A stretch of 64,000 bases of DNA from a virus. Positions 1 to 64,000 of the stretch are shown here, piece by piece. A model generated the notes under the pieces. That model searched no databases, was not told the DNA's origin, and saw only the letters and a list, made by a program, of their open reading frames with translations. The DNA lies in IMG/VR virus record IMGVR_UViG_3300020020_000003, positions 1 to 64,000 of that record. One strand, 5' to 3'. The translations under genes and the position numbers were made by a program. Each line of letters starts with the position of its first letter. Positions within the stretch are counted from its first letter, which is position 1.

Positions 1-1087
1 GCGTCTCGCTGTTATGTCCAGGAGGATAGACAGGTCGTGTGCCTCGCCCTAACATCTGGACCCACAACACTGTGGACATAGTTGGACGCAGGACAATAAT
101 CATATCCACTGTCGGATCGTCATAGCCCGTTGTCAGAATGTTATTGTTGACCAGCGCGCGGATCTTGCCGGCTCGGAAGGCCTTGATTGTGGCGTCACGA
201 TCTTCGCGCCTGCTGTGGACGCATCCCGCAGGGATTCCCATCTCGTTTAAGATCTGAGTAATGTGTTCGGCATGTTCAATGCCTGCTCCAAATACTAACC
301 ACTTCTTACGATCCTTACCAAGATCGATAGCTTCTTTAATTGCAGCAACGGTGATTTCATGTTTGTCGACTGCAATCTGTAGATCTTTCTCTATAAACTC
401 ACCACCGCGTAGATGGACTCCGTCTACGTTAAGTTCTGTTTTCATCTTCTTAGGGATCAGCGGAACAAGGTAGCCTTCTGCGATCAACCTATTGAAGCTA
501 TGATAGTTTGTGATGTCGAAACAGAAATCAGTGAAGACACTTGGATGCAGTTTTCCATCTTTATCTAGATATGGATCAGTTAGTTTCCCGTGTCCCATAC
601 GCCAAGGAGTAGCAGTAAGCCCGATCACACGAAGTTTTGGGTTTATCTTTTTCAATGCATCAATAAGCGTCTGATACATTGTATTGCCGCGTGGGCTAAC
701 TAGATGGACTTCGTCAATAATAATTAAGTCAACATGACCAAAGAGTTGAGGTTGTCTCCAGACAGAAGCAATGCCGCCTAATGTGATGGGCTGTCTAGAA
801 TTCTTTTGTCCGAGTCCATCACTATAGATGCCGACAGGTGCATCAGGCCATAGCGCAATCAGCTTCTCAAAATTCTGTTGAATTAATTCCTTAACGTGAG
901 TCAGCAGCATAACTTTTTGGAATGGAAAGTTCTTAAAGATACCTTCGAGGAAACGGGCATTGACAATCGTCTTGCCACTGCCGGTAGGCATTGCAAGAAT
1001 TGGATTGCCAATAGAATGGGTTTCGAAGTATGCCCATATACTATTGACTGCTTCCGTTTGATATTGTCTGTCGATAAAAGGCTTCAT
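1..1087 (-). CDS. SF2 DNA/RNA helicase (DEVH box), 3' end outside window
   Basis: Leftward frame open from ATG at 1087 to the window edge (362 codons), so the C-terminus is missing. Visible superfamily 2 motifs in order: Walker A PTGSGKT (residues 34-40), DEVH (125-128), TATPWR (159-164) and, in the second RecA-like domain, the motif VI type QMLGRGTRP near 345. This is the arrangement of phage recombination or branch-migration helicases such as T4 UvsW. The start overlaps the stop of the upstream nuclease by ATGA. A probable promoter lies about 60-90 bp upstream, inside the nuclease gene. Family is clear; whether it acts in recombination, R-loop removal or repair is inferred from its neighbours. 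Confidence 0.93.
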   Translation of the reverse strand, partial: MKPFIDRQYQTEAVNSIWAYFETHSIGNPILAMPTGSGKTIVNARFLEGIFKNFPFQKVMLLTHVKELIQQNFEKLIALWPDAPVGIYSDGLGQKNSRQPITLGGIASVWRQPQLFGHVDLIIIDEVHLVSPRGNTMYQTLIDALKKINPKLRVIGLTATPWRMGHGKLTDPYLDKDGKLHPSVFTDFCFDITNYHSFNRLIAEGYLVPLIPKKMKTELNVDGVHLRGGEFIEKDLQIAVDKHEITVAAIKEAIDLGKDRKKWLVFGAGIEHAEHITQILNEMGIPAGCVHSRREDRDATIKAFRAGKIRALVNNNILTTGYDDPTVDMIIVLRPTMSTVLWVQMLGRGTRPVYPPGHNSET

Positions 1088-2028
1088 TTGTAGTGATCCG
1101 CTATCTTGTACAGTGGGCAACCTATGAGCTGCTTTTCTGTACTTAGTATAGCACATTGAGTCGGGTGAGTGCAAGCCCATCGTCCTTCGGATTGGACTTG
1201 AACATATTTGCAAGTTCGACAGTTTCTGTCAGGTGCTCGTTTCATATGACAGATAGGTTTGTGTTCGCACCAGGTACATTTCCAGAACCCCGGCGAGGTA
1301 CTGAGCTTAGTTGGGGGCGTCGCAGCTTGTATCAATTTCTCGCCTCTCTCAATGTACTGATCTGCATGCTCAGGATTGAGAGTAAGTATCTCGATATAAA
1401 GATCATCCGTGTTCTTGTTGACTGCCATATAGAGACAGCTCGCAATACCCATCTTACGCATGTAGATTTGTGCTTGAACAAAGTGTTCTGGTTTTCCATC
1501 GCGAACACCTTTACCTTTAAAATGACCTTCGCTAGCTAGATATGCCCGCCATTCTTCCAGCTTTCCTGCTAACTCGATAAAAGATCTTTCGTTATGAGTT
1601 TTGCATTCAAGAAGAGTGGGGCTGTTATTATAATGTGTGACCCCGTCACCACTTCCACCACCGTGGCCATCCCCAAACTGAATTCGAAATTGCTTTCCTT
1701 CTGCGTCTTGTTGATAGACAGGCATTCCAACAGTGAGTAGCATCGCGATGAAACGCGCTTCCTCAATGTGCCCACGATTAAATAGACGGAGCATACGACC
1801 TTGGTGCGCAGCCTTGGTAGCCCATCGAAAACTGTACCATACGGCGCGGCCACAGTCATGACCGAGCTGAGAAGCTCCCATGTGGCTTCGATGAGACTCT
1901 TCAGTGTCTCTGTATGCATCCGACATATGCGGAAGTACCTGACCGAGCCAACCTCTGTATGCAGCACCTTGATCAATTGCAATAGCTTTATCGATAGCGA
2001 GACATAAATCCCGAGCAATATCAACCAT
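1084..2028 (-). CDS. PD-(D/E)XK nuclease, Cas4/RecB-like with Fe-S cysteines
   Basis: 314 aa. The GSGDGV segment supplies Asp128 and LLECKTH supplies Glu141-x-Lys143, together the PD-(D/E)XK catalytic core. One N-terminal cysteine in a GHDCGRAVWY context (about residue 59) and a C-terminal CTWCEHKPIC cluster match the four-cysteine 4Fe-4S arrangement of Cas4/AddB-type nucleases. A further CRTC...C...C group follows at the C-terminus. It probably resects DNA ends during recombination with the adjacent helicase, Sak4-like ATPase and DUF669 protein. Start ATG has AAGGA upstream and overlaps the stop of the preceding small gene (TAATG). Confidence 0.88.
   Translation of the reverse strand: MVDIARDLCLAIDKAIAIDQGAAYRGWLGQVLPHMSDAYRDTEESHRSHMGASQLGHDCGRAVWYSFRWATKAAHQGRMLRLFNRGHIEEARFIAMLLTVGMPVYQQDAEGKQFRIQFGDGHGGGSGDGVTHYNNSPTLLECKTHNERSFIELAGKLEEWRAYLASEGHFKGKGVRDGKPEHFVQAQIYMRKMGIASCLYMAVNKNTDDLYIEILTLNPEHADQYIERGEKLIQAATPPTKLSTSPGFWKCTWCEHKPICHMKRAPDRNCRTCKYVQVQSEGRWACTHPTQCAILSTEKQLIGCPLYKIADHYK
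1145..1174 (-). promoter_or_regulatory. predicted sigma70-type promoter inside the nuclease gene
   Basis: On the minus strand TTGCAC (1174-1169), an 18-bp spacer ending in TGTGC, then TATACT (1150-1145). The TGC before the -10 makes an extended -10. It would transcribe the helicase separately from the nuclease operon. The same architecture recurs elsewhere in the window. Not experimentally supported. Confidence 0.55.
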
Positions 2029-2189
2029 TAAGATTCATCCTTCTTCTTTTGAAATTCTAAGTACTCAATAAGAGTCTGATATAATTTCTGAGATATTAGA
2101 TCATTTCCTGGAGTAACAATTATTGTTCCAAGAATTGTTACTTTCTTTTCTGTAACAAGGATTGCAGAATCACCAAGAAACGTGATCAT
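2028..2189 (-). CDS. small hypothetical protein (53 aa)
   Basis: Short leftward frame beginning MITFLGDSAILVTEKK and ending in the basic/acidic tail QKKKDES. Supported by AAGGA about 9 bases before ATG, a 4-base ATGA overlap with the gene upstream and a TAATG overlap with the nuclease downstream, so it fills the gap in a tightly coupled operon. No recognisable domain. Confidence 0.6.
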   Translation of the reverse strand: MITFLGDSAILVTEKKVTILGTIIVTPGNDLISQKLYQTLIEYLEFQKKKDES

Positions 2190-2338
2190 TGGGATTTATC
2201 CTTATTTAAGGCGTCGTGAATAGCTTGCTTTAATTCTTCATTCGGTGCAAGTAGACCATAATCAGTCTCTCTCCACCAACGTTGTCGCAATGCGAGTGGA
2301 AGTTTAGACCAGATTTCATTTGTCATTTCCCAACTCAT
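2186..2338 (-). CDS. small hypothetical protein (50 aa)
   Basis: Leftward frame starting MSWEMTNEIWSKLPLALRQR, rich in tryptophan and charged residues and predicted helical. A strong GAGGTG ribosome site precedes the ATG, and the stop overlaps the next start by ATGA. It follows directly after a putative terminator, so transcription reaches it by readthrough or from an unseen promoter. Function unknown. Confidence 0.6.
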   Translation of the reverse strand: MSWEMTNEIWSKLPLALRQRWWRETDYGLLAPNEELKQAIHDALNKDKSQ

Positions 2339-2357
2339 TATCCACCTCTATTGAAAA

Positions 2358-2386
2358 GTAGGGGGCCCCCCGAATGGAGCCCCCTT
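2358..2386 (-). terminator. possible intrinsic terminator after DUF669 gene
   Basis: On the minus strand GGGGGC, an 11-12 base loop and GCCCCC form a GC hairpin followed by TACTTTTC, a weak U-tract. It lies 18 bp after the DUF669 stop and before the two small genes upstream of the nuclease. Confidence 0.5.
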
Positions 2387-2403
2387 GAGTTGGTTACGTT
2401 CAG

Positions 2404-3258
2404 TTACGAAGGCTGCCTGGCCCATGGCGGCTGGGCAGTTTGAGCAGCAGTGACAGCAGGATCTTGCGGCTGTTGAACAGCCTGAGGAGCCTGTTGAGTC
2501 GGAGGAGGCGCAGCGAACCCAACGGGCGCGGACTGTTGTACCGGTGCCTGTTGGGGTTCGGCCTGCTGTACAGGCTGCGTCTGCACAGGTGCCTGCATCT
2601 GTTGCGGAGCTTGCTGCGGAGGCTGTCCCCAAGGCTGCTGAGTCTGAGGTTGCTGCCAACCACCGTTTGGAGGAGCTGCCTGTTGTTGCGGAGGCTGCTG
2701 GTATACTCCGTTCTGCTGCGGAGCTTGCTGCTGCGGAGGTGCCCAAGTCTGCTGTGGTGCTTGCTGAGGTGCCTGTTGAGGCGTCCAGCCAGTGGGTGCT
2801 GCTGCGGGAGCTCCCTGAGGTTTCGTTCCGGGTTGAGCAAGAACACCAGGAACCACATAGTTGATGGGCTTGTAGCTCTTAATCTCCGACTTGTCGTCGT
2901 AGACACCGTTGGGGTCCTTGATGGTCTTGACACGTCCCTTCAGCGGGATGTTGTGAAGCTGCTGGGTGTCCTGAACGTAAGGCAGATTGAGAGCGGCACA
3001 GATTGCGCTCAGTTCGCGATTCGCAATCTCCATTGTCTGGATATTGGTGTGCCGCATATTCAGGCCAGTGAACACCTTACGTCCCTGGTGTGGTCCGTCG
3101 ATGATGGAGAATCGAAGAACGAGACGCAGGTGGTTAGGGTTGCCGTCTTTTGTCGGCATCGCGTTAGATTCGTCGATGATGAAGTTGTACCAGCCTTCAG
3201 GAATGACATCGTTGTCGAGAGGTGTAAACTGTCGAGCGTCGAAATTGAGCTGCACCAT
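2404..3258 (-). CDS. DUF669-family protein, putative ssDNA-binding recombination partner
   Basis: 284 aa. The first ~140 residues (VIPEGWYNFIIDES..., ...NPNHLRLVLRFSIIDGPHQG, ...GRKVFTGLNM) match the phage DUF669 pattern, a family regularly encoded beside Sak4-type ATPases and thought to have an ssDNA-binding role. From about residue 150 the chain is low-complexity, dominated by Gln, Pro and Ala (repeated PQQAPQQ), ending in WARQPS; such tails are common in SSB-like proteins as flexible linkers. AAGGAG sits 8 bases before ATG. It lies immediately downstream of the Sak4-like gene, which supports joint action in strand annealing or replication. Confidence 0.8.
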   Translation of the reverse strand: MVQLNFDARQFTPLDNDVIPEGWYNFIIDESNAMPTKDGNPNHLRLVLRFSIIDGPHQGRKVFTGLNMRHTNIQTMEIANRELSAICAALNLPYVQDTQQLHNIPLKGRVKTIKDPNGVYDDKSEIKSYKPINYVVPGVLAQPGTKPQGAPAAAPTGWTPQQAPQQAPQQTWAPPQQQAPQQNGVYQQPPQQQAAPPNGGWQQPQTQQPWGQPPQQAPQQMQAPVQTQPVQQAEPQQAPVQQSAPVGFAAPPPTQQAPQAVQQPQDPAVTAAQTAQPPWARQPS

Positions 3259-3270
3259 TAGATGGCTCCT

Positions 3271-3996
3271 TTACGAGTTGAGGATCTTGTTGAAGATGTA
3301 GCCTAGATTTGGAGGCTCCATATTTGCTAGAGCTCCACTTCTATCCTTTGCTTCGAATTGAAGGTCAGGTTGCGTCTGCAGGAAACGAAACTCCTGCTGA
3401 GTCGTTGGATCTTTCCCAACCCCAAGACGAAAGACTTCGTCAAAGAAGTAAGGTAACTTCGGTCCAAGTTTAGCGCCCGGCATCGATGGACCATATTTAA
3501 CGATACCAGATAATTCATCTTTTGTCGGCTCCATCTTTGCGGAGACGAGCACATTCTTACCTTGGAGATCTCGGAAAGCTCTGATCAAAGTCTCCATTTT
3601 TTCAATCAGTTCCCCGTAAGCCTGACGAGGATCTTTTACTTGTCGTTTGGCATTGTTGAGAACAACTTCACCAATCTCGGTTATGCTGTCCAATCCAATG
3701 CTCTGAAAGTTACGAGCTTCTGCGCTCTGCAGACACCAGAGATGAGCATCTCGCAAATCGTCTGCAGTCTCAATGGTAATGATAGGCATGTTGTAACAGA
3801 CAGATTGATCATTACCAAATAGACGTCTCAGGTTAGATTCGCGAAGAGATAGAGCACCGGACTCAGCAGAGATTAGAACGGGGGTTGGAAGTGTAGCAGT
3901 AAGAACTGTTTTTCCAACTCCTGCACCCCCGTAGACAAGAACTTTGATCCCATTGGACAAAGATTCTTCCGAAGCAGTAGAAAAGTGAAGTGCCAT
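3271..3996 (-). CDS. Sak4-like RecA-fold ATPase (single-strand annealing type)
   Basis: 241 aa with Walker A GGAGVGKT at residues 23-30 and a downstream acidic segment (SIGLDSITEIGE) fitting Walker B. This is the compact AAA_24/Sak4 ATPase family of phages, RecA-like enzymes involved in single-strand annealing recombination. The start is taken at ATG 3996, with AAGGAG six bases upstream; a TTG codon directly before it would add one residue. The ATG overlaps the stop of the upstream gene (TGATG). Neighbouring DUF669, nuclease and primase-helicase genes support a recombination/replication role. Confidence 0.85.
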   Translation of the reverse strand: MALHFSTASEESLSNGIKVLVYGGAGVGKTVLTATLPTPVLISAESGALSLRESNLRRLFGNDQSVCYNMPIITIETADDLRDAHLWCLQSAEARNFQSIGLDSITEIGEVVLNNAKRQVKDPRQAYGELIEKMETLIRAFRDLQGKNVLVSAKMEPTKDELSGIVKYGPSMPGAKLGPKLPYFFDEVFRLGVGKDPTTQQEFRFLQTQPDLQFEAKDRSGALANMEPPNLGYIFNKILNS

Positions 3997-4433
3997 CAAG
4001 TACTCCTTTTTGGAATGACGATATCGAGTCCGGGCATACCCGGCTTGATCACAAGCACCTGATCGAACAAATTACGCTGCTCGTCAGTAAGAGTACGATA
4101 CTCTTTGATTGCAACTTCAGGCTTCCACTTGACCAACTTCTCCAGTTCCAACTTGGGAAGATTGTGGTCAGGCAGGGATTGCGACTTTGCTAGTTCTTGA
4201 AGTAGATCGATCTGAACAGCACGATTAATAGTGTGTACTGCTTTCAGAACTGCACCGGTCCCGTCGTTCAGTGGATGGCTGTTGGTACCCTCTTCCGGAC
4301 TTGGGAACAGTCCAGCGAAAATAAATTGACGAAGAACGATTTCCTTGTTCTTCATCTCCTCCATTTGCTTTTTCAATTCGTACCACTCTCTAAGGTGGTC
4401 GAGGGAAACTTGCCGTTCTGGTATCAAAGTCAT
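3996..4433 (-). CDS. hypothetical phage protein (145 aa)
   Basis: Begins MTLIPERQVSLDHLREWYEL; mostly helical and charged, with an EMKNKEIVLRQFIFAGLFPSP segment and a conserved-looking C-terminus (LIVKPGMPGLDIVIP type). The frame is open 20 codons further upstream, but GGAG lies 8 bases before ATG 4433 and a predicted promoter covers the upstream part, so the short form is preferred. Its place between the SLOG gene and the Sak4-like gene suggests a replication/recombination accessory role. Not assignable to a biochemical function. Confidence 0.75.
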   Translation of the reverse strand: MTLIPERQVSLDHLREWYELKKQMEEMKNKEIVLRQFIFAGLFPSPEEGTNSHPLNDGTGAVLKAVHTINRAVQIDLLQELAKSQSLPDHNLPKLELEKLVKWKPEVAIKEYRTLTDEQRNLFDQVLVIKPGMPGLDIVIPKRST

Positions 4434-4464
4434 AGGAAGTACTCCGTTGTTAGATGGACCATAC

Positions 4465-4493
4465 TTTATAGCATAATAAGCGATCGGATGCAA
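4465..4493 (-). promoter_or_regulatory. predicted sigma70-type promoter
   Basis: Minus strand TTGCAT, 17-bp spacer ending TATGC, TATAAA. An extended -10 (TGC) is present. It sits just upstream of the start at 4433 and would drive that gene, the Sak4-like gene and DUF669. Confidence 0.6.
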
Positions 4494-4496
4494 GTA

Positions 4497-4850
4497 TCAA
4501 TGCTTGGGATATTGCACCTCAATGACAGGAATACCAGCAGCGCGTGCTTGTTTCATCATGTTAGCTGTACCTGGTCCGCCTGGAAATGCGATCACAACAT
4601 GTGGCCCTTCTAATAACATCTGTGCATTTCGTCTAGGCCCAGCTTGGTGTCCAAAGATATGCCAATCTGCTTCGATCTTACGATGATCAATAGCATGTTC
4701 GACGGCCCATGCGCCAGCTATAGCATCGACATGCAATGCACCACCCTCGATCAGAGTACTAATTATATTTCCATTATGATACCAATTAAGCCATTGACGA
4801 ATAAAGTTAGGTCGACTGTAAAGATGACTACCGCAGACGATGACTTTCAT
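4497..4850 (-). CDS. YspA/DUF2493-like SLOG-domain protein
   Basis: 117 aa. N-terminal MKVIVCGSHLYSRP, then EGGALHVDAIAGAWA, WHIFGHQAGPRRNAQML and VIAFPGGPGTANMMKQA: the full set of Rossmann-like SLOG motifs typical of the DUF2493/YspA family. SLOG proteins bind nucleotides or nucleotide-derived ligands; in phages the substrate is unknown. GGGGAAC lies directly before ATG, and the ATG overlaps the stop of the primase-helicase by ATGA, so it is translationally coupled to the replication gene. Confidence 0.85.
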   Translation of the reverse strand: MKVIVCGSHLYSRPNFIRQWLNWYHNGNIISTLIEGGALHVDAIAGAWAVEHAIDHRKIEADWHIFGHQAGPRRNAQMLLEGPHVVIAFPGGPGTANMMKQARAAGIPVIEVQYPKH

Positions 4851-7210
4851 GTTCCCCTGACCCAGTATAGATCACCTGTTGTCATTCCTTTTTCATTTGG
4901 ATCTTTAATCTCTTTAAGTCTACCCAATCTACTCATGGTTTGAATTGCTTCTCTTAATTTCTTATCATCAAAATTACCATCAGTTCTGAAACAAGCTATC
5001 TGGAGCATTCTAGCTCTAATATAAGAATACGGAATCTTTCCTGCTGCTTGAAATTCTGCTGAGATTCGATAGGTGACTGCTACTCGCTTGTTCACATATT
5101 CTTCCAATAGTCCTTCAAGCTTTTTAATCTGTACACTATTTCCTGTTCCAAGATCTCCAGAAGCTTGCTTAGTCTTAAAATTATTGATATCATTCATAAC
5201 AAAGCGTTCGAAGTAATCCCAATGAGCCTCAGTCACAATCGGAACATTTACATTTCCTTGCGGTGTTGGTGGAGGTGTATCTAAGATTGCAGCAAGAGTT
5301 GCTAGAACGTTGATTCGCAAAGTAGAACGAGACCACATATGATGTTCAATATCACTACCTTTATTGTCGATAGAAAGATTATAACTGTTGTCACAATACT
5401 TTGTAAATCTATCATATCGTGCTTCAGCATCTGAATCCAATATAGCAACGATTGGAGGTTTCTTTTGAGTAAGAACCAGATCCGCAACTCGGGCAAGTAT
5501 AACTAGATAATCTACAAAGTTCGGATCGATTGAATAATCTACTTTCTTATTTATATCGCTTCGTTTCCCTTTATATTCAAAAATATTAAATCGAGATATG
5601 AATCCACTGTTAAGAAGAAACGCATTGATACTTTCAAAGACCTCTGGTGTAGTGTCTCCAAGGATACTATACGCAGGAGAATGAAGAGATTGTACATTTT
5701 TAGTGGCATCGCTGTAATTGATTGCATCGGATGTTGAACCAGGATTAGATTTAGAATGTAGACCGAGCATTACTGTCATTAGACCTTGTATATTCTCATC
5801 GCGAGCATTTGAAAATCTTTTCATTAATCCACCAAACTCGCCTAGGATTTGTGCAAACGATCCCCGTGTTGGGGTGAAATGCTTTGTAAGACCTTGTCCA
5901 CTTGCAAAACTTCCAAAGTGAAAAGCATCTTTGAATGTTGGGAACTTTTCAGAACAGATTTTAATCAGTCTACTGATCCCAGTTGACATTGCTTCCTTAC
6001 CCATTCCAGAAGGAGCAACGACAAGATTATAAGTATTCAATCCAGAATTAGTATTGGTATTCCAACCCCGTCCACAAAGAGCTGATACCACAGTGATCGC
6101 GGCTGCCACTGAGAATTCAACATTGGGATAGATTGAACCTCTATAAAAATATCGAGCTAAGTATCCAAGGCCTCCAGTAGGAAAATCGATATGAGATACA
6201 ACTTCTTCGGGATCGGGTAAAGAATCAAAATCAACCGTATGTTCAACTGTCTGAAATTGAATAGGATCTGGAGTGAAAACAACAGCTCCATCAGCGGTGC
6301 GTAAAAGAGCTTGTTCAGCTTCGTACTTGGCAATGATAGCATCTGCACTGCGTTTGCCAGCTTCGATATCTACCATCTCAGCTTGGCGGATAAAACGAGC
6401 ATGACGTAGGGTACGCAAGATATAATCTGAACGATTTGCTTTGGTTCTTTTTCCAAGCCCGGATTGACGAAATAGACGTTTACATTGATCATTCGATGGA
6501 CTATGACGTACAAGATGAACCATTAGATCAAGATCACCTTCTGACTGTGATGGATGATCTAATTCACGCCACATTCCTTGCCAGAGCATTCTTGCGTCTT
6601 CGTTCTCCCATAACTTGCGGCCTACGTCTTCATCAGTTTCAGTTTGAGGTAACTCCTCGAGAACAACTTCATCGTAGCCTTCAGACAAAGGCATCTGACT
6701 AAGCATTTTCATCAGCATATCTTGTCTAGCTTCTAATTGTTCTTTACGATGCAGGACGTTGCCGGTACAGACCATAAATCTATTTTGACTGTAGATCTCT
6801 ACGCCATCGCGTCGCCGGCCGAGTCCAATGCTCCCCTTGCACCAAATATGGATTCCATGCCCACCGATGGATCGTTCTGTGTAACTGTCAAAGTTCTTAA
6901 CGATAGTCTGAAATAGATCTAGATACTCCTTTGTGGTGTTGGGCTTTACGTCAAGATCAATACAAGTAATATCTTCGCCTTCCATAATGACGAAGCCGAT
7001 TGCAAGATTGTGGGTTAGCGCAAGAGTTGTAGCTTCTTCAAAGCTCATCCATTGCGAGTTGAGGTGCTTTGAAACAGATGCGTTAAAGAATTGTCCATCC
7101 TTAGAAAAGATAGGACTTTTATTTACAGGGTGAGCAACGAGCCACTGCCTTTTCAGACGCAGCTCCATAGGCAAATTTCGCCATTGGAGCAGACGTGGAT
7201 CGTCAGTCAT
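4847..7210 (-). CDS. primase-helicase fusion (prim-pol-like N-terminus, DUF3987-like ATPase)
   Basis: 787 aa. Residues 84-88 (CIDLDVK) and 116-123 (GGHGIHIW) give the DxD and sGH motifs of the archaeo-eukaryotic primase/prim-pol fold, with GVEIYSQNRF supplying the third acidic site near 136-145. Residues ~205-265 (DLDLMVHLVRHS...LFRQSGL) resemble the linker found in P4/NrS-1-type replicative primases. A P-loop APSGMGKE at 399-406 opens a DUF3987-type helicase-like ATPase domain. It probably primes and unwinds at the phage origin. GCGGAG is 6 bases upstream of ATG and a strong promoter lies ~45-75 bp upstream. Confidence 0.88.
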   Translation of the reverse strand: MTDDPRLLQWRNLPMELRLKRQWLVAHPVNKSPIFSKDGQFFNASVSKHLNSQWMSFEEATTLALTHNLAIGFVIMEGEDITCIDLDVKPNTTKEYLDLFQTIVKNFDSYTERSIGGHGIHIWCKGSIGLGRRRDGVEIYSQNRFMVCTGNVLHRKEQLEARQDMLMKMLSQMPLSEGYDEVVLEELPQTETDEDVGRKLWENEDARMLWQGMWRELDHPSQSEGDLDLMVHLVRHSPSNDQCKRLFRQSGLGKRTKANRSDYILRTLRHARFIRQAEMVDIEAGKRSADAIIAKYEAEQALLRTADGAVVFTPDPIQFQTVEHTVDFDSLPDPEEVVSHIDFPTGGLGYLARYFYRGSIYPNVEFSVAAAITVVSALCGRGWNTNTNSGLNTYNLVVAPSGMGKEAMSTGISRLIKICSEKFPTFKDAFHFGSFASGQGLTKHFTPTRGSFAQILGEFGGLMKRFSNARDENIQGLMTVMLGLHSKSNPGSTSDAINYSDATKNVQSLHSPAYSILGDTTPEVFESINAFLLNSGFISRFNIFEYKGKRSDINKKVDYSIDPNFVDYLVILARVADLVLTQKKPPIVAILDSDAEARYDRFTKYCDNSYNLSIDNKGSDIEHHMWSRSTLRINVLATLAAILDTPPPTPQGNVNVPIVTEAHWDYFERFVMNDINNFKTKQASGDLGTGNSVQIKKLEGLLEEYVNKRVAVTYRISAEFQAAGKIPYSYIRARMLQIACFRTDGNFDDKKLREAIQTMSRLGRLKEIKDPNEKGMTTGDLYWVRGT

Positions 7211-7255
7211 GGGTGGCTCCGCCGAGCGATGTAGGAAGCGATAGGGGATGCAAAT

Positions 7256-7284
7256 ACTATAGCATGGAGACTCGGGAGGGTCAA
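7256..7284 (-). promoter_or_regulatory. strong predicted sigma70 promoter for the replication operon
   Basis: Minus strand TTGACC (7284-7279), 17-bp spacer ending CATGC, TATAGT (7261-7256): close to consensus with an extended -10. It lies between the stop of the 203-aa gene and the primase-helicase start. Confidence 0.75.
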
Positions 7285-7288
7285 GCCC

Positions 7289-7900
7289 CTAAATATGGGG
7301 TTCTGTCTCCTTGAGAGTCACAAGTGACTTCTGCCAGCGGCCAAGCTCGTTACTGCTAGTCGAAACCTTTATCTTATGCTCATCATTAAGCACTTTCATA
7401 ATCGTTTGACGAAGAGAAAGTATAGTTGGAATGTCAAAAGGTTTACCCGCAGCCTCCCACATTTCGGTAGCAACTCGATGTATCAAAGGACCAACTGAGC
7501 CCCGTCGCGCGTTAGGCAGTCGTTGCGGCCGAGGAGGGGGAAGAGGTGCGCTGATAACAATATTGGGAGCCTCTAATGTAGGGAGCCGGCTGGGTTCAAA
7601 GCGTAATTGCTTCGCAATCGCAGCCCTAATCTGTAGACGTAAGGTAAGAATTGCCTTTTCATCCATCTTTGCTGGACTAAGGGGTGGATCTAACTTTAAC
7701 CAATGATAAAGACGTCGAAGTTTAATCTCGGACCAGTGTGAAAGAGCGCCTAGGAATATAGGATCATCAATTGCTTCGACTCGAGAGCTCCTTACCAGCT
7801 GAAGGTGAGTTGGAAGTTCCCCCTCTTCGAACCGCAATTGATCCGGAACCGGCGCTACGTGCAGAATCCGTGGGTTGACCAGGTCAAATAGAAGCCACAT
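7289..7900 (-). CDS. hypothetical protein (203 aa), possible DNA-binding C-terminus
   Basis: Begins MWLLFDLVNPRILHVAPVPD. The centre is proline- and arginine-rich (APLPPPRPQRLP). The last ~70 residues (IHRVATEMWEAAG... LSLRQTIMKVL... STSSNELGRWQK) are a helical unit whose pattern W-x-A...G-x-P...LR...S-x-x-x-E-x-x-x-W-x-K is shared with the C-terminus of the 13796-14182 product. Translation is coupled to the upstream 68-aa gene (TAATG). Function unknown; a small DNA-binding module is only a possibility. Confidence 0.72.
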   Translation of the reverse strand: MWLLFDLVNPRILHVAPVPDQLRFEEGELPTHLQLVRSSRVEAIDDPIFLGALSHWSEIKLRRLYHWLKLDPPLSPAKMDEKAILTLRLQIRAAIAKQLRFEPSRLPTLEAPNIVISAPLPPPRPQRLPNARRGSVGPLIHRVATEMWEAAGKPFDIPTILSLRQTIMKVLNDEHKIKVSTSSNELGRWQKSLVTLKETEPHI

Positions 7901-8106
7901 TATGCAGCACCTTTTCCCTCGGCAGAGAATTGCGCCTTGAGCGCCTCTATCTCCCGTTGATCAATTAGACTGTAGGTGTATCTGGGGTCACTTAATTTTC
8001 TTATCTGAATGAACAACTCGTTCGCCCAGATTGGATTGTCGGTTGAATGCACTACCGATTCCTTGTGTTCAAGATGATCGATCTCAACGAGCTGAAAGCG
8101 TTTCAT
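7900..8106 (-). CDS. hypothetical protein (68 aa)
   Basis: MKRFQLVEIDHLEHKESVVH start with GAGGT 7 bases upstream; stop overlaps the next gene's ATG by one base (TAATG). Charged, helix-rich C-terminus (IDQREIEALKAQFSAEGK). No recognisable domain. The 140 bp upstream contain no convincing gene. Confidence 0.65.
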   Translation of the reverse strand: MKRFQLVEIDHLEHKESVVHSTDNPIWANELFIQIRKLSDPRYTYSLIDQREIEALKAQFSAEGKGAA

Positions 8107-8247
8107 TGTCTGTACCTCTGGTTAAAGTGAATGCGTGCGTCGATGTCCTTGTACGGCGCTATGATTACCCCTTACGGAGACCGCAGGACACCTTTCTGTA
8201 AACCGAGCCGCACGCTACCCGATCGAAGTACTCTCCGCAGGGGTGGC

Positions 8248-8463
8248 TCATTTAACCTTTGCTGCTCGAACAGCTAGAGTCTCGTTCTCGTCGAACGTTT
8301 CCCACCAGGCCTTTAAGATTCTCTTTGCCTGGGATTCGGAAACATCGAATTGGTTCTGAATGTACGGAACCGAGCCGAACATATTGGTCACACCTGATTC
8401 CCTCAAGAGGTCCAAGTATTCGAAGTAGGTCTCCCAGAGTTGAGGAGTGATAGTTTCTTCCAT
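8248..8463 (-). CDS. small phage protein, putative helix-turn-helix (71 aa)
   Basis: Sequence LWETYFEYLDLLRESGVTNMF followed by a helix-turn-helix-like unit (QNQFDVSESQAKRILKAWWE) recalls a short protein seen in many phages whose role is unknown. GGAG lies about 8 bases before ATG. It sits immediately downstream of the CGAGT repeat cluster. DNA binding is an inference from the HTH-like spacing only. Confidence 0.7.
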   Translation of the reverse strand: MEETITPQLWETYFEYLDLLRESGVTNMFGSVPYIQNQFDVSESQAKRILKAWWETFDENETLAVRAAKVK

Positions 8464-8472
8464 GGCGAGTTC

Positions 8473-8545
8473 TCCGGTCGAGTTAGAAGTTGAGGTCGAG
8501 TCTTTGGTCGAGTCCTTAGCCGGCGACCGAGTCTTTAGCCGGTTG
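8473..8545. repeat. CGAGT iteron-like cluster, copy 1
   Basis: Four spaced copies of (g)(g/a)(t/c)CGAGT in 73 bp (GGTCGAGTT, GGTCGAGTC, GGTCGAGTC, ACCGAGTC). It includes the 16-mer CGAGTCTTTAGCCGGT (8528-8543), found exactly again at 12558-12573. The cluster covers the end of the zinc-ribbon gene and the gap before the 71-aa gene. Possible protein-binding or replication iterons. Confidence 0.7.
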
Positions 8546-8716
8546 ATCTATAGAAATATTCTGTACAAAGGGAGTACGTGGATTCGTCTGCAGATAGTAT
8601 AGACGCTGTCGATCGCATTTCTCTCTTTTACAGAAAGTAACACCTGCCGGTGTCAACCTGAAATTGCTTCGAACAAGGGAACTGGCTCCGCAGTTGACAC
8701 ATTTGAAGTTAGGCAC
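8516..8716 (-). CDS. zinc-ribbon protein (66 aa)
   Basis: GTG start at 8716 chosen because CGGAG lies 8 bases upstream and a promoter -10 lies about 30 bases upstream; the frame is open further but that part overlaps the promoter. Residues NFKCVNCGAS and TFCKREKCDRQR supply two cysteine pairs for zinc. The C-terminus (QPAKDSVAG) is encoded by the CGAGT repeat DNA, so its end may be shaped by the repeats rather than by protein selection. Confidence 0.65.
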   Translation of the reverse strand: MPNFKCVNCGASSLVRSNFRLTPAGVTFCKREKCDRQRLYYLQTNPRTPFVQNISIDQPAKDSVAG

Positions 8717-8746
8717 AGAATTCACTCCGTTGTTTGTACCAATTAT

Positions 8747-8775
8747 AGTGTAGCAGGATTCTAGGCTCGATGCAA
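8747..8775 (-). promoter_or_regulatory. predicted sigma70-type promoter
   Basis: Minus strand TTGCAT (8775-8770), 17-bp spacer ending CCTGC, TACACT (8752-8747). Positioned to start transcription ~30 bases upstream of the zinc-ribbon GTG. Confidence 0.6.
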
Positions 8776-8825
8776 GCAACAAATGGCCTATCGATTTTCG
8801 TTTGTATATCATGGTGCCATGCTGC

Positions 8826-8860
8826 GTTGCACTGTCGATATATAATGTGTGTCAGCGCCT
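8826..8860. repeat. TATATAAT element, copy 1
   Basis: CGATATATAAT followed by ATGTGTGTCAGCGCC-type sequence; a diverged copy lies at 12866-12900 (CGATATATAATATATGTGCG). Read leftward, TTGCGG (8867-8862), 17 bp and TATATA (8844-8839) could be a promoter. No convincing gene is in the remaining 8.72-9.00 kb. Confidence 0.5.
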
Positions 8861-9004
8861 GCCGCAAGCCAAGCCGAGCCGCGCCGCGTCGCCAAGATCG
8901 AAAAAGATATCGTACTGAAATCGAAATCAGACATGCCGACTGTCGGCTTCGAGATTCGGTACCGTTTCGCGGCCGGAGACGAACTTTCCCCGGCCGCTTC
9001 AGAA

Positions 9005-9190
9005 TCATATGAACGTCTGAGTGTCGTCTAGAGACAGATCAAGATTGTGTTTCACAGCACTGAAGCGATCACACCAACCAGAGACCCATTGTCCATACGA
9101 GTAAGGTTGCTTTGTCTCATCATATGGATTGCCCGAATTATATCCATCTTTCTGGGCGAGCCAACCATCGAGATAGGGTGCAGATTTCAT
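9005..9190 (-). CDS. Rmf/CrpP-fold small protein (61 aa)
   Basis: Pattern LDGWLAQKDGYNSGNPYDE...QWVSGWCDRF resembles ribosome modulation factor (AxxxG...NPY...WxxGW), the fold annotated Rmf/CrpP in many phages. RMF proteins bind ribosomes and promote 100S hibernation dimers; whether this short phage version binds ribosomes is unproven. The ATG is one base past the upstream stop, and GGGATGTGAG provides a close ribosome site, indicating coupling to the 79-aa gene. Confidence 0.7.
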   Translation of the reverse strand: MKSAPYLDGWLAQKDGYNSGNPYDETKQPYSYGQWVSGWCDRFSAVKHNLDLSLDDTQTFI

Positions 9191-9191
9191 C

Positions 9192-9431
9192 TCACATCCC
9201 CGTCATTAAGATTTCACGCTGAGCCGGTGTCAGCTCAGGCAGGGCGTCTTGGATAAGAATCCCGCTTTCCATCCATTCGAGATACTTCAAGTACTGGACG
9301 GGGGAGAGATCGATATACTTTCCTCCTTTGATTCCCGTCCATTCGGGCGGAGTAACTGTGACGCGAAATCCACCTATGATAGGCGTTACTTCGCGCAAGG
9401 GACCCATATTCAGCTTGTCGATTGGCTTCAT
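9192..9431 (-). CDS. small phage protein with LTPAQRE motif (79 aa)
   Basis: Ends with YLEWMESG...IQDALPELTPAQREILMTG. The same C-terminal signature (W...L-P-D/E-LTPAQ-x-E-x-L) appears in the 61-aa product at 13545-13730, so these are paralogues. The pattern is common in short proteins of small and tailed phages, without an assigned function. AAGGAG lies upstream of ATG. Confidence 0.7.
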   Translation of the reverse strand: MKPIDKLNMGPLREVTPIIGGFRVTVTPPEWTGIKGGKYIDLSPVQYLKYLEWMESGILIQDALPELTPAQREILMTGM

Positions 9432-9449
9432 TTGCTAGTTCTCCTTCTT

Positions 9450-9671
9450 TCAGTAGGATGCACTGTAGATTGCGGGATCGCGTTCACCTCGGACGAATGT
9501 CTCTGCTTTCGCAAGGACATCGTTTACGTCTTGGGAGATGTATTCCAAGCAGGTGTTTCCCGAGTTCGGGTACGCACGGAACAAGAACCATCCGCCCCAG
9601 TTGTGTTTCCGAACGTGGGCGCTGTAGATTCCTTTCGGGAGTTGGGTGTAATTCCAGCTACGGATGTCCAT
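9450..9671 (-). CDS. hypothetical protein (73 aa) with structured leader
   Basis: Starts MDIRSWNYTQLPKGIYSAH; a compact, aromatic-rich beta-like protein (WGGWFLFRAYPNSG) ending in DPAIYSASY. GGAG is 8 bases upstream of ATG. Its 5' region carries one of two copies of a conserved hairpin leader, which may regulate its translation. No family assignment. Confidence 0.65.
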   Translation of the reverse strand: MDIRSWNYTQLPKGIYSAHVRKHNWGGWFLFRAYPNSGNTCLEYISQDVNDVLAKAETFVRGERDPAIYSASY

Positions 9672-9681
9672 ATCAAGTACT

Positions 9682-9741
9682 CCATTGCGAGCGGGATTGC
9701 TCGAACATGCCCCATCTTTTTATGGATGGGGCATGGGCTTG
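9682..9741 (-). promoter_or_regulatory. conserved structured leader element, copy 1
   Basis: Minus strand order: GATTGCAAGCC, CATG + CCCCATC stem, loop, GATGGGG + CATG, then TTCGAGCAATC and GCTCG just before the ribosome site. GATTGC pairs with GCAATC to close the outer stem, and CGAGC can pair alternatively with GCTCG. Copy 2 at 10330-10385 keeps the flanks but has a different, still self-complementary inner stem. The shared position directly before an SD suggests a cis-acting RNA. Confidence 0.65.
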
Positions 9742-9744
9742 CAA

Positions 9745-10068
9745 TCAATCCATCCTGCAAACTTCGAATGAGTTATCTGGCTGTTTGATAACAACCACAT
9801 CACTCGAATACAGAAGGATCAGTTCATCACGTAAATGAGTCACCGCTATTGGGATAAGCGGTGGATCACCGGGGTACTTCAGAATGTGAGTATCAGTCAG
9901 AGTAAACTTACCCTGACCGAACGGACGCCAGCCCCCGTGGATATAGCGTTCGTTAAACTGTTCAGCTGCCTTGCGCTCGTCCTCGTTAACGAGAAACGTC
10001 GGAAGGTAGGGACCCAGATGCTCTTGTGTCATCCTGTGGTGCAACAGTGTCCATATCGGATGCGACAT
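9745..10068 (-). CDS. hypothetical protein (107 aa)
   Basis: Begins MSHPIWTLLHHRMTQEHLGP; contains RYIHGGWRPFGQGKFTLTD and a hydrophobic RDELILLYSSDVVVI strand pair. GGAAG sits before the ATG and the upstream secreted-protein gene ends two bases before it. Predicted soluble, mixed alpha/beta, no recognised family. Confidence 0.65.
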   Translation of the reverse strand: MSHPIWTLLHHRMTQEHLGPYLPTFLVNEDERKAAEQFNERYIHGGWRPFGQGKFTLTDTHILKYPGDPPLIPIAVTHLRDELILLYSSDVVVIKQPDNSFEVCRMD

Positions 10069-10069
10069 C

Positions 10070-10312
10070 TTAGTCTTCCAACAGCGAGTTGACTACGCCT
10101 TCGACCGTGCGCTCTTTGCCACATTTCGTCTTGCGGAACTCCACCCACGCCGCCAACCGATTGCCTTTGCCGGGATCGACGTAGCCGACGGAGGCCTTGT
10201 GTTCCTTCCACATCTCAGAGCACTTGGAAACATCAAGCGACTTCTTCTCTGCCGCGAAGGCAGTCGTCGTCAGTGTGGCGAAAAGAGCGAAAGCACTTAG
10301 GATATTCTTCAT
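10070..10312 (-). CDS. small secreted/periplasmic protein (80 aa)
   Basis: Starts MKNILSAFALFATLTTTAFA with a typical Sec signal peptide and AxA cleavage site before EKKSLDVSKC. The mature part has two cysteines (SKCSEMW..., FRKTKCGKE) that could form a disulfide in the periplasm. Start chosen at 10312 because GGAG precedes it and the structured leader copy 2 lies immediately upstream. The role of an exported early phage protein could be host envelope modification or superinfection control, but this is speculation. Confidence 0.7.
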   Translation of the reverse strand: MKNILSAFALFATLTTTAFAAEKKSLDVSKCSEMWKEHKASVGYVDPGKGNRLAAWVEFRKTKCGKERTVEGVVNSLLED

Positions 10313-10329
10313 AGGTGTAGTTCTCCGTT

Positions 10330-10385
10330 TCGAGCTTGATTGCTCGTACATGTGGCACCGAGATGCCACATGGGCTTGCAATCAG
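10330..10385 (-). promoter_or_regulatory. conserved structured leader element, copy 2
   Basis: Minus strand GATTGCAAGCC, CATG + TGGCA stem, loop TCTCGG, TGCCA + CATG, then TACGAGCAATC and GCTCG, followed by the SD of the secreted-protein gene. The flanks match copy 1 almost exactly while the inner stem sequence differs but still pairs, i.e. compensatory change. Confidence 0.65.
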
Positions 10386-10477
10386 GGCTTCCGCCTATGC
10401 GGACGAGGTCCGCATTTCTTAACCCATTTCTCTTTATCGTGCCCGAGGAACAGGGCTTCGTCATACTCTACAATCAC
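10382..10477 (-). CDS. possible mini-gene (31 aa)
   Basis: GTG start overlaps the upstream TAG (TAGTG) with AAGGA 7 bases before it. The product MIVEYDEALFLGHDKEKWVK... ends in a basic proline tail (CGPRPHRRKP) and its TGA lies in the first bases of leader copy 2. Coupling and the ribosome site support translation; length makes it uncertain. Confidence 0.45.
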   Translation of the reverse strand: MIVEYDEALFLGHDKEKWVKKCGPRPHRRKP

Positions 10478-10734
10478 TACTTGTTCCTTCCGGTGTATTT
10501 CAGAACGCGCATTGCGTAGACGTCTTCGGCTTCTGCTCGATTCTCGCAGTAGCTTCCCATGTGGAAGCCGCCGTCTTGCTCGTTGAAGAAGTGAATCGCA
10601 AAGGGGCGAGTCACGTCATGTATCCTGCACATTACGATAGCGCCGGGCGCCTGCACGCCATCGCCAGCCACAGGGACCGATTTAATCACTGTCCATCCTT
10701 TGTAGGTGGCGCAGTCTTGTATTGAGTATGTCAT
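10477..10734 (-). CDS. hypothetical protein (85 aa)
   Basis: MTYSIQDCATYKGWTVIKSV start; short beta-rich sequence with hydrophobic strands (GAIVMCRIHD, PFAIHFFNEQ) and a helical end (ENRAEAEDVYAMRVLKY). Start overlaps the upstream stop by one base (TAATG). No known domain. Confidence 0.65.
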   Translation of the reverse strand: MTYSIQDCATYKGWTVIKSVPVAGDGVQAPGAIVMCRIHDVTRPFAIHFFNEQDGGFHMGSYCENRAEAEDVYAMRVLKYTGRNK

Positions 10735-11036
10735 TAGCGCACCACCTTATTGAGCGTCTCGCCGCACAGATCGACGTATGCAGCGGTGCTGTTCGTGCTG
10801 TCGTGATAGAAAGCGTCTCTGTGCGAGCGGGGTGTCCCATTCGCTAGATTGTTGTCGTACCAGTGCATAACTTCTACCTGGTTGAACTGGCAGTGAAGTC
10901 CAAGCTTGAACTCACCGCAGACCATGCGGTCGATGTCATGGAACGTAACGACACCATCATCGTGCAGCGTTGCAATGATACGTTGACCATGAACAGTATA
11001 TTTCCGGCCGGTGTTGAATGCGATCTTCTTAGACAT
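10734..11036 (-). CDS. hypothetical protein (100 aa)
   Basis: MSKKIAFNTGRKYTVHGQRI start with AAGGAC upstream. The N-terminal half looks like a small beta barrel (YTVHGQRIIATLHDDGVVTFHD); the C-terminal half is polar and aromatic. Part of the leftward run of short early-type genes with one-base overlaps. Confidence 0.65.
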   Translation of the reverse strand: MSKKIAFNTGRKYTVHGQRIIATLHDDGVVTFHDIDRMVCGEFKLGLHCQFNQVEVMHWYDNNLANGTPRSHRDAFYHDSTNSTAAYVDLCGETLNKVVR

Positions 11037-11041
11037 AGCGT

Positions 11042-11260
11042 TCAGTCCTTCTGTTGTGATTTACCAAGATTGTTAACGAGAGCAGTCCATTGCTCTTCAG
11101 TCTCGCAGTACACTCCCGCGTCGTCACCCCATTGCTCGTTTGTGGTGTCATAGATGTTGCGATGCGGACCGTCGTGTCCCGCAAACCGGTTGCAACCCTT
11201 CAGGTTGAACTTAGCGTGCGAGCACACATTAGGATTCTTTGGTCCAGCGTACCAGCCCAT
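11042..11260 (-). CDS. small Cys/His protein (72 aa)
   Basis: MGWYAGPKNPNVCSHAKFNL start. VCSHAKFNLKGCNRFAGHDGPH has a C-x2-H-x6-C-x5-H-type spacing compatible with a small metal site. The C-terminal part ends LVNNLGKSQQKD. Five bases separate its stop from the next gene. No family recognised. Confidence 0.62.
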   Translation of the reverse strand: MGWYAGPKNPNVCSHAKFNLKGCNRFAGHDGPHRNIYDTTNEQWGDDAGVYCETEEQWTALVNNLGKSQQKD

Positions 11261-11261
11261 G

Positions 11262-11444
11262 TCAGACCTCCGTAGGGGTTAGAGTAACGGTATACGCCGC
11301 CGGCAGATACTCGTTTCTGCGGACGTAGATCGGTTGCAGCGTAGGCTTGAATTTCTTCTCGCCCTTGTCGTCAAGCTCAGCATACTCTGCCACAGACTTG
11401 TGCTCTTTGATGAGCGTCATAACAACGGTGATTGTGGGGCTCAT
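11262..11444 (-). CDS. hypothetical protein (60 aa)
   Basis: MSPTITVVMTLIKEHKSVAE start; charged centre (LDDKGEKKFKP) and a beta-type C-terminus (EYLPAAYTVTLTPTEV). ATG overlaps the TGA of the upstream gene (ATGA), indicating translational coupling. Confidence 0.6.
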   Translation of the reverse strand: MSPTITVVMTLIKEHKSVAEYAELDDKGEKKFKPTLQPIYVRRNEYLPAAYTVTLTPTEV

Positions 11445-11701
11445 AACGAAGCAACCTTCTGTGTGGCAGTCTGGAAGCGCACTGTCTCACCAACGATGTC
11501 GTAGGGGACCTTTTTGGTGATCAGCTGCTCGGCAGCGAACTTCGGAATGTTCCAAGTGGACGCCACAATGTGGATCATCCGCTTGCGATCATCGGCGAAC
11601 TGCGCTGCATTGATCGCCCACTGAACGATGCCAGGGGCGTAGACGAGCTTGGAGGAAGCTAAGGAGTAGACGCGGGATACGGGTTTTGCGGTTGGAGACA
11701 T
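11441..11701 (-). CDS. hypothetical protein (86 aa)
   Basis: Starts MSPTAKPVSRVYSLASSKLV; start at 11701 preferred over more distal codons because AAGGAC lies upstream in the same context as the 11036 start and a promoter lies ~60-90 bp upstream. Helical with an HTH-like stretch (RKRMIHIVASTWNIPKFAAEQLI), so DNA binding is possible. First gene of the 11.7-9.0 kb transcription unit. Confidence 0.6.
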   Translation of the reverse strand: MSPTAKPVSRVYSLASSKLVYAPGIVQWAINAAQFADDRKRMIHIVASTWNIPKFAAEQLITKKVPYDIVGETVRFQTATQKVASL

Positions 11702-11760
11702 AGCGGGTAAGTCCTTCTGTTGGCAGAATGAAGCAGTGTTGGGTTCTGGACCCAAAGTAA

Positions 11761-11790
11761 AATGTAGCATGGATCTGGCGGTGATTGCAA
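11761..11790 (-). promoter_or_regulatory. predicted sigma70-type promoter for the 11.7-9.0 kb gene run
   Basis: Minus strand TTGCAA (11790-11785), 18-bp spacer ending CATGC, TACATT (11766-11761), the same extended -10 style as the other leftward promoters. Confidence 0.5.
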
Positions 11791-11869
11791 GTATCAAAGC
11801 TTTACGAGATGGTGGGCAGTAGCACGGTGGAATAGGAGGTACGTGTTGGTTACACCGGCGCAATGACAA

Positions 11870-12380
11870 GGGGTCATAGTTGTAGACAACTTATCATAGT
11901 TGTACGAGTTACCGGGCTGTAGTGGGGCTGTCTAAGCTGGTTTAAATAGGTAGTCGAGTAGGATAGGGTGAGGAACGGCAAATGGGGAAATCTAGGAAAT
12001 ATGAATTACAATGGTGTAGGGATGAATTCTAAAAGAATACCCGGCAAATCTGGAAAAGGGCTGGCACGGGGAAATATTTTTCGCCGGGGGGCCCCCTTTA
12101 AGGGGAGCGTGTCAAACGTGTCATGTAGTTTGCAACCTCGAACGTGACAACAGAAAAGAGATGAGCTCTTACTTAGTTATATATTTATATATTTCTATTA
12201 TATATATAATTAAAGAAAACAAGCACTTAACCCCCGAATGTCCACTTATCTTCTATATTTATCGTTTTTATATGGGATTTTCGCTTGTCTTCCTCGAGTA
12301 TTCATGTTTATCTCTTTGTTTTTTCTTATTCTTGGTCGAGCTAATTTGCCCCTAGGCCAACTTTCGCCTGACGCATTTTT
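11870..12380. other. non-coding AT-rich region, candidate replication origin segment
   Basis: No convincing gene. The part around 12165-12240 is almost pure A/T (runs of TATATA and TTATATA). Upstream lies a GGGGGGCCCCC palindrome (12086-12096) and short GTGTCA/GTGACA repeats (12108-12150). Together with the CGAGT iterons ~300 bp to the right and the change of transcription direction, this resembles an origin with a DNA-unwinding element. Confidence 0.4.
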
Positions 12381-12383
12381 CAT

Positions 12384-12412
12384 TTGCATCCCACAACGTT
12401 CTATGCTACGGT
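12384..12412 (+). promoter_or_regulatory. predicted rightward promoter
   Basis: TTGCAT, 17-bp spacer ending CTATGC, TACGGT: same architecture as the leftward promoters but on the plus strand. It would transcribe the iteron region, the tRNA-like gene and the 53-aa gene at 13107. Confidence 0.5.
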
Positions 12413-12475
12413 AGCAAATGGAGCGCGTCATCAGTTTCCTAAGGGAGACCAGTGCTCCAGTTAGAGTAAGTTCGG

Positions 12476-12590
12476 AGCTCGAGTCTCTGCAGGGGCTCGA
12501 GTCTTCGGTCGAGTATGAGTTCGATGGTCGAGTAGATGGTCGAGTCTTTTCTCGGCTCGAGTCTTTAGCCGGTCGAGTCTTCTTTCGATC
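12476..12590. repeat. CGAGT iteron-like cluster, copy 2
   Basis: Seven copies of (g/c)TCGAGT in about 115 bp, several extended to TCGAGTCTT, including the 16-mer CGAGTCTTTAGCCGGT (12558-12573) shared with copy 1. The reading frame through it (from 12418) would give a repetitive peptide without a ribosome site, so the DNA repeat is the likelier functional unit. Confidence 0.7.
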
Positions 12591-12786
12591 GGATCTATCC
12601 TGCGCTGTTTGACATTGTGGAAGGTTCGTTCAAGACAAATAAGCCGAGGCAGGGCTTATCTGCCTATTCTGATAGTGAGACCAATGCCACTGAGATACCT
12701 CCAGACAGAGCGATGTATAGTCCCTATAGGGGACGCCGAAGCGGCGGCTGGAGAATGACTGTCAGTGTGGTGTGAAATCGAATGTA

Positions 12787-12856
12787 TCGCAAGTAGTGTA
12801 ACGGAAGCACCAGCTCCTCCAAGGCTGAGATCGGTTCGACTCCGACTTGCGAGCCA
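12787..12856 (+). tRNA. tRNA-Gly(TCC)-like gene, structurally reduced
   Basis: Perfect 7-bp acceptor stem TCGCAAG/CTTGCGA, discriminator G and genome-encoded CCA (12854-12856). D arm GTGT/GCAC, T arm TCGG-TTCGACT-CCGA. The anticodon stem CAGCT/GGCTG leaves the loop CCTCCAA, reading anticodon TCC (Gly). Odd points: C instead of the near-universal U at position 33, no base 26, and a two-base variable region, so 70 nt in total. It may be a functional tRNA, a decayed one or a tRNA mimic. Confidence 0.7.
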
Positions 12857-12865
12857 ATCTGTGCG

Positions 12866-12900
12866 AAGTGCCGATATATAATATATGTGCGTCGGTGCCG
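12866..12900. repeat. TATATAAT element, copy 2
   Basis: CCGATATATAATATATGTGCG followed by TCGGTGCC-like sequence parallels copy 1 at 8826-8860. It begins 10 bp after the tRNA-like gene. Both copies follow a CGAGT cluster at a similar distance and in the same orientation. Confidence 0.5.
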
Positions 12901-13106
12901 TCTCACCATCGAAGAATTTCGATTTTCGAAAATATATAGAATCGCCCGAGGCCACTCGACTACCGGTCGCCTCAAGCCTCGAGAAACGGTACCAGGATCA
13001 ACCTCCGGTGTCGCCGAAAATCAACTCGACGCATATCAGCGATGCATTTCTGCATATCCCTTGAATTTTTGAATTTCGTGTTTAGCTTCAGTTGAGGAGA
13101 TTGAAA

Positions 13107-13268
13107 ATGAAGAACGAAGTGACAAAAATTGAAGTGTTGATTTCGGACGACACGGTTTTCGTGCGGCTTGACGGCGACTGCGTGGCGGTGCTTGAAAAAG
13201 CGGAATACGCGGTGCAGATGGGCGACGGGGCGACGCTCATTGTGTTTTCAAAGAAGACAACTGACTAA
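13107..13268 (+). CDS. small hypothetical protein (53 aa), rightward
   Basis: MKNEVTKIEVLISDDTVFVR start with GAGGAG 7 bases upstream. Compact beta-rich, acidic protein (RLDGDCVAVLEKAEYAVQM) ending SKKTTD. It is the only rightward gene in this stretch and stops just before a strong bidirectional hairpin terminator. No family assignment; codon use is GC-rich compared with the DNA upstream. Confidence 0.65.
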   Translation: MKNEVTKIEVLISDDTVFVRLDGDCVAVLEKAEYAVQMGDGATLIVFSKKTTD

Positions 13269-13288
13269 CCGGGCGCTGCGCAGCGGTC

Positions 13289-13326
13289 ACGAAAAAGCGA
13301 CCCCTCTTGCGAGGGGCCGCTTCTGC
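13289..13326 (-). terminator. strong bidirectional terminator hairpin
   Basis: Minus strand AAGCGGCCCCTC, tetraloop GCAA, GAGGGGTCGCTTTTTC: a long GC stem with a U-tract for leftward transcription. It closes both the leftward 13342 gene and the convergent rightward 13107 gene. Confidence 0.85.
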
Positions 13327-13341
13327 AGATCAGCTATGCGA

Positions 13342-13548
13342 TTAGCGCCGGATGCGAATGCGACGGTCGCAAGACGTGGAGCCAGCGTTGTCCACCGCGT
13401 AGCGCAGGCCTCGCTTGGCGATAAGCGTTTCCAGGCATGCAGCGTATTCTTTATCGCTGCGAATGACTGTCGCTTCAGTAGCAGCGACAGCAGAAGCGGC
13501 GCAAGCGGCCGCGAGTAGCGCGAAAGCGCGAAGGGCGTATTGCCTCAT
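13342..13548 (-). CDS. small secreted/periplasmic protein (68 aa)
   Basis: Starts MRQYALRAFALLAAACAASA, a clear signal peptide with AVAA cleavage region. Mature part has two cysteines (KEYAACLETL..., STSCDRRIRIRR) and an arginine-rich end. Start at 13548 is chosen because GGGAG precedes it and its ATG overlaps the upstream stop (ATGA). Similar in layout to the secreted product at 10070-10312. Function unknown. Confidence 0.7.
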   Translation of the reverse strand: MRQYALRAFALLAAACAASAVAATEATVIRSDKEYAACLETLIAKRGLRYAVDNAGSTSCDRRIRIRR

Positions 13549-13730
13549 TGAAGTAGCTCCCATTGTGCAGGTGTCAGATCAGGAAACACGACCGCGAGCG
13601 GCTCGTCGTTATTGAGCAACCACTCGCGATAACGTTCAAACTGATTTCGCGTTAAGTCTAATGACTTCCCATTGACGGTGACCACGTAGTGATCGTCGTC
13701 AATTTCAGCTGATGTGCGAATCGTACGCAT
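13545..13730 (-). CDS. small protein with LTPAQWE motif (61 aa)
   Basis: MRTIRTSAEIDDDHYVVTVN start; C-terminus YREWLLNNDEPLAVVFPDL then TPAQWELLQ. Paralogous in this signature to the 79-aa product at 9192-9431. GAGGAA precedes ATG. A strong terminator lies ~20 bp upstream of the start, so expression depends on readthrough or an unseen promoter. Confidence 0.68.
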   Translation of the reverse strand: MRTIRTSAEIDDDHYVVTVNGKSLDLTRNQFERYREWLLNNDEPLAVVFPDLTPAQWELLQ

Positions 13731-13750
13731 TTTCAGTTCCTCTGCTATGC

Positions 13751-13779
13751 AAAAAAGGGGGACGCTTGCGCGTCCCCCG
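13751..13779 (-). terminator. strong intrinsic terminator
   Basis: Minus strand CGGGGGACGC, loop GCAA, GCGTCCCCC followed by TTTTTT. It lies 17 bp after the stop of the 128-aa gene and should strongly reduce transcription into the two genes to its left. Confidence 0.88.
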
Positions 13780-13795
13780 ATTTGCGGTGTGTCGC

Positions 13796-14182
13796 TTACT
13801 TGCGGCCGTGGAACTTGCGCCAGGCGTAGAACTCCTGGCTGGCGTTGGACACGTTCCAGTTGTTCTCCACTGCGTGATCACGGAGGTGCTTCACCGTCGG
13901 GTGAGTACCAGCTGCGACGAGCTCATCGCAGGCGTTCCACACCTGCCAGCACTTGCCCCCTTCACGCGGGTACTTCTTGGTCTTGACAACTTCTGCGGGG
14001 GCAGCGACTTCCGTCGCTTCCGCAGGGGTTTCCACCGTTTCCGTGGGCGCAACGGGCGCTTCCGGGGTTTCCACCGCTTCCACGGGGGTCTCCACCGTTT
14101 CCACGACGGTGGTGGAAATCTCCGACTCCACCACAGGGGTGGCGACGGTGACGGACTGCGACTTGCGATTACGACGAGACAT
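13796..14182 (-). CDS. hypothetical protein (128 aa) with acidic Val-Glu-Thr-Pro repeat
   Basis: N-terminal basic start MSRRNRKSQSV, then residues ~18-65 of low-complexity repeats (VETVETPVEAVETPEAP), then a folded C-terminal ~60 aa (CWQVWNACDELVAAG..., KHLRDHAVENNWNVSNASQE, WRKF). The C-terminal unit shares spacing with the end of the 7289-7900 product and could be a small DNA-binding fold. GGAG lies 8 bases before ATG and a promoter ~80-105 bp upstream. First gene of the leftward arm. Confidence 0.7.
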   Translation of the reverse strand: MSRRNRKSQSVTVATPVVESEISTTVVETVETPVEAVETPEAPVAPTETVETPAEATEVAAPAEVVKTKKYPREGGKCWQVWNACDELVAAGTHPTVKHLRDHAVENNWNVSNASQEFYAWRKFHGRK

Positions 14183-14258
14183 AGCGATAACTCCAGCTTA
14201 TGTTTGACGCGCGCGGCGGATGCAGGGCGCGGAAACAGCAACACGCTGCTTCCCCCTA

Positions 14259-14287
14259 TATATGCGACTTGCATGCCTAAGATGCAA
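14259..14287 (-). promoter_or_regulatory. predicted leftward promoter
   Basis: Minus strand TTGCAT (14287-14282), 17 bp, CATATA (14264-14259); a TATATA at 14262-14257 with 19-bp spacing is an alternative -10. It precedes the 128-aa gene, the first of the leftward arm. Confidence 0.45.
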
Positions 14288-14469
14288 CGGCGGTAAACGC
14301 ATACCAGGTATGCCCCCCGGGGTGAACACCAAAACCACCTCAATTATCCACCGAGGCGGCAGGTCGTTCGCACGTTTTCCCATTTTTGATTCGGTCCTCT
14401 AAATATCTTCACCCCTAAAATTCCTCTCCTTGATTTTCACTTCTTGCGCGCGCCCTAAAACTGAATCGG

Positions 14470-14860
14470 TCATCTGACCCCAACAACCCAGAAGGCTCCG
14501 TCCATGCAGACAGACCCCATCCCACTCCTAGACCCCACCTTCCTTATCCTTAGATGTCACCCACGCGACACGATTCCCCTTTCAATCCTCCATCCCTATC
14601 TCTACTGCCCGACTACATCTATTCTCATCCGTAAAGGACCCTCCCGCACACGAACCCATGTGGTGTTCCCTATTCTCCCTTCGTTTCTTTTTCTTCCGAC
14701 CCATCTCCCACTCCCAACTCCAGCCCACAAACTCCATGCGATGAAACGACCCCACTCACATCCCTCCCACCCCCATCTTTTCTCCATCAATAACCCCCTA
14801 CCTGACACCATCCCCAGACGACCTCCAACATCTTTCGCTTATTGTTTTCTTTCTGAGATA
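14470..14860. other. C-rich, G-poor non-coding stretch upstream of the packaging genes
   Basis: On the plus strand G makes up only about one base in ten while C approaches half over roughly 350 bp, with long pyrimidine runs. An open frame from 14504 exists but encodes a Pro/His/Leu-rich string with no ribosome site, which looks like a by-product of the composition. Its place just before KOW-like, TerS and TerL genes makes a packaging site, an RNA leader or a rightward regulatory region possible. Confidence 0.45.
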
Positions 14861-14866
14861 GAGGTT

Positions 14867-15079
14867 ATGACATCGCAACACCATATCCTTTCTCTTCCGG
14901 CTGACTTTCCCTTTACGATTGGTTCTCGTGTTGAGGTCACTGATGGCCTCCTTGCTGGCGCGCAAGGAATAATTACAAATATTAGGACAAATAGAGATAT
15001 CACATTGAAAATCCAGCAACATTTGGGATGGCAATTTTCCACTTGCATCGTTAACGCGAGTGTGTTACGCTCTCTGTAG
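14867..15079 (+). CDS. KOW-like small protein (70 aa)
   Basis: Segment TIGSRVEVTDGLLAGAQGII resembles a KOW motif (G-x-x-V-x-V...G...G-x-v), the small beta fold of NusG/Spt5 and ribosomal proteins that binds RNA or RNA polymerase partners. The rest is NIRTNRDITLKIQ and a hydrophobic end. GAGG lies unusually close to the ATG, so the start is less certain; the frame is open much further upstream but into the C-rich stretch. An antitermination role would fit the terminator ahead of terS, but this is inference. Confidence 0.55.
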   Translation: MTSQHHILSLPADFPFTIGSRVEVTDGLLAGAQGIITNIRTNRDITLKIQQHLGWQFSTCIVNASVLRSL

Positions 15080-15209
15080 GTGTTCAAGTTGTGCCTCTCT
15101 TTAACTTTCAGGTGTGTTCAGCCGCAAGCGCACACCGACCCCTGCGATGTAGTGGACCCCTTCACACATCGCCTCGCCTCTGATCCCGCTCAGAGGCACT
15201 GTTGAAGTC

Positions 15210-15347
15210 ATGCGTGCAATTGAACACCAACCTGTTTTCTTTGTACCCTTGAGTACCACGACCTCTAAGATTCGCCAATCTACTACTTCAATGACTGGGC
15301 CCCCTGAGAGCCCAGTCATTTTTTATGACTATATATCAGCACCATGA
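15210..15347 (+). CDS. possible leader ORF (45 aa) coupled to terS
   Basis: MRAIEHQPVFFVPLSTTTSK start; its TGA overlaps the terS ATG as ATGA. A strong terminator hairpin lies inside the 3' part of the frame. SD is poor (GAGG 12-13 bases upstream). If translated it could act as a coupling or attenuation leader. The rest of 15.08-15.34 kb shows no other credible gene. Confidence 0.35.
   Translation: MRAIEHQPVFFVPLSTTTSKIRQSTTSMTGPPESPVIFYDYISAP
15291..15324 (+). terminator. intrinsic terminator directly upstream of terS
   Basis: Perfect 10-bp stem ATGACTGGGC / GCCCAGTCAT with loop CCCCTGAGA and a T-run (TTTTTT) at the stem base. Twenty bases later terS starts, without its own obvious promoter or SD in between. 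Confidence 0.88.
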
Positions 15348-15853
15348 GCACACCCTCCCAACCCTCCTCTATTCAGGTGAATCTGACTCCCGTTAACCTT
15401 ACTGCGGAGTTGCAGAAGGTTCACTTGTCCGATTCCCTTACTCGTGATCAGCACGCTGACTTACGCACGTTGATACTGGACGCTGCGGCGGCGATCGGTA
15501 TGGATGGGTCCGGGCGTGATGGTCTCCTTGGTTATTTGAAATACGCAGCGAGCACCTTCCCGAAGCAGTATCTCCAGGTTATTGCTAAGGTGCTTCCGTT
15601 ACAGATTGATTCCAAGTCCACGATCAACGTGATCGAGCATGTGAACATCGTGTCGGTACCTTCTGATCGATACATGCCTCGCCAGGCTTTCGCTAACGAG
15701 AAAGTTGAGGTTCCCAATCTAGCTAACAATCTGGTAGATATTACTGATCTGAATCTTGACGCCACCTCCGACGCCATTCAGACCATCGAGGATGTGTTGA
15801 ACAACCCCACTCCTGTTTCACTCGATGTCACACTTCCAGACGATGCTGCCTAG
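15344..15853 (+). CDS. terS: terminase small subunit (putative)
   Basis: 169 aa. Central segment RTLILDAAAAIGMDGSGRDG... LLGYLKYAASTFPKQYLQVI then AKVLPLQI matches the short TerS-like proteins that precede PBSX/HK97-type TerL in many phages. It recognises the packaging site and recruits the large subunit. No SD is visible; coupling to the leader frame by ATGA may deliver ribosomes. Position two genes before terL supports the call; sequence identity to well-studied TerS proteins is not evident. Confidence 0.75.
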   Translation: MSTPSQPSSIQVNLTPVNLTAELQKVHLSDSLTRDQHADLRTLILDAAAAIGMDGSGRDGLLGYLKYAASTFPKQYLQVIAKVLPLQIDSKSTINVIEHVNIVSVPSDRYMPRQAFANEKVEVPNLANNLVDITDLNLDATSDAIQTIEDVLNNPTPVSLDVTLPDDAA

Positions 15854-15855
15854 CA

Positions 15856-16137
15856 GTGAGGTTCCGTCCTGGAGATCTACCAGAAGGTGACCCCTCCCAG
15901 CCCAATACTCCCGTCGAGTGGGAAGACAATGCAATCTCCAATCTCTTTGCTTACCTCAGCCACAAGCTTACTCCTTCCTGGTGTCAGACACCCGAGCACT
16001 GGACGTCCCGACTCACCCAATACCTGTTTACGGACTGTCCTTGCTGCATTCTGTTTCGTGGTATCTCTGTTGGTCTATTACTGGGTCTACCGCTTGGTAT
16101 GGTCTTGGTTATCTTAATCGCCTTGGTTACAAAATGA
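15856..16137 (+). CDS. small membrane protein preceding terL (93 aa)
   Basis: GTG start two bases after terS. Residues 1-60 are soluble (RFRPGDLPEGDPSQPN..., PEHWTSRLTQYLFTDCPCC), residues ~65-90 form one long transmembrane helix (GISVGLLLGLPLGMVLVILI). Proteins with the PEHWTSRL...TDCPCC pattern occur next to terminase genes in other phages without known function. Stop overlaps the terL ATG (ATGA). A holin-like role is possible but only one TM segment is visible. Confidence 0.75.
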   Translation: MRFRPGDLPEGDPSQPNTPVEWEDNAISNLFAYLSHKLTPSWCQTPEHWTSRLTQYLFTDCPCCILFRGISVGLLLGLPLGMVLVILIALVTK

Positions 16138-17384
16138 ATGCTCCTGCCCCAAAGGCCCAACTAGATCTCCATCTGGGAGAGAAGTTTGTTCGAAATCTTT
16201 GGGCTCCGGCTCGTCACCACGCACTGTTTGGTGGACGAGGTTCTGCGAAGTCTTGGTCCGTCGCCAGCTTCCTTACTGTGATCGGCGGTCAACAGACTAA
16301 GAAGATAGTGTGCGCCAGGCAATTCCAGAATTCTATCCGTGACTCCTCCAAGGCCTTGATTGAGAAGCGAATTACTTCTCTCGGCTTTACAGGCCACTAT
16401 AAGGTAACGGATCAATATATTACGCATGTCGAGACTGGCTCTGAGTTCTCTTTTGTTGGGCTTGAGCGTAATATTGATTCTATTCGTTCTCTCGAAGGTG
16501 CTGACATTGTTTGGGTAGAAGAGGCGCGTACGATTCGCGCTAAGTCAATGGAAGTGTTGCTCCCTACGGTACGCTCCCCAGGCAGTTTCTTTATCTGGAC
16601 GTGGAATCCCGAGAAGCCTACTGATCCTGTGGATTACTACTTCCGGAACACGAAAGAAGGACCTCCGCCTCGCTCCCTTGTGACGTTCGTTGATTGTTCG
16701 GACAATCCGTATTTTTTCCAGACTGAGCTACCCGAGGAGCGGGAGACACTTAAGAGAGGCAACTTCGAACGCTATAAGCATGTCTGGCTCGGCGGATACG
16801 ATACAGCAGCCGACTCCAAGGTCTTCTCGAACTGTACTACTGGTATCGTTCCTGTCCCGATTGATTGTCCGCCACGATATGGGATGGACTTCGGCTTCGG
16901 AACAGATCCGTCGTTTATTGTTAAGGTCTACTTGATCGAGGCAATCAAGACAATCTACATCGCAGCGGAGGCTAGTGGTCGTGTTCCTATGGATCAGCTG
17001 CCTACACTTATCCGCTCTGTGGTTGACTCAGACTATGATCTTATCAAGGCAGACAGTTCGCAGCCTGGAACAATTGAATTTCTTAATGCTCGTGGATTCC
17101 CAAATATCGTTGGTGCCCAGAAAGGCCCAGGTTCCGTTAAGTCCGGCATCAACTTCATGTCGGGTTATAAAATTGTCATCCATCCGCAATGCGAACAAAT
17201 GCGCGATGAGGCGCGGCTTTACTCGTTTATGACGGACAAGCTCAGTGGGAAAGTATTACCTGGCCGTATTCCTGTGGATGCTAATAATCACGGTTGGGAT
17301 AGTTCTCGTTACGCGCTAGAGGACGTTATCAGCAACCCTGCTAATGATGACGATCCTTTCGGCGGCGTTGTGAAGCTCTGGTAG
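16134..17384 (+). CDS. terL: terminase large subunit (PBSX/Terminase_3 type)
   Basis: 416 aa. Walker A GGRGSAKS (33-40), Walker B with catalytic Glu in ADIVWVEEA (123-131), motif III-type FIWTWNP, and a C-terminal RNase H-like nuclease beginning YGMDFGFGTDPSF with further acidic sites (DLIKADSS). This motor packages DNA into the prohead and cuts concatemers. Start ATG overlaps the preceding stop; length is normal for the family. Confidence 0.95.
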   Translation: MNAPAPKAQLDLHLGEKFVRNLWAPARHHALFGGRGSAKSWSVASFLTVIGGQQTKKIVCARQFQNSIRDSSKALIEKRITSLGFTGHYKVTDQYITHVETGSEFSFVGLERNIDSIRSLEGADIVWVEEARTIRAKSMEVLLPTVRSPGSFFIWTWNPEKPTDPVDYYFRNTKEGPPPRSLVTFVDCSDNPYFFQTELPEERETLKRGNFERYKHVWLGGYDTAADSKVFSNCTTGIVPVPIDCPPRYGMDFGFGTDPSFIVKVYLIEAIKTIYIAAEASGRVPMDQLPTLIRSVVDSDYDLIKADSSQPGTIEFLNARGFPNIVGAQKGPGSVKSGINFMSGYKIVIHPQCEQMRDEARLYSFMTDKLSGKVLPGRIPVDANNHGWDSSRYALEDVISNPANDDDPFGGVVKLW

Positions 17385-17397
17385 ATAGGAGAGTACT

Positions 17398-17598
17398 TTG
17401 GGTTGTGGGTGTGGTAAGTCGTTTTCAAATTCGTATGCCACAGGTCAGCGACATCGGAGCGTGGGCGTGTCTCATGTTCCGAATACGCGGTCTGCAGAGA
17501 CGACCGTGAGTATCAAGAGCAAGTCGCTCCAGGCCCGCACTGCTTCTAGCACCCCGGCTCCAACTCAACAGGTTTCCTCGGCAAGGCGTAAAGTCTAG
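17398..17598 (+). CDS. small Cys-rich N-terminal protein between terL and portal (66 aa)
   Basis: TTG start with AGGAGAG immediately upstream. N-terminus MGCGCGKSF, followed by a Ser/Thr/Arg-rich tail. Short proteins beginning MGCGC occur in this position, between terminase and portal, in several phages. The CGC pair may bind metal. Function unknown. Confidence 0.65.
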   Translation: MGCGCGKSFSNSYATGQRHRSVGVSHVPNTRSAETTVSIKSKSLQARTASSTPAPTQQVSSARRKV

Positions 17599-17599
17599 C

Positions 17600-18943
17600 A
17601 TGTGGCCTTTCAACCACCTAGTTAAGAAGCCGCCGAAGCGGGAGATAGCCGAAGAACCGGTAAGTCCGATCTTCACGATTTCGGGACAACCGATCCGCCT
17701 TGTGTCTTCTGCGGCGATTATGGGAGCGGAAGAGGCGCAGCGCAGCATCCCGCAGCTATACCGTGTGACGCACCTTGTTGCCTCTAGTGCCCAAGCTATT
17801 CCCTGGTTCTGTGAAGCCGATCCGACTGTTCCGAAGAGCGAGCAGGCTCCGCCCGCAAAGATTAAGGCGATCAATAGCCTTCTTAAGTCTCCGAATGATA
17901 ATTTCACCCCGGAGAATATGCGCTATTGGATGACTTTGAATCTGATGCTCTATTCCCGCGTTCATTTCAAAGTGGGCATTGGTACAGGTGGGCTTCCGAA
18001 CGGGATCTATCCTCTTGCTACCAAGTATATGAAAGGGGTTCCTAATTCGCGCGGTACGATTGACACTTATGTCTATGGCGAAGGGACGCAGCAAGAACAG
18101 CGTTATCCTTCGAAGCGCAAGGCTTCTCCAGGAGAGGCTTATGCTGCTGAGATCAGTTTTCCGAGCCTTTCTGGTCTAGTCGAATATAATAAGTCTCCAG
18201 CGGCTATTGAGTCGTTGATGATTCCTTTGATGATTATTAAGTGTCTGATGCAACGTGCTCTCGACACTGCCGACGGTCATCCAAATATTAAGTATGTGGT
18301 TACATCGGATAAGACTCTTACAAAACAACAGGTCGAGGCGCTTAAAGAGCATCTTGAATCTGCTGGTCCTGGTGAAGAACACGGCGGAACTGTTCTTTTC
18401 CTCTACAACACGAAGATCGAAGTTCACACGCTTGATAACAAGATGGGTGATATCCATTCCAAGATACCGCTAGATGATATGACACGTATCATCGCAGGTG
18501 TCTTTGGTGTTCCGATCGCACTGTTAGGTCTGAGCAATGCCGACTCGGCAAAGTATTCGAACAATTATGAACAATCCCGTCTGGCGCTATGGCAGGATAC
18601 TGTGGTCCCCAATTATATTGCTCCGCTTAGTGCGGGTCTCAGTGCTTGTATCTGCCCTTACGGTTCTCGGGTGGCTTTTGATTATGATGCGATTCCTGCT
18701 CTGTGGGAGGGACGAGCCAAACTCGGACAGACCCTCAGCCATGTTAACTTCCTTACCACCGACGAGAAGAGAGAGATCCTCGGATTCGAGCCGGATCCGG
18801 ATCTCCCGAAACTGATTGGTTCGACTACGTCTACGCCGATCCCGACTGATGGCGATACCGAACCTGAGGATGGCGAAGACAAACCTAAAGACGAATCAGT
18901 TGACAAAGACAAAGCAACTCCCCCGCTCAAGCTCGTAAACTGA
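17600..18943 (+). CDS. portal protein (HK97 family)
   Basis: 447 aa. Motifs typical of the HK97-type portal: RSIPQLYRVTHLVASSAQAI in the N-terminus, SLLKSPNDNFTPENMRYW, and FGVPIALLGLSNADSAKYSN in the clip/stem region. The C-terminus is an acidic Asp/Glu/Lys tail (TPEDGEDKPKDESVDK type). Forms the dodecameric DNA gate at one capsid vertex. ATG one base after the preceding stop. Confidence 0.93.
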   Translation: MWPFNHLVKKPPKREIAEEPVSPIFTISGQPIRLVSSAAIMGAEEAQRSIPQLYRVTHLVASSAQAIPWFCEADPTVPKSEQAPPAKIKAINSLLKSPNDNFTPENMRYWMTLNLMLYSRVHFKVGIGTGGLPNGIYPLATKYMKGVPNSRGTIDTYVYGEGTQQEQRYPSKRKASPGEAYAAEISFPSLSGLVEYNKSPAAIESLMIPLMIIKCLMQRALDTADGHPNIKYVVTSDKTLTKQQVEALKEHLESAGPGEEHGGTVLFLYNTKIEVHTLDNKMGDIHSKIPLDDMTRIIAGVFGVPIALLGLSNADSAKYSNNYEQSRLALWQDTVVPNYIAPLSAGLSACICPYGSRVAFDYDAIPALWEGRAKLGQTLSHVNFLTTDEKREILGFEPDPDLPKLIGSTTSTPIPTDGDTEPEDGEDKPKDESVDKDKATPPLKLVN

Positions 18944-18954
18944 GAGACAGAGCT

Positions 18955-19734
18955 ATGGCCCAGAAATTTAAGTCCGGTGACCTGATCACCAAGGCTAATG
19001 AGAAGTACAGGTCTGGTGATCAGATCAATCTCGATCTTTCGATGGAACTCGCGAAGACCAAGCTGGAGAATCAACCTGAGGGATTCTTCGCTGGCATTGC
19101 GAGTACTCCATCCGTTGACCTTTATGGTCACAAGGTTCTCAAGGGAGCCTTTGACAAGTCCATCAGGCAGAAGGGTCTGACGGGTCCTCGTGGTGTGAAG
19201 CTTCTGGCTCATCACGATTGGAGCAAACCTGCTGGTGTAATTTCGAAGCTCAAGACCGTGGGCGACAATCTCGAGATCGAAGGTCAACTGAATTTGAATG
19301 TCAGTTATGTTAAAGACGTTCATGAGGTTGCTCTTCAGAATGGTGGTCTCAATTTCAGCGTTGGCTTCACGCTGGACCAGTTCGAATACGTGGACGAAGA
19401 GAAGTCTGAAGACGGAGAATACCTTCTCATCAAGTCCGGTGACCTGCTGGAAGTCTCCGTTGTGGTTTTCCCTGCCCAGCTCGAGGCAGAGATGACCTTT
19501 ATCAAGAATCACGATACGATGTCACAGCTCGAGAAGGCTCTTGTAGCCAATGGGCTGTGCCGAGGCAGACGCGATGCGCACAAGTTGGCGAACTACTTGA
19601 AAGCGAATTCGCATCTGTTCCTAGACAGGCAACAACCTTCGGTTGAACAGCCTGGTGACGAGCATCCCCTGCTGGATGTACAATTGCTGCAACCAGTTCG
19701 CGATCAACTCGCCCGCATCAAATCGATGCTCTAG
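18955..19734 (+). CDS. prohead protease (HK97/U35 family)
   Basis: 259 aa. Catalytic His in KLLAHHDWSKPAG (86/87) and Ser135 in LNFSVGFTL, the usual HK97 protease pair. It cleaves the capsid scaffold domain during maturation. Sits directly before the capsid gene. The C-terminal ~80 residues beyond the protease domain (QLEKALVANGLCRGRRDAHK...) may be a scaffolding tail. Confidence 0.92.
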   Translation: MAQKFKSGDLITKANEKYRSGDQINLDLSMELAKTKLENQPEGFFAGIASTPSVDLYGHKVLKGAFDKSIRQKGLTGPRGVKLLAHHDWSKPAGVISKLKTVGDNLEIEGQLNLNVSYVKDVHEVALQNGGLNFSVGFTLDQFEYVDEEKSEDGEYLLIKSGDLLEVSVVVFPAQLEAEMTFIKNHDTMSQLEKALVANGLCRGRRDAHKLANYLKANSHLFLDRQQPSVEQPGDEHPLLDVQLLQPVRDQLARIKSML

Positions 19735-19747
19735 AAGGAGACATCAA

Positions 19748-21187
19748 ATGAAGACCAAATTTATGGCAAGTCCCGCCATTGTGACGCGGGGCATGTATCT
19801 GAAGAAGGAAGCCCCGGTCGACAAGAAAGCGGCTGAGGAGGCTCTTGCTCTTTTGAGCAAGGAACTCGGCGACATCACTGGTCTGTTGACCAAAAATCGG
19901 ACCGAAACCGAGCAGCAGTACAAGGACCTGACGAACCATTTTGGTACCGTCAAAGCCGACAGCGATGAACTGAAGAAGACGGTTCTGAAGCACGCCGAAG
20001 AATACGCCGCCCTTGTGGCGCAGCAGCAGGCCCTCACGCAGGCTCTCGACCAGGTGAAGAAGGAGCTCGATGCTCCGATCATCAAGGGCGGAAGCGATCT
20101 CGTCGAGTCCGACAAGAAGGCTGGCGTCGAGTGTCAGAAGCGCGCCCATATTTTCAAGGGCGGCTCGGAAGACGACTTCAAGCCCGATATGAACAACCTG
20201 ATCGACGCGAGCGCCTATCGTTCCGCCGTTCGGAAGATGATGCAGGTCGGCATCGAGTCGAAGCAGAAGGTCGTTCGTTCACTGACGGAGATCGAACGCA
20301 AGGCATTCGAAGCCTCGTCTCTCGACAGTGCGTTCTTCTCGCCCGAGCTGCTCGGGATCGAGGTGAACTGTATCATCGAGTGCGCCGAACTGCTGGATCT
20401 CTACGGCAGTGTGACGGTCAGCAAGTCGCAGTTCATGTACCCGCAGGTTATGGACTACGGTCAGATCGGCAAGTACGATTGCGATGCGAAGTGCGACGCC
20501 GAATACGGGCCAGAAGGCAATATCCAGTTCAAGTCGGGCGCGGTGTCCGACTTCCGCGGCGTGTTCTGCTTCCAGCGCAAGGTGCTCCAGGAGGCCAACT
20601 ATCCGCTTCTGGACTTCATGTTCCGCGCGGCGGCTCGTTCCTATCGCATCAATCGCAACCGCGCTTTGATGGTCGGCGATGGCATCAACGAGCCGCTCGG
20701 CTGGTTGAATGCCCAGTGCTTCACCAAGATGTCGACATCGGTCCCGGCGGCTTTCAATCACATTGACTTCCGCTTATTCTACGCCAGCTCGCCCGTCGAG
20801 TACGGACCCGTCACCGCTGTGATGCACCAGAACATGTTTGCGTATCTGGCAGCGCAGGTTGACAGCAACGGACGCTTTATCTTCGGTGACGGTCTGATGA
20901 CCTACTCTCCGAACGATGTGCGCGAGAACATCCGCATTTCCAACTGTCTGCCGGATCCGACCGCAGGCCTGACCAAGGGTTCTGCTGCCAATCCGTTTAC
21001 CGCTGGCGACTTCCTTGTCGCTGCCGGCAGCTGGTCTCAGGCTTACTACATGGTGAACAAGCGTTCGCTGTGGATGGAGCAGTGGGAAGGTCAGTCCACC
21101 GCGTGGTGCGTCAAATACGTCTTCGGTGCCGAAGACGGCGGCTTTACTGCCTGCTGCCCCGCCGCCCGGATCCTCACCGTCGGGTGA
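19748..21187 (+). CDS. major capsid protein (HK97 fold) with N-terminal scaffold domain
   Basis: 479 aa. Start at ATG 19748 with AAGGAG 7 bases upstream. Residues ~15-120 form a Lys/Glu-rich coiled coil, the delta/scaffold domain removed by the protease; the following segment (about 135-175) leads into the HK97 fold with FRGVFCFQRKVLQEANYPLL, NRALMVGDGINEPLGWL and WMEQWEGQST. Cysteines are unusually frequent (CDAKCDAEYG, FTACCPAARI). The encoding DNA is GC-rich with codon bias as expected of the most expressed gene. Confidence 0.95.
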   Translation: MKTKFMASPAIVTRGMYLKKEAPVDKKAAEEALALLSKELGDITGLLTKNRTETEQQYKDLTNHFGTVKADSDELKKTVLKHAEEYAALVAQQQALTQALDQVKKELDAPIIKGGSDLVESDKKAGVECQKRAHIFKGGSEDDFKPDMNNLIDASAYRSAVRKMMQVGIESKQKVVRSLTEIERKAFEASSLDSAFFSPELLGIEVNCIIECAELLDLYGSVTVSKSQFMYPQVMDYGQIGKYDCDAKCDAEYGPEGNIQFKSGAVSDFRGVFCFQRKVLQEANYPLLDFMFRAAARSYRINRNRALMVGDGINEPLGWLNAQCFTKMSTSVPAAFNHIDFRLFYASSPVEYGPVTAVMHQNMFAYLAAQVDSNGRFIFGDGLMTYSPNDVRENIRISNCLPDPTAGLTKGSAANPFTAGDFLVAAGSWSQAYYMVNKRSLWMEQWEGQSTAWCVKYVFGAEDGGFTACCPAARILTVG

Positions 21188-21246
21188 TCCCAACTTACCG
21201 TTGAGTGTCATCCACACCATTGGGTGACATCAACCAGGAGGTTACG

Positions 21247-21453
21247 ATGGCTAAAGAAGCTAAGGTCAGTGAGGGGCAGGTCACGGAATTGAAACGTGAG
21301 GTTCCTCCGGTCCGCTGGAATCAGACCGTAAACGCCGGTTGGCACATCTCGAATGAGACGTTTCGACGGGTGGCTCATACGGGAGAGTTCTCACCCAAGA
21401 AGACAGCGGAGCCGAAGGCTGCTTCGCCGAAGGCTGCTGCTCCGTCCGCCTAA
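21247..21453 (+). CDS. small head protein (68 aa), hypothetical
   Basis: Strong SD AGGAGG before ATG. MAKEAKVSEGQVTELKREVP start, a short motif RWNQTVNAGWHISNETFRRV, and a C-terminal Lys/Pro/Ala repeat (PKAASPKAAAPSA). Position right after the capsid gene suggests a head completion or decoration accessory. No recognised family. Confidence 0.7.
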   Translation: MAKEAKVSEGQVTELKREVPPVRWNQTVNAGWHISNETFRRVAHTGEFSPKKTAEPKAASPKAAAPSA

Positions 21454-21477
21454 TCAAGTCAACTCGCAGAGGTTCTC

Positions 21478-21870
21478 ATGAATATCAATGTGGCGAGCCA
21501 GAACAACGGCATCGTTGCCTGGACTGGAACGGCGGGTCGTCCGATCGACATCCGTCAACATATCAACTTCGCTTTTACCTTCGAGACAACGGCGGATCTT
21601 GCTGCCGACGCTGTCTTCAAGGCTCAGTCGGCTCCTGCCAGTGATGCGGATCCTTGCGTCCCCGGTGCATTCACCGACGTGCCGGAGACGCTTACCTGCA
21701 TGCAATTCGGTCCGCCGGATCCAACCACCGGATTCGTTATCCCGTCCGGAACCAAGAAGGGAACCATCTGTACGGCTACCCTTCCGTGCCGGCCGGATGC
21801 CTTCGTTCAACTGGTTGGCACCGGAGCAGCGACAGTTCTTGCTGTGGCTGTTCTCGGAGGTCCCCGCTAA
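21478..21870 (+). CDS. putative head decoration protein, paralogue A (130 aa)
   Basis: Shares with the next gene the signatures MN(I/L)N(V/I)ASQ at the N-terminus, IDIRQH, FTF, ADAVF, and CTAT(L/I)PCRPDAFV near the end; cysteines flank a hydrophilic loop. Both have a compact beta-rich profile. Tandem duplication right behind the capsid gene suggests virion decoration or vertex proteins. Function is inferred from location only. Confidence 0.68.
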   Translation: MNINVASQNNGIVAWTGTAGRPIDIRQHINFAFTFETTADLAADAVFKAQSAPASDADPCVPGAFTDVPETLTCMQFGPPDPTTGFVIPSGTKKGTICTATLPCRPDAFVQLVGTGAATVLAVAVLGGPR

Positions 21871-21879
21871 GGAGCTGCC

Positions 21880-22296
21880 ATGAACTTGAATATCGCTTCT
21901 CAGCATCAAGGGCTTATCGCCTGGTCCGCTCTTGCTGGACCAGTCAACCCTGGAATTGATATCAGACAGCATAACGGGTTCTCGTTTACCTTCAATGTTG
22001 ATTCTGATATCACTGCCGATGCTGTGTTTGAGGTCAGGTCAGCACCTCCTCTCCCTACAGACAACTGCATGGGAGACGTTGCCAACGCTTCTGACATTCC
22101 GGAAGTTATGATGTGCGCGATGCCAGGACAGATAGCTGCTCCGAAGTCGCAGATTATCATTCCTACCGGAACTAAGGCGGGTACGGTCTGCACGGCTACC
22201 ATTCCCTGCAGACCAGACGCCTTTGTTAAGGTATTTGCGGTCAGTGGAGATACTGGTCGTATCACCGTTATTGCTGTTCTCTCCGGTCCCCGGTGA
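21880..22296 (+). CDS. putative head decoration protein, paralogue B (138 aa)
   Basis: Paralogue of the upstream 130-aa protein with the same ends and conserved CTATIPCRPDAFV element. Differs by an insertion after ITADAVFEVRSAPP and by its loop cysteines (DNCMGD, MMCAMPG). Starts 9 bases after the previous stop with GGAG upstream. Confidence 0.68.
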   Translation: MNLNIASQHQGLIAWSALAGPVNPGIDIRQHNGFSFTFNVDSDITADAVFEVRSAPPLPTDNCMGDVANASDIPEVMMCAMPGQIAAPKSQIIIPTGTKAGTVCTATIPCRPDAFVKVFAVSGDTGRITVIAVLSGPR

Positions 22297-22694
22297 GACG
22301 AACTGCTACCAAAGCGGTGAAGGTGCAGCCGGGCGATCAGATAGTCGTCCGAGCTGCTCTTCCTCCCGATACGGGTCTCGCACGTCTGTACGTCTGGGCA
22401 AGAGAATTCGGGTGCGGTCAGTTTTCTCCTTACGTTCTTGATACCAATGCTGTTGCTCTTAATGGCCGGCCTACGATGCTTCCGACGTTAAGCATGAGAT
22501 TGGTTTCGCAACGTCCTGAGCATACGATTAGTTTCATGTCTGATATAAAAGGTCAGATTGTTATTGTTCAAGAAGTTGATACTTTAGATGATAAGCTTGC
22601 TGAAGTGAAGCTCGACCTCTATATGGCTACCAGGTCTAGACTAAATCGATTCAAACGGAGACTGACCGAATGGCCGAAGACAGTGACACTCTGA
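22293..22694 (+). CDS. hypothetical head protein (133 aa)
   Basis: GTG start overlapping the previous TGA (GTGA). MRRTATKAVKVQPGDQIVVR start, beta-rich first two thirds (LYVWAREFGCGQFSPYVL, IKGQIVIVQEVD), basic helical C-terminus (RSRLNRFKRRLTEWPK) that may contact DNA. No family recognised; context is head completion genes. Confidence 0.68.
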   Translation: MRRTATKAVKVQPGDQIVVRAALPPDTGLARLYVWAREFGCGQFSPYVLDTNAVALNGRPTMLPTLSMRLVSQRPEHTISFMSDIKGQIVIVQEVDTLDDKLAEVKLDLYMATRSRLNRFKRRLTEWPKTVTL

Positions 22695-23038
22695 CAGTTC
22701 GTATGCTCCGCGTTAGCGGAAAGAACAAAGAGACTCAATGGTTCGAGTATCGACCCTCGTTTCGCGTTGACATTGTACGGATCGAATGGGAACTCGACAC
22801 AATGGTTGTTGAGCTTGATACTGCTATTGCTGACTACTTGCTGCGCGCGGGTTATGCTGCACCCCTTCCCCAGGGTTCGGCCCCTCCTTCAGTACCCGCA
22901 GAGCCAATATCTCAGGCAGCGCCCCAGGCAGCGCCTGTTTCTCCTCCTTGGAAACCAACAATCGAAGAGCCCGGCACTGAAACAGCGGAGACACCACCGC
23001 CCGCACCGTCGTGGCTCAAATCTGCCGGTGGCTCATAG
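22670..23038 (+). CDS. hypothetical protein (122 aa) with Pro/Ala-rich tail
   Basis: Overlaps the previous gene by 25 bp. Residues 1-65 are folded (LTVRMLRVSGKNKETQWFEY, VRIEWELDTMVVELD), the remainder a Pro/Ala/Glu linker ending APSWLKSAGGS. Context suggests a head or neck accessory. Confidence 0.65.
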   Translation: MAEDSDTLTVRMLRVSGKNKETQWFEYRPSFRVDIVRIEWELDTMVVELDTAIADYLLRAGYAAPLPQGSAPPSVPAEPISQAAPQAAPVSPPWKPTIEEPGTETAETPPPAPSWLKSAGGS

Positions 23039-23049
23039 AGGAGGAATCA

Positions 23050-23148
23050 ATGATTCCGGTTACTTGTCGTCCGGGTTGCGGCCCCGGGACTTCGACTGCT
23101 CTTGCCGCACCGCCCTGTTTCACCTGCGTTGCGCCCGTCGTACCGTAG
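23050..23148 (+). CDS. very small Cys-rich peptide (32 aa)
   Basis: An excellent SD (AGGAGG) precedes ATG. Product begins MIPVTCRPGCGPG and has four cysteines in CRPGC...CFTC arrangement, ending APVVP. The SD quality, the fit in the late operon and the shared CRPG/C motif with the 25-aa peptide at 51416 argue for a real translated product. Role unknown; a metal- or disulfide-stabilised virion peptide is possible. Confidence 0.6.
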   Translation: MIPVTCRPGCGPGTSTALAAPPCFTCVAPVVP

Positions 23149-23156
23149 GTGAGATG

Positions 23157-23199
23157 ACCCCTCTCTACTCCCGCCCCCCAAAGTATGAGTAGGGAGGGG
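23157..23199 (+). other. imperfect hairpin in intergenic region
   Basis: CCCCTCTACTC pairs with GAGTAGGGAGGGG (bulged) around a C-rich loop. No T-run follows, so it is more likely an mRNA-stability or pausing structure than a terminator. Confidence 0.4.
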
Positions 23200-23225
23200 A
23201 CCCTTCTACTTTAGAGGTGAATCCC

Positions 23226-23918
23226 ATGCTCCAGTTCAATGTAGACGACGCTATTCGTGATTCGTGTCAGGTCTGCTGCTGTGAGCAGGTCGCTCTGAGA
23301 CCCGGAACAACGTCACGGCTTACGATCAATTATGCCCCGTGGGCAGTTCCCATCGGTCGGTTACATTGTGAACCTCAGTTCGCTCTGGAACAGATGGCCG
23401 CGTGCGGTATTATTTCCGGCGCGCCTGTAAAGGTCGACGGAGCCAATGTGGCGTTCGATGTTCCATCGCCGCCACTGAATGAAGATTTCAATACCAAGAT
23501 TGTGGATCCAGACGGAGGTACGTTGACTTTTAAGTCCGTCCCGTTCTATGGACCAAAACATGGTGTCGTTTCTATCAATACGGATGGAACGTTCACCTAC
23601 ACTCCCCAAGGTGGATACAACGGTCCAGATCGTTTCTATATCACAGCTACTGACGAAACCGATAAGACTTCAACTTTCGAAGTTCTGATCGGTGTCGGAA
23701 GTTACGATTCTGAGGATATGGTAGAAACACCACATGTCAGCGTCGAGAGTTGGACTGTTAACTACCAACATTATTTTGTCAACGTCGCAATCAAGGTTGC
23801 GCCGAATGCCGATCAATGCGAAGTGTGGCGTCTCACTTCGAAGATGAACGCGATCGATTGTGACTGTGTCTGTTATGACAAGATCGATTGCTTCGATATT
23901 CGAATGAGTAAGTGCTGA
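23226..23918 (+). CDS. virion protein with Ig/cadherin-like domain (230 aa)
   Basis: ATG 23226 preferred (GAGGTG 6 bases upstream). N-terminus has a CQVCCCEQ cluster. Residues ~85-165 (VDPDGGTLTFKSVP, GVVSINTDGTFTYTPQGGY, DRFYITATDE) match the tandem-95/cadherin-like Ig domain found as surface decoration in phage virions. C-terminus again cysteine-rich (IDCDCVCYDKIDCFDI). Likely a head or neck surface protein that contacts carbohydrate or the host surface; exact position in the virion unknown. Confidence 0.72.
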   Translation: MLQFNVDDAIRDSCQVCCCEQVALRPGTTSRLTINYAPWAVPIGRLHCEPQFALEQMAACGIISGAPVKVDGANVAFDVPSPPLNEDFNTKIVDPDGGTLTFKSVPFYGPKHGVVSINTDGTFTYTPQGGYNGPDRFYITATDETDKTSTFEVLIGVGSYDSEDMVETPHVSVESWTVNYQHYFVNVAIKVAPNADQCEVWRLTSKMNAIDCDCVCYDKIDCFDIRMSKC

Positions 23919-24613
23919 TGTTGAGCAGTCCTGCCTATACTCTTACCCCAACTCCGGATCGTATTGATCCCATCAAAGAGGGTGAGGAGACTGGCGTCGA
24001 TTGGGACCAGTATCTGAGTATGGATATTATTCGTCAACATACTAAGACAGATGATGTCCCAGGTGTGACTGATGAACAACTACGTCTTTATCGCAGGGCG
24101 GCTGTTGAGGCTGCAGAATTCTATACTGGTCTTACTCTTAACAAACAGAAGATACTCAGTGAGATTATTCCTATGCCGAAGCGTCGGCCTGGGCATGAAT
24201 ATTATATCGTTAAACTCAAGTATGCGTCGAGTGATGGAATAGTCTACGTCTATGGAGATAATCGTAATCCCGAGACTATTCACATTACTCCGAATACTCG
24301 TAAAGTGAGGATGCAATCACGTTTCTTCTATAACCCAGATATGAGCAATTGCTGCGACCCGTGCGCGGTGGCGACAAATGGACTCCGAATCATGTACCGA
24401 GCTGGATTCTCCTGTGCCGCCCAGGTTCCTGCTGGAGTTCTACTTGGTATTCTTCAGTTCATTGCCTGGGTTGTTGAGCATCCTGGTGATGAAGTTCTTA
24501 GCATGCGCAACACTCTTTCTGCCCGTGGCGGAGCGATCATCGGTACCAACAACATTGCTCTAGTTAGCGGTGCGTTGGAATCTTGGCGTCAATTCGATCC
24601 CGAGGCATTCTAA
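23918..24613 (+). CDS. head-tail connector, gp6-like (putative)
   Basis: 231 aa, ATG overlapping the previous stop (TGATG). DEQLRLYRRAAVEAAEFYTG resembles the helical start of HK97 gp6-like adaptor proteins, and RAGFSCAAQVPAGVLLGILQ with IAWVVEHPGDE is the typical 'P-x-x-v-k-x-A-i' helix region. It would sit below the portal. The call relies on these helices and position. Confidence 0.7.
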   Translation: MLSSPAYTLTPTPDRIDPIKEGEETGVDWDQYLSMDIIRQHTKTDDVPGVTDEQLRLYRRAAVEAAEFYTGLTLNKQKILSEIIPMPKRRPGHEYYIVKLKYASSDGIVYVYGDNRNPETIHITPNTRKVRMQSRFFYNPDMSNCCDPCAVATNGLRIMYRAGFSCAAQVPAGVLLGILQFIAWVVEHPGDEVLSMRNTLSARGGAIIGTNNIALVSGALESWRQFDPEAF

Positions 24614-25036
24614 ATGGCTAGGGTCAAGATCAGCGAATTTAAGCATCGTGTTGCAATCTGCACGATGAAGGATGTTGTTGTGTCTTCGGATCGAATGGAT
24701 CTGCGCCGCGAAGCTGTGGTGTGGACTAGAGCGAAGATCGAGCATCAGCAACATCTGCCTTCGTTTGTGTCAGAGATGGGTTATGCAATCAAGGAGTTAG
24801 CAACAAGAGGAACGCATCGAATTCGAGTTCGATCTGCTCTAGGCATCGATTACAGTTCAGCGGCTTGGATCTATGAGGAATTCTTTAAGAGTCCTCCTCG
24901 TTGGTATAAGGTATTAGGTTTTGTTGATGAACCACGAGGAACGATAATGCTCGAATGCCATCTAATAGAGAGCAGCGAGCTTGCTAAACCGACAGAGAGT
25001 GACCTCAATCCTGAACGTATGCAGGTAACTCTATGA
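24614..25036 (+). CDS. head-tail joining/closure protein (putative)
   Basis: 140 aa starting MARVKISEFKHRVAICTMKD directly after the connector. The order connector, closure, gp10-like, tail terminator is standard in HK97/Mu hybrids, and the beta profile (THRIRVRSALGIDYSSAAWI, PPRWYKVLGFVDEPRGTIML) fits the SPP1 gp16-type stopper. No catalytic motif. Confidence 0.68.
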   Translation: MARVKISEFKHRVAICTMKDVVVSSDRMDLRREAVVWTRAKIEHQQHLPSFVSEMGYAIKELATRGTHRIRVRSALGIDYSSAAWIYEEFFKSPPRWYKVLGFVDEPRGTIMLECHLIESSELAKPTESDLNPERMQVTL

Positions 25037-25395
25037 TCGAGATTAGTTTCAAAGCATGGGCGCCCTTCGAAGCTAAGTATGACAAGCGGGCCTTTAAACG
25101 ATGGCTTGACGCGGTAGCTAGAGAGTCTGAAAAGGCTTTCAAAAAGATGGGAAGTTATCCTCCCGCGTCGAGGCCTGGTCAGTATCCTGCTGTCCGAACA
25201 GGTGCGTTGCGAGCATCTATTAGAACAAGGGTGACAAACGATAGCGTAGAAATCAGCAGCAATCGACCATATTCAGGATATCTGCGCCACGGTACGCGCA
25301 AAATGCAGCGTCGTAAGATGTCGGATAATGCTCTGCAGGAGGGTATCGAAGCTGCTAAGAGACGTTCATCTAAATGGGTTGGATGGTCTCGCTAA
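25033..25395 (+). CDS. HK97 gp10-like neck protein
   Basis: 120 aa; ATGA overlap with the previous gene. Signature PPASRPGQYPAVRTGALRAS followed by PYSGYLRHGTRKMQRR is typical of HK97 gp10/Mu gpG-type tail completion proteins. Confidence 0.85.
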   Translation: MIEISFKAWAPFEAKYDKRAFKRWLDAVARESEKAFKKMGSYPPASRPGQYPAVRTGALRASIRTRVTNDSVEISSNRPYSGYLRHGTRKMQRRKMSDNALQEGIEAAKRRSSKWVGWSR

Positions 25396-25991
25396 TGGAT
25401 GCTATTACGCCTAGAGATGCGCTTCCTAAGGTTGAGACTCGTCTCTTGCCTGCTCTTGCAATGGCAATCGCGGAATGGTTTCCTGAGCTTGGTGGCCGCG
25501 CAATGGCGGTTTCTGAAAGCACAGTAACGAAGGAGAATATTCCAACTCTTCCTTTAGTCGTAACTGCTTTTGTTCGTAGTGTTGGTGATCAGAGTGATAA
25601 ATCAAGACAGAGTCAATTTGAGATTGTCGATCATTTTATAGTTGAATTTTGGTTACCTCCTGAGAAATATAAACGTGCTAATGGAACTGAGGCGCCTTTC
25701 TGGAGTTATTACAATTACGAAGCGATTCGTGATAAACTTCTAACACATATGGCGACTTGGCAGGCGCCACGAAGTGCTCGGATTGCTTATCGAACCTTAA
25801 ATACAGAAGCAGACCATCTAGCTGTGACATTGACATTCAATTTCATAGCTTCTATCAATTGGAAGGCTTGTGTAAATTCTCCACCAGACTGGATAATAGA
25901 CGGTATCCAGTTTAATCTCTGTGCTCCAGCTTCTGAATGCTGTGTGCCAGAATGTTTCGATCCCGTCCCGTGTGAAGATCCCTGTCCATAG
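25395..25991 (+). CDS. tail terminator-like protein (198 aa)
   Basis: ATG 25395 overlaps the previous TAA. MDAITPRDALPKVETRLLPA start, alpha/beta profile with YNYEAIRDKLLTHMATWQ and long strands (HLAVTLTFNFIASINWK), as in gpU/gp37-type terminators. Ends in an unusual cysteine run (ASECCVPECFDPVPCEDPCP). Assigned mainly by position before the sheath. Confidence 0.68.
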   Translation: MDAITPRDALPKVETRLLPALAMAIAEWFPELGGRAMAVSESTVTKENIPTLPLVVTAFVRSVGDQSDKSRQSQFEIVDHFIVEFWLPPEKYKRANGTEAPFWSYYNYEAIRDKLLTHMATWQAPRSARIAYRTLNTEADHLAVTLTFNFIASINWKACVNSPPDWIIDGIQFNLCAPASECCVPECFDPVPCEDPCP

Positions 25992-26000
25992 GAGAGCCCG

Positions 26001-26213
26001 ATGGCCATGATTTACGTTCGTACCAAACCAGGCCGCAAGGCCTTCTTCCAGGGGAAAGTAATTCCTCAGGACAAGTTTGTTCCTGTTCCCGATACCCCAT
26101 ATATCCGTCGGCTTGTTAAGGTATGGGGAGACCTCGACGTCCAGGGTGGCGACGAGAAGCCGAAATCGAAAGCGGCTGCGCCGACCTATACTCCCCCGAA
26201 GCCTGCTGCGTAA
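26001..26213 (+). CDS. DUF2635-like protein upstream of tail sheath (70 aa)
   Basis: Starts MAMIYVRTKPGRKAFFQGKV with AGGAGAG upstream; VPDTPYIRRLVKVWGDL matches the DUF2635 pattern (small protein always just before the sheath in Mu-like phages, cf. Mu gp38). Lys/Ala/Pro tail follows. Role unknown. Confidence 0.8.
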   Translation: MAMIYVRTKPGRKAFFQGKVIPQDKFVPVPDTPYIRRLVKVWGDLDVQGGDEKPKSKAAAPTYTPPKPAA

Positions 26214-26254
26214 ACCGTCCGATACCGGACACTCACTCATAAGGAGATTGATTC

Positions 26255-27784
26255 ATGTCAATCGATAGTCTGCGGTCCGGTGCAATCCGGATCTGTTTTG
26301 ATCCTTCTTTGAATGCTTACCCCAATCGATGCCGTATCTTGGTCGAAGGCCAGATGCTTGACACCGGTATGGCGGAAGACGGCGAGCTGATCAAGATGCC
26401 GTCGTTGAAAGACGTCGACCTGTTGTTCGGCGAAGGCAGTATCATCGCAGAAGGTCTCAGAACGGCATTTCTGTGCTGCCCCGAGGGTGTGATGGAGTTC
26501 TATGCTCTGCCGCACAAGGACGCCAGCGTTGGCGCTGATCAGAAAGCGTCCTATGCGGTGACCTTCACTGGTGTGGCAACCACCGACGGGCGCGCGGATC
26601 TGTTCTTGGTCGATGGTCGTTACAACACCTCGACTCGGGTGTACGAGGGCGATACGGCAGATGTAGTTGCCACCAATGTGGCATCGGACCTTAATGAAAC
26701 GCCGGGTCTGCCTTTTGAGGCTGTCGCAGCCGGCGGTGTCGTTACCTTGACGGCGAAGAACGCCGGCACGGTTGGTAATGCCATCAACATCATCTACAAT
26801 TGGCATCAGCGTCGTGGTTATGCTCCGGTCGGCATCGAGGCGGAAGTTGCCTTGGTCACTGAGGGTACCCATATCGATTTCGTGGTGCCGGACTATCAGG
26901 CGATTCTGGGCGAGTGCTGCTACTGCTGTATCGCAATGCTTTATGCCAACGACGATTGGCAGGATGCGATGATCGCTTATATCGCATCGGCTTGGGACTG
27001 CTCGAAGCCCCAATGCTTCGGTCACGGCTACACCTACAATTACGGTACGTTGGGTCAGGTTCTTGCTTCTGACACCAACTCGGCCGAGGTTAGCCGCATT
27101 GCTCACTGCTACGCCGATCCGATTGCAGGTTGGCAGAAGGCAGCAGCATACGCGGCGCATTCCTGCTGTGCAACTATCGACCATCCGGAGATGAACATTC
27201 AGGGACCGAACTTTGGTGTTCTGGGATGTCTCATTCAACCGGAGAGCTGCTTCCAGTGTTTCACATTCGAAGAGCAACAGATTCTTCAAGAGTCTGGCTT
27301 CGTTGTGACGGTTCCGCTTCAGGGCGGCACTGGTTTGATGACCAGTCCGATGGTTGTCAACGACGTAACGAATAATCGTTACGACGAGAAGGGCCGCTTC
27401 AACGCCACATGGTGGGCTGTCAGCAGCCGTCGCCTCGCAGCGGCAACTGCGGATCAGGCCGCGCTCACTCTCGGGCGTGTTCTGGGTCTTGGTCTCTATA
27501 CCAAGAATACAACCATCCCCGCTGGTGTCCGTGGTACCAACCCGAAGCTTATCCTCGGCGCGTTCCGCGCCTGGGCCAAATCGCAGATCGGTATTCTCTT
27601 CTCTGAGTTCGAGGATATCGATAAGGATATCAAGTTGATGACGGACTTCGAAGTTGCTCCGAAGTGCCAGGGTATCCCTGGCAAGCTCTGGATCGACTTT
27701 GTCTATCGTCCGCCGGTCCGCATCACCAACATCATCATCAACGCCAAACCGTCGTTGTTGACCAACTGCGATCGCCCGTACTAA
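26255..27784 (+). CDS. tail sheath protein (Mu gpL-like)
   Basis: 509 aa. Size, position and C-terminal elements (WAKSQIGILFSEFEDIDKDI, LWIDFVYRPPVRITNIIINA) fit the Mu-type contractile sheath. Contains about 18 cysteines, several in doublets (GECCYCCIAM, HSCCATIDH), unusual for a sheath. Residues ~95-190 form an inserted beta domain (VTFTGVATTDGRADLFLVDG). This gene makes the tail contractile and the virus a myovirus. Confidence 0.9.
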   Translation: MSIDSLRSGAIRICFDPSLNAYPNRCRILVEGQMLDTGMAEDGELIKMPSLKDVDLLFGEGSIIAEGLRTAFLCCPEGVMEFYALPHKDASVGADQKASYAVTFTGVATTDGRADLFLVDGRYNTSTRVYEGDTADVVATNVASDLNETPGLPFEAVAAGGVVTLTAKNAGTVGNAINIIYNWHQRRGYAPVGIEAEVALVTEGTHIDFVVPDYQAILGECCYCCIAMLYANDDWQDAMIAYIASAWDCSKPQCFGHGYTYNYGTLGQVLASDTNSAEVSRIAHCYADPIAGWQKAAAYAAHSCCATIDHPEMNIQGPNFGVLGCLIQPESCFQCFTFEEQQILQESGFVVTVPLQGGTGLMTSPMVVNDVTNNRYDEKGRFNATWWAVSSRRLAAATADQAALTLGRVLGLGLYTKNTTIPAGVRGTNPKLILGAFRAWAKSQIGILFSEFEDIDKDIKLMTDFEVAPKCQGIPGKLWIDFVYRPPVRITNIIINAKPSLLTNCDRPY

Positions 27785-27823
27785 TTCACCAGCGCCGAGG
27801 CGCATAGCTTAGGAGACGTCATA

Positions 27824-28270
27824 ATGACGTGCGAGAATCAAGTCGGTGTAAAGAATATTCTTATCTCATTCCGAGACTGCGACACCGACGCAGTCTACGG
27901 ACCCATCAGTCACGAGCTTTCGTCGGAAGATCTTCCGACATGGCGACTGTGTGCGTTCAACAATGAGGCTATGCCTCACGGATACGTTAAACGGCAGCCC
28001 ACCAATCCGGAGGTCGAGATCAAAGTTATTCGCGATCTTCGTGTTCCTCTTTCGATGTATCAGGGCTGTAGTGACGTCAACCTTCAGGTCGAATATTACA
28101 ACGGTCTTGTGTATTCGGCTTCGAAAGGGACTGGAACGGGAGATACCAAATCCGATAGCCATGAAGTCGAGATGACGATTTCCTTTAAGGAGATCGACGA
28201 AATGCTGCCGGCGGGAACTCTCGAGCCGACACCTGATGTGGTTCAGCCGACATTCGCCGTCGCCGCGTAG
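27824..28270 (+). CDS. tail tube protein (Mu gpM-like)
   Basis: 148 aa immediately after the sheath with AGGAGA before ATG. Beta-rich (VEIKVIRDLRVPLSMYQGCS, DVNLQVEYYNGLVYSASKGT, VEMTISFKEID) as expected for the inner tube. Cysteines in the N-terminus (MTCEN, RDCDTD). Confidence 0.85.
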   Translation: MTCENQVGVKNILISFRDCDTDAVYGPISHELSSEDLPTWRLCAFNNEAMPHGYVKRQPTNPEVEIKVIRDLRVPLSMYQGCSDVNLQVEYYNGLVYSASKGTGTGDTKSDSHEVEMTISFKEIDEMLPAGTLEPTPDVVQPTFAVAA

Positions 28271-28278
28271 GAGTTTCT

Positions 28279-28896
28279 ATGGCTAGTGAGAAATTAGTTC
28301 TGCCTGCACCCTGGCAGTTGCGTGATAAGATCATCGATGGGGCTGTCGTCAATAGGCTTTCATTTCAAGCGTTTGCGGACTATATTGTCGAAGCGCAAAA
28401 CATGAAGAAGCCGAAGACGTTCGAGGGTCGACTGCGTAGATTACGTCTTGCTAAACAGGTATCTTATTACGTCAACGGCTCTACGACTCCAATTGGGGTC
28501 GATGACGTAATAGAAATGCCTATCCCTGATGCGCGTATGTTGACGACATATCTTGATAACGACGAAGGGGAGGCTGGTAAGATTATTCGGGAAGGCGATG
28601 GGATTTCTACATCTATCGTCTATGAGCTTGGTACTCCGATTCCTGTACAGGGAAAGGATCCAATAACTGAACTCGAGTTCCTTGCTAAGACTTATGGGGA
28701 TATCGAAGATGTTATGTCAGCTCCCGATAGTATTAACCAGACAGCAATGTTGATTTCAACGATAGGTAAGCCACCTGGAATGTTGGCTCTCCCATCATGG
28801 GCTACATCACAAATCACTGTGGCCGACGGTGTCACGATCGCTAAACTTGTGACTCCGCGTTTTTTAGGGTCGCCGGACGAGTCGCAGACCGAGTAG
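28279..28896 (+). CDS. tail assembly chaperone, short form (205 aa)
   Basis: Zero-frame product located between tube and tape measure, as Mu gp41 or lambda gpG. Begins MASEKLVLPAPWQLRDKIID. Helical with a conserved-looking PIPDARMLTTYLDNDEGEAG segment. It probably coats the tape measure protein during assembly. The longer frameshifted form is listed separately. Confidence 0.85.
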   Translation: MASEKLVLPAPWQLRDKIIDGAVVNRLSFQAFADYIVEAQNMKKPKTFEGRLRRLRLAKQVSYYVNGSTTPIGVDDVIEMPIPDARMLTTYLDNDEGEAGKIIREGDGISTSIVYELGTPIPVQGKDPITELEFLAKTYGDIEDVMSAPDSINQTAMLISTIGKPPGMLALPSWATSQITVADGVTIAKLVTPRFLGSPDESQTE

Positions 28897-29039
28897 AAGA
28901 ATATCGTTACTATTCCGCCTCGGCCGGAGATCTACGACCTCTGACTATCGGTCAGTTGACTACTCGAATTAGTAACTTCTCTAAAGTTCATCAGCGAGAG
29001 ATCCGTAACAGGATTCTTTTAGCCGGAGGCAAGCCGTAG
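28279..29039 (+). CDS. tail assembly chaperone, -1 frameshift long form
   Basis: Ribosomes slipping at T-TTT-TTA (28860-28866) enter the -1 frame and continue RVAGRVADRVEEYRYYSASA... to TAG at 29037-29039, adding about 57 residues of conserved-looking coding sequence (IGQLTTRISNFSKVHQREIR). The TAG overlaps the tape-measure GTG (TAGTG). This G/GT-type organisation is standard for long-tailed phages. Confidence 0.85.
28860..28866 (+). promoter_or_regulatory. -1 ribosomal frameshift slippery heptamer
   Basis: TTTTTTA read as CGT-TTT-TTA in the zero frame, i.e. X-XXY-YYZ with X and Y both T, about 28 bases before the zero-frame stop. Confidence 0.88.
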
Positions 29040-31627
29040 TGGCTTCTTTTACCGAAAGAGCAACTCTCGAGGTCAAAGACAAATCTACGTCTCAGATCCG
29101 GAAGATTAATTCCGAGCTGAAGAAGCTTCAGGCTACTGCGAGATCTCTTCGAACAATTCGAATAGACATAACAGGGCTTTCTGCCGCAACGAGACAGGTT
29201 AATAATCTTACTCGTGCTTTAGGTAATTTAAAGAAAGTTTCTACCTCGTTGAATATTAGAGTTGGTACGCAGGGTCTTAGTCAGGCTCAACGTCAAATTA
29301 GTACTCTACGAAATTCTGCTAGACGACCTATCAATGTCCGTGTAAACTACTCCGGTAACCAACCTCCTCGCCTTCCTCCTCATGGAGGTGGACCCCGTAG
29401 TCGAGGTGGAGGTAGTGGTTCTCGCGGTAGAAGCTTTTTCGGCACTGCGATGCAGGGAGCCAGTGCTGGAGCCGGGGGAGGTATGGGGTTCGGCCTAATG
29501 GGGGGCCTTGCCGCTATCAATCCCGCATTTCTGGCTGTGGCGGCTGCTGCATATGCGGCTGCGGCTGCTTTGAAATATGTCGGACAGCAAGGAGCTAAAG
29601 CAGACCGCGCTGATCTTATGATGCGGATGGCGGCGACAAAAGAACAGCAACCAATTATTCAGGCTGCTGTTGATAAATATGCCGAAGGTGATCGTGCTTT
29701 AGGCATGTCTAAAGCCGACATGAAGATGTTCATAACGGGCATCCTCGGCGACGTCGGTGGAAAGAATGCAACAGAGCGAGCTACGGCTGCCGCAAATATT
29801 GCTCCTGTTATTGCTGACAAGTTTCTTCCTCTTGCTTATGCTTTAGGTGGTCCGGATGTAACTAAAGAAGCAGCTATCAAAGATCTTGCGGTTATTGTTA
29901 AGGGTCTGAATATTGCGTCTGGTGATTTGACAACTGCCGCAGGACAATTGTCTAAAGACGGTTTGCGTGTTTTTGAAGGTGTGGCTCTTGCTAAGGCTAT
30001 GAATCCTCTGCTTGATTCCGAAAGGATTCGAACCACACTTGCTAATTTGAAGACACTGGCATTCACCATGCAGCCAGAAGCTCTTGCTCGATTGCTTTCT
30101 TCATCTGGAGATAGAGGTGTTCGCGTAGCGAACGAACTTTATCAAGCTGTGCGTTCGATGAGTGGCACAGTAGATAATAAGGCTCTGAATCGAGCTCTTT
30201 CGAAGCTTGGTCTTCTTGAGGGCGGCACACCAATTACTACTCCAAAAGGGAAAGTTAAGACGGGTCAAGGCGCCGGTATGGTGCTTGGATCTCAGAAACC
30301 TATTGATGCTGAATTTCGTCAGCGTGATCCATTCGGGTGGATGATTAAATATGTTCTACCCAAGATAGAGGCTGATGCAAAGAAAAGTATTACGAAGGCA
30401 GAGGCTAAAGCAGCTGAGGAACGTGCAAGACAAGTTAAAGAAGAAGGTGGAACTGCTGAAGAGATTGCAGAAGCCCGTGCGCCGCTTCGTTCGAAGATAC
30501 AGTCTGTTATGGATTCTATGTTCCCGGGAATGGCTGCTACGGCTCGAACTGCACTTTCTGATACTATATTTGGTCATGCACAAGCTCGGGGTGCTATCGA
30601 ACAGGGTAAAGATGTTCTAAAACAGGATCCTAAAGCGATCTTTGCAGCCTCTTGGACTGCGCAGTTAGAGAAACTCAAAACAACTTTAGAGACTAGAGCT
30701 CAAGATGCTGGAGATTCTGTAGCTCAGGCTATTGGATTAGATAAGAAGATAGCTGTGATCGAAGAGGCTATTAGAACAAAAGATTACGGGCAACTTGGAA
30801 AAGCAGTAACTATGGGTATGAATACCCTTGATACTCTTCTTACTCCATCAAAATTAAGTGCAGAATTGTTATATAAAGGTGCTCTTAAATTGTGGGAAGT
30901 TGGTGTTGCGCTTGCAAAGAAATTCAATATAGTAGAAGATACTTCACCTGAAGGAAAAGCAGCAGCAGCAAAAGCATTAGAGGAGACACAACTTCGTGCT
31001 ATAGCAGATAAACCTGTTATGTCTCGTACTGAAAAAGAAGTTCAGAAATTAATTGACTATGGTAGAAGTCTTAACGAAAAAAGACAGGCACAGATCGATG
31101 AAGCAATGCGTAGAGGCGATAAAGCTGGTACTGCCGGATTATTGAAAGATATTCATAACGCAAATGTGACGATAACAACTATGATGGCAAGTATCGGTAC
31201 CTTTAAAGTTCCGGATAAATGGGGATTAGGTAAACCTGGATTTCCATCTCCAACATCTCCAAAACCTATTGATGCTGGAAAACCTTTTGATAGTCCAGTT
31301 GCACCTAATTGGGTACCAGATTTTAAGACAACTCTTGATGATTTCAAAGCGACTGGTGGTAACTGGGTCACCGATATGTTGAATGTCCCAACTAAATTTG
31401 AAGCGACTTTTGAGACACTTAAACAAGCGGGTGTCGAAGGTGGAAACAATTTCGGAACCAATGCTAATTCAGCGATCACTGCTGGAGCTGCGGAGGGCGG
31501 TGGTATATTTGGATCTACTGCGATAACAACTATCAAAGCTGGTCTAGCTAATCTTAATTTAAGTGCTCATATCAACGTCAGCGGTGTAACTCAGACCGGT
31601 GACAAAGGCGCGAGGCCTGCTGACTAA
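29039..31627 (+). CDS. tape measure protein
   Basis: 862 aa, GTG start overlapping the chaperone stop. N-terminal coiled-coil-like helix (STSQIRKINSELKKLQATAR), Gly/Arg-rich linker near 120, then a hydrophobic Ala/Gly-rich segment (~145-190, membrane-like), and long helices to the end. Sets tail length and probably helps DNA entry. Smaller than many siphovirus tape measures, consistent with a medium-length contractile tail. Confidence 0.9.
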   Translation: MASFTERATLEVKDKSTSQIRKINSELKKLQATARSLRTIRIDITGLSAATRQVNNLTRALGNLKKVSTSLNIRVGTQGLSQAQRQISTLRNSARRPINVRVNYSGNQPPRLPPHGGGPRSRGGGSGSRGRSFFGTAMQGASAGAGGGMGFGLMGGLAAINPAFLAVAAAAYAAAAALKYVGQQGAKADRADLMMRMAATKEQQPIIQAAVDKYAEGDRALGMSKADMKMFITGILGDVGGKNATERATAAANIAPVIADKFLPLAYALGGPDVTKEAAIKDLAVIVKGLNIASGDLTTAAGQLSKDGLRVFEGVALAKAMNPLLDSERIRTTLANLKTLAFTMQPEALARLLSSSGDRGVRVANELYQAVRSMSGTVDNKALNRALSKLGLLEGGTPITTPKGKVKTGQGAGMVLGSQKPIDAEFRQRDPFGWMIKYVLPKIEADAKKSITKAEAKAAEERARQVKEEGGTAEEIAEARAPLRSKIQSVMDSMFPGMAATARTALSDTIFGHAQARGAIEQGKDVLKQDPKAIFAASWTAQLEKLKTTLETRAQDAGDSVAQAIGLDKKIAVIEEAIRTKDYGQLGKAVTMGMNTLDTLLTPSKLSAELLYKGALKLWEVGVALAKKFNIVEDTSPEGKAAAAKALEETQLRAIADKPVMSRTEKEVQKLIDYGRSLNEKRQAQIDEAMRRGDKAGTAGLLKDIHNANVTITTMMASIGTFKVPDKWGLGKPGFPSPTSPKPIDAGKPFDSPVAPNWVPDFKTTLDDFKATGGNWVTDMLNVPTKFEATFETLKQAGVEGGNNFGTNANSAITAGAAEGGGIFGSTAITTIKAGLANLNLSAHINVSGVTQTGDKGARPAD

Positions 31628-32823
31628 TGTCTAGAAGCGCCTGTGCAATTGGCAAGGATGTTGTTCCTGCTTCCTTCAAGGGAGTGGGGTTCCTTTGCAC
31701 TGAAGCCGATGTTGAAGGCGGACGTCGTGGTGCTGAAGGAGAGTTCCCATTCGGCGAAGATACTGCATATGCAGATCTCGGTCGCAAGATACGAGTTTTT
31801 AATCTTACTGCGGCATTCAGAGAAGATGACCATGTATGGGATAGTCAGGCTCTATTCGCAGTCTGTGAAAGTCCGCAGCCTGGTATCCTTGTTCATCCTA
31901 CTCGTGGGACACATCTTGTTGCTTGTCGTAAAGTTAAGGTTAGCGACAAACTGGAAGAAGGAGAAGGTGAGACAACTGCTGAATTAGAATTCGTCGAAGC
32001 TAATCCTGTTGGTACTGGACTTGGCGGATCTCTATTTGGACTCATCTCTGGAGCGGTTCTTGCTATCAGTTCTGAATCATTTAGACGAGATTATACTCCG
32101 ATAAGAATAGCGCATCCATGGATTGTTGATATTGTAGATTCTGCTCAATCTCTTATTACGTCAACACACGATGCCTTGGTTCAGACATTTACTACGGATA
32201 CAAGTTCGTCCCAGTGGCGTGTGGCTCTGAAGATGAAAGAAGTGGCTGGCGATCCTGGGTTGGCGATGTCTGCAGAGGCTGTTGATAAGGCGCTCACTTC
32301 TGGGGTCAATGGAATCACCTACAATGTTCAAGACCCTGAGACAAGATGGCGGATATTGAGAAAGCTTGCCAATAAGGGCGCAGTCACAAGTACACTTCCA
32401 ATTGTTGGAGGTGCGGCTGCGGTAGAGAATTCTTTGTACAGTCGATTTCGTGTATTGACTGGCGTTGCAATGTCTGAGACTGCAATGGCTCGTAAGTATC
32501 CAAATGTTCAGGCAACAAAAGCAGCAATGGATATTGTGTCTGCTGTTCTCGAAGATGAAGCTAAAGTCGCTTACAGTATCTGTGACAATGCTCTGTATCT
32601 TGAGCTGCGAAAGTACATCGTTAATTTTGAAAAAATGATGAACGATCTTTCTTATCGTCTGCCTGGTCTGATAACAGTTAATTTCCATGGTGGAGTTCAT
32701 CCGTTAGTTGCAGCCTACGTAATCTATAACGATTCGAAACGTCACAGGGATCTTGAGCCCAGAAATATAATTGACGCGAATGGACGTTTCGGTCGCCTAG
32801 TTAGAGCGGTTTCTCCAACATGA
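31627..32823 (+). CDS. Mu gpN-like DNA circularization/baseplate protein
   Basis: 398 aa, TAATG coupling. N-terminal ~120 residues (VPASFKGVGFLCTEADVEGG, EFPFGEDTAYADLGRKIRVF, GILVHPTRGTHLVACRKVKV) match the DNA_circ_N domain of Mu gpN. Part of the tail tip/hub. Confidence 0.88.
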   Translation: MSRSACAIGKDVVPASFKGVGFLCTEADVEGGRRGAEGEFPFGEDTAYADLGRKIRVFNLTAAFREDDHVWDSQALFAVCESPQPGILVHPTRGTHLVACRKVKVSDKLEEGEGETTAELEFVEANPVGTGLGGSLFGLISGAVLAISSESFRRDYTPIRIAHPWIVDIVDSAQSLITSTHDALVQTFTTDTSSSQWRVALKMKEVAGDPGLAMSAEAVDKALTSGVNGITYNVQDPETRWRILRKLANKGAVTSTLPIVGGAAAVENSLYSRFRVLTGVAMSETAMARKYPNVQATKAAMDIVSAVLEDEAKVAYSICDNALYLELRKYIVNFEKMMNDLSYRLPGLITVNFHGGVHPLVAAYVIYNDSKRHRDLEPRNIIDANGRFGRLVRAVSPT

Positions 32824-34139
32824 AACCCGTTGTGATTACCGTTGGCGGTTCCGAGCTCACTACGTGGACCGAGATGACTTTGCAGCGTAGCAAAGAAGAG
32901 ATGACTGGAAGTTTATCAGTCACTATCTTTGCTGGTGCTATGCCATCGGGTCCAATGGTTCGAGCGGCAGTAGCCGGCGCAGAGATATTGGTTTATATCG
33001 TTGGGCAACTTGCTTTCACTGGAACTGTTGATAAACGAAAAGGAACAGGGTCGAAGAAAGGTAGAGCTGGGACTAAAGAAAAGGATACCGGTAAAGCTGG
33101 AACTTCGATGTCTACCAATATTGGGCCAGAAGAATATACAATCAAACTCACAGCCCGGGGTAAGACCAAGCGTCTGATCGATAGTTCGCATCAACATCCA
33201 ACTACTAATATGTTGAAACCGACAACTAAAGAAGTCTGCGAAAAATTGATTGAACCATTCAAAGTACAACTCGATTGGAAGGGTGAAACTATTAAGCTAG
33301 ATAAGATGCGCTTTCGCGATGGATCCCGTGTGGTGGATGAACTCAATCGTGTTGCAGTTGAAAATTGTTATTTCATGTATGAGACCCGTGAGGGGAAATT
33401 GTGTGTCACAGACGGTTGCGCTGGGCAGAGCGGCGATCCTTTGATCCTCGGAATTAATATTCTGGAGTTTTCTGCAGAGCAATCCGAAGAGGAACAGAAG
33501 TCAAAGGTTAAAGTGAAGGGTCAGCGTTCTAAGAAAAAGATATGGGGTGAGAAGGCTGTTCTGAAGACTCATAAGGAGATGGAAAATAAGAAGATGAAAT
33601 CATTCGTGCCCCATATCGTTCAACATAATGGGGATGCTGATGAAAAGACATTAGAACGCCGTGCTCGATTTGAAATGAATGCGCGAGCTGCCAAAGGTAA
33701 GAAAATTGAGATTGAAGTATTTCATGTTCAGTCTGAGGGTGGTCCGTGGGATATTGGTAACATGCACTATGTCGAAGTACCGCCCGAAGGTATTTTTGAT
33801 GTATTTGAATGTACTGAATTAACATACACTGTGAATCATGATAAGACAATCAAGACTAAACTAACCTTATCTCCGCCGCCTTCTGGAGGGGCAGATGGTG
33901 CAGCGGGTGGATTTGGACTTAGCAGTATCAATTTCAATACGGGATCTGCACGTAAGTCTCAATCTGGTATAACAATGGCGGAGGGACAATTCCCAGATGC
34001 GTGGTCACCGTTAGATTTGTCTGTTATGCCTTTCATGTCTGCTGCTGAATCTTTAGAACAAATGGCAAAGAGTGAACCGGAGAACCCTCCGAGTCCGCCA
34101 CCTCTTACTTTACCGCCGTGGTTCGGAGAGACTACATGA
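32820..34139 (+). CDS. baseplate hub protein (Mu gpP-like)
   Basis: 439 aa with ATGA overlap. Order after gpN and the content (KPVVITVGGSELTTWTEMTL start, VRAAVAGAEILVYIVGQLAF, TKRLIDSSHQHPTTNMLKPT, DELNRVAVENCYFMYETREG) fit the Mu gpP/T4 gp27-like hub. A lysine-rich region lies around 75-100. The last ~60 residues are low-complexity Pro/Ser. Confidence 0.85.
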   Translation: MKPVVITVGGSELTTWTEMTLQRSKEEMTGSLSVTIFAGAMPSGPMVRAAVAGAEILVYIVGQLAFTGTVDKRKGTGSKKGRAGTKEKDTGKAGTSMSTNIGPEEYTIKLTARGKTKRLIDSSHQHPTTNMLKPTTKEVCEKLIEPFKVQLDWKGETIKLDKMRFRDGSRVVDELNRVAVENCYFMYETREGKLCVTDGCAGQSGDPLILGINILEFSAEQSEEEQKSKVKVKGQRSKKKIWGEKAVLKTHKEMENKKMKSFVPHIVQHNGDADEKTLERRARFEMNARAAKGKKIEIEVFHVQSEGGPWDIGNMHYVEVPPEGIFDVFECTELTYTVNHDKTIKTKLTLSPPPSGGADGAAGGFGLSSINFNTGSARKSQSGITMAEGQFPDAWSPLDLSVMPFMSAAESLEQMAKSEPENPPSPPPLTLPPWFGETT

Positions 34140-34702
34140 CCAGCTTTACTCGTTATCGTGAACGTTCAAGAGATATAAATGACGGCACGGAACGTCATGT
34201 TTGGGGTAAGCAAGAATACATCAAAAATGCAGGTTCGATTATTAAAGTACGAGGAACTGACACTGAAGATCAGGAAGCTGCTGTTCTGAATATCGGAGGT
34301 GTTTCTTTTAACGTTAAAGAGAAATTTAACACTGAGGTTATGCTTCTTGCTTCCTCATCCGACACCACATTGAAGATGGCATTGCTTACTATTCCCAAAG
34401 ATAAGCAACGACGTTGGATGGAAGGACACGGTGGTGTTCAGCATCCGACAGATGATACATTTGCTTTGGATTTCAGCGATTCACTTGCTCATCTAACTAA
34501 GAATAAGTTTGCGGTCGGTGAGAAAGGTGAATTCGAAGTCAAGGGTGATAAAGTCTATATCCGTGCTAGTCAAGTAATTATCGAGGGTGAGCTGGTTGTC
34601 AATAAGCTCGTTAAGACACCTCAAGTTGTATCAGGTAAAGAAACCATTCCTGGCTTCGAAGGCAGTAAACAAGCCGAGGCTAAGGATGACGATAATGAAT
34701 GA
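34136..34702 (+). CDS. baseplate spike protein (Mu gp45/gpV-like)
   Basis: 188 aa; start at 34136 with ATGA overlap. OB-like and beta-helical features (VLNIGGVSFNVKEKFNTEVM; repeated VKGDKVYIRASQVIIEGELV), typical of the trimeric membrane-piercing spike. Acidic C-terminus (KQAEAKDDDNE). Confidence 0.8.
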   Translation: MTSFTRYRERSRDINDGTERHVWGKQEYIKNAGSIIKVRGTDTEDQEAAVLNIGGVSFNVKEKFNTEVMLLASSSDTTLKMALLTIPKDKQRRWMEGHGGVQHPTDDTFALDFSDSLAHLTKNKFAVGEKGEFEVKGDKVYIRASQVIIEGELVVNKLVKTPQVVSGKETIPGFEGSKQAEAKDDDNE

Positions 34703-35231
34703 TACGGATTGCCTAACCGGTACGGAGGGGAATCGTCGTATATTCTGGACCACAATGGATTCCTGTGGACGATATAATCTATGTGGAGCGGAATGCTCTA
34801 TACCAGGACTTCAGTATATTGATAAGACAGAAGGTCGAACGATTGCTAATGATGATTGGATTCGAAGCCTTATTTTGAATATTCTTAATACGCGAGCAAG
34901 AAGCGATATCAAGTGTGCAACGCCTGCTGGAACTTATGGACACTGGTCTGAGAGTTACAGAGACGATGGACTTTATATCGGAACCCGTGTCTACAATGTT
35001 GCTGAGAAAGCGTATGCTAAGATTCTAGATGGAGTCAAGGCAATCGGCGCAGCTATCCGTAGCGATATAGGTAAATTGATTATCCTCGAGATAGCTGACG
35101 ACGTTGATGTTGATGTAGTATATCGAGGTCGTTCTCGAGTTGATGTCACAATCACAGTTATGTTGCGTTCCGTTCGTCGAACAGTTAACCTTTCCGGTAC
35201 TTACAGTACCGATACATGGGTATGGAACTGA
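34695..35231 (+). CDS. baseplate protein (Mu gp46-like)
   Basis: 178 aa. Position between spike and gpJ-like protein, and TEGRTIANDDWIRSLILNIL with ...RVDVTITVMLRSVRRTVNLS, match Mu gp46/gpW-type wedge proteins. N-terminus is cysteine-rich (DCLTG, DSCGRYNLCGAECSIPG). Confidence 0.8.
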   Translation: MNDTDCLTGTEGNRRIFWTTMDSCGRYNLCGAECSIPGLQYIDKTEGRTIANDDWIRSLILNILNTRARSDIKCATPAGTYGHWSESYRDDGLYIGTRVYNVAEKAYAKILDGVKAIGAAIRSDIGKLIILEIADDVDVDVVYRGRSRVDVTITVMLRSVRRTVNLSGTYSTDTWVWN

Positions 35232-36454
35232 TGTCCTGCGTCATTCCTAGGCCGGACCCTAAACAACTGTTCGATCAGATTAAGAATCAATTCTCATCGA
35301 CGGTATTGGGTGGCGCGCAAGTTATCCCGGAATCAAACGAATGGTATGTCGTTACTAACGACTATGCCGCCGCTGAACAATATTTCGCAATTGCTGATCA
35401 AATGTGGCGTGAGGCAAACCCAGAGACAGCATGCTGTGATAATCTCTACAAGATGGCAGCGCAGAATGGTGTGTATCCACGTCCACCATCTCATGCTGAA
35501 GGATATGCTAAGCTAACTGGTGTTCCCGAGAGTCCGGTCCCACCATATCTTGAGATCTTAACTGAGATAGGTACATTTGTCTCAGTTGGTTCTGTTCCAC
35601 TTCAATTGTCCTCTGAGGGGAAATTGGTTATTCAGATTCGGGCGTTGACACCTGGATCAGAGATGAATTCAAACGGTACTGTGACTGAAGGAACTTTGGT
35701 TACTCCGGCTCCGGGAATCGATACCGATGTACAGATCTGCGGTGGTCAATTCTGCGGTGGGGCAGGCGAGGAGACCTGCGAGGAGTTTAGAAAGAGATAT
35801 CTTGAACGCCTGGCTTATCAACCGCGCGCCACAATGGCGTGGATCAAAGAAAAGTTTATGGAATACCCGTGTGTATCTCGAGTCTGTATCAGAGAAGGCT
35901 CTTGCTGTCGCTGTACCGCCGACTGTGGTGAATGCGGTTGTAAGAACTGCGGGAACAAGATGGAGTTTTACGTTTTGTTTGACGGAGTTTTCCCCTGTGG
36001 AATTCCTCCTCAACACGTTGTCGATGACATTACAGACTGGATGTTTGGAGAACATCAAGGGTACGGTGAAGGTCAAGTGGAGATAGGTGTGTGCGGACAG
36101 GTATTTGTTCCGAAGCCACTCCCGGTAAATGTCATTATTGATATTGCTGGTTGTCCGAGTACAGCGCAGAAACAGATTATATCTGATTACATTACTGAAT
36201 TATTCTTGAGGATCTGTCCTTCAATGCCGCTTAGGGTCAAACAGATAGATCTTATCATAGCATCTGTTATTGGTCCTGAGATCAATGCTTCAGCTCACTT
36301 TGAAGTAGTCGGATACGAAGATCAGGTTCCTCCATACCCACGAGAAGACGTTTGGGTTACTTCGTGCGGTGATCTTGAGCCGGAATGTGATGTATTGCCA
36401 TGTCTCAATGAGATCACTTATTCTGGGCCTGAATCAATGAGGCCGCCGTGTTGA
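35231..36454 (+). CDS. baseplate J-like protein (Mu gp47-like) with Cys-rich insertion
   Basis: 407 aa, TGATG coupling. Contains the baseplate J core (VPPYLEILTEIGTFVSVGSV, GTVTEGTLVTPAPGIDTDV, ETCEEFRKRYLERLAYQPRA, VSRVCIREGS). Unusual insertion near residues 225-245 (GSCCRCTADCGECGCKNCGN) with eight cysteines in about 20 residues, likely a metal site. About 23 cysteines overall. Forms the wedge of the baseplate. Confidence 0.87.
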   Translation: MSCVIPRPDPKQLFDQIKNQFSSTVLGGAQVIPESNEWYVVTNDYAAAEQYFAIADQMWREANPETACCDNLYKMAAQNGVYPRPPSHAEGYAKLTGVPESPVPPYLEILTEIGTFVSVGSVPLQLSSEGKLVIQIRALTPGSEMNSNGTVTEGTLVTPAPGIDTDVQICGGQFCGGAGEETCEEFRKRYLERLAYQPRATMAWIKEKFMEYPCVSRVCIREGSCCRCTADCGECGCKNCGNKMEFYVLFDGVFPCGIPPQHVVDDITDWMFGEHQGYGEGQVEIGVCGQVFVPKPLPVNVIIDIAGCPSTAQKQIISDYITELFLRICPSMPLRVKQIDLIIASVIGPEINASAHFEVVGYEDQVPPYPREDVWVTSCGDLEPECDVLPCLNEITYSGPESMRPPC

Positions 36455-37392
36455 GATCTTCGCCACCATTGACTGGTCAACCGCCAATGGCGATGATCCC
36501 GGTCACAATACTGGGTGCCGATGGCTGCGTTCCATTTATGGTACCTGAGGAAGATGGCTGTTGTCCTCCTCCTCTTTGTGGGAATGATCTGTGCTGCACA
36601 TTTGTAGCGTTTTTCAATCTACTTCCTTCTGGACCAATGTGGGATTATTGGAAGGCGGCTGCAATCAGTTATTTTGAGCGTAATGAGAATGCAGACGAAT
36701 GTCCTCTTGTTAAGGATCCAGATTGCCCATCTTTGATCTTGCATGCTATCTATACAGTTCTTAGATTGCGCAATGTCGTTCACAATGCACTCTGGCCGGC
36801 TTTCAGAGAGAGCAATCCTGCTACGGCTGTTACTACACTCGATGCACATCTTGCCCGTCTACATTGGGAAGATTGTTACCGTCAACATTGCCGTTCGGTT
36901 CTGCTTGGAGAATTGACTCCTTATGAGATATGGACTGAATGTGGTCCTGTATTCTGCGAAGTCGATTTTCCACCTGAGCTTGAAGCTGCGGTTAAGAAAG
37001 GAATCGTCACTGCCCTAACTAGAGCCAACATGGGAGTGATCAAAAATCTGTGTACTTTGAATTGGATTATCGAACCACTTGGTGCTAAGATTGTACCGAT
37101 CTATCCTCCTTCTGCTCCTGATCAGTCGTTACCTGACGGTTGTGATCCATACGATTGTTCCAATATTGCATTTGAGATTATTCATAGTCAAGATTGGCTC
37201 GAGGGTGTCGGCTCTGGAGATATCTGTGAGCTGAATCAACCTCCCGATAAAGTTCCAGGGATGTGGGATCGCGCTTGTAATAAACCAGCGGGTCTTCCTG
37301 ATCAGATATGGCCAGGAGTATTGGCCGCCGAATGTATCGTTAGATCAATGATGCCTTCGAATTGCCCAGCCAACATCACACGGGGCTGCTGA
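36448..37392 (+). CDS. Mu gp48-like baseplate/tail protein (DUF2313 type), Cys-rich
   Basis: 314 aa, GTG start overlapping the previous stop region. NLLPSGPMWDYWKAAAISYF and ECGPVFCEVDFPPELEAAVK fit the gp48/YmfQ family, which links baseplate and fibres. Twenty cysteines (GDGCC, GNDLCCTFV and others) make it about 6% Cys. Confidence 0.83.
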   Translation: MLRSSPPLTGQPPMAMIPVTILGADGCVPFMVPEEDGCCPPPLCGNDLCCTFVAFFNLLPSGPMWDYWKAAAISYFERNENADECPLVKDPDCPSLILHAIYTVLRLRNVVHNALWPAFRESNPATAVTTLDAHLARLHWEDCYRQHCRSVLLGELTPYEIWTECGPVFCEVDFPPELEAAVKKGIVTALTRANMGVIKNLCTLNWIIEPLGAKIVPIYPPSAPDQSLPDGCDPYDCSNIAFEIIHSQDWLEGVGSGDICELNQPPDKVPGMWDRACNKPAGLPDQIWPGVLAAECIVRSMMPSNCPANITRGC

Positions 37393-37393
37393 A

Positions 37394-38563
37394 ATGCCAG
37401 GTATTTTTCCAGAGATCGAAACCGCAGGTGCAGTCGTTTATCGCGACGCGGCTGGTAATCCAACTCATCCGCCAGAGGTGCAGAATGCTTATCCGCCCTT
37501 GCCTGCATTTCTGTCTAACTGCGAATTGACAGCACTCCCCGCAGACTGTGACGCAAGAATCGAACCGAAGCAGATCAATGCAATCGTTTCGGAGTTACTT
37601 AGCTTTGCAGAATGTCTTGATCCCGATGGACCATGGGATTGTAGTTCGCTCAAGAATCTGTGTGCGTCGTTTACTGCCTGGGGATTGCTCCATCTTAAGT
37701 TTGTCGTTGTCAGTGATACACCTCCCCCAAATCCGCAACCAAATCAATTGTGGTGGGAGAGTGACACCGCTGTTATGTGGCTCTGGTACAACGATGGTAA
37801 CTCGACTCAGTGGGTGAAAGTTAACGGGACTCAGAGTGGTGAGAGCGGAGACGTAGTCCGCGCGGCTAGCGAAACAGAGATGATCGCTGGCGTTACCAAT
37901 GAAGCGTTTGGTACTCCGTTCAATACTATGGCTCTCACTGGGCTTAGGGTTGACCAAATTGATTCTGGGCTGACTCCTAAGATCGTTCCAGCTATTAACG
38001 AGCTAAAGGGAGCAGTCGACGCTTTAGCTGCATCCAGCGAGTTTGTTGGATCGTTTGCTGCAGATGATGGTTCTATCGTCTGGACGGCGACGTCCGGTAT
38101 GACTGGTAACGCATTGCCTACTCCTGCGCTTGCTAATAAGGGATGGTATCTTATCTGCGATACGGCTGGATCAGTTCCTCCTGCAGGTACCATTACTGGT
38201 ATACCAAATTATGAGAAAAGCGATTGGCTGCTTTCCGACGGTGTTGAATGGACGCATCTTCCGTTCGGACCAATGTCTACAGTTACAGCTTCTGCTGTTA
38301 TTGTTTCTCCTGCTGTAGCTGGAGCCGATGATGTTCAGGAAGCCCTCGAAGCACTCGATGCTAAGAATGCAGAACAGGATGCGGCGATTGCTAGTCCTGT
38401 TGTTGCTGTGACAGCTCCTGAATTGACAGGGAATGGGCAAGCTGCTACTCCTATCACTTTTATGGGTATCACAATTGCTCCTAATTCTGCATCTGCACTT
38501 CAAGGTAATGGTCTTTCAACATCTGGGCTCGATCTAGTATTAATCGACGGTGGAACATACTGA
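37394..38563 (+). CDS. tail fibre/collar-type protein (389 aa)
   Basis: Starts MPGIFPEIETAGAVVYRDAA. Contains the PNPQPNQLWWESDTAVMWLW element (also in the next gene as NPAAGQLWWETDSGVLWFY), common in phage fibre modules, and a repeated beta C-terminus with VTAPELTGNGQAATPITFMG. May be the fibre base that contacts gp48-like protein. No chaperone domain at the end. Confidence 0.75.
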   Translation: MPGIFPEIETAGAVVYRDAAGNPTHPPEVQNAYPPLPAFLSNCELTALPADCDARIEPKQINAIVSELLSFAECLDPDGPWDCSSLKNLCASFTAWGLLHLKFVVVSDTPPPNPQPNQLWWESDTAVMWLWYNDGNSTQWVKVNGTQSGESGDVVRAASETEMIAGVTNEAFGTPFNTMALTGLRVDQIDSGLTPKIVPAINELKGAVDALAASSEFVGSFAADDGSIVWTATSGMTGNALPTPALANKGWYLICDTAGSVPPAGTITGIPNYEKSDWLLSDGVEWTHLPFGPMSTVTASAVIVSPAVAGADDVQEALEALDAKNAEQDAAIASPVVAVTAPELTGNGQAATPITFMGITIAPNSASALQGNGLSTSGLDLVLIDGGTY

Positions 38564-38573
38564 GGGCACATAG

Positions 38574-39674
38574 ATGGTCGTACCTATCCAAATCAAAAGA
38601 ACTGCGACTCCTGGTTTTAGTCCGACTGGACTTCGCCCAGGTGAGCTCTCTGTCGAGATGGCTAATCCAACTAGATTGTGGGTAGGTGTTCCATCGTCGA
38701 TTGATCCATCAGAACGAAAATTAATTGGTGGAGGTATTGCTTTAGGTGATGCCCCTCCGATGAATCCCGCAGCCGGACAATTGTGGTGGGAGACTGACTC
38801 TGGGGTTCTCTGGTTCTATTACGACGATGGGAACTCTAAACAATGGGTTCAGGTCAACAGCGGTGGAAATACCGGTGGTGGAGCGACGGGTGAATTCTTG
38901 CCACTTGTTGGTGGTAATATGTCTGGTGATATTATTATCAGTAAAGGAGCTCCGGGTTTATTTCTAAATAATACCGAAGCGTCTGCTGGTGGGCTAGTTG
39001 GTATGCTCAACAGTACACGTCGTTGGATTTTGCAGCCTGGCGACGGGACTGTTGAAGGAGGAGGAAATACAGGAACTAATTTCTTAATCTACCGTTATGA
39101 TGATCTTGGTGTTATCAACGGAACTCCTGTTCTAAAGATAGATCGTTCCACAGGTATTTCAAGATTCAGTTCGCCTATCGAGATCGGTCCTGACCCGATG
39201 CCAACCTTGGCAGCGGGAATCAAAGTCAGTTATCCGGGTACAACTGTTCAGAATGGCATTGCTCTCCGACCAGCAGCAGATGAGAGTACTGCTCTCTTAT
39301 TTTATAATGCTGCTGGAACTGCAATTGGAAACATCTATCAGACAGCACTTACTGTGGCCTACAATACTGGGTCGAGTGGTGAGCATAAGGAAGATCTCAA
39401 GGAGTTTGATTCTGGGCGCATTATTGACAGTACCAATGTTTATGATTTTGCATGGAAAGGAACTACTGATCGAAGTTATGGTGTTATTGCTCAACAAGCA
39501 ATGACAGTTTATCCAATGGCAGTTACTCATGTTAAGATGAGTGAAGGACATGATTACTGGGGTGTTGATTATTCCAAGTATGTCCCTGTTTTGCTTCGAG
39601 AGATGAAATCATTGCGAGAGCGTGTCAGCGAACTTGAATCTGCTCTTTTGAAATTACTTGGGAAGAAAATCTGA
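38574..39674 (+). CDS. tail fibre with S74-type chaperone domain (366 aa)
   Basis: N-terminal QIKRTATPGFSPTGLRPGEL and the QLWW element, middle beta repeats, and a C-terminal intramolecular chaperone (KEDLKEFDSGRIIDSTNVYD, RSYGVIAQQAMTVYP, KYVPVLLREMKSLRERVSEL). The chaperone trimerises the fibre and cuts itself off. Confidence 0.83.
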   Translation: MVVPIQIKRTATPGFSPTGLRPGELSVEMANPTRLWVGVPSSIDPSERKLIGGGIALGDAPPMNPAAGQLWWETDSGVLWFYYDDGNSKQWVQVNSGGNTGGGATGEFLPLVGGNMSGDIIISKGAPGLFLNNTEASAGGLVGMLNSTRRWILQPGDGTVEGGGNTGTNFLIYRYDDLGVINGTPVLKIDRSTGISRFSSPIEIGPDPMPTLAAGIKVSYPGTTVQNGIALRPAADESTALLFYNAAGTAIGNIYQTALTVAYNTGSSGEHKEDLKEFDSGRIIDSTNVYDFAWKGTTDRSYGVIAQQAMTVYPMAVTHVKMSEGHDYWGVDYSKYVPVLLREMKSLRERVSELESALLKLLGKKI

Positions 39675-41737
39675 TGTTTGATTTTCCTTCCGGTCCAGTT
39701 CCAGGTCAGGAATACACGTTAGGTGGCGTGAGCTACGTATGGAACGGATACGGCTGGGCAGTCAAGGTTGAAGAGGATACTGGAGGAGAAGTAATAGACG
39801 CTTATAACAAATCGGAAAGTGATGCTCGATTTGTTAATGTTGCCGGCGATACTATGACCGGTACTCTTCAGATAACAAATGGCGGTGCCTTACGGGTCTA
39901 TGTAGATGCAAACCATCAATTTCAAGCGTATAGTAATGCAGTACTGGGAGCACAACAGAGCGGTATCGGACAAGGTGGTCGTGTTGAAGTATCCAGTGCA
40001 GGTGTTCTGAGTGGGATAAAGACTTATCCCGCATTTCCATCATATAATTTATTGATTACAAATGAGGGTCCAGTAGGTTTTAAACTCGTAAGGCATGATG
40101 CTGGATCGACCCCAACTGATGGAGCACTTACAACATTATTGCAAGTTGATGGAGTAAGAGGAAATGCTAGTCTTGGTGGTGTTGCTCCATCTATATTCAC
40201 CACATATGCTGCTCCTGCGCGTATATTGAATGTGCGAACAGATAACGTACCCAGTGCGATTGCTGTTCTTGATCTTACCGGTAACGCTACGGTAGACTAT
40301 CCTATCGGTCATGTGTCATTTAGTAATCAATCAAATACTGCTGCGGATAAACGAATTGGTGCCATTGGTGTATCACGTTTTGGTAATGATGCTTCAGGAA
40401 AGATGGACTTCCTTGTATGGGAAGCTGGAACGTTTAAGACTGCTTTGAGTATATTTCCGACTGGATTGATAGAAAGCAAAGGTGATATTAAAATTAATAA
40501 GGTACAGCCTGCTCTTATTCTAGATAAGACAACCGATGCAGGAAACGTAATCTATGGACGAAAAAACGGAGTTAGTCGTTGGTATATAAATGTCGGTGCT
40601 GCTGATCCAGAAACTGGAGGTAATGTTGGTTCTGGATTTTATCTAACTCGTTGTGCAGACGATGGAAGTGTTATATCCGATGTTCTAGGTATTAGTCGCG
40701 CTACGGGTGCGATGTCATATTCAGGTGATATTGGAATTAGTGGTAATTTAACTGTCTGGGGTTCAAGCACAAATCTTAATGGACCATCCGGTCAAAGCAC
40801 GTCTCTTAATCTAGCAAAAGCAATTGCTAGCGATGTTTGTCAGTCGTATTTTAATTCAGAAGGTAAAGCTAAATGGCTTGTACGCTGGTGCGATGCTGGC
40901 GAAGGCCACATGAATTTTTATCGTTATAATGCAGATGCATCTGCTATTGTCGGAACACCGATTTCGCTTAACTGGACCAATGGTGATATAAATCTTAATG
41001 CCGGAGTAGGAACGCTCTTGCTTCAAGGAGGCAGCCTCTACGTCGGTCCTACTGCGACATTTGCTTCAGGAGCTCTTTGGGTTCATAATAATACAGCTGA
41101 CGGTACTATCTATCTTGGTAATACAGCAACCTGTTATCTGCAGTCTTCTGGTGGAGCTATGTATCTGAATGGCCCACCTTTAACTATATACCCTCAAGTA
41201 ACAATGAGTGGAATGCTTCTTGCTAATGGTAAGATATCAATCAATTCTAGTACAGGATTAATTGCTAATAGTTCTGGATATCATGCACTAGAAGTTAAAT
41301 CTGCTGGCGTAGGTAACTCAGCATTTATGGCTTTCCACATACCTGGATCATTTGCTGCTAATTTTGGTGTTGATACTGATACATTTTGGAAGGTTGGCGG
41401 ATGGAGTATGGGAGGTGTTGCGCATAAAGTATTCCATGAAGGTGTGTGCCCGAATAATTCCAACTATTTCAAATTGACTAGTGGAATGATGTACGTAATG
41501 GGCACATGTCCTGTTAGTATGGGTAATGGATGGGTTACGTTTCCAGTAGCATTTCCAAATCTGTGCATCGGTGTTGTTGTAACAGGTGTAGCGGCTTTGG
41601 GAGATGGTTCTTCAATTACTTGTAATAGTCAGGCTTTTGAACCTAGTAGATTTTTCTTTCAACCAAGATACATTAACAGTGGCGGTGCTGTCGGAGTAGC
41701 TACTCAGGAATATAGATATATAGCGTGGGGATATTGA
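39674..41737 (+). CDS. tail fibre 1 with WNGYGW anchor (687 aa)
   Basis: TGATG coupling. N-terminus MFDFPSGP...GQEYTLGGVSYVWNGYGWA is the anchor shared with three downstream fibres. Then VNVAGDTMTG repeat units and long beta-rich shaft, ending in a carbohydrate-binding-like head (FPVAFPNLCIGVVVTGVAAL). No S74 chaperone is visible; the following small genes may assist folding. Confidence 0.82.
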   Translation: MFDFPSGPVPGQEYTLGGVSYVWNGYGWAVKVEEDTGGEVIDAYNKSESDARFVNVAGDTMTGTLQITNGGALRVYVDANHQFQAYSNAVLGAQQSGIGQGGRVEVSSAGVLSGIKTYPAFPSYNLLITNEGPVGFKLVRHDAGSTPTDGALTTLLQVDGVRGNASLGGVAPSIFTTYAAPARILNVRTDNVPSAIAVLDLTGNATVDYPIGHVSFSNQSNTAADKRIGAIGVSRFGNDASGKMDFLVWEAGTFKTALSIFPTGLIESKGDIKINKVQPALILDKTTDAGNVIYGRKNGVSRWYINVGAADPETGGNVGSGFYLTRCADDGSVISDVLGISRATGAMSYSGDIGISGNLTVWGSSTNLNGPSGQSTSLNLAKAIASDVCQSYFNSEGKAKWLVRWCDAGEGHMNFYRYNADASAIVGTPISLNWTNGDINLNAGVGTLLLQGGSLYVGPTATFASGALWVHNNTADGTIYLGNTATCYLQSSGGAMYLNGPPLTIYPQVTMSGMLLANGKISINSSTGLIANSSGYHALEVKSAGVGNSAFMAFHIPGSFAANFGVDTDTFWKVGGWSMGGVAHKVFHEGVCPNNSNYFKLTSGMMYVMGTCPVSMGNGWVTFPVAFPNLCIGVVVTGVAALGDGSSITCNSQAFEPSRFFFQPRYINSGGAVGVATQEYRYIAWGY

Positions 41738-42084
41738 TGAACGAATCTGAGACCCCGTCAGGAATGGCAGATCCCGTCTTACGCTTCTATGGAGTGTTTG
41801 ACGAGGAAGGTAGAGCTGTTGGTTTCTATACGAGCGATATCTATCCACCTGTAAATGAGAATGCTCGTAGCGCAAAGATACCGTTAGAAGCTATTGAGAT
41901 CACAGAGGAGGTGTGGAAAGAATTACTTGCTAAACAAGGGTCTGCACGGTATATTGATGGTGCAATTGTCGATGTACCATTTCCACCGATACCTCCTCCA
42001 CCACCTAGTCCTATAGAAGTGATAGAAAAAGCAATCGAAGAGTTGGCTAAGGAAGTTCAAGAACTCAAACGGAGTAAGAAATGA
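41737..42084 (+). CDS. putative tail fibre assembly protein (115 aa)
   Basis: MNESETPSGMADPVLRFYGV start, YTSDIYPPVNENARSAKIPL, polyproline (PPIPPPPPSP), then a coiled-coil end (EKAIEELAKEVQELKRSKK). Such proteins directly behind fibres act as Tfa-like chaperones or fibre-tip adaptors. TGATG coupled to the fibre. Confidence 0.65.
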   Translation: MNESETPSGMADPVLRFYGVFDEEGRAVGFYTSDIYPPVNENARSAKIPLEAIEITEEVWKELLAKQGSARYIDGAIVDVPFPPIPPPPPSPIEVIEKAIEELAKEVQELKRSKK

Positions 42085-42263
42085 ACGAAGAGCAACAGGC
42101 TATTAGTCAATATGTCGAACAGAATGTTCGACTACTTATTGGTGATCTGCAGATGCAGATTCTTGTGTTGAGAGCAACCATTGCCTCGATGCAACAGGCA
42201 GAGCAGAATATCAAAACGAACGGAGCGGCGCATCCAAAAACAGAAGTCGAGCGGCGAGTATAA
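42081..42263 (+). CDS. small helical protein (60 aa)
   Basis: MNEEQQAISQYVEQNVRLLI start with ATGA overlap. Amphipathic helix throughout (QMQILVLRATIASMQQAEQN), possible coiled coil. Probably an accessory to fibre assembly. Confidence 0.62.
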   Translation: MNEEQQAISQYVEQNVRLLIGDLQMQILVLRATIASMQQAEQNIKTNGAAHPKTEVERRV

Positions 42264-42266
42264 TTG

Positions 42267-44258
42267 ATGTTCGATTTTCCTGCATCACCTTCTATCGGCC
42301 AGGAATACACGTCTAACGGTGTCTCGTACATCTGGAACGGGTATGGCTGGGCTGCGATGGAAGATGATACCGGTGGTACCGGAGGTGAGTTTGTTAACAC
42401 CTCCGGCGACATTATGACGGGTGATTTAATCATCTCGAAAGATACTCCGGGGCTTGGTCTGAATAGAGTTGGAGTACCTGACGCTCAAATTCGGGGACTG
42501 AAAGACGGACTGTCACGTTGGACTGTGGTGTTAGGAGATAATGTTGTCGAAGGGGGTGGTAATATAGGTTCTGACTTCAGAATATCTCGATATGATGATT
42601 CTGGAGGTAGGATAGGTAATCCTCTCCTGATTAGTCGTCAGACTGGTCTTATAACTATTGAAGGAGATCCCACAGTTCCTCTAGGAGTTGCAACAAAGCA
42701 ATATGTTGATAGTCATGTAGATACCGGATCGTATGTCCTTAAGACTGGCGATACAATGTCCGGTCCTTTAAACATTACTTCTGCAAGTCCATTCATTACA
42801 TTGAATAAGACTAGCGGTGCGGCATACATTCAAGGAGCAAATAATGGTCTAATTCGTTGGCGTATGAATCTCGGATTGAATGTAGCTGAAGGTGGGGCGG
42901 ATACTGGTTCTGATTTTAGTCTGGTTCGATATAGTGATGCGGCCACCGCTATCGGTGGAATTAACATTTCTCGTAAGACAGGTCTGCTTACCACAGACGG
43001 TGATATACGTATTGACAAATCCGTTCCGAAGATCACGGTTAATGGTATTGATGCTGGAGGAGCGTACCTCACAGCTATGCGCGGTGGATCTGCGCGTTGG
43101 AATCTTCTAATGGCCTATGGGGCCGGAGCAGATTTCTATATTCAGGCCTGTGATGATACTGGTACTGTTATCAATAACCCCTTGACAATCAAACGTGCAG
43201 ACAGCACGGTCGAGGTTGCCCGCGATCCTCTGCTTCCATTAGGCGTCGCCACAAAGCAATATGTCGACGCGCGAGTTGGGTCTTTTGTTCTAAAGACCGG
43301 CGATACCATGACCGGTGGTCTGACTGCACCTGCTGTCAATGTCACTGGACAGGACAGTCTTTCGCAGACTGTGGTAAACGGTGCTCACGCACGATTGGCA
43401 CAGACGGTAACTGGTACGCGTACCTGGTACACTGGGCCACAGGCAGATGGTGCGTATTACATTCGTGATGCTTCGACTAACGTGCGTATGTCGATCGATC
43501 TTGCAGGTACGGTTAGTTTTCAGGGTAATGCGGTCTACGCTGGATCTTTCAATGGTACGTTCAATGGAAATGTTAATGGAAATTGTACCGGAACTTCTGG
43601 CGGTATCGCAGCGGGTGGCATTATAGATGTGACAGCTATCGAGGGAGTCCAGTATATGGACTTCAGGTATGCAGGTCACAGTGAAGATTACTGTGCTCGT
43701 TTTCAGATTCAGAATGATCATCAGTTGACATGTTTCACTCCTCGTTTCAGTGTCGCAGGAGGGTACATCAATTCTGATACTTATATATCTTCAGTTCAAG
43801 GTTATTTATGTAATACTGGAGGAGCTGCTCCTACCTATACCTTTGCAATTAATTGGCCAGGCGGTGCTCTTTACATTAGTGGAACTTATGTTGGCAACGT
43901 AGTAGGTGGATCAGACTATCGTATTAAGAAAGACATCATTGATCTCACCAGTATGTGGGATACGGTGAAAGGATTGCGACCGATCCGATATACCCACAGA
44001 GACTACACTCCTGTTTCTCAAGTTGAAATGGAGCAGAGAACAGGAACACCATTTATTGCAGGAGATGAGATTGAACGATGGGGTTTTGTTGCGCACGAGC
44101 TTCAGGAAACGTTAATCGAAAGTGCAGCGACTGCCGTCAAAGATGCTCCTAACGCAATACAATCACCCGATCCGATGACTGTGATTGCTGCTCTGACTAA
44201 GGCACTTCAAGAAGCGATGACTCGTATTGAACAACTCGAAACGGCAACGGGAATCTAA
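42267..44258 (+). CDS. tail fibre 2 with WNGYGW anchor and S74 chaperone (663 aa)
   Basis: MFDFPASPSIGQEYTSNG and WNGYGWA anchor, repeated GDTMSGPL / PLGVATKQYVD shaft modules, and a C-terminal chaperone (SDYRIKKDIIDLTSMWDTVK, RPIRYTHRDYTP, DEIERWGFVAHELQETL). The repeats suggest trimeric coiled beta shaft. The chaperone releases itself after trimer folding. Confidence 0.87.
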   Translation: MFDFPASPSIGQEYTSNGVSYIWNGYGWAAMEDDTGGTGGEFVNTSGDIMTGDLIISKDTPGLGLNRVGVPDAQIRGLKDGLSRWTVVLGDNVVEGGGNIGSDFRISRYDDSGGRIGNPLLISRQTGLITIEGDPTVPLGVATKQYVDSHVDTGSYVLKTGDTMSGPLNITSASPFITLNKTSGAAYIQGANNGLIRWRMNLGLNVAEGGADTGSDFSLVRYSDAATAIGGINISRKTGLLTTDGDIRIDKSVPKITVNGIDAGGAYLTAMRGGSARWNLLMAYGAGADFYIQACDDTGTVINNPLTIKRADSTVEVARDPLLPLGVATKQYVDARVGSFVLKTGDTMTGGLTAPAVNVTGQDSLSQTVVNGAHARLAQTVTGTRTWYTGPQADGAYYIRDASTNVRMSIDLAGTVSFQGNAVYAGSFNGTFNGNVNGNCTGTSGGIAAGGIIDVTAIEGVQYMDFRYAGHSEDYCARFQIQNDHQLTCFTPRFSVAGGYINSDTYISSVQGYLCNTGGAAPTYTFAINWPGGALYISGTYVGNVVGGSDYRIKKDIIDLTSMWDTVKGLRPIRYTHRDYTPVSQVEMEQRTGTPFIAGDEIERWGFVAHELQETLIESAATAVKDAPNAIQSPDPMTVIAALTKALQEAMTRIEQLETATGI

Positions 44259-46588
44259 TGTTTGATTTTCCTCCATCGCCAGCACTTGGGGAAGAGTATG
44301 TCTCCGGCGGAGTGACATACTTCTGGAACGGTTACGGATGGGCTGCGAAAGCAGGAGACCCGAGCGCCTCCTTTGTCGACGTTGCAGGCGACACGATGAC
44401 AGGTGATCTGAAGATCACTAAGGCAGCTGACGATCCGATAGGACCCAATATCTTCGGTCAGCGCGATGCCATTGATCGCTGGTGCGTCCAGCTTGCCGGC
44501 ACACCTGCTGCCGATTTCTACGTCACGTATTACAACGACGCAGGTGTGGCTCAAGGTCACGCGCTAGTCGGCAATCGAGTCACTGGGCTGCTGTCGGTCA
44601 AGGGAGACCCGACTGTACCACTCGGTATTGCGACCAAGCAGTATGTTGATTCCAACGCAGGCAGCGGCGGTCTAGATCAAGCTACAGCCGACGCTCGTTA
44701 TGTCAATGTGGCCGGCGATATGATGAGTGGTAATCTTACTATCTCGACAGCGACAGCTAGTCCCGCACTCACATTAAATGGAATACCTGGAACAGGACCT
44801 CAGATTTTTGCTCGTATTAATAATGTAGCACGTTGGCAATTAATGCTCGGTGATGGAGGCGCAGAGAGTGGTGCCAATGCTGGTTCAGATATTGCACTTG
44901 GCGGTTTTGATGATGCGGGTGCCTTAATCAATTACCCACTTCGTATTAAACGATCAAGTGGTCTTGCTACTGTTGTCGGAAATCCAATTGTTCCTCTTGG
45001 TATCGCTACCAAACAATATGTCGACGGTGCTGTCGGTGCTGGATTTCTACCACTCACTGGCGGTACGTTGAGTGGTGATTTGACAATTCAGAAGGCGTCT
45101 CCATCCCTGCGATTGATAGCATCTGCCTCTGGGCAGGGCATGTCGATCATTGGAATGAGTGAGGCATTGGCGCAACGCTGGAACATGGAACTTGGCAGCA
45201 ATGACGCAGAGAGCGGAGGAGCAACTGGTGCAGGTGGTCGTAGCTTCATTCTTCATGCTTATAAGAATGATGGTAACTACATAGGTCAGGCACTCAATAT
45301 CAATCGTGAGACTCGTGCTGCTATGTTCAGCGGAGAGATTACGATTGCTAAACCACAATCCATTCTCTGGCTTAACGGTCAGTCTGGAAATGCCCGTGCT
45401 GTTGTAGGTCAGAGCAATGGAGTTTTTCGCTGGTCGATGAACCTTGGCGACTCCCAAGCGGAGAGTACAAGTAATAAAGGATCGAATTTCAATCTTATTC
45501 GTTTTGATGATGCCGGTAATGCTATCGACTCACCTATTCTTATATGGCGTGAGACTGGAATCATAGAAAGCCGTGGACAGCAGATTGCTCCCGCTACGAT
45601 TGATATGAGTAGTAACATACTCATCAACGGCGGGTTCGATATGAACCAGTTCGTCGGAACCGGTGGAATTTCTGTTGGTGGTGGAAATCTATATACTTAT
45701 TTCGCAGATGGTTGGAGGATCAATAAAGCAGGAGTATCTGCATTTGCACTGCAGACAAAAGCTCTCGGACAGGTCCCAGAATTTCGTTATGGATTTTGTC
45801 TGATTGGTATAACGGTTGCACAACCATCAATGGGAGGTGATTACGTTCTTATTGAACAACCAATTGAAGGGGCCCGCATCGCTCGTGCGCGTCAAGGTAC
45901 AGCAAATGCTACACCTATATCATTTTGTTTCCGTGGCTGTTTTCCACAAGCGGGACCTATATTAATGCGACTGGTTAGTGGTGATAACTCAGCTGTAACA
46001 GATGTCACATTAAACGTGACAACTGCAAATGTCCCTCAGTGGTTTACTGGTACTTTTGCTCCGTGTACAATTGGAGTGTGGCCTACTGATGATACAAAAG
46101 GTGCAACGCTCGTAATCTATCTTGCATTGTCTGGATCACATATTAATTGTGTTGCTGATGTATCATATCAGACAGTGATAAGTGGAGTTATGCTGGTTCC
46201 AGGCAATATCCCTCCAATGTATACACATCTGCTTGTCCGTCCTTGGTCTGAAGAATGGCAACTGTGCAAACGATACTATGAGAAATGTGGCTCGGGTTGG
46301 ACTGGAGCGTGGAGTGGTGGCACCACAGCACAAGTCTTTGGTTCATTTGAAGTTCAGAAAAGAGTAGCACCCACATTGTTTCTTTCGTCTAGTGACAATG
46401 TCTATATGGAATTATCTAATATCGGTGGCTCAGTTACGCCTCCTGGTGTTGCAACGATCGTTAATTCACAGATATCGAGACTGGGTGCGCGTGTGTCTTT
46501 TGGTAATCTAGTTAATTCCAGTGCGCCGAGTCAAGGGCCGGCTGGTCTATCATCCGATCCCATGTGTTTCGATGCGAGACTGCAATGA
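44258..46588 (+). CDS. tail fibre 3 with WNGYGW anchor (776 aa)
   Basis: MFDFPPSPALGEEYVSGG anchor, VNVAGDMMSGNLTI and PLGIATKQYVD shaft repeats, and from residue ~450 a distinct receptor-binding head (NILINGGFDMNQFVGTGGIS, TYFADGWRINKAG). The head resembles virion carbohydrate-binding modules. No chaperone domain; TAATG coupled. Confidence 0.83.
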   Translation: MFDFPPSPALGEEYVSGGVTYFWNGYGWAAKAGDPSASFVDVAGDTMTGDLKITKAADDPIGPNIFGQRDAIDRWCVQLAGTPAADFYVTYYNDAGVAQGHALVGNRVTGLLSVKGDPTVPLGIATKQYVDSNAGSGGLDQATADARYVNVAGDMMSGNLTISTATASPALTLNGIPGTGPQIFARINNVARWQLMLGDGGAESGANAGSDIALGGFDDAGALINYPLRIKRSSGLATVVGNPIVPLGIATKQYVDGAVGAGFLPLTGGTLSGDLTIQKASPSLRLIASASGQGMSIIGMSEALAQRWNMELGSNDAESGGATGAGGRSFILHAYKNDGNYIGQALNINRETRAAMFSGEITIAKPQSILWLNGQSGNARAVVGQSNGVFRWSMNLGDSQAESTSNKGSNFNLIRFDDAGNAIDSPILIWRETGIIESRGQQIAPATIDMSSNILINGGFDMNQFVGTGGISVGGGNLYTYFADGWRINKAGVSAFALQTKALGQVPEFRYGFCLIGITVAQPSMGGDYVLIEQPIEGARIARARQGTANATPISFCFRGCFPQAGPILMRLVSGDNSAVTDVTLNVTTANVPQWFTGTFAPCTIGVWPTDDTKGATLVIYLALSGSHINCVADVSYQTVISGVMLVPGNIPPMYTHLLVRPWSEEWQLCKRYYEKCGSGWTGAWSGGTTAQVFGSFEVQKRVAPTLFLSSSDNVYMELSNIGGSVTPPGVATIVNSQISRLGARVSFGNLVNSSAPSQGPAGLSSDPMCFDARLQ

Positions 46589-46965
46589 GTGAATATCAAC
46601 TCACTACAACTGATTATATAATTCGCACGAGCGACGGTGCTCATATTCCACCTGATCCTCATAACGCGGATCGTATGGCTTATGAAACATGGCTCGCTGA
46701 AGGTGGAGTACCTGATCCTGCTGCACCAACCCCTCCGCTTGTGATGCAACGGGATGCAAATGAACGTATCGATGCTGGTATAGCAGCATCGCTTACTGTT
46801 GCTAAAGATGCGTCAGAAGCTTTGCACGCAATCTCATCTGGTTTTAATCCACAGACTTTTGCAGTGTTTCTATTACAGATGAAGATTATGACAGATGCTT
46901 TCGTTGCTATGCTACAGGCGCAGGCTACTACGACAACAGACGAACGACCGAAACAGGACATCTAA
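46585..46965 (+). CDS. putative fibre assembly/adaptor protein (126 aa)
   Basis: MSEYQLTTTDYIIRTSDGAH start; HNADRMAYETWLAEGGVPDP is the C-terminal Tfa-like 'YxxWxAxGxxPDP' motif. Helical C-terminus (AVFLLQMKIMTDAFVAMLQA). ATGA-type overlap with fibre 3, so it likely serves that fibre. Confidence 0.72.
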   Translation: MSEYQLTTTDYIIRTSDGAHIPPDPHNADRMAYETWLAEGGVPDPAAPTPPLVMQRDANERIDAGIAASLTVAKDASEALHAISSGFNPQTFAVFLLQMKIMTDAFVAMLQAQATTTTDERPKQDI

Positions 46966-46967
46966 TC

Positions 46968-48281
46968 ATGGCTATTGATTTTCCATCTAATCCAGTTCTG
47001 GACCAGGTCTACAAGGACCCGCTCACAGAGATTGAATTCAAGTGGAACGGATATGGATGGGATGCAAAGCCAGTTCCTCCTTCCTATAGTCAGGAGGAGT
47101 CTGACGCTCGCTTTGTTCATATCACCGGCGATCTAATGAAAGGAGTTCTCTACCATCCGTTCACACCGACTGTTCCTGACCATGTTGCTAATAAAAGATA
47201 TGTTGATATGGTTATTGAGATGCTTCCAACGCCGGAAGAACCTGGAATTAGTCAAGCTGCTGCCGATGCACGATATGTTAACATTACCGGCGATGCGATG
47301 ACAGGCTATCTGTCCTTGCATGCGCTTCCGACCGATCCGATGCATGCCTCGACTAAACAATACGTCGATCAGGCCATTGCTGCGATTCCTCCTCCTGCTC
47401 AGAGTGGAATTAGCCAAGGTGATGCTGATGCGCGCTACGTCAATATAACCGGCGACACGATGTCGGGTGGACTTCAGATTAATTCAAATCTTGGAGTCGC
47501 GGGGCGTACAGATACGAATTATATCTCAAACGTTGGAGACATGGATAATTCTGGCCAGATGCGTATGAATACGATTGTCTGTGCCAGCTCGTCGACGTTC
47601 AACGGTCACATGTTCAGTAACTATGGCCGTTTCTCCATGTTCGCTAATAATAATCCTTGCGTTCAACTCTTTCACTCAACTGGTTCGTCATTTGGGCTTT
47701 GGTCTACTCAAGGTCCGGATTTTTATATGGCAATGGGTAACACCGACGGAAATGGAAATTCTTTGGATGCTATGTGGTGGGTCAATGGCGCAAAGGTTCA
47801 GGCTTGGTCAAACCAGGCTTATAAGCCTGCGGGTGGTGCCTGGTTTGCATCTTCTGATGCACGCATCAAGAATGTTCTCGGAAATTACGAAGGCGGTCTT
47901 ACTCAGATTCTTTCGATACAGCCAGTTCGATACAAATATAGAGGTAATGATACAGCCAGAACACCAGAGCATCATGTCGATCTTGATGAAAATCATAATC
48001 GCATGCCGACGCCGCAAACTCCCCCTGCGGCTCCTTATGGAAACAGTCCACACTATATGGTGGCAATTGCTGATAAAGAATTTATAGGTCTTGTTGCTCA
48101 AGATGTCGAAACGATTATGCCAGAGATGATTGTAATAAATCCAGGCATGATTGATGGAGTTCTGGTCTCAGATCTTCGAGATATAGATTCAAGTGCATTG
48201 ACTTACGCTCTGATCAATGCCGTCAAAGAACTTAACGCCAAGGTCGAGGCGTTAGAAGCTCAACTGGCTGCTCGCAGCTGA
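46968..48281 (+). CDS. tail fibre 4 with anchor and S74 chaperone (437 aa)
   Basis: MAIDFPSNPVLDQVYKDPLT and KWNGYGWDAK anchor, two PTDPMHASTKQYVD-type modules, and a C-terminal S74 chaperone (SSDARIKNVLGNYEGGLTQI, QPVRYKYRG, FIGLVAQDVETIMPEM). A His-rich loop lies in the chaperone (PEHHVDLDENHN). Confidence 0.86.
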   Translation: MAIDFPSNPVLDQVYKDPLTEIEFKWNGYGWDAKPVPPSYSQEESDARFVHITGDLMKGVLYHPFTPTVPDHVANKRYVDMVIEMLPTPEEPGISQAAADARYVNITGDAMTGYLSLHALPTDPMHASTKQYVDQAIAAIPPPAQSGISQGDADARYVNITGDTMSGGLQINSNLGVAGRTDTNYISNVGDMDNSGQMRMNTIVCASSSTFNGHMFSNYGRFSMFANNNPCVQLFHSTGSSFGLWSTQGPDFYMAMGNTDGNGNSLDAMWWVNGAKVQAWSNQAYKPAGGAWFASSDARIKNVLGNYEGGLTQILSIQPVRYKYRGNDTARTPEHHVDLDENHNRMPTPQTPPAAPYGNSPHYMVAIADKEFIGLVAQDVETIMPEMIVINPGMIDGVLVSDLRDIDSSALTYALINAVKELNAKVEALEAQLAARS

Positions 48282-48300
48282 CAAAAGGAAGTAACCAACC

Positions 48301-49653
48301 ATGCCCATGTTCCCAGACAGTGGCGTTCCAGCAGCAGACGCCAAGAACAGTATTGACGTAAACACCCCTGCTGGATGTAATGAACTGTGGTACAGCACCA
48401 GTCGCTGTCAGCCACGGTTTGATCCAGCCGCAGCTAACGCGATGTTAGCTGAAGATATGAATCTGATTATGAAGGGAGAGTTGCAATACGACTGCTCCCG
48501 TCTTGATCACATCGAACGTGCGGTGCGATATATTAATCAGCGCGGATTGCCTCGATCGACATATATGACAGGAGGGCCGAATAACTATTCGGCTGCTCTC
48601 GATCCGGTAGCCACACGCTACAACAATTTCATGACATTGACTGTTGTTCCTGAGACAACTAACCAAGCTGTTGTTACAATCAATATCAACGGTCTGGGTG
48701 GAGTATATCTTCTGCGCAACGATGGGCAGCATCTCGAACGGCTTGATCTGCGCGCAGGCATCCCGTACATTATCTGCTATCTCAATGGTTACTTCTACGT
48801 CTGCGGAATGGTTGCCAGTCAGGTCCCATTGCTAGTCAAAGGCGGCATCGACTGTTGGATTCGCACTGACGGAAATGATGCGACCGGTGATGGTACGCTG
48901 AACACGCCCGATAAGGCGTTCCGTACTATTGCTGGCTGCTGGAACGCGGTTGGTTCACGTTATGCGGCTACGCCTTTGTTCTCGATCAATATGCGACTTG
49001 GTATCCCGGGAACCTATGACGGTACTTCGATCAGTGCATTCGGCGGTGCTGTATCACTAACTGGAGATCAGAACAATCCAGGCTCGTATCGAATTCGATC
49101 TGCATTTATGCACATCGATTTATATTCTTGCATGTGGATGGAATCGATTGCGAGCATGTCATTCCTGGGTGTCACTTTCGAGATGGCTCATGCAGGACCA
49201 GACGCTATGGCAGGTGTTCGTGCTATGGGATCTCGAGTCTTTGTGAACAATTGTCAGTTCGAAATGTTGGTCGATAACCCGCGTTCACGTTTCGTTGACT
49301 GTGCAGACGGAGAGTTTGCTCAGTTCAAGGGTAACAATCGTTTCCTTGGCAACAACCATATAATGGGTGGAGCGATTGTCTGTTACGGTCACGGTTCGGT
49401 TGGACATACTTATCTTCTTCTTGGAGAGACAGGCTTCTGGCACTTCTCAAACATTCGTATGAATGCAGGTGCAGTATTCTTCTGGTGTACGTCTCTCGGT
49501 GTTATGAGTTGGGGCGGCACTGATGTACTTGTCAGCAACTGTACTGGAATTCAATACTTTGTTGCTGAGAATGCCATCATTAACATGAACGGGCATCCGT
49601 GTCCAGGTAATACCCCAGGCAGTGCAAGTTCGGGTGGTCAATTCCTAGCATAA
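48301..49653 (+). CDS. tailspike-like beta-helix protein (450 aa)
   Basis: AAGGAA precedes ATG. N-terminal anchor (MPMFPDSGVPAADAKNSIDV), then DGNDATGDGTLNTPDKAFRT, the usual entry of a right-handed parallel beta-helix (pectate-lyase-like), with repeated short strand rungs to the C-terminus. Could degrade or bind surface polysaccharide; catalytic residues cannot be identified. Confidence 0.75.
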   Translation: MPMFPDSGVPAADAKNSIDVNTPAGCNELWYSTSRCQPRFDPAAANAMLAEDMNLIMKGELQYDCSRLDHIERAVRYINQRGLPRSTYMTGGPNNYSAALDPVATRYNNFMTLTVVPETTNQAVVTININGLGGVYLLRNDGQHLERLDLRAGIPYIICYLNGYFYVCGMVASQVPLLVKGGIDCWIRTDGNDATGDGTLNTPDKAFRTIAGCWNAVGSRYAATPLFSINMRLGIPGTYDGTSISAFGGAVSLTGDQNNPGSYRIRSAFMHIDLYSCMWMESIASMSFLGVTFEMAHAGPDAMAGVRAMGSRVFVNNCQFEMLVDNPRSRFVDCADGEFAQFKGNNRFLGNNHIMGGAIVCYGHGSVGHTYLLLGETGFWHFSNIRMNAGAVFFWCTSLGVMSWGGTDVLVSNCTGIQYFVAENAIINMNGHPCPGNTPGSASSGGQFLA

Positions 49654-49665
49654 CAGGAGAATAAA

Positions 49666-49863
49666 ATGACTGAGAGCAAGACGCCTCCTTTCCCCGGTCC
49701 ATGGGAACCGGAGATCAAAAACATGCCTGAGCCTCCGGTTGCAACTGTGAGAGAAGAGATTCCAAATCCAGCTCTACTTCCGCCTGCGCAGTGGCCGGCA
49801 GAAAATCCAGTGTACATCGCCATGATGGCGAAGTCGCGCGAAGGATTGACTTCTACCGAATGA
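49666..49863 (+). CDS. small proline-rich protein (65 aa)
   Basis: AGGAGA upstream of ATG. MTESKTPPFPGPWEPEIKNM and further PxxP segments, no predicted membrane or catalytic features. It starts the lysis-region cassette; its stop overlaps the next start (ATGA). Confidence 0.6.
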   Translation: MTESKTPPFPGPWEPEIKNMPEPPVATVREEIPNPALLPPAQWPAENPVYIAMMAKSREGLTSTE

Positions 49864-50267
49864 CGAACAACGGAAAGCTGGAACAGGCTTTTGGAATAGT
49901 CAGATCACTCAATCTGACCAACATTCTAATCCTGTTCCTTATCGTTGTTATTGCCATTCCGGCTTACTTCGCCTATCGCTTTATGAGCGATATAGGATTT
50001 CGGCGCGAGTTCATGTCGTCGGCAATCATTCTAGATCAGCATGTTCCTTGCATCGTGTTGGAGGGACATCGCTACGGGGCGCAGCAGGCTCGCCACAGTG
50101 TCTTTGTCGTATATGGTTTAGACGGTCGCATGGAGAAACTACTTGGCCTACGCGCACCTGGACCATTAGATGGCGACGAGCTAACCGATCTGTGCAAGCG
50201 AGTTGTGACGTTGTCTGAAGAGATCAATGAGTTTCGACGTAAGGAGATGTTGGAGAAAGACAAATAG
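49860..50267 (+). CDS. membrane protein with periplasmic coil, possible inner-membrane spanin or holin
   Basis: 135 aa. One transmembrane helix near residues 20-40 (NILILFLIVVIAIPAYFAYR), then a soluble part and a helical end (KRVVTLSEEINEFRRKEMLE). N-in anchoring and a trailing helix resemble i-spanins; alternative is a holin. Lies directly before the endolysin. Confidence 0.65.
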   Translation: MTNNGKLEQAFGIVRSLNLTNILILFLIVVIAIPAYFAYRFMSDIGFRREFMSSAIILDQHVPCIVLEGHRYGAQQARHSVFVVYGLDGRMEKLLGLRAPGPLDGDELTDLCKRVVTLSEEINEFRRKEMLEKDK

Positions 50268-50276
50268 GAGGATCCT

Positions 50277-50924
50277 ATGGCCTACGGTCGAGTTGTTATA
50301 TCATCCGGGCATGGTAAGTATGTGCGCGGAGCAAGCGGTATTATCGATGAGGTAGATGAAGCTCGACATGTGGTCGAGCAACTTGCCACCGAGTTAGATA
50401 ATCGAGGTGTTGAGGTCGATATTTTCCACGACGACACTTCAAAGGATCAAAGTACCAATCTCGATACCATTGTTGAGTATCATAATTCGCAACAACGCGA
50501 TTTAGACATATCAGTTCATTTCAATGCGTTCGAACAACGCGAAGGCCCTGTGGGAACTGAGGTTCTCTACGTCACACAGGCGGCACTCGCTGGCCAGGTC
50601 AGCGCCGCCATAGCCGCATGTGGCTTCATTGATCGTGGTGCGAAGAAGCGCACCGATCTCTACTTCCTCAACAATACATCGAAGCCTGCGATCTTGATCG
50701 AGGTGTGCTTTGTAGACAGTGAGGCTGACTGCAACATCTATGGTGGCAGTCTTGATGCGATCTGCAATGCTATTGCTACCGTTCTTGGGGGTCCAATTAC
50801 TGATGAAGAAGAGGGTGAGGAAACCCAACCTCCGATTCAGGCTGCGTTACCCCGGGTCGATATCGAGGTCTCGGGCGAGGTGCTGATCTACGTCAACGGT
50901 CAGCAAGTTGGAACCAAAGGATAG
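50277..50924 (+). CDS. endolysin, N-acetylmuramoyl-L-alanine amidase (Amidase_3)
   Basis: 215 aa with AGGAGG before ATG. Zinc ligands and catalytic sites: His12 in ISSGHGK, Glu28 in DEVDEAR, His81 in ISVHFNA, Glu142 in AILIEVCFVD. This is the Amidase_3 catalytic set, so the enzyme cuts the amide bond between MurNAc and the stem peptide. C-terminal 45 residues are a short tail. No signal peptide, so a holin or similar pore is needed. Confidence 0.93.
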   Translation: MAYGRVVISSGHGKYVRGASGIIDEVDEARHVVEQLATELDNRGVEVDIFHDDTSKDQSTNLDTIVEYHNSQQRDLDISVHFNAFEQREGPVGTEVLYVTQAALAGQVSAAIAACGFIDRGAKKRTDLYFLNNTSKPAILIEVCFVDSEADCNIYGGSLDAICNAIATVLGGPITDEEEGEETQPPIQAALPRVDIEVSGEVLIYVNGQQVGTKG

Positions 50925-50933
50925 GAGAACGTC

Positions 50934-51110
50934 ATGGGTGCGAATATCTGGTTCTGGTTGATCTACGTTCTGATTGGTGTCCTCGGTATACTTGGTCTTG
51001 GACCTTGGAGAACTCAACAGTATCCGTGGGCTCCATTCGGTTCCTGGCTCATTCTATTCGTTCTGATCGGCATTCTCGGAATCGCGGTATTCGGATCCCC
51101 TATACGCTGA
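50934..51110 (+). CDS. small two-TM membrane protein, candidate holin (58 aa)
   Basis: AGGAGA precedes ATG. Two hydrophobic segments: residues ~5-22 (IWFWLIYVLIGVLGILGL) and ~37-54 (SWLILFVLIGILGIAVFG), joined by a turn with WRTQQYPW. Size, topology and position after the amidase fit a class II holin, unproven. Confidence 0.68.
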   Translation: MGANIWFWLIYVLIGVLGILGLGPWRTQQYPWAPFGSWLILFVLIGILGIAVFGSPIR

Positions 51111-51233
51111 GAGGGAATCGCCTCCAATAGGCGATCCCTATATTGGAATGGATCGGAGCAAGGTGCCACCACTGCCTCCATATCCACCGGCACCTCCTTC
51201 GATCTGCAAAGGGTGTTGAAACGGAGATAAGCA

Positions 51234-51419
51234 ATGCGGGTGATACTTAGGGACAATCGTGTGGTATCGTTATCTACTTCGACAACACAATACCTTCTGC
51301 CTCTGATAGAGGAAGAAGTAGTGGATGCACCCCCTCGTGTTAATCTAGGTTGGTATCGCGAAGGGAGAGACTGGGTTCCACCCGAACTTCACAACAACGA
51401 AAGGAGAACCACACTATGA
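51234..51419 (+). CDS. hypothetical protein (61 aa)
   Basis: GGAG 8 bases before ATG. MRVILRDNRVVSLSTSTTQY start, beta-type N-terminus and a PP-containing second half (GWYREGRDWVPPELHNNERR). Last normal-sized gene of the rightward operon. Stop overlaps the next ATG. Confidence 0.62.
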   Translation: MRVILRDNRVVSLSTSTTQYLLPLIEEEVVDAPPRVNLGWYREGRDWVPPELHNNERRTTL

Positions 51420-51493
51420 AGATCATCTGTCGGCCCGGTGGCTGTACGGTGCCGATCCCTCTACCAGCAGACTACCCACAACCCTTGCCTTGA
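51416..51493 (+). CDS. very small Cys peptide (25 aa)
   Basis: ATGA-coupled frame with AGGAG upstream: MKIICRPGGCTVPIPLPADY and PQPLP. It shares the CRPG...C motif and extreme brevity with the 32-aa peptide at 23050. Immediately followed by the operon's terminator. Confidence 0.55.
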   Translation: MKIICRPGGCTVPIPLPADYPQPLP

Positions 51494-51509
51494 ACTAGGT
51501 TACATTTGA

Positions 51510-51549
51510 GTAAGCGCGGCACTGCGGGAGCGTGCTGCGCTTACTTTTT
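51510..51549 (+). terminator. strong terminator of the late operon
   Basis: GTAAGCGC-G-GCAC, loop, GTGC-T-GCGCTTAC followed by TTTTT. Twelve base pairs in two blocks with a U-tract, 17 bp after the last rightward gene. Confidence 0.92.
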
Positions 51550-51574
51550 GATCGCTATACAGGCCGCGTGCGGG

Positions 51575-51646
51575 GCGGCTACAGCAAGATCTAGTTGTAG
51601 CCGCTATAGGGGGTGCGGCGCAATTTGCGCCGCTGTACAAGCCCCC
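51575..51646. other. two hairpins in the convergent intergenic region
   Basis: GCGGCTACA/TGTAGCCGC (51575-51604) and GGGGG...GCGGCGCA-ATT-TGCGCCGC...CCCCC (51609-51646). Neither is followed by a T-run on either strand, so they may be structural stops for converging transcription or RNA 3' ends. The second touches the stop of the leftward 58-aa gene. Confidence 0.6.
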
Positions 51647-51822
51647 TAGCGCCCCTCTTTATCATCTTCTTTATCTTGTTTTCTACGCTTAGTTTCATTC
51701 TCATATCTAACAAGTTCAAGGTAATCTTTATTGAATTCGATTGTCCTTCTTCTTAATCTTTCTTTCTGAGATAAACCTTTCTTGATAGCTTTCTTAGTTC
51801 TTTGACGTCCAAGGCCAGTCAT
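51646..51822 (-). CDS. small basic protein (58 aa)
   Basis: Excellent SD (AGGAGG) before ATG. MTGLGRQRTKKAIKKGLSQK and KERLRRRTIEF... end KRRKQDKEDDKEGR; very Lys/Arg-rich and helical, so nucleic-acid binding is likely. Last gene of the leftward arm. Confidence 0.65.
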   Translation of the reverse strand: MTGLGRQRTKKAIKKGLSQKERLRRRTIEFNKDYLELVRYENETKRRKQDKEDDKEGR

Positions 51823-51878
51823 AGATTTTTCCTCCTACGCCCCGTTAACTTTCTTTACCCTGACTCCTCTATTTTTAC

Positions 51879-52076
51879 TCATATCTTATCCGAGTCCATT
51901 CTAAGTACTGCATTCTTATCATTGATGCGTGTGTACTCACCTGACTTAAGCTTCAGAAAGATATGGGTACCACATTCTGGGCAATAGTTCGGAAGGCGCG
52001 GATTGACCCAACACAGCATCAGATGACAGCACGGCATCTCCATTAGCCGGAATTGGATTATTTGATTAGTTATCAC
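51879..52076 (-). CDS. zinc-finger-like protein (65 aa)
   Basis: GTG start with AGGAAG upstream. MEMPCCHLMLCWVNPRL...YCPECGTHIF supplies C-C-H and CxxC pairs, a zinc ribbon. Charged C-terminus. Function unknown. Confidence 0.68.
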   Translation of the reverse strand: MITNQIIQFRLMEMPCCHLMLCWVNPRLPNYCPECGTHIFLKLKSGEYTRINDKNAVLRMDSDKI

Positions 52077-52091
52077 GGGGTTCTTCCTGTG

Positions 52092-52379
52092 TCATGCGAC
52101 TAACCTCAGTTTGGGCTTGCGCCTGACTGTCTTGCGCTCGCCGATGCGGAAGCTTGCCCTCACCGAATTGGCGACGGCCGCGACGCAACAATAACGCGGT
52201 GAAATGGTGGCTCCGAAGAACCAATTGCGGAGTGTGGTGTTCGTCACGCCGCTCGACTTGGAAATTTGAGCGATCACCGTGCCGAACTTGACGCCTTGGG
52301 CTTCCGCTTCGAATTGCAGCGCCGTGCGCAACAGATCGATCACGGGGTCTTTGGTCTTGAACAGATAGGACTTGTACAT
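52092..52379 (-). CDS. Cro/repressor-like DNA-binding protein (95 aa)
   Basis: AAGGAG before ATG. AQISKSSGVTNTTLRNWFFG is a helix-turn-helix of the XRE/Cro type, followed by a basic C-terminus (GERKTVRRKPKLRLVA). GC-rich codons stand out from the AT-richer neighbours. Probably a transcription regulator of the leftward arm. Confidence 0.75.
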   Translation of the reverse strand: MYKSYLFKTKDPVIDLLRTALQFEAEAQGVKFGTVIAQISKSSGVTNTTLRNWFFGATISPRYCCVAAVANSVRASFRIGERKTVRRKPKLRLVA

Positions 52380-52407
52380 CTTAGTCTCCTTGTGTGATTG
52401 GTATCTT

Positions 52408-52716
52408 TTATTTGGTATCCCAGACAGTCTGCATGAAACGTTCTAATTTAGCCTGCTTACCATCCCATCCGCTATCCATGGCGGTCGTCCGCATCAGACC
52501 CATTTTGTGGGCCATCATTCCGATGTAAATAGTTTCACCGTATTCGATACTTAGATGATCAACGTTTGCCATGCCGTCTGGCCGATTCTCTTTCCCAAAG
52601 CGAATCAATTTAGAGGCGGCTAGGATAACCTCAGCACATTCCTCCATTAGGATTGTGAGAATTTCCTTCTCGTGGGCACTGAGGGGTGTTCCTGTAGGTG
52701 TGTACTTCTTGGTCAT
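52408..52716 (-). CDS. MazG-like nucleotide pyrophosphohydrolase (102 aa)
   Basis: LMEECAEVILAASKLIRFG with downstream YGETIYIGMMAHKMGLM gives the EExxE...D-type helical NTP-PPase pattern. Start at 52716 because it overlaps the upstream stop (ATGA). Would hydrolyse (d)NTPs or ppGpp. A second MazG-like gene sits 700 bp upstream. Confidence 0.75.
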   Translation of the reverse strand: MTKKYTPTGTPLSAHEKEILTILMEECAEVILAASKLIRFGKENRPDGMANVDHLSIEYGETIYIGMMAHKMGLMRTTAMDSGWDGKQAKLERFMQTVWDTK

Positions 52717-52949
52717 TTGTTTTCCAGACTGTTTGGTGGTAGTGAATAGACAATTATCCAGCTTTTCTTGCACTGACTGGTTTTCTGCGGAATTCTTCTT
52801 TTGATCACAAGCCCTCGCACTACAAGCGTCTCGAGGGTCTTTCGCATGTCGGAGTAACCCATCCAGGTCCATTCCGACTGTGTAGTCCACGACCCGTGGA
52901 CGTTGAGCGCCTTCAACACCATCATTTGGGTGTGCCCGATAGGCCTCAT
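52713..52949 (-). CDS. winged-helix-like protein (78 aa)
   Basis: MRPIGHTQMMVLKALNVHGS and MGYSDMRKTLETLVVRGLVI resemble a small winged helix; a Lys-rich stretch follows. ATGA overlaps with both neighbours show operon coupling. Probably DNA binding. Confidence 0.65.
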   Translation of the reverse strand: MRPIGHTQMMVLKALNVHGSWTTQSEWTWMGYSDMRKTLETLVVRGLVIKRRIPQKTSQCKKSWIIVYSLPPNSLENK

Positions 52950-53170
52950 GACTTCTTCCTTGAGACAGTACCCATCAGAAGATGAGTAGCGTAGGCTTTA
53001 GTCTCCGGTTCACCGTTGACGAACCAAGCGAACCGATTGCATGCTGGATAGTAGGCGCAGGCCACGTTGCCCCGTGTAGCCTTTCCTGTCGTGCTTCCGG
53101 CGATACCCTTACTGGAGTTTCGTATTGCCTCAGCTTGAATTGATTTTACGAGTGGAGACTCCGTTTTCAC
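52946..53170 (-). CDS. hypothetical protein (74 aa)
   Basis: GTG start at 53170 overlaps the upstream stop (GTGA); an earlier GTG at 53182 is possible. SPLVKSIQAEAIRNSSKGIA, then a Cys pair (VACAYYPACNRFAWFVNGEP). No known family. Confidence 0.58.
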   Translation of the reverse strand: MKTESPLVKSIQAEAIRNSSKGIAGSTTGKATRGNVACAYYPACNRFAWFVNGEPETKAYATHLLMGTVSRKKS

Positions 53171-53364
53171 TTCAATCCCCACAGATCAATTTGCTGCTCC
53201 TGAAGTGTCTTCCACTGTGTAGCGCCACCGTCGTGGAAGGATTCCATGTGGCGATCGTACGCGGCTTCTTCTGCATTTTCGGTACACGATTTGCAGATGA
53301 GTTCCCCGTAGTCGTTCGGGGGAAGATTACAGGGGCAGGCACACTTCTCGCAGGGAGGGGTCAT
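53167..53364 (-). CDS. zinc-binding small protein (65 aa)
   Basis: MTPPCEKCACPCNLPPNDYG and ELICKSC provide six cysteines in CxxCxCxC...CxxC spacing, likely one or two zinc sites. GGAG upstream; ATGA overlap with the MazG-like gene. Acidic helical tail. Confidence 0.66.
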   Translation of the reverse strand: MTPPCEKCACPCNLPPNDYGELICKSCTENAEEAAYDRHMESFHDGGATQWKTLQEQQIDLWGLK

Positions 53365-53708
53365 TTGAGTTTCTCCAGATATCCAATCTCGACTGACTTA
53401 CTATCGAACACCTCAACCATGGCTTCGCCAAGTTGGAAACCGAGCGACTGTGCTATCAGATCAAGATAGACACCAGTATCGCCAATCTCCTTGCGCAGCT
53501 TCGCACGTAACACATCGTCAGCTTCCTTGTTTCCAGGAATGCCGTCGCGCGAGCGATTGAGTTTCTTAGCGATGTTGGCCGCCTCTCCAAGCTCCCCCAT
53601 GATCGCAACGAACCAGTCGCTGGTTGACCAACCAGATAGCGGATGATTAAAACCATCCCGTGCTTCGCAACGGGTACGATTGGCCTTGCTGAATTCCTCG
53701 AACGTCAT
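53361..53708 (-). CDS. MazG-like protein (115 aa)
   Basis: SDWFVAIMGELGEAANIAKK, then EIGDTGVYLDLIAQSLGF, give the two helical halves of the phage MazG/NTP-PPase family (EE...E-x-x-D). GGGAG before ATG. Likely acts on nucleotide pools or ppGpp. Confidence 0.82.
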   Translation of the reverse strand: MTFEEFSKANRTRCEARDGFNHPLSGWSTSDWFVAIMGELGEAANIAKKLNRSRDGIPGNKEADDVLRAKLRKEIGDTGVYLDLIAQSLGFQLGEAMVEVFDSKSVEIGYLEKLK

Positions 53709-53713
53709 CTTGT

Positions 53714-54061
53714 TTATCTCCCGTCTACTTGTGAAGGTAACATGGAACGGATTTTACTGATCTCATCTTCCCAATGTCCTCTATCGGGGTGCCCGTTGCC
53801 ATTCGGTATGGATGCAGGGGTCTGCAGACCTTTGAATAGGTCAGCGGTCTTGCCACAGAACGCTACATAGGATCCGATGACGTCAGTAATCTCGAGTGTT
53901 CGTGCGCCGATATCGTTTTCGAATTTAGTAGCTATCTGGCGTATAGCTTCTGCCATCTTATCCGATTGTTCGACCACGGCTTTGATATCCGCAACCATAC
54001 GGTCAGCAGATGTTCGAACTGCATCAGTAGTCAGGCTAGCGATTCTTTGGTTCTCAGTCAT
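53714..54061 (-). CDS. hypothetical helical protein (115 aa)
   Basis: AGGAG before ATG. MTENQRIASLTTDAVRTSAD and further long helices (QSDKMAEAIRQIATKFENDI), ending HWEDEISKIRSMLPSQ. Coiled-coil profile; no motif recognised. Confidence 0.64.
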   Translation of the reverse strand: MTENQRIASLTTDAVRTSADRMVADIKAVVEQSDKMAEAIRQIATKFENDIGARTLEITDVIGSYVAFCGKTADLFKGLQTPASIPNGNGHPDRGHWEDEISKIRSMLPSQVDGR

Positions 54062-54276
54062 TCAGATCTCCTGGTTGCTTTGTCGTAGAGATGGGGTATG
54101 CAGTACTTGACTAGGTCTAATGTTGCCTTTACAGATAAAGTTGTCTCGCAGATGATTGTTCCATCCGCGCGATAAGAAAAGATGTGAAGACCAATTGCTG
54201 GGTCGTCACAAAATGTGACGTCATAATGATCAGCCTTCTCGACCTCAGGACCGGAAGGTCGGTAGTCGAATTCCAT
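54058..54276 (-). CDS. hypothetical protein (72 aa)
   Basis: MEFDYRPSGPEVEKADHYDV start (a GTG at 54285 would add three residues). Beta profile (IGLHIFSYRADGTIICETTL) and helical end. ATGA overlap with the next gene. No family known. Confidence 0.58.
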   Translation of the reverse strand: MEFDYRPSGPEVEKADHYDVTFCDDPAIGLHIFSYRADGTIICETTLSVKATLDLVKYCIPHLYDKATRRSE

Positions 54277-54289
54277 TTTTGTCACCGGC

Positions 54290-54469
54290 TTATACTTTAT
54301 GATAATAGTCGAGCACCATCTCTATGCTGCACGATTGTTTGAGACCGTTATCCATCTTGACGAGGTGGGTGATACCATGCCCCATTAACATACGCAGAAT
54401 TGCTGCACCATTTGGCGTGGTCTGCAATTCTTTACCTAAATTGTCCCACTTGACTTCGATATCTTTCAT
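54290..54469 (-). CDS. small protein (59 aa)
   Basis: MKDIEVKWDNLGKELQTTPN start at 54469, coupled to the upstream stop by ATGA. LRMLMGHGITHLVKMDNGLK and a helical C-terminus. Unknown function. Confidence 0.58.
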   Translation of the reverse strand: MKDIEVKWDNLGKELQTTPNGAAILRMLMGHGITHLVKMDNGLKQSCSIEMVLDYYHKV

Positions 54470-54885
54470 CTGCAACTCGTCTTGACGACGCTCCCTGAAC
54501 GGTAACTACGACATTGTGAATAGAAATCCTTGCCGTCGCAGGTTGTGATGCTCACTGAACCACTACGGCGTGTAGTGCAGCTGGCTGCCTCACTAGGGTT
54601 CGGCAGCAGAAATGCTGTGAGCAACATTAGCGTTGCGGCAATTCTTTTCATCTTTAACTTCGGGCGCTTTCTAGGTAATACTATGCAGACTCGCCCTACG
54701 AATTGACTGAATCCCGATTCTGAATTAGCTAGACGAGCAATATTATCTCGATCGACTGCAATAAACATTCGAGATATAGTTACTTCGTGTTGAACTCTAT
54801 CAGCCACACTCTGGGCGGCATTGTGAGCGTTTGTCTTATTGGCAAAGAAACGTTTCTCTCCGGCATCTATGTAGTAGAGATTCAT
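54466..54885 (-). CDS. two-part protein with internal signal peptide (139 aa)
   Basis: N-terminal half is cytosolic-looking (MNLYYIDAGEKRFFANKTNA). At residue 79 begins MKRIAATLMLLTAFLLPNPS, a clean signal peptide, followed by a 40-residue Cys-rich tail with RSGSV-x-x-T-x-C repeats. An internal start (GAAG upstream) is therefore likely to yield a secreted small protein in addition to the long form. GGGAG precedes the outer ATG. Confidence 0.6.
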   Translation of the reverse strand: MNLYYIDAGEKRFFANKTNAHNAAQSVADRVQHEVTISRMFIAVDRDNIARLANSESGFSQFVGRVCIVLPRKRPKLKMKRIAATLMLLTAFLLPNPSEAASCTTRRSGSVSITTCDGKDFYSQCRSYRSGSVVKTSCR

Positions 54886-54916
54886 TGCTTACTCCCGTTT
54901 AGCTTGACGGTAACAC

Positions 54917-54945
54917 ATTATTGCACATTACGCAGTGGATGTCAA
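54917..54945 (-). promoter_or_regulatory. strong predicted promoter
   Basis: Minus strand TTGACA (54945-54940), 17-bp spacer ending TGTGC, AATAAT (54922-54917): near-consensus with an extended -10. It drives the 54885 to 51646 gene run. Confidence 0.72.
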
Positions 54946-55172
54946 GGGCGAGCCTTTCGAGGTTGAATAATGATATCTACCTCAGAACCTGTCTCGAGAC
55001 CTTCTGGTTTTTCGTACCCAACAAAGAGAGCTTCCCAGCTTCCCTCGAAGTGTACAAACCATCCTAAGTTTTCCATTATAGTTATTGCTTCTCCATTCTT
55101 ATCTTTTCTGCTATAAGAAATACGTTTCTTTTCCTCAAGTTTCTTTACTCGAGTCGGGATGCGAATGTTCAC
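54942..55172 (-). CDS. hypothetical protein (76 aa)
   Basis: GTG start overlapping the upstream TGA (GTGA). MNIRIPTRVKKLEEKKRISY start, strongly charged N-terminus, beta centre (LGWFVHFEGSWEALFVGYEK). No domain. Confidence 0.6.
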   Translation of the reverse strand: MNIRIPTRVKKLEEKKRISYSRKDKNGEAITIMENLGWFVHFEGSWEALFVGYEKPEGLETGSEVDIIIQPRKARP

Positions 55173-55324
55173 GCTTCTCCACTCCAGATCTTATCTAGTT
55201 GATCATAATCTTTATCGATATGAACAGGTAACATGCCCAACTTCATCCACATTTCATAATGTTTATTGACTTGATAAAGTAGATAGAAATATCTGATGTG
55301 TCTTATGATGATCCAGCGTTTCAT
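55169..55324 (-). CDS. small hypothetical protein (51 aa)
   Basis: MKRWIIIRHIRYFYLLYQVN start with a hydrophobic, basic N-terminus (could be amphipathic or membrane-associated). Stop overlaps the next start by GTGA. AT-rich codons. Weak SD. Confidence 0.5.
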   Translation of the reverse strand: MKRWIIIRHIRYFYLLYQVNKHYEMWMKLGMLPVHIDKDYDQLDKIWSGEA

Positions 55325-55328
55325 TTTC

Positions 55329-55508
55329 TTATCTTTCTAATTCTTCACGAGTAGCAAGCCAGGTGCATTCACCAAGTAATCTTACCTTATCTCGATTTTT
55401 ATTTATCCATTTTAAGATATCAACACTGGATCTCGCAACCATTAATTCTTTTGTACGTTCTGAAATACGTATCATAGCTTCGGTATCAAGTTGATCTACA
55501 GCTTTCAT
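55329..55508 (-). CDS. small hypothetical protein (59 aa)
   Basis: MKAVDQLDTEAMIRISERTK start; ATGA overlap with the upstream gene. Helical and charged, ending LATREELER. Typical of short accessory genes in this AT-rich block. Confidence 0.55.
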   Translation of the reverse strand: MKAVDQLDTEAMIRISERTKELMVARSSVDILKWINKNRDKVRLLGECTWLATREELER

Positions 55509-55765
55509 TTTCTGAATCCCTTACAGGCTAATTTCACTGAGCGGGGATCGTCTGCGCGACCTGCGGTACTAATACTAACACGAAGGTCGCATTTCGGACA
55601 TTCAATGATATAATACCCTATTCGTTTTGCTGGATAGGGTAACATGACAAGGCACATCTCTTTCTGGCCCTTAGACATATCGAGATCAATGCCAAGAGGG
55701 TATTTCGGATTGGGTCTACTTTCAGCCTCTGCTTTACTGTCGACCCATTGAATTCTGTGATTCAT
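55505..55765 (-). CDS. zinc-ribbon-like protein (86 aa)
   Basis: Start at 55765 (ATGA overlap with the RHH gene). MNHRIQWVDSKAEAESRPNP, then YYIIECPKCDLRVSISTAGR with a later cysteine (VKLACK), a half zinc ribbon. Function unknown. Confidence 0.62.
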   Translation of the reverse strand: MNHRIQWVDSKAEAESRPNPKYPLGIDLDMSKGQKEMCLVMLPYPAKRIGYYIIECPKCDLRVSISTAGRADDPRSVKLACKGFRK

Positions 55766-55956
55766 TGACGTGGCTCCAATGCATCGCTCTCTTCGACACA
55801 TAGTTTGCCACAAGTCACGAGACCCACTACTGTGGCGTTGAAATCCTTTCCGTCCGATTTAGCTATCTCAATAATCTCCTTGAACAACTTGGGTGGAAAA
55901 CGAACAGCGATCTGTTTCTTACCATCGCCTCTGATTATTCCAACTGGATATTTCAT
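55762..55956 (-). CDS. ribbon-helix-helix (Arc-like) regulator (64 aa)
   Basis: MKYPVGIIRGDGKKQIAVRF: beta strand then PPKLFKEIIEIAKSDGKDFN helices, the RHH/Arc pattern. Start at 55956 with GGAG 8 bases upstream and ATGA overlap. Likely a DNA-binding dimer controlling leftward transcription. Confidence 0.72.
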   Translation of the reverse strand: MKYPVGIIRGDGKKQIAVRFPPKLFKEIIEIAKSDGKDFNATVVGLVTCGKLCVEESDALEPRQ

Positions 55957-56330
55957 CTTCTGCATCTCCATTTATATCTTCCTACGTAGACTTTACGCAT
56001 ACCATGAGCTCTACAGATTTCTGATCGAGCTGGTCTAAATCTAGTTCTTCTATGGGGTCTTTTAATCTCTTCTTCTATCTGAGGCGCAACCTCTTTTACT
56101 TCAACTGTTTCAATGGGTTCTCGAGTGATTGCAATAGTTTTAACGGTATTAATCTTCGGAGGAGAGACTATAACGTTGCTCGGTGTGTTACCCCATCGCT
56201 CCTGAAGTGTGGCGCGTATCTCCTGTTTAACGATTGGCTGTTTTCGCGGTGGTTCTCGCCCGATAAAAGTTATGCCCCAGGCAATAAGAGTGGCGCCGAA
56301 GCCGGCAAATATGAAGATAAGTTTTGTCAA
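55953..56330 (-). CDS. membrane-anchored protein (125 aa)
   Basis: TTG start overlapping the upstream TGA; no alternative start nearby. N-terminal TM helix (LIFIFAGFGATLIAWGITFI), then a Glu/Lys-rich region, then a basic arginine C-terminus (PHRRTRFRPARSE, YKWRCRR). Unknown role, perhaps envelope-associated. Confidence 0.62.
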   Translation of the reverse strand: MTKLIFIFAGFGATLIAWGITFIGREPPRKQPIVKQEIRATLQERWGNTPSNVIVSPPKINTVKTIAITREPIETVEVKEVAPQIEEEIKRPHRRTRFRPARSEICRAHGMRKVYVGRYKWRCRR

Positions 56331-56494
56331 TGTGCTCGACCTGACCCACTTTGACGAATCTGGTGACGAATTTCTGTCGCGGCTTTATTGTCTGCGTCTT
56401 CTCTAGACATGCCAGCAGCTATCATTTCTCGTTTACGTTTCTCGAACTCTGCAAACCAGATTTCAAGTTCTGCCAATGTCTTGAGTTTATTCAT
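56327..56494 (-). CDS. small hypothetical protein (55 aa)
   Basis: MNKLKTLAELEIWFAEFEKR start at 56494 with GGCGGAG upstream. Helical (MIAAGMSREDADNKAATEIR), charged. TTGA/ATGA-type overlaps on both sides show dense packing. Confidence 0.58.
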   Translation of the reverse strand: MNKLKTLAELEIWFAEFEKRKREMIAAGMSREDADNKAATEIRHQIRQSGSGRAH

Positions 56495-56690
56495 GTTTTT
56501 CTCCGCCACTATTCTCAATCAATTGGAATAGCATCTTGCGAGCATAGGCGGATGTAAAAGCAGATTCATGTTGAAATAGAATGGAATCTTCAAAATTCCT
56601 ATCTGCAAGATGCGTTGCTGCCCATCGTGCATAGCTGGCTGCCACCTCTTGAAGATGGATAAGCAGATTGCAGCTATCTTCTTCACTCAT
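56487..56690 (-). CDS. hypothetical protein (67 aa)
   Basis: MSEEDSCNLLIHLQEVAASY start at 56690 chosen by its ATGA overlap with the upstream gene. Helical with conserved-looking ARWAATHLADRNFED. No family. Confidence 0.58.
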   Translation of the reverse strand: MSEEDSCNLLIHLQEVAASYARWAATHLADRNFEDSILFQHESAFTSAYARKMLFQLIENSGGEKHE

Positions 56691-56833
56691 TTCTTTTCCA
56701 ACTCTTGAATTGCCCATTCGATGTCGCCAAGTGTGATCTCCTGGCGACCATTAAGTTTTGCTCGATGTTGGATTAGTCGTAATGCACGAAGCACAGCAAG
56801 AGTCTCTGGAGATAGGTTGATCTGATGGGTCAT
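56687..56833 (-). CDS. small helical protein (48 aa)
   Basis: MTHQINLSPETLAVLRALRL start with GGAGGG upstream. Ends GDIEWAIQELEKK with ATGA overlap to the next gene. May bind nucleic acid or protein; unknown. Confidence 0.55.
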   Translation of the reverse strand: MTHQINLSPETLAVLRALRLIQHRAKLNGRQEITLGDIEWAIQELEKK

Positions 56834-56868
56834 GGTTGCTGTCCCTCCACGATAATCTTAGGCAAGGA

Positions 56869-57075
56869 TTAACGCCCCGTTTTTCTTGCCATTAAAAGTC
56901 CCTCGAGCATGAGAGTTGCTTTGATAAGATCTCTCGCTTCCGATACTTTGAGAGCAACACCAAAGTAATCACCCCCACTACTGATTCTCGAATCAGCAGT
57001 TTTAGCTATCTCATTAGTTACTGGACGAATGAGAGTGAGAAGCGTTTCGAGTGTTTCGACGTCCATAACTGTCAT
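56869..57075 (-). CDS. hypothetical protein (68 aa)
   Basis: MTVMDVETLETLLTLIRPVT; helical with a basic end (GLLMARKTGR). Starts one base after the LuxR-like gene's stop. Function unknown. Confidence 0.57.
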   Translation of the reverse strand: MTVMDVETLETLLTLIRPVTNEIAKTADSRISSGGDYFGVALKVSEARDLIKATLMLEGLLMARKTGR

Positions 57076-57348
57076 CTAAGTGATTCCGTATTTGTCAGTC
57101 GGAGGCGGCGGAACTACAGTTTTTCCGTTGAACATCATGGCTAGTGCTGTTCGATTCTTCGTTCCGGTCTTAGTATAGGCCGTGTGTAGCCACATCTTAA
57201 CAGTTCCTTCGGCAACACTCATCAGTTTTGCTATCTCTTTATTAGACAGCCCTTTGATGAGATGCTCGACAACTTCGCGCTGACGCGGTGATAATTGTCC
57301 AATGTTCGTAAGAGGACAATCATGACACGGTCTCTCTATTGAGCCCAT
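57076..57348 (-). CDS. LuxR/GerE-type HTH protein (90 aa)
   Basis: LSPRQREVVEHLIKGLSNKE, IAKLMSVAEGTVKMWLHTAY is the complete four-helix GerE DNA-binding domain. A CHDCPL pair precedes it. GGGAG lies before ATG. Stand-alone GerE domains in phages act as transcription regulators; target unknown. Confidence 0.86.
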   Translation of the reverse strand: MGSIERPCHDCPLTNIGQLSPRQREVVEHLIKGLSNKEIAKLMSVAEGTVKMWLHTAYTKTGTKNRTALAMMFNGKTVVPPPPTDKYGIT

Positions 57349-57377
57349 GACAAATCTCCCAGCCTTTGTCTCTCATG

Positions 57378-57809
57378 TTAAGTTTCCTTTCGATACATAC
57401 GCCGCCCCAGTTTTCGTGACTCTTCGTGAGACAGACCTTTTATTCCAACTTGACTAGCAGGTGGCATGCGCGGATGCGGAAAGTGAGTATCACGCCACAT
57501 GTGAAGTACATAAGGATGATTGTCGATGTGGTCTTCTTTAGGCACATGATATTGAATAACTAATTCAGTCTCTTCCCAAAATAGATCTTTAATGAAACAC
57601 ATCTCTTCCCAATTCGGGCATCTTCTTTCGGTGCTCACACTAACATGTTCCCAACCGTGTGCATCTGGATGTTCAGCACCATTAGATATAATTCGTAATG
57701 ACGCGCCGCAGGGACCCATCAATTGAAATGCTCCTGCCAGCTCCGATTTAGGATAACCGTAGCCCTCGAGACGTGCTGTCTTAAGTTTCGTTGGAACAAC
57801 CCTACGCAT
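57378..57809 (-). CDS. hypothetical protein, DUF7694-like (143 aa)
   Basis: Start at 57809, within the tail of the Lar-like gene. Pattern HGWEHVSVS...RRCPNWEEMCFIKDLFWEE then HPYVLHMWRDTHF recalls the short DUF7694-type phage protein family. Function unknown. Confidence 0.68.
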   Translation of the reverse strand: MRRVVPTKLKTARLEGYGYPKSELAGAFQLMGPCGASLRIISNGAEHPDAHGWEHVSVSTERRCPNWEEMCFIKDLFWEETELVIQYHVPKEDHIDNHPYVLHMWRDTHFPHPRMPPASQVGIKGLSHEESRKLGRRMYRKET

Positions 57810-58026
57810 GGCGTTTATTCCAGTTCGCCGCTGCTTCAACCCGACGCGCGTATCCGATTGAGTTTGTGTATCCGACTGGACATTCATCTTTGACATCGCG
57901 GCAATAAACGTACCACGATGCCAAGTCCCAACTTTTGTCATGTTCGAATGAACAAGGTGAACCGCAGAATGGGCATGGTAATAGTTCGCCGGGTTCGGCT
58001 TCGATGATCACCCGTTCTGCGGCCAT
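57802..58026 (-). CDS. Lar-like restriction-alleviation family protein (74 aa)
   Basis: MAAERVIIEAEPGELLPCPF, CxxC followed by a second Cys (CRDVKDECPVGY) and the ending AANWNKRHA match the Lar restriction-alleviation family of small zinc proteins. Start at 58026 with GGAG upstream; a promoter lies ~25-55 bp upstream. Lar homologues modulate type I restriction; here an anti-restriction role is inferred. Confidence 0.78.
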   Translation of the reverse strand: MAAERVIIEAEPGELLPCPFCGSPCSFEHDKSWDLASWYVYCRDVKDECPVGYTNSIGYARRVEAAANWNKRHA

Positions 58027-58050
58027 AGGCTTGTGCTCCGTTAGCCGCAC

Positions 58051-58079
58051 AGTATATGTAGATCTGCCTGTTGATGCAA
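58051..58079 (-). promoter_or_regulatory. predicted sigma70-type promoter
   Basis: Minus strand TTGCAT (58079-58074), 17-bp spacer, TATACT (58056-58051). Drives the Lar-like gene and the run downstream of it. It lies at the end of the resolvase gene. Confidence 0.68.
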
Positions 58080-58082
58080 GCT

Positions 58083-58523
58083 TTATTTTTGGAGGGTGGC
58101 TTTTACCCACCCGGTAAACCAAATCCGAAAAGTATCCCAATCGATTTCTGCAATAGCCTGCATCTGGTGACCCTCGGGAAGGGGCATTGAGATGTAGGTT
58201 CTGACTCGCCACGGTTTTTTATTCTGTCTATAGATAAGAACAGGAATTGCATTGTCTCGCTTTGCAGACGTCTCACATTGCTTCCACCAAGTATTGACAC
58301 TAAGTGTCTCTTGCCGTTTAACTTCGACTGAAAGACCGTAGCAACCAATCAGATCCGAACCTCCAATAGCAGTTTGTATCTGATTCCTCTGGATGGTACA
58401 CATTCCTTTAAGACATTCTTCTCTCGGATAACCTAAGTCTGTCATTGCGAGGTAGATACAATAGTTCATTGCATCTGCAACCTCACGTTCTCCCGTCTTT
58501 CCCTTATTAACAATGTGAATCAT
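58083..58523 (-). CDS. Holliday junction resolvase-like nuclease (146 aa)
   Basis: GEREVADAMNYC, GGSDLIGCYGLSVEVKRQET with SDL and EVK giving a PD-(D/E)XK active site, then WWKQCETSAKRDNAIPVLIY. This is the small phage resolvase/RUS-unrelated nuclease pattern. GAGGGG before ATG. Likely resolves replication or recombination branches before packaging. Confidence 0.78.
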   Translation of the reverse strand: MIHIVNKGKTGEREVADAMNYCIYLAMTDLGYPREECLKGMCTIQRNQIQTAIGGSDLIGCYGLSVEVKRQETLSVNTWWKQCETSAKRDNAIPVLIYRQNKKPWRVRTYISMPLPEGHQMQAIAEIDWDTFRIWFTGWVKATLQK

Positions 58524-58600
58524 TTGTTGGTACCCCTCGTTGTTAGCTGTGCTTTTTGATGTGTGCGTAGGCCGCAGCGCCGCCGCTACAGTGCGTTTCT

Positions 58601-60637
58601 CTAGCTGGCCTGTGCTGCTGTGACCGTTTGTTGATCAGGGGCTACAGCCGGCGCTACAGTGGCACCAATATCGACTAGTATTCTCTCTGCCTCTGTAATA
58701 TACCATTCATAGTTTATGTCGGTAGGGAGAGAGTCTGGAAGTACCATTAGTTCCCGAGCTCCGTCAGAACGAGGTACTTTGTTACCTGAGATAACATAGA
58801 CTAATTCCCCCTCGACTCCCGTTGCATAGTACCATCTAATGGCACGACCGATATATTCGTTCCCAGCGGGTTGAACCCTCGCAGCTCCCCCGCGTACATT
58901 GCGGACGCTGACAAACTTCGTTATGTCGGTGCAAGCTCGAATTGTGGTTTCCAATGGAATTCCCTTAACGAGATAATTAATTACCGCATCTAGACAGACA
59001 GTTGCTGTTGGATTCTTATGCAGCTTCTGTTCAGGCTGTTCAGGCTTCGCATAAGCTCCTTTAGATTTAGTCTTTCCATCCATTTTGATTGCGATGTAGT
59101 TATTAACATCTCTAGAATAGAGAGCTTTGAATTCAGATCCCTCAGTTTCAAAACGAGTATCGAATTCCCAGGCTTTAACAATCTCATTCATTCTAGTCTG
59201 AAGAGGACGAGGGCACTTAATTACAATACCATCTGTGTTGGCACTGACAACACGAATCCCTGCAAGCTCTAGACGTTCGATCAGAAGTAGAAGACTTAGC
59301 TGACCTGTAAGTGTGACCTGGAATAACAAATCAGGAGAATAGATAATGGAGTGCATGTTGCCTAGCTTACCGAACGTTCCATTGACAACAATCTTCAAGG
59401 ACTCAGCGACGGCCTTATTTCCAGCTCGCTTTGCCTCGAGTCGTTTGTTGACAATGGATCGATATACAGTGAGGAACGCATCTCCCATATGCTGTGGCGT
59501 CAATCCAAGATTTAGGATAATGAATGGATAATATGATGTCACGTCTTTATCTAACAGTATGAAATCATTATCGCTTATATGAGCAGCAGTCTGTTCGGAG
59601 CTGTGCAGACCTCCGATTCCCATACGATACACGGAACCATTCATCTCAATCGGAAGTTCTTTGATCTCTTTCGGCATTGCAATCGATCCGGTATAGTCGA
59701 CAATGAACTCGGCGTTCGCAACAACATTCAAAGCATATTTCATCAAGTCAGATTGGAAGTTAAGATAATAAGGAACCTTATATTTATAGACTGTACCGAC
59801 TTCAACTTTAGGTCTGGTTGGGAAGCGTCCTGTAATTCTTTTGAGTTCCTTATTGATAACAGCCTCTGCAATTTGTGCGTCAGATTTCGAACGTAGGTCT
59901 ACACTGAATTCATTGCTCAATTCGTAACGTAGTTCGATCTGTTCCTTCAGACATTCGCGAAGGAGTTGGGTGTTGAGAGTATCGTTTACGCAATACCAAC
60001 GAACAATGATAATCTGATCTTCGCTCAGAACAGTATCTGGGTGGAATGGAAGATCTTGCATCTTCTTTGCATGGAGTCTTCCAGCATACGTTTTCAGACT
60101 TGCAAACAATGGAGCGACTTCAATTAAATCGATGTGATTAACACCGAACTTCTTAATCCTATACCTATGATGAATCTCATAGGGGCTTACATTGAGTTTG
60201 ATTAGAGCATCCGAGATCTCTTTTACGAATTCGGTTGATAAACCTTCACAGACGCAGTAACAGATTGTCAGATCGTATGAGATAGAATTGAATCCGATCG
60301 TAAGACAATTCGCCATAATCCAACGCAACCCGTGTTTATATTCGGATTGCGTAGAATCCAGATAGAAGACTTTACCTGAGGCCACATGGGTAAATACAGC
60401 GAGGAAGTAGTTTGAGAATACTTCGACGTCGACTATAAGTTCTTCTTGCTTTACAGAGATGTCAAGCAGTTCTTCATAGGTCAATAGCTTGACTGGAAAT
60501 GCCCGGGCTTCTTCAAGTCCGGGCAAATGATCGAGCCAAGTTTGTTCAGGAGGAGTACGCTTCTCCCGTTGGATCTTTTCCTTCGGGGGTGGTGGGCTAT
60601 CATCCCAAAAAAGACCCTCGACAGGATTGATCGGCAT
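58601..60637 (-). CDS. family B DNA polymerase with 3'-5' exonuclease (678 aa)
   Basis: Exo I DVE (70-72), Exo II NSISYD (117-122), Exo III YCVND (215-219); polymerase motif A DVTSYYP (365-371), motif B KIVVNGTFG (415-423), motif C ANTDG (466-470, in place of DTDS). All key domains present but compact compared with T4-type enzymes. It pairs with a separate sliding clamp, so it is probably processivity-dependent rather than protein-primed. It replicates the genome with the primase-helicase of the other arm. Confidence 0.93.
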   Translation of the reverse strand: MPINPVEGLFWDDSPPPPKEKIQREKRTPPEQTWLDHLPGLEEARAFPVKLLTYEELLDISVKQEELIVDVEVFSNYFLAVFTHVASGKVFYLDSTQSEYKHGLRWIMANCLTIGFNSISYDLTICYCVCEGLSTEFVKEISDALIKLNVSPYEIHHRYRIKKFGVNHIDLIEVAPLFASLKTYAGRLHAKKMQDLPFHPDTVLSEDQIIIVRWYCVNDTLNTQLLRECLKEQIELRYELSNEFSVDLRSKSDAQIAEAVINKELKRITGRFPTRPKVEVGTVYKYKVPYYLNFQSDLMKYALNVVANAEFIVDYTGSIAMPKEIKELPIEMNGSVYRMGIGGLHSSEQTAAHISDNDFILLDKDVTSYYPFIILNLGLTPQHMGDAFLTVYRSIVNKRLEAKRAGNKAVAESLKIVVNGTFGKLGNMHSIIYSPDLLFQVTLTGQLSLLLLIERLELAGIRVVSANTDGIVIKCPRPLQTRMNEIVKAWEFDTRFETEGSEFKALYSRDVNNYIAIKMDGKTKSKGAYAKPEQPEQKLHKNPTATVCLDAVINYLVKGIPLETTIRACTDITKFVSVRNVRGGAARVQPAGNEYIGRAIRWYYATGVEGELVYVISGNKVPRSDGARELMVLPDSLPTDINYEWYITEAERILVDIGATVAPAVAPDQQTVTAAQAS

Positions 60638-60638
60638 C

Positions 60639-60824
60639 TTAGCCCAGTACGGTCCGAGTTGCGTCCTTCAACTCTTGGACTGCTTTCGAATATTCTTCTT
60701 TGGACATATCATACGCTTGATGTGCCCGTTCCAGAGCTCGCTCATCCGCTGCAAACTTCTTTCGAGCTGCAATCAGATTGTCCTGGATAGTTCCGAGATC
60801 AACTGACTTGGTCTTGAGTGCCAT
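60639..60824 (-). CDS. small coiled-coil protein (61 aa)
   Basis: GGAGG before ATG at 60824. Long amphipathic helix (DNLIAARKKFAADERALERA, EEYSKAVQELKDA). Lies between clamp and polymerase and may be a replisome accessory. Confidence 0.66.
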   Translation of the reverse strand: MALKTKSVDLGTIQDNLIAARKKFAADERALERAHQAYDMSKEEYSKAVQELKDATRTVLG

Positions 60825-60848
60825 TGTATCCTCCATTGGGTTTATGAT

Positions 60849-61802
60849 TTATCCACGCATACCAACAATCGCACCACGCAACTTTTGTCCAAAGAACAGA
60901 ACTGGTTGTGGATAACGTGTGAAGTCTGCTGTCTCAGCGACTCCCTCGAGTAAACGAAGCATCTTAATCTGATAGATTCCTCCAATGCCCAGACCGTTTA
61001 CTTCGTAGCTGGCTCCAGTTTCTTCATCTAGATGGGTTTGGAGAACTCCGTCTTTGATATGAATGCGTGTAAGGTCATCTGAGAATGCAGTTAGATTATC
61101 AAGCGCAGGATAGAGGCGTGGGTCAATTGGAACTGGTTCACATTTATGATCTAACACTTTGCTGATGTCCGGCCACTCTGTAACGTAGAGTTGAGTACGA
61201 ATCCATCTACCACCTGGGTAATGAAAGGTGACAGAGTTATTATCAAGCTGAAGGTGGGAGGGGGGTTCCCCAACTCGGATCACTTCTTTAACTGCCGAGC
61301 CCGGAATGTTAACCACAAACGGGATGTCGATCGCAAGCCAATATTCAATCACGCAGACGTTGTTCGTTGCGAAAGCGGACTGACCTCGTAACAGAATACC
61401 ATTGGTCCAAGGACGAGATGCATCGTTACCAACAAAGGCGCTAATCTTTTCGAATGAGTCAAGTAATGCTGATCCATCGATATGAACAATGTTACCTGAC
61501 GGCTCTGGATGTGTTGCATCGGTGTCAACGGTTTCAACAAAGGCTTTGAAATTACCACTCTGTACACGAAGACGTTTCTTCTCAGTCAGAGTGAGAACAA
61601 CTTCCTCTTCGCAATTGGAGATTGCACGAACTAGAGTTTCAGCCTTCGGTACGCATTCCAAGTCCAATGCAATGGGACTGCAGATGGCTAGGTTACCGTT
61701 GAATGATCGAACGGTTCCTTTCTCGATACGGAAATGAGTCATTGCGGGAACAAAATCCTTCTTAGCGACCGCGCCTTGCACAAAACGAAGTTCTTTTAAC
61801 AT
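60849..61802 (-). CDS. sliding clamp-like protein (beta-clamp fold)
   Basis: 317 aa. Begins MLKELRFVQGAVAKKDFVPA, HFRIEKGTVRSFNGNLAICS and ends PVLFFGQKLRGAIVGMRG, resembling DnaN-type N- and C-terminal strands. No clamp loader is seen in the window. Position next to the polymerase supports the clamp role. Confidence 0.8.
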   Translation of the reverse strand: MLKELRFVQGAVAKKDFVPAMTHFRIEKGTVRSFNGNLAICSPIALDLECVPKAETLVRAISNCEEEVVLTLTEKKRLRVQSGNFKAFVETVDTDATHPEPSGNIVHIDGSALLDSFEKISAFVGNDASRPWTNGILLRGQSAFATNNVCVIEYWLAIDIPFVVNIPGSAVKEVIRVGEPPSHLQLDNNSVTFHYPGGRWIRTQLYVTEWPDISKVLDHKCEPVPIDPRLYPALDNLTAFSDDLTRIHIKDGVLQTHLDEETGASYEVNGLGIGGIYQIKMLRLLEGVAETADFTRYPQPVLFFGQKLRGAIVGMRG

Positions 61803-62729
61803 CTAGAATAATTCCCTTACTCTGCCTTTATAGATGCCACCGTTAACTGCGTCGACCAAAGCGTTTATAACACCATACGACCAGAGATTGTAAGCTGCAC
61901 GAGACTCATAAACGGTGGACAACCGTTCGTAGGTAAAACCCATATCCTCAAGATGCTTGAAGATAACATCTTGTTCGATCGAAGACAAAGTTGTGGCGTG
62001 CTGACCAGCGTCATGCCGCTGTGGGCTCTTCGAGGAGACGTTAATCGGACCCCATTGTGGTGTCTGAATACCACCGAACGCAGCAGTCTGCACCCAGGAA
62101 GATGAGTCGCAGCTATACCAAGGATATGCTTCCATAATTGGAATAGAAGTAATTCCGAATCCGTGTACTTTAATACGCGGGCGGCCACTGCCATCGACTA
62201 GATACTTATCCCAGATTCTATCGAGCCACTTCATAAGCTGTGTGGATGAAGCTCCGACCATGCCGCCTAATGTGATGTATTCATAATTCTTAACATAGTG
62301 CTCAAGATAACGTTCGTCCTCACCTGAATGGAAACAAGGTAACGGACGGACACCCCGAGCTTCCATCTCGCATTGGTTGCGATATGTCTGAAGTGGGTCA
62401 CCAATACCGTCGAGCACAGACGCCATTACAACTCCGTCTTCGACGCGTATGATATCTAAATTGCGTTTGATGTACTCACAGTATTCGGCAACCGAAAGAT
62501 CTACCTTGAGTGTGTAAGCAGAGAACGCTCCTGAGTCAAGGAACACCCGTACTTTATCTTCGCGCATGGCGTCGACAAACTTTTGCTTTCCGACGTAATG
62601 ATATGATTCTAGAATGTGCGGGACGGCATCAACTAACCGTTTCTCATTGTCGGTCAAATTCTGGTAGCGACCGGAGTTACCCCCGGCGCGATATCCGTTT
62701 GTGTAGATAGCAGCTAGATAGATATGCAT
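61803..62729 (-). CDS. dpdA: DpdA-like 7-deazaguanine DNA transglycosylase
   Basis: 308 aa. TGT/DpdA fold: DSGAF at 65-69 (cf. DSGGF of tRNA-guanine transglycosylase), LGGMVGA at 154-160, HGFGIT at 189-194 and SCDSSSW at 206-212. The Cys zinc site of tRNA enzymes is not evident, as in phage DpdA proteins. DpdA exchanges guanine in DNA for 7-deazaguanines. ATG 62729 is used (TTG 62741 possible). Together with the GTP cyclohydrolase I gene upstream, it points to a DNA-modification pathway. Confidence 0.85.
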   Translation of the reverse strand: MHIYLAAIYTNGYRAGGNSGRYQNLTDNEKRLVDAVPHILESYHYVGKQKFVDAMREDKVRVFLDSGAFSAYTLKVDLSVAEYCEYIKRNLDIIRVEDGVVMASVLDGIGDPLQTYRNQCEMEARGVRPLPCFHSGEDERYLEHYVKNYEYITLGGMVGASSTQLMKWLDRIWDKYLVDGSGRPRIKVHGFGITSIPIMEAYPWYSCDSSSWVQTAAFGGIQTPQWGPINVSSKSPQRHDAGQHATTLSSIEQDVIFKHLEDMGFTYERLSTVYESRAAYNLWSYGVINALVDAVNGGIYKGRVRELF

Positions 62730-62741
62730 CCGATGACCCAA

Positions 62742-63599
62742 TTATTTTGATCTTCTGTCTGTACCAACTGTACGCATAGCTTCACGTTCTACTATTAGAG
62801 CATCTCTTTTATCAATATCGAATTGGGAAGGGGTCAATTCGATATTCATATTTTTCCAATTGAATTGAGTTGCTCCACGAAGATGTTTACGAACATAGAT
62901 TTCCATATCGGGATCGTGACGTTTTTGTCTCCAATGATTAGTAATCCAAGTCATTAACGCTTCACGACGATCTTTACCCTCAGGAAGATCACGAACTCGA
63001 AACATATCTTTAATACCAGTCGGATCGGTAGCAAAACGAATTGAAGGAGTATCTTTAAACGAAAGTGAAATTGCCCATTCATAACGTTGACTTAACGCGA
63101 CTGCAATGGATGCACTAACAACGTGACCTTGACTATTGTTACTTTCTCTCAATCTTTTGAATTGTTTTGTAGCGTCTATCCAAGAATTATTAATCCATGC
63201 AAACAGGTCTGAACCAAAGATTAATCTACCATCTGATTCAGTAGCATAATCTAAACGAATCATGAATTTACTAAACCGACTGGCGTAAGGTCGAGCTTCT
63301 TTCATATTAATGGTTTTGACATTAGCGAGAAATAAATCACCAAGACGACCTCCTTTCTCAACTATTAATCCAACATCGATTGGCCAGATTACATCGGGAA
63401 TGCACTCTTCAGGACTAAACCATGTCTTATTACGAACTTCTTCTATCCCAAAACCCAATGGTTCTAATCGTCTAAGTTTACTTAATTGTGAAAAAGAAAG
63501 TAGATCATTTCTTGTTTCAGCTTTCTGTTTAGGTAATTCCTCTATGATCTTAATGATCTTAATAGCAGAGTTGTAAATCTCATCTCTAGTCATAACCAT
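62742..63599 (-). CDS. unknown protein between dpdA and folE (285 aa)
   Basis: MVMTRDEIYNSAIKIIKIIE start with GGAGAG upstream. Contains NKTWFSPEECIPDVIWPIDV, GGRLGDLFLANVKTINMKEA, LMTWITNHWRQKRHDPDMEI and an ending HLRGATQFNWKNMNIELTPS. AT-rich codons. Not recognised; its insertion between two modification genes makes a role in the same pathway possible. Confidence 0.7.
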   Translation of the reverse strand: MVMTRDEIYNSAIKIIKIIEELPKQKAETRNDLLSFSQLSKLRRLEPLGFGIEEVRNKTWFSPEECIPDVIWPIDVGLIVEKGGRLGDLFLANVKTINMKEARPYASRFSKFMIRLDYATESDGRLIFGSDLFAWINNSWIDATKQFKRLRESNNSQGHVVSASIAVALSQRYEWAISLSFKDTPSIRFATDPTGIKDMFRVRDLPEGKDRREALMTWITNHWRQKRHDPDMEIYVRKHLRGATQFNWKNMNIELTPSQFDIDKRDALIVEREAMRTVGTDRRSK

Positions 63600-63625
63600 A
63601 ACCGCTCTCCGTTGATATTATATTT

Positions 63626-64000
63626 CTATTTCATCCCAAGAAATTCCGAACGAGCGGAGTCTTCGGTCTTAAACACACCACGTAGAGCACTCGTGACAGT
63701 GTAGTGTCCCTGTTGACAGATGCCTCGCGACTCCATACACAGGTGACGGGCCCGCACTATAACGCCACAACCCAGAGGGTTCAGTGCTTCACTAATGGCG
63801 TCAGCGATTTGACACGTCAGGCGTTCCTGTACTTGCAGGCGGCGGGAGTAGATCTGTAGTAACCGCCCGAGCTTACTCAATCCAACAATACGTTTGTGAG
63901 GTAGGTAACCTATTGTCGCAGTGCCAAAGAATGGAGCAAGATGGTGTTCGCAATGGGAATAGAAAGGTAGATCTTTGATTACGACCATCTCGTCTACACC
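63626..64000 (-). CDS. folE: GTP cyclohydrolase I, 5' end outside window
   Basis: Frame open from the window edge to TAG at 63626; first visible residues [20 protein letters not shown] lead to LAPFFG, then [21 protein letters not shown] and [18 protein letters not shown] (Cys/His) and the later Cys coordinate zinc. The enzyme makes dihydroneopterin triphosphate, first step of the preQ0/7-deazaguanine pathway, consistent with dpdA. The N-terminus, about 70-90 residues, is missing. Confidence 0.93.

Follow-up and report, generated by a model that had tools for sequence, protein, structure and literature searches.

In a 64,000-nucleotide stretch of viral DNA (positions 1 to 64,000 of IMG/VR record IMGVR_UViG_3300020020_000003; hereafter the window), the minus strand twice carries the same short flanking sequences around inner stems of different sequence, each time shortly before a small gene. 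A reading made from the sequence alone had taken this for a two-copy structured leader RNA and a candidate cis-regulatory element without a name. The locus raises the question of whether such an RNA exists, how widely it occurs and what it might do. We found a conserved phage intercistronic RNA that folds on the sense strand, contains two competing helices (P1 and P3) and sits between a stop codon and a Shine–Dalgarno (SD) sequence; from these properties we infer any function that it may have. The features of the two copies and of the adjoining genes are as follows.

10382–10477, minus strand: ORF upstream of copy A, 31 aa with a GTG start, whose TGA stop overlaps P1 (read from the sequence)
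10321–10384, minus strand: copy A of the element; covariance-model scores of 72.1 bits (R1) and 61.2 bits (R2)
10378–10383, minus strand: copy A, P1 5' strand GATTGC (sequence, covariation)
10349–10372, minus strand: copy A, P2 hairpin CATGTGGCAT-CTCG-GTGCCACATG (sequence, covariation)
10338–10343, minus strand: copy A, P1 3' strand GCAATC (sequence, covariation)
10331–10346, minus strand: copy A, P3 hairpin CGAGC-AATCAA-GCTCG, which excludes P1 (covariation, folding)
10323–10326, minus strand: SD sequence GGAG of the 80-aa gene (sequence)
10070–10312, minus strand: gene downstream of copy A, 80 aa with a signal-peptide-like N-terminus
9745–10068, minus strand: gene upstream of copy B, 107 aa, whose TGA overlaps P1
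9678–9747, minus strand: copy B of the element, in the order P1, internal loop, P2, internal loop, P1', P3' and SD; covariance-model scores of 84.2 bits (R1) and 64.7 bits (R2, filters off)
9741–9746, minus strand: copy B, P1 5' strand GATTGC (sequence, covariation)
9706–9735, minus strand: copy B, P2 hairpin CATGCCCCATC-loop-GATGGGGCATG (sequence, covariation)
9695–9700, minus strand: copy B, P1 3' strand GCAATC (sequence, covariation)
9688–9703, minus strand: copy B, P3 hairpin CGAGC (9703–9699)-AATCCC-GCTCG (9692–9688), which excludes P1 (covariation, folding)
9680–9683, minus strand: SD sequence GGAG of the 73-aa gene (sequence)
9450–9671, minus strand: gene downstream of copy B, 73 aa (MDIRSWNY...), without a Pfam family

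Within the window, the pattern GATTGCAAGCCCATG..CATGTWCGAGCAATC matched twice compared to 0.00 matches expected from 100 dinucleotide shuffles, which bears out the two minus-strand copies with conserved flanks, and the GCTCG that was said to follow both is present (minus-strand cores at 9695–9746 in copy B and 10338–10383 in copy A). The inner stems differ yet pair, as the sequence-only reading had stated, with CATGCCCCATC opposite GATGGGGCATG in one and CATGTGGCAT opposite GTGCCACATG in the other. It was also right that each copy ends at an SD sequence, GGAG, followed by ATG (73 aa from 9671 and 80 aa from 10312). What it overlooked is a third helix: the trailing GCTCG pairs with CGAGC to form P3, which competes with P1. 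Because both copies start within the TGA with which an upstream ORF ends (in copy B, the GA of GATTGC is part of the TGA at 9745–9747), the element is structured but intercistronic, and not a 5' leader. No third copy was found in the window above chance using a relaxed single-arm search, or using a covariance-model search with filters off. No sigma-70-like promoter was found near the element on the same strand, and no promoter- or terminator-like sites were found on its strand in the region.

Further copies were collected using eight scans of 2.9 million viral contigs, with patterns relaxed step by step, and two covariance models, R1 (built on 11 copies) and R2 (built on 46), run over whole records. 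This yielded 48 distinct copies from 39 phage records of IMG/VR, including the window's own. The term 'two-copy' is thus accurate for the window's phage only, and the covariance-model search in further phages, which had been proposed as a check, returned many more copies, with covariation. P2 pairing sharply separated true copies (at least seven of the first nine pairs) from chance pattern matches (six or fewer). Parts of P1 or P3 were demanded by the collecting script and some of the patterns; P2 was never demanded by one of the patterns, and neither four of the scans nor the search with R1 demanded P3; the support for every helix is thus independent of the search that found it. The final two pattern scans gave only chance matches beyond the copies already known, so for these exact patterns IMG/VR is nearly exhausted. 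The largest set was found in record G005, with 16 copies at E<1e-5 in a 7.7-kb stretch of the minus strand (24.5–32.2 kb), followed by G006 with seven and G007–G009 with six each, while most records carried one or two. Judging by position, the copies would lie in the early region.

Searches of other sequence collections gave no further copies. A single pattern scan across about 85,000 genomes of bacteria and archaea produced 44 exact-pattern matches, of which not one had a true copy's structure, and R2 returned nothing from six whole bacterial genomes (without a positive control); based on these searches, we rejected a bacterial origin of the element. The element was not found in six cultured relatives of the window's phage (NP1, MMDA13, MiCath, Iggy, HD01 and Baskent_P4_1), and blastn searches for copies in cultured relatives were empty or gave chance hits. 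No Rfam 15 family matched at its gathering threshold, with the best sub-threshold match reaching 18 bits compared to a cut-off of 90. No description of the element was found in the resources searched, RNA family databases included.

The element is roughly 60 bases long. In the window, P1 reads GATTGC/GCAATC; elsewhere it is GAATGC/GCATTC, ATTCGC/GCGAAT, GATCGC/GCGATT or GATGC/GCATC. P2 is a hairpin of 9–11 pairs that is free in sequence, and P3 is CGNGC/GCNCG with a loop of mostly six bases. In an alignment of 46 copies, 95.5% of P1 and P2 cells were paired compared to 67.9% in shuffles (0 of 500 reached the observed value), and there were 157 double-sided changes compared to 38, which upholds the earlier claim of selection on RNA structure. 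Compensatory changes were found at 13 of the 15 pairs (4/6 in P1 and 9/9 in P2), and the pairing was lost when the partner column was slid by 1 to 3. P3 was paired in 99.5% of cells, with a middle pair that covaries (UA in 29 copies, AU in 15, CG in 2 and no mismatches).

The 5' strand of P3 starts on the 3' side of the internal loop. Between two and six bases in the 3' strand of P1 serve both P1 and P3, so the two helices are mutually exclusive. At L010:6623, an 8-bp P3 (GTACAATC/GATTGTAC) consumes the entire P1 3' strand, with P1 position 7 changed alongside, and P3 is also extended in L019 (7 bp) and L014 (6 bp). A pseudoknot with simultaneous P1 and P3 was considered and is disfavoured, because these extended helices leave little or nothing of the P1 3' strand free. 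The internal loop contains A9.G47 and G10-C46 in 48 of 48 copies, a constancy that the design of the searches partly imposed. Positions 11/45 and 12/44 were Watson–Crick in only 3/48 and 1/48 copies compared to 15.3 and 9.4 in shuffles; they vary yet avoid Watson–Crick pairs, which indicates that the shape of the loop is under selection. In P2, read on the mRNA sense strand, G-U outnumbered C-A by 21 to 3 (p = 0.0003), a count slightly biased by a pairing filter that accepted G-U, although one C-A alone excluded no copy; from this excess we conclude that it is the sense strand that folds. A weak relative at L014 11543–11606 (minus strand), preceding a 407-aa gene, has a fully paired internal loop and appears to have kept a P1/P3-like competition (GAAGC/GCTTC).

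Between the upstream stop codon and the SD sequence of the next gene, the element takes up the gap; it is always in sense orientation to that next gene. An ORF of at least 40 aa ends between –12 and +5 nt of P1 in 40 of the 45 copies with usable upstream sequence, with the TGA most often inside P1, and the end of P3 lies a median of 18 nt from the start codon (12–22 nt in 42 of 47 measured copies). At L135 (G005:24508–24570), the upstream ORF passes P1 and terminates in the P2 loop, where an upstream ribosome would consequently open the whole element. Copies in G005 (for example, L010 5868–5933) are followed, within the next ~25 nt, by an additional hairpin that has the SD sequence in its hexaloop, UAGGAG; its stem covaries (UUGCC/GGCAA, CAGCC/GGCUG, UGGUC/GGCCA and AUGACC/GGUCAU), and its loop resembles CsrA/RsmA sites.

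The carriers are uncultured phages whose nearest isolates are very different from one another. The 17 records compared form about 11 groups with few or no common proteins and span a G+C content of 0.42 to 0.63. No protein cluster was present in more than 5 of the 17 records using BLAST at 1e-5, a threshold that a shared phage protein could escape if it is small or evolves fast, and a phage-encoded regulator was rejected on this result. By its protein sequences, the window's phage is a relative of the Queuovirinae: its DNA polymerase shares about 53% identity with the NP1/PaMx25 group, and its primase 36%. A GTP cyclohydrolase gene or fragment (63626–63988, minus strand) would fit 7-deazaguanine DNA modification in such a relative.

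Genes downstream of the element are small and functionally unrelated, including secreted cysteine proteins, DUF2786, DUF932 and Gp88. Small secreted proteins with two conserved cysteines and no Pfam family follow it in the window (10070–10312), L147, L151 and L157. The cis position before diverse genes and the lack of an Rfam 15 family agree with the description of an unnamed cis-regulatory RNA; that it regulates these genes we infer. Genes are gained and lost directly beside the element among close relatives. When L001, L003 and L012 are compared to window positions 9600–9790, another gene follows the start codon of copy B and the 73-aa gene is shifted downstream.

A trans factor, if there is one, should belong to the host, because about 11 lineages carry the element without a common protein; given neither a shared phage protein nor a downstream pathway, the acting factor would most simply be host machinery. 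We consider it probable that the copies represent an undescribed, phage-specific class of bistable intercistronic RNA, present in unrelated lineages and exerting control gene by gene via the host ribosome or RNase alone.

The explanation that we favour, tentatively and from the architecture of the element, is a candidate mRNA-processing module with P1, the loop and P2 as its substrate. In the intact polycistronic transcript, these parts would form a long imperfect hairpin, and a host double-strand-specific endonuclease, RNase III being the likeliest, would cut the conserved internal loop. The P2 hairpin would become the 3' end of the upstream message, while the downstream message would start at the 3' side of the loop, where the untethered P1 would yield to P3. 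As a 5'-terminal stem–loop just before the SD sequence, P3 would then cap the downstream product, and each copy would break up a polycistronic early message so that every unit is protected at its two ends.

Support for processing comes from the P3 5' strand, which starts exactly at the loop, from the energetics expected after a cut and from phage T7 sites that are built alike. The covariation of the helices, folding on the sense strand, the preserved loop, the unrelated functions of the downstream genes and the lack of promoter- or terminator-like sites on the strand in this region also count in its favour. Based on RNAfold, the P1 state lies below the P3 state by a median of 2.2 kcal/mol, and the predicted probability of P3 has a median of 0.98 when the P1 5' strand is blocked. 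After the cut, P1 would be reduced to a duplex of 7 bp, with a median of –7.3 kcal/mol at 1 M compared to –6.2 for the P3 hairpin, so P3 should win at cellular concentration. The RNase III sites of T7 (R0.3, R0.5, R1, R1.1 and R1.3) are likewise intercistronic, with a lower stem, an internal loop and an upper stem of about 10 bp, and their cut positions fall within the internal loop. They occur several per genome in the early region of T7; the element has 16 copies in G005 and seven in G006, but one or two in most records. When R1.1 was folded here, its downstream product could refold into a 5' hairpin of its own, like P3. However, T7 sites conserve the sequence of the upper stem whereas P2 covaries freely (9/9 pairs) and the loop and P1/P3 are conserved instead, which weakens the processing explanation, and the element model found no match in T7. 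It is also weakened by the link between P1 and the stop codon and the fixed spacing from P3 to the start codon, which suit a translational switch equally well, and by copies that lack a convincing downstream gene within the contig (L019, L144 and L154) or a clear upstream ORF end nearby (L142, L144 and L152).

Such a switch, possible though doubtful in our view, would be coupled to the ribosome: a terminating ribosome would cover the P1 5' strand, P3 would form and downstream initiation would change, so that neighbouring genes are coupled or uncoupled. This accounts for the position of the stop codon better than a processing module does, both in the 40 of 45 copies with an ORF ending at P1 and in copy A, where the 31-aa ORF does likewise. 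The high predicted probability of P3 once the P1 5' strand is blocked is also in its favour, as is the end of P3, which coincides with the upstream edge of the 30S footprint. Nonetheless, predicted SD accessibility was the same in the P1 and P3 states (0.46 versus 0.48, p = 0.49), P3' varies while the SD sequence stays GGAG-like and so is not an anti-SD strand, a few copies lack an adjoining upstream ORF, and proximity to stop codons may merely mirror compact genomes. An anti-SD role for GCUC was rejected given the variation of P3' (GCUCG, GCACG or GCGCG) and the equal accessibility, and simple SD sequestration is not supported by the folding predictions. A host RNA-binding protein or small molecule that binds the internal loop, locks P1 and sets translation of the next gene, in the manner of a riboswitch or translational operator, is unlikely: a loop that preserves shape but not sequence does point to specific recognition, and exclusive P1 and P3 resemble an aptamer with its expression platform, but the downstream genes have no common pathway, no phage protein is shared, the logic of SD sequestration is absent and the strict pattern gave no copy in host genomes.

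The remaining explanations are much less credible. New genes immediately after copy B in L001 and L003, the joint presence or absence of gene and element elsewhere among related phages and the cassette-like array in G005 would all suit a site acting as DNA (in recombination, as a cassette or as a replication hairpin); this is very improbable given the G-U excess on the mRNA sense strand, the constant sense orientation and fixed distance to the start codon, and the SD hairpins attached in G005, and ordinary gene turnover accounts for the swaps. We regard a new self-cleaving ribozyme with the conserved internal loop as its core as extremely improbable: a small conserved core between helices, several intergenic copies and a P3 left free for the 3' product are compatible with one, but no Rfam ribozyme matched and the core comprises just a handful of invariant bases, a smaller number than known small ribozymes have. 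Chance similarity or a recent functionless duplication, for which the mere two copies in the window could be cited, is refuted and carries practically no weight, as 0 copies were expected, covariation exceeded that of all 500 shuffles and P2 pairing split true copies (≥7/9) cleanly from chance matches (≤6/9).

Several known systems share parts of this design. Mutually exclusive helices, a conserved internal loop and an adjoining SD sequence are also found in translational riboswitches and attenuator leaders; unlike these, the element shows no common downstream pathway or metabolic theme, no anti-SD strand and no change in predicted SD accessibility, and it is intercistronic with many copies per genome. 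The put antitermination RNAs of HK022 are short and paired, occur more than once per genome in phage early operons and consist of two side-by-side stems upstream of terminators; in the element, by contrast, P1 overlaps P3, each copy stands before a single gene and the strand showed no terminators. Integron attC sites directly follow a stop codon and have a conserved structure with a variable middle, in arrays of small ORFs, but their RYYYAAC/GTTRRRY boxes are absent from the conserved columns of the element, whose G-U pattern is that of a sense-strand RNA. To our knowledge, few classes of cis-acting RNA recur many times per phage and across unrelated phages. Structured RNAs of phages or metagenomes were identified by covariation previously, including the c4 antisense RNA, manA and wcaG motifs (Weinberg et al. 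2010; PMC2864571); the downstream genes here are not their metabolic ones, and Rfam 15 was unmatched.

The element offers a sharp internal-loop signature and two competing helices, each with covariation, and R2 provides a calibrated model for finding further copies. The readings predict different things, namely cleavage within the loop or a need for translation upstream. If this is true, phages would share an RNA module, readable by the host, for controlling genes singly inside operons.

The window contains three other features of note. Direct repeats like GTCGAGTCTTYGG cluster at 8494–8546 and 12486–12588. A tRNA-Gly (TCC) gene (12787–12856, plus strand) lies between the divergent early and late regions. 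Finally, four tandem proteins with similar N-termini (MFDFPxxP..G..Y or MAIDFPSNP..YxW(K)NGYGW) are encoded at 39674–48281 (plus strand) and are probably tail-fibre paralogues.
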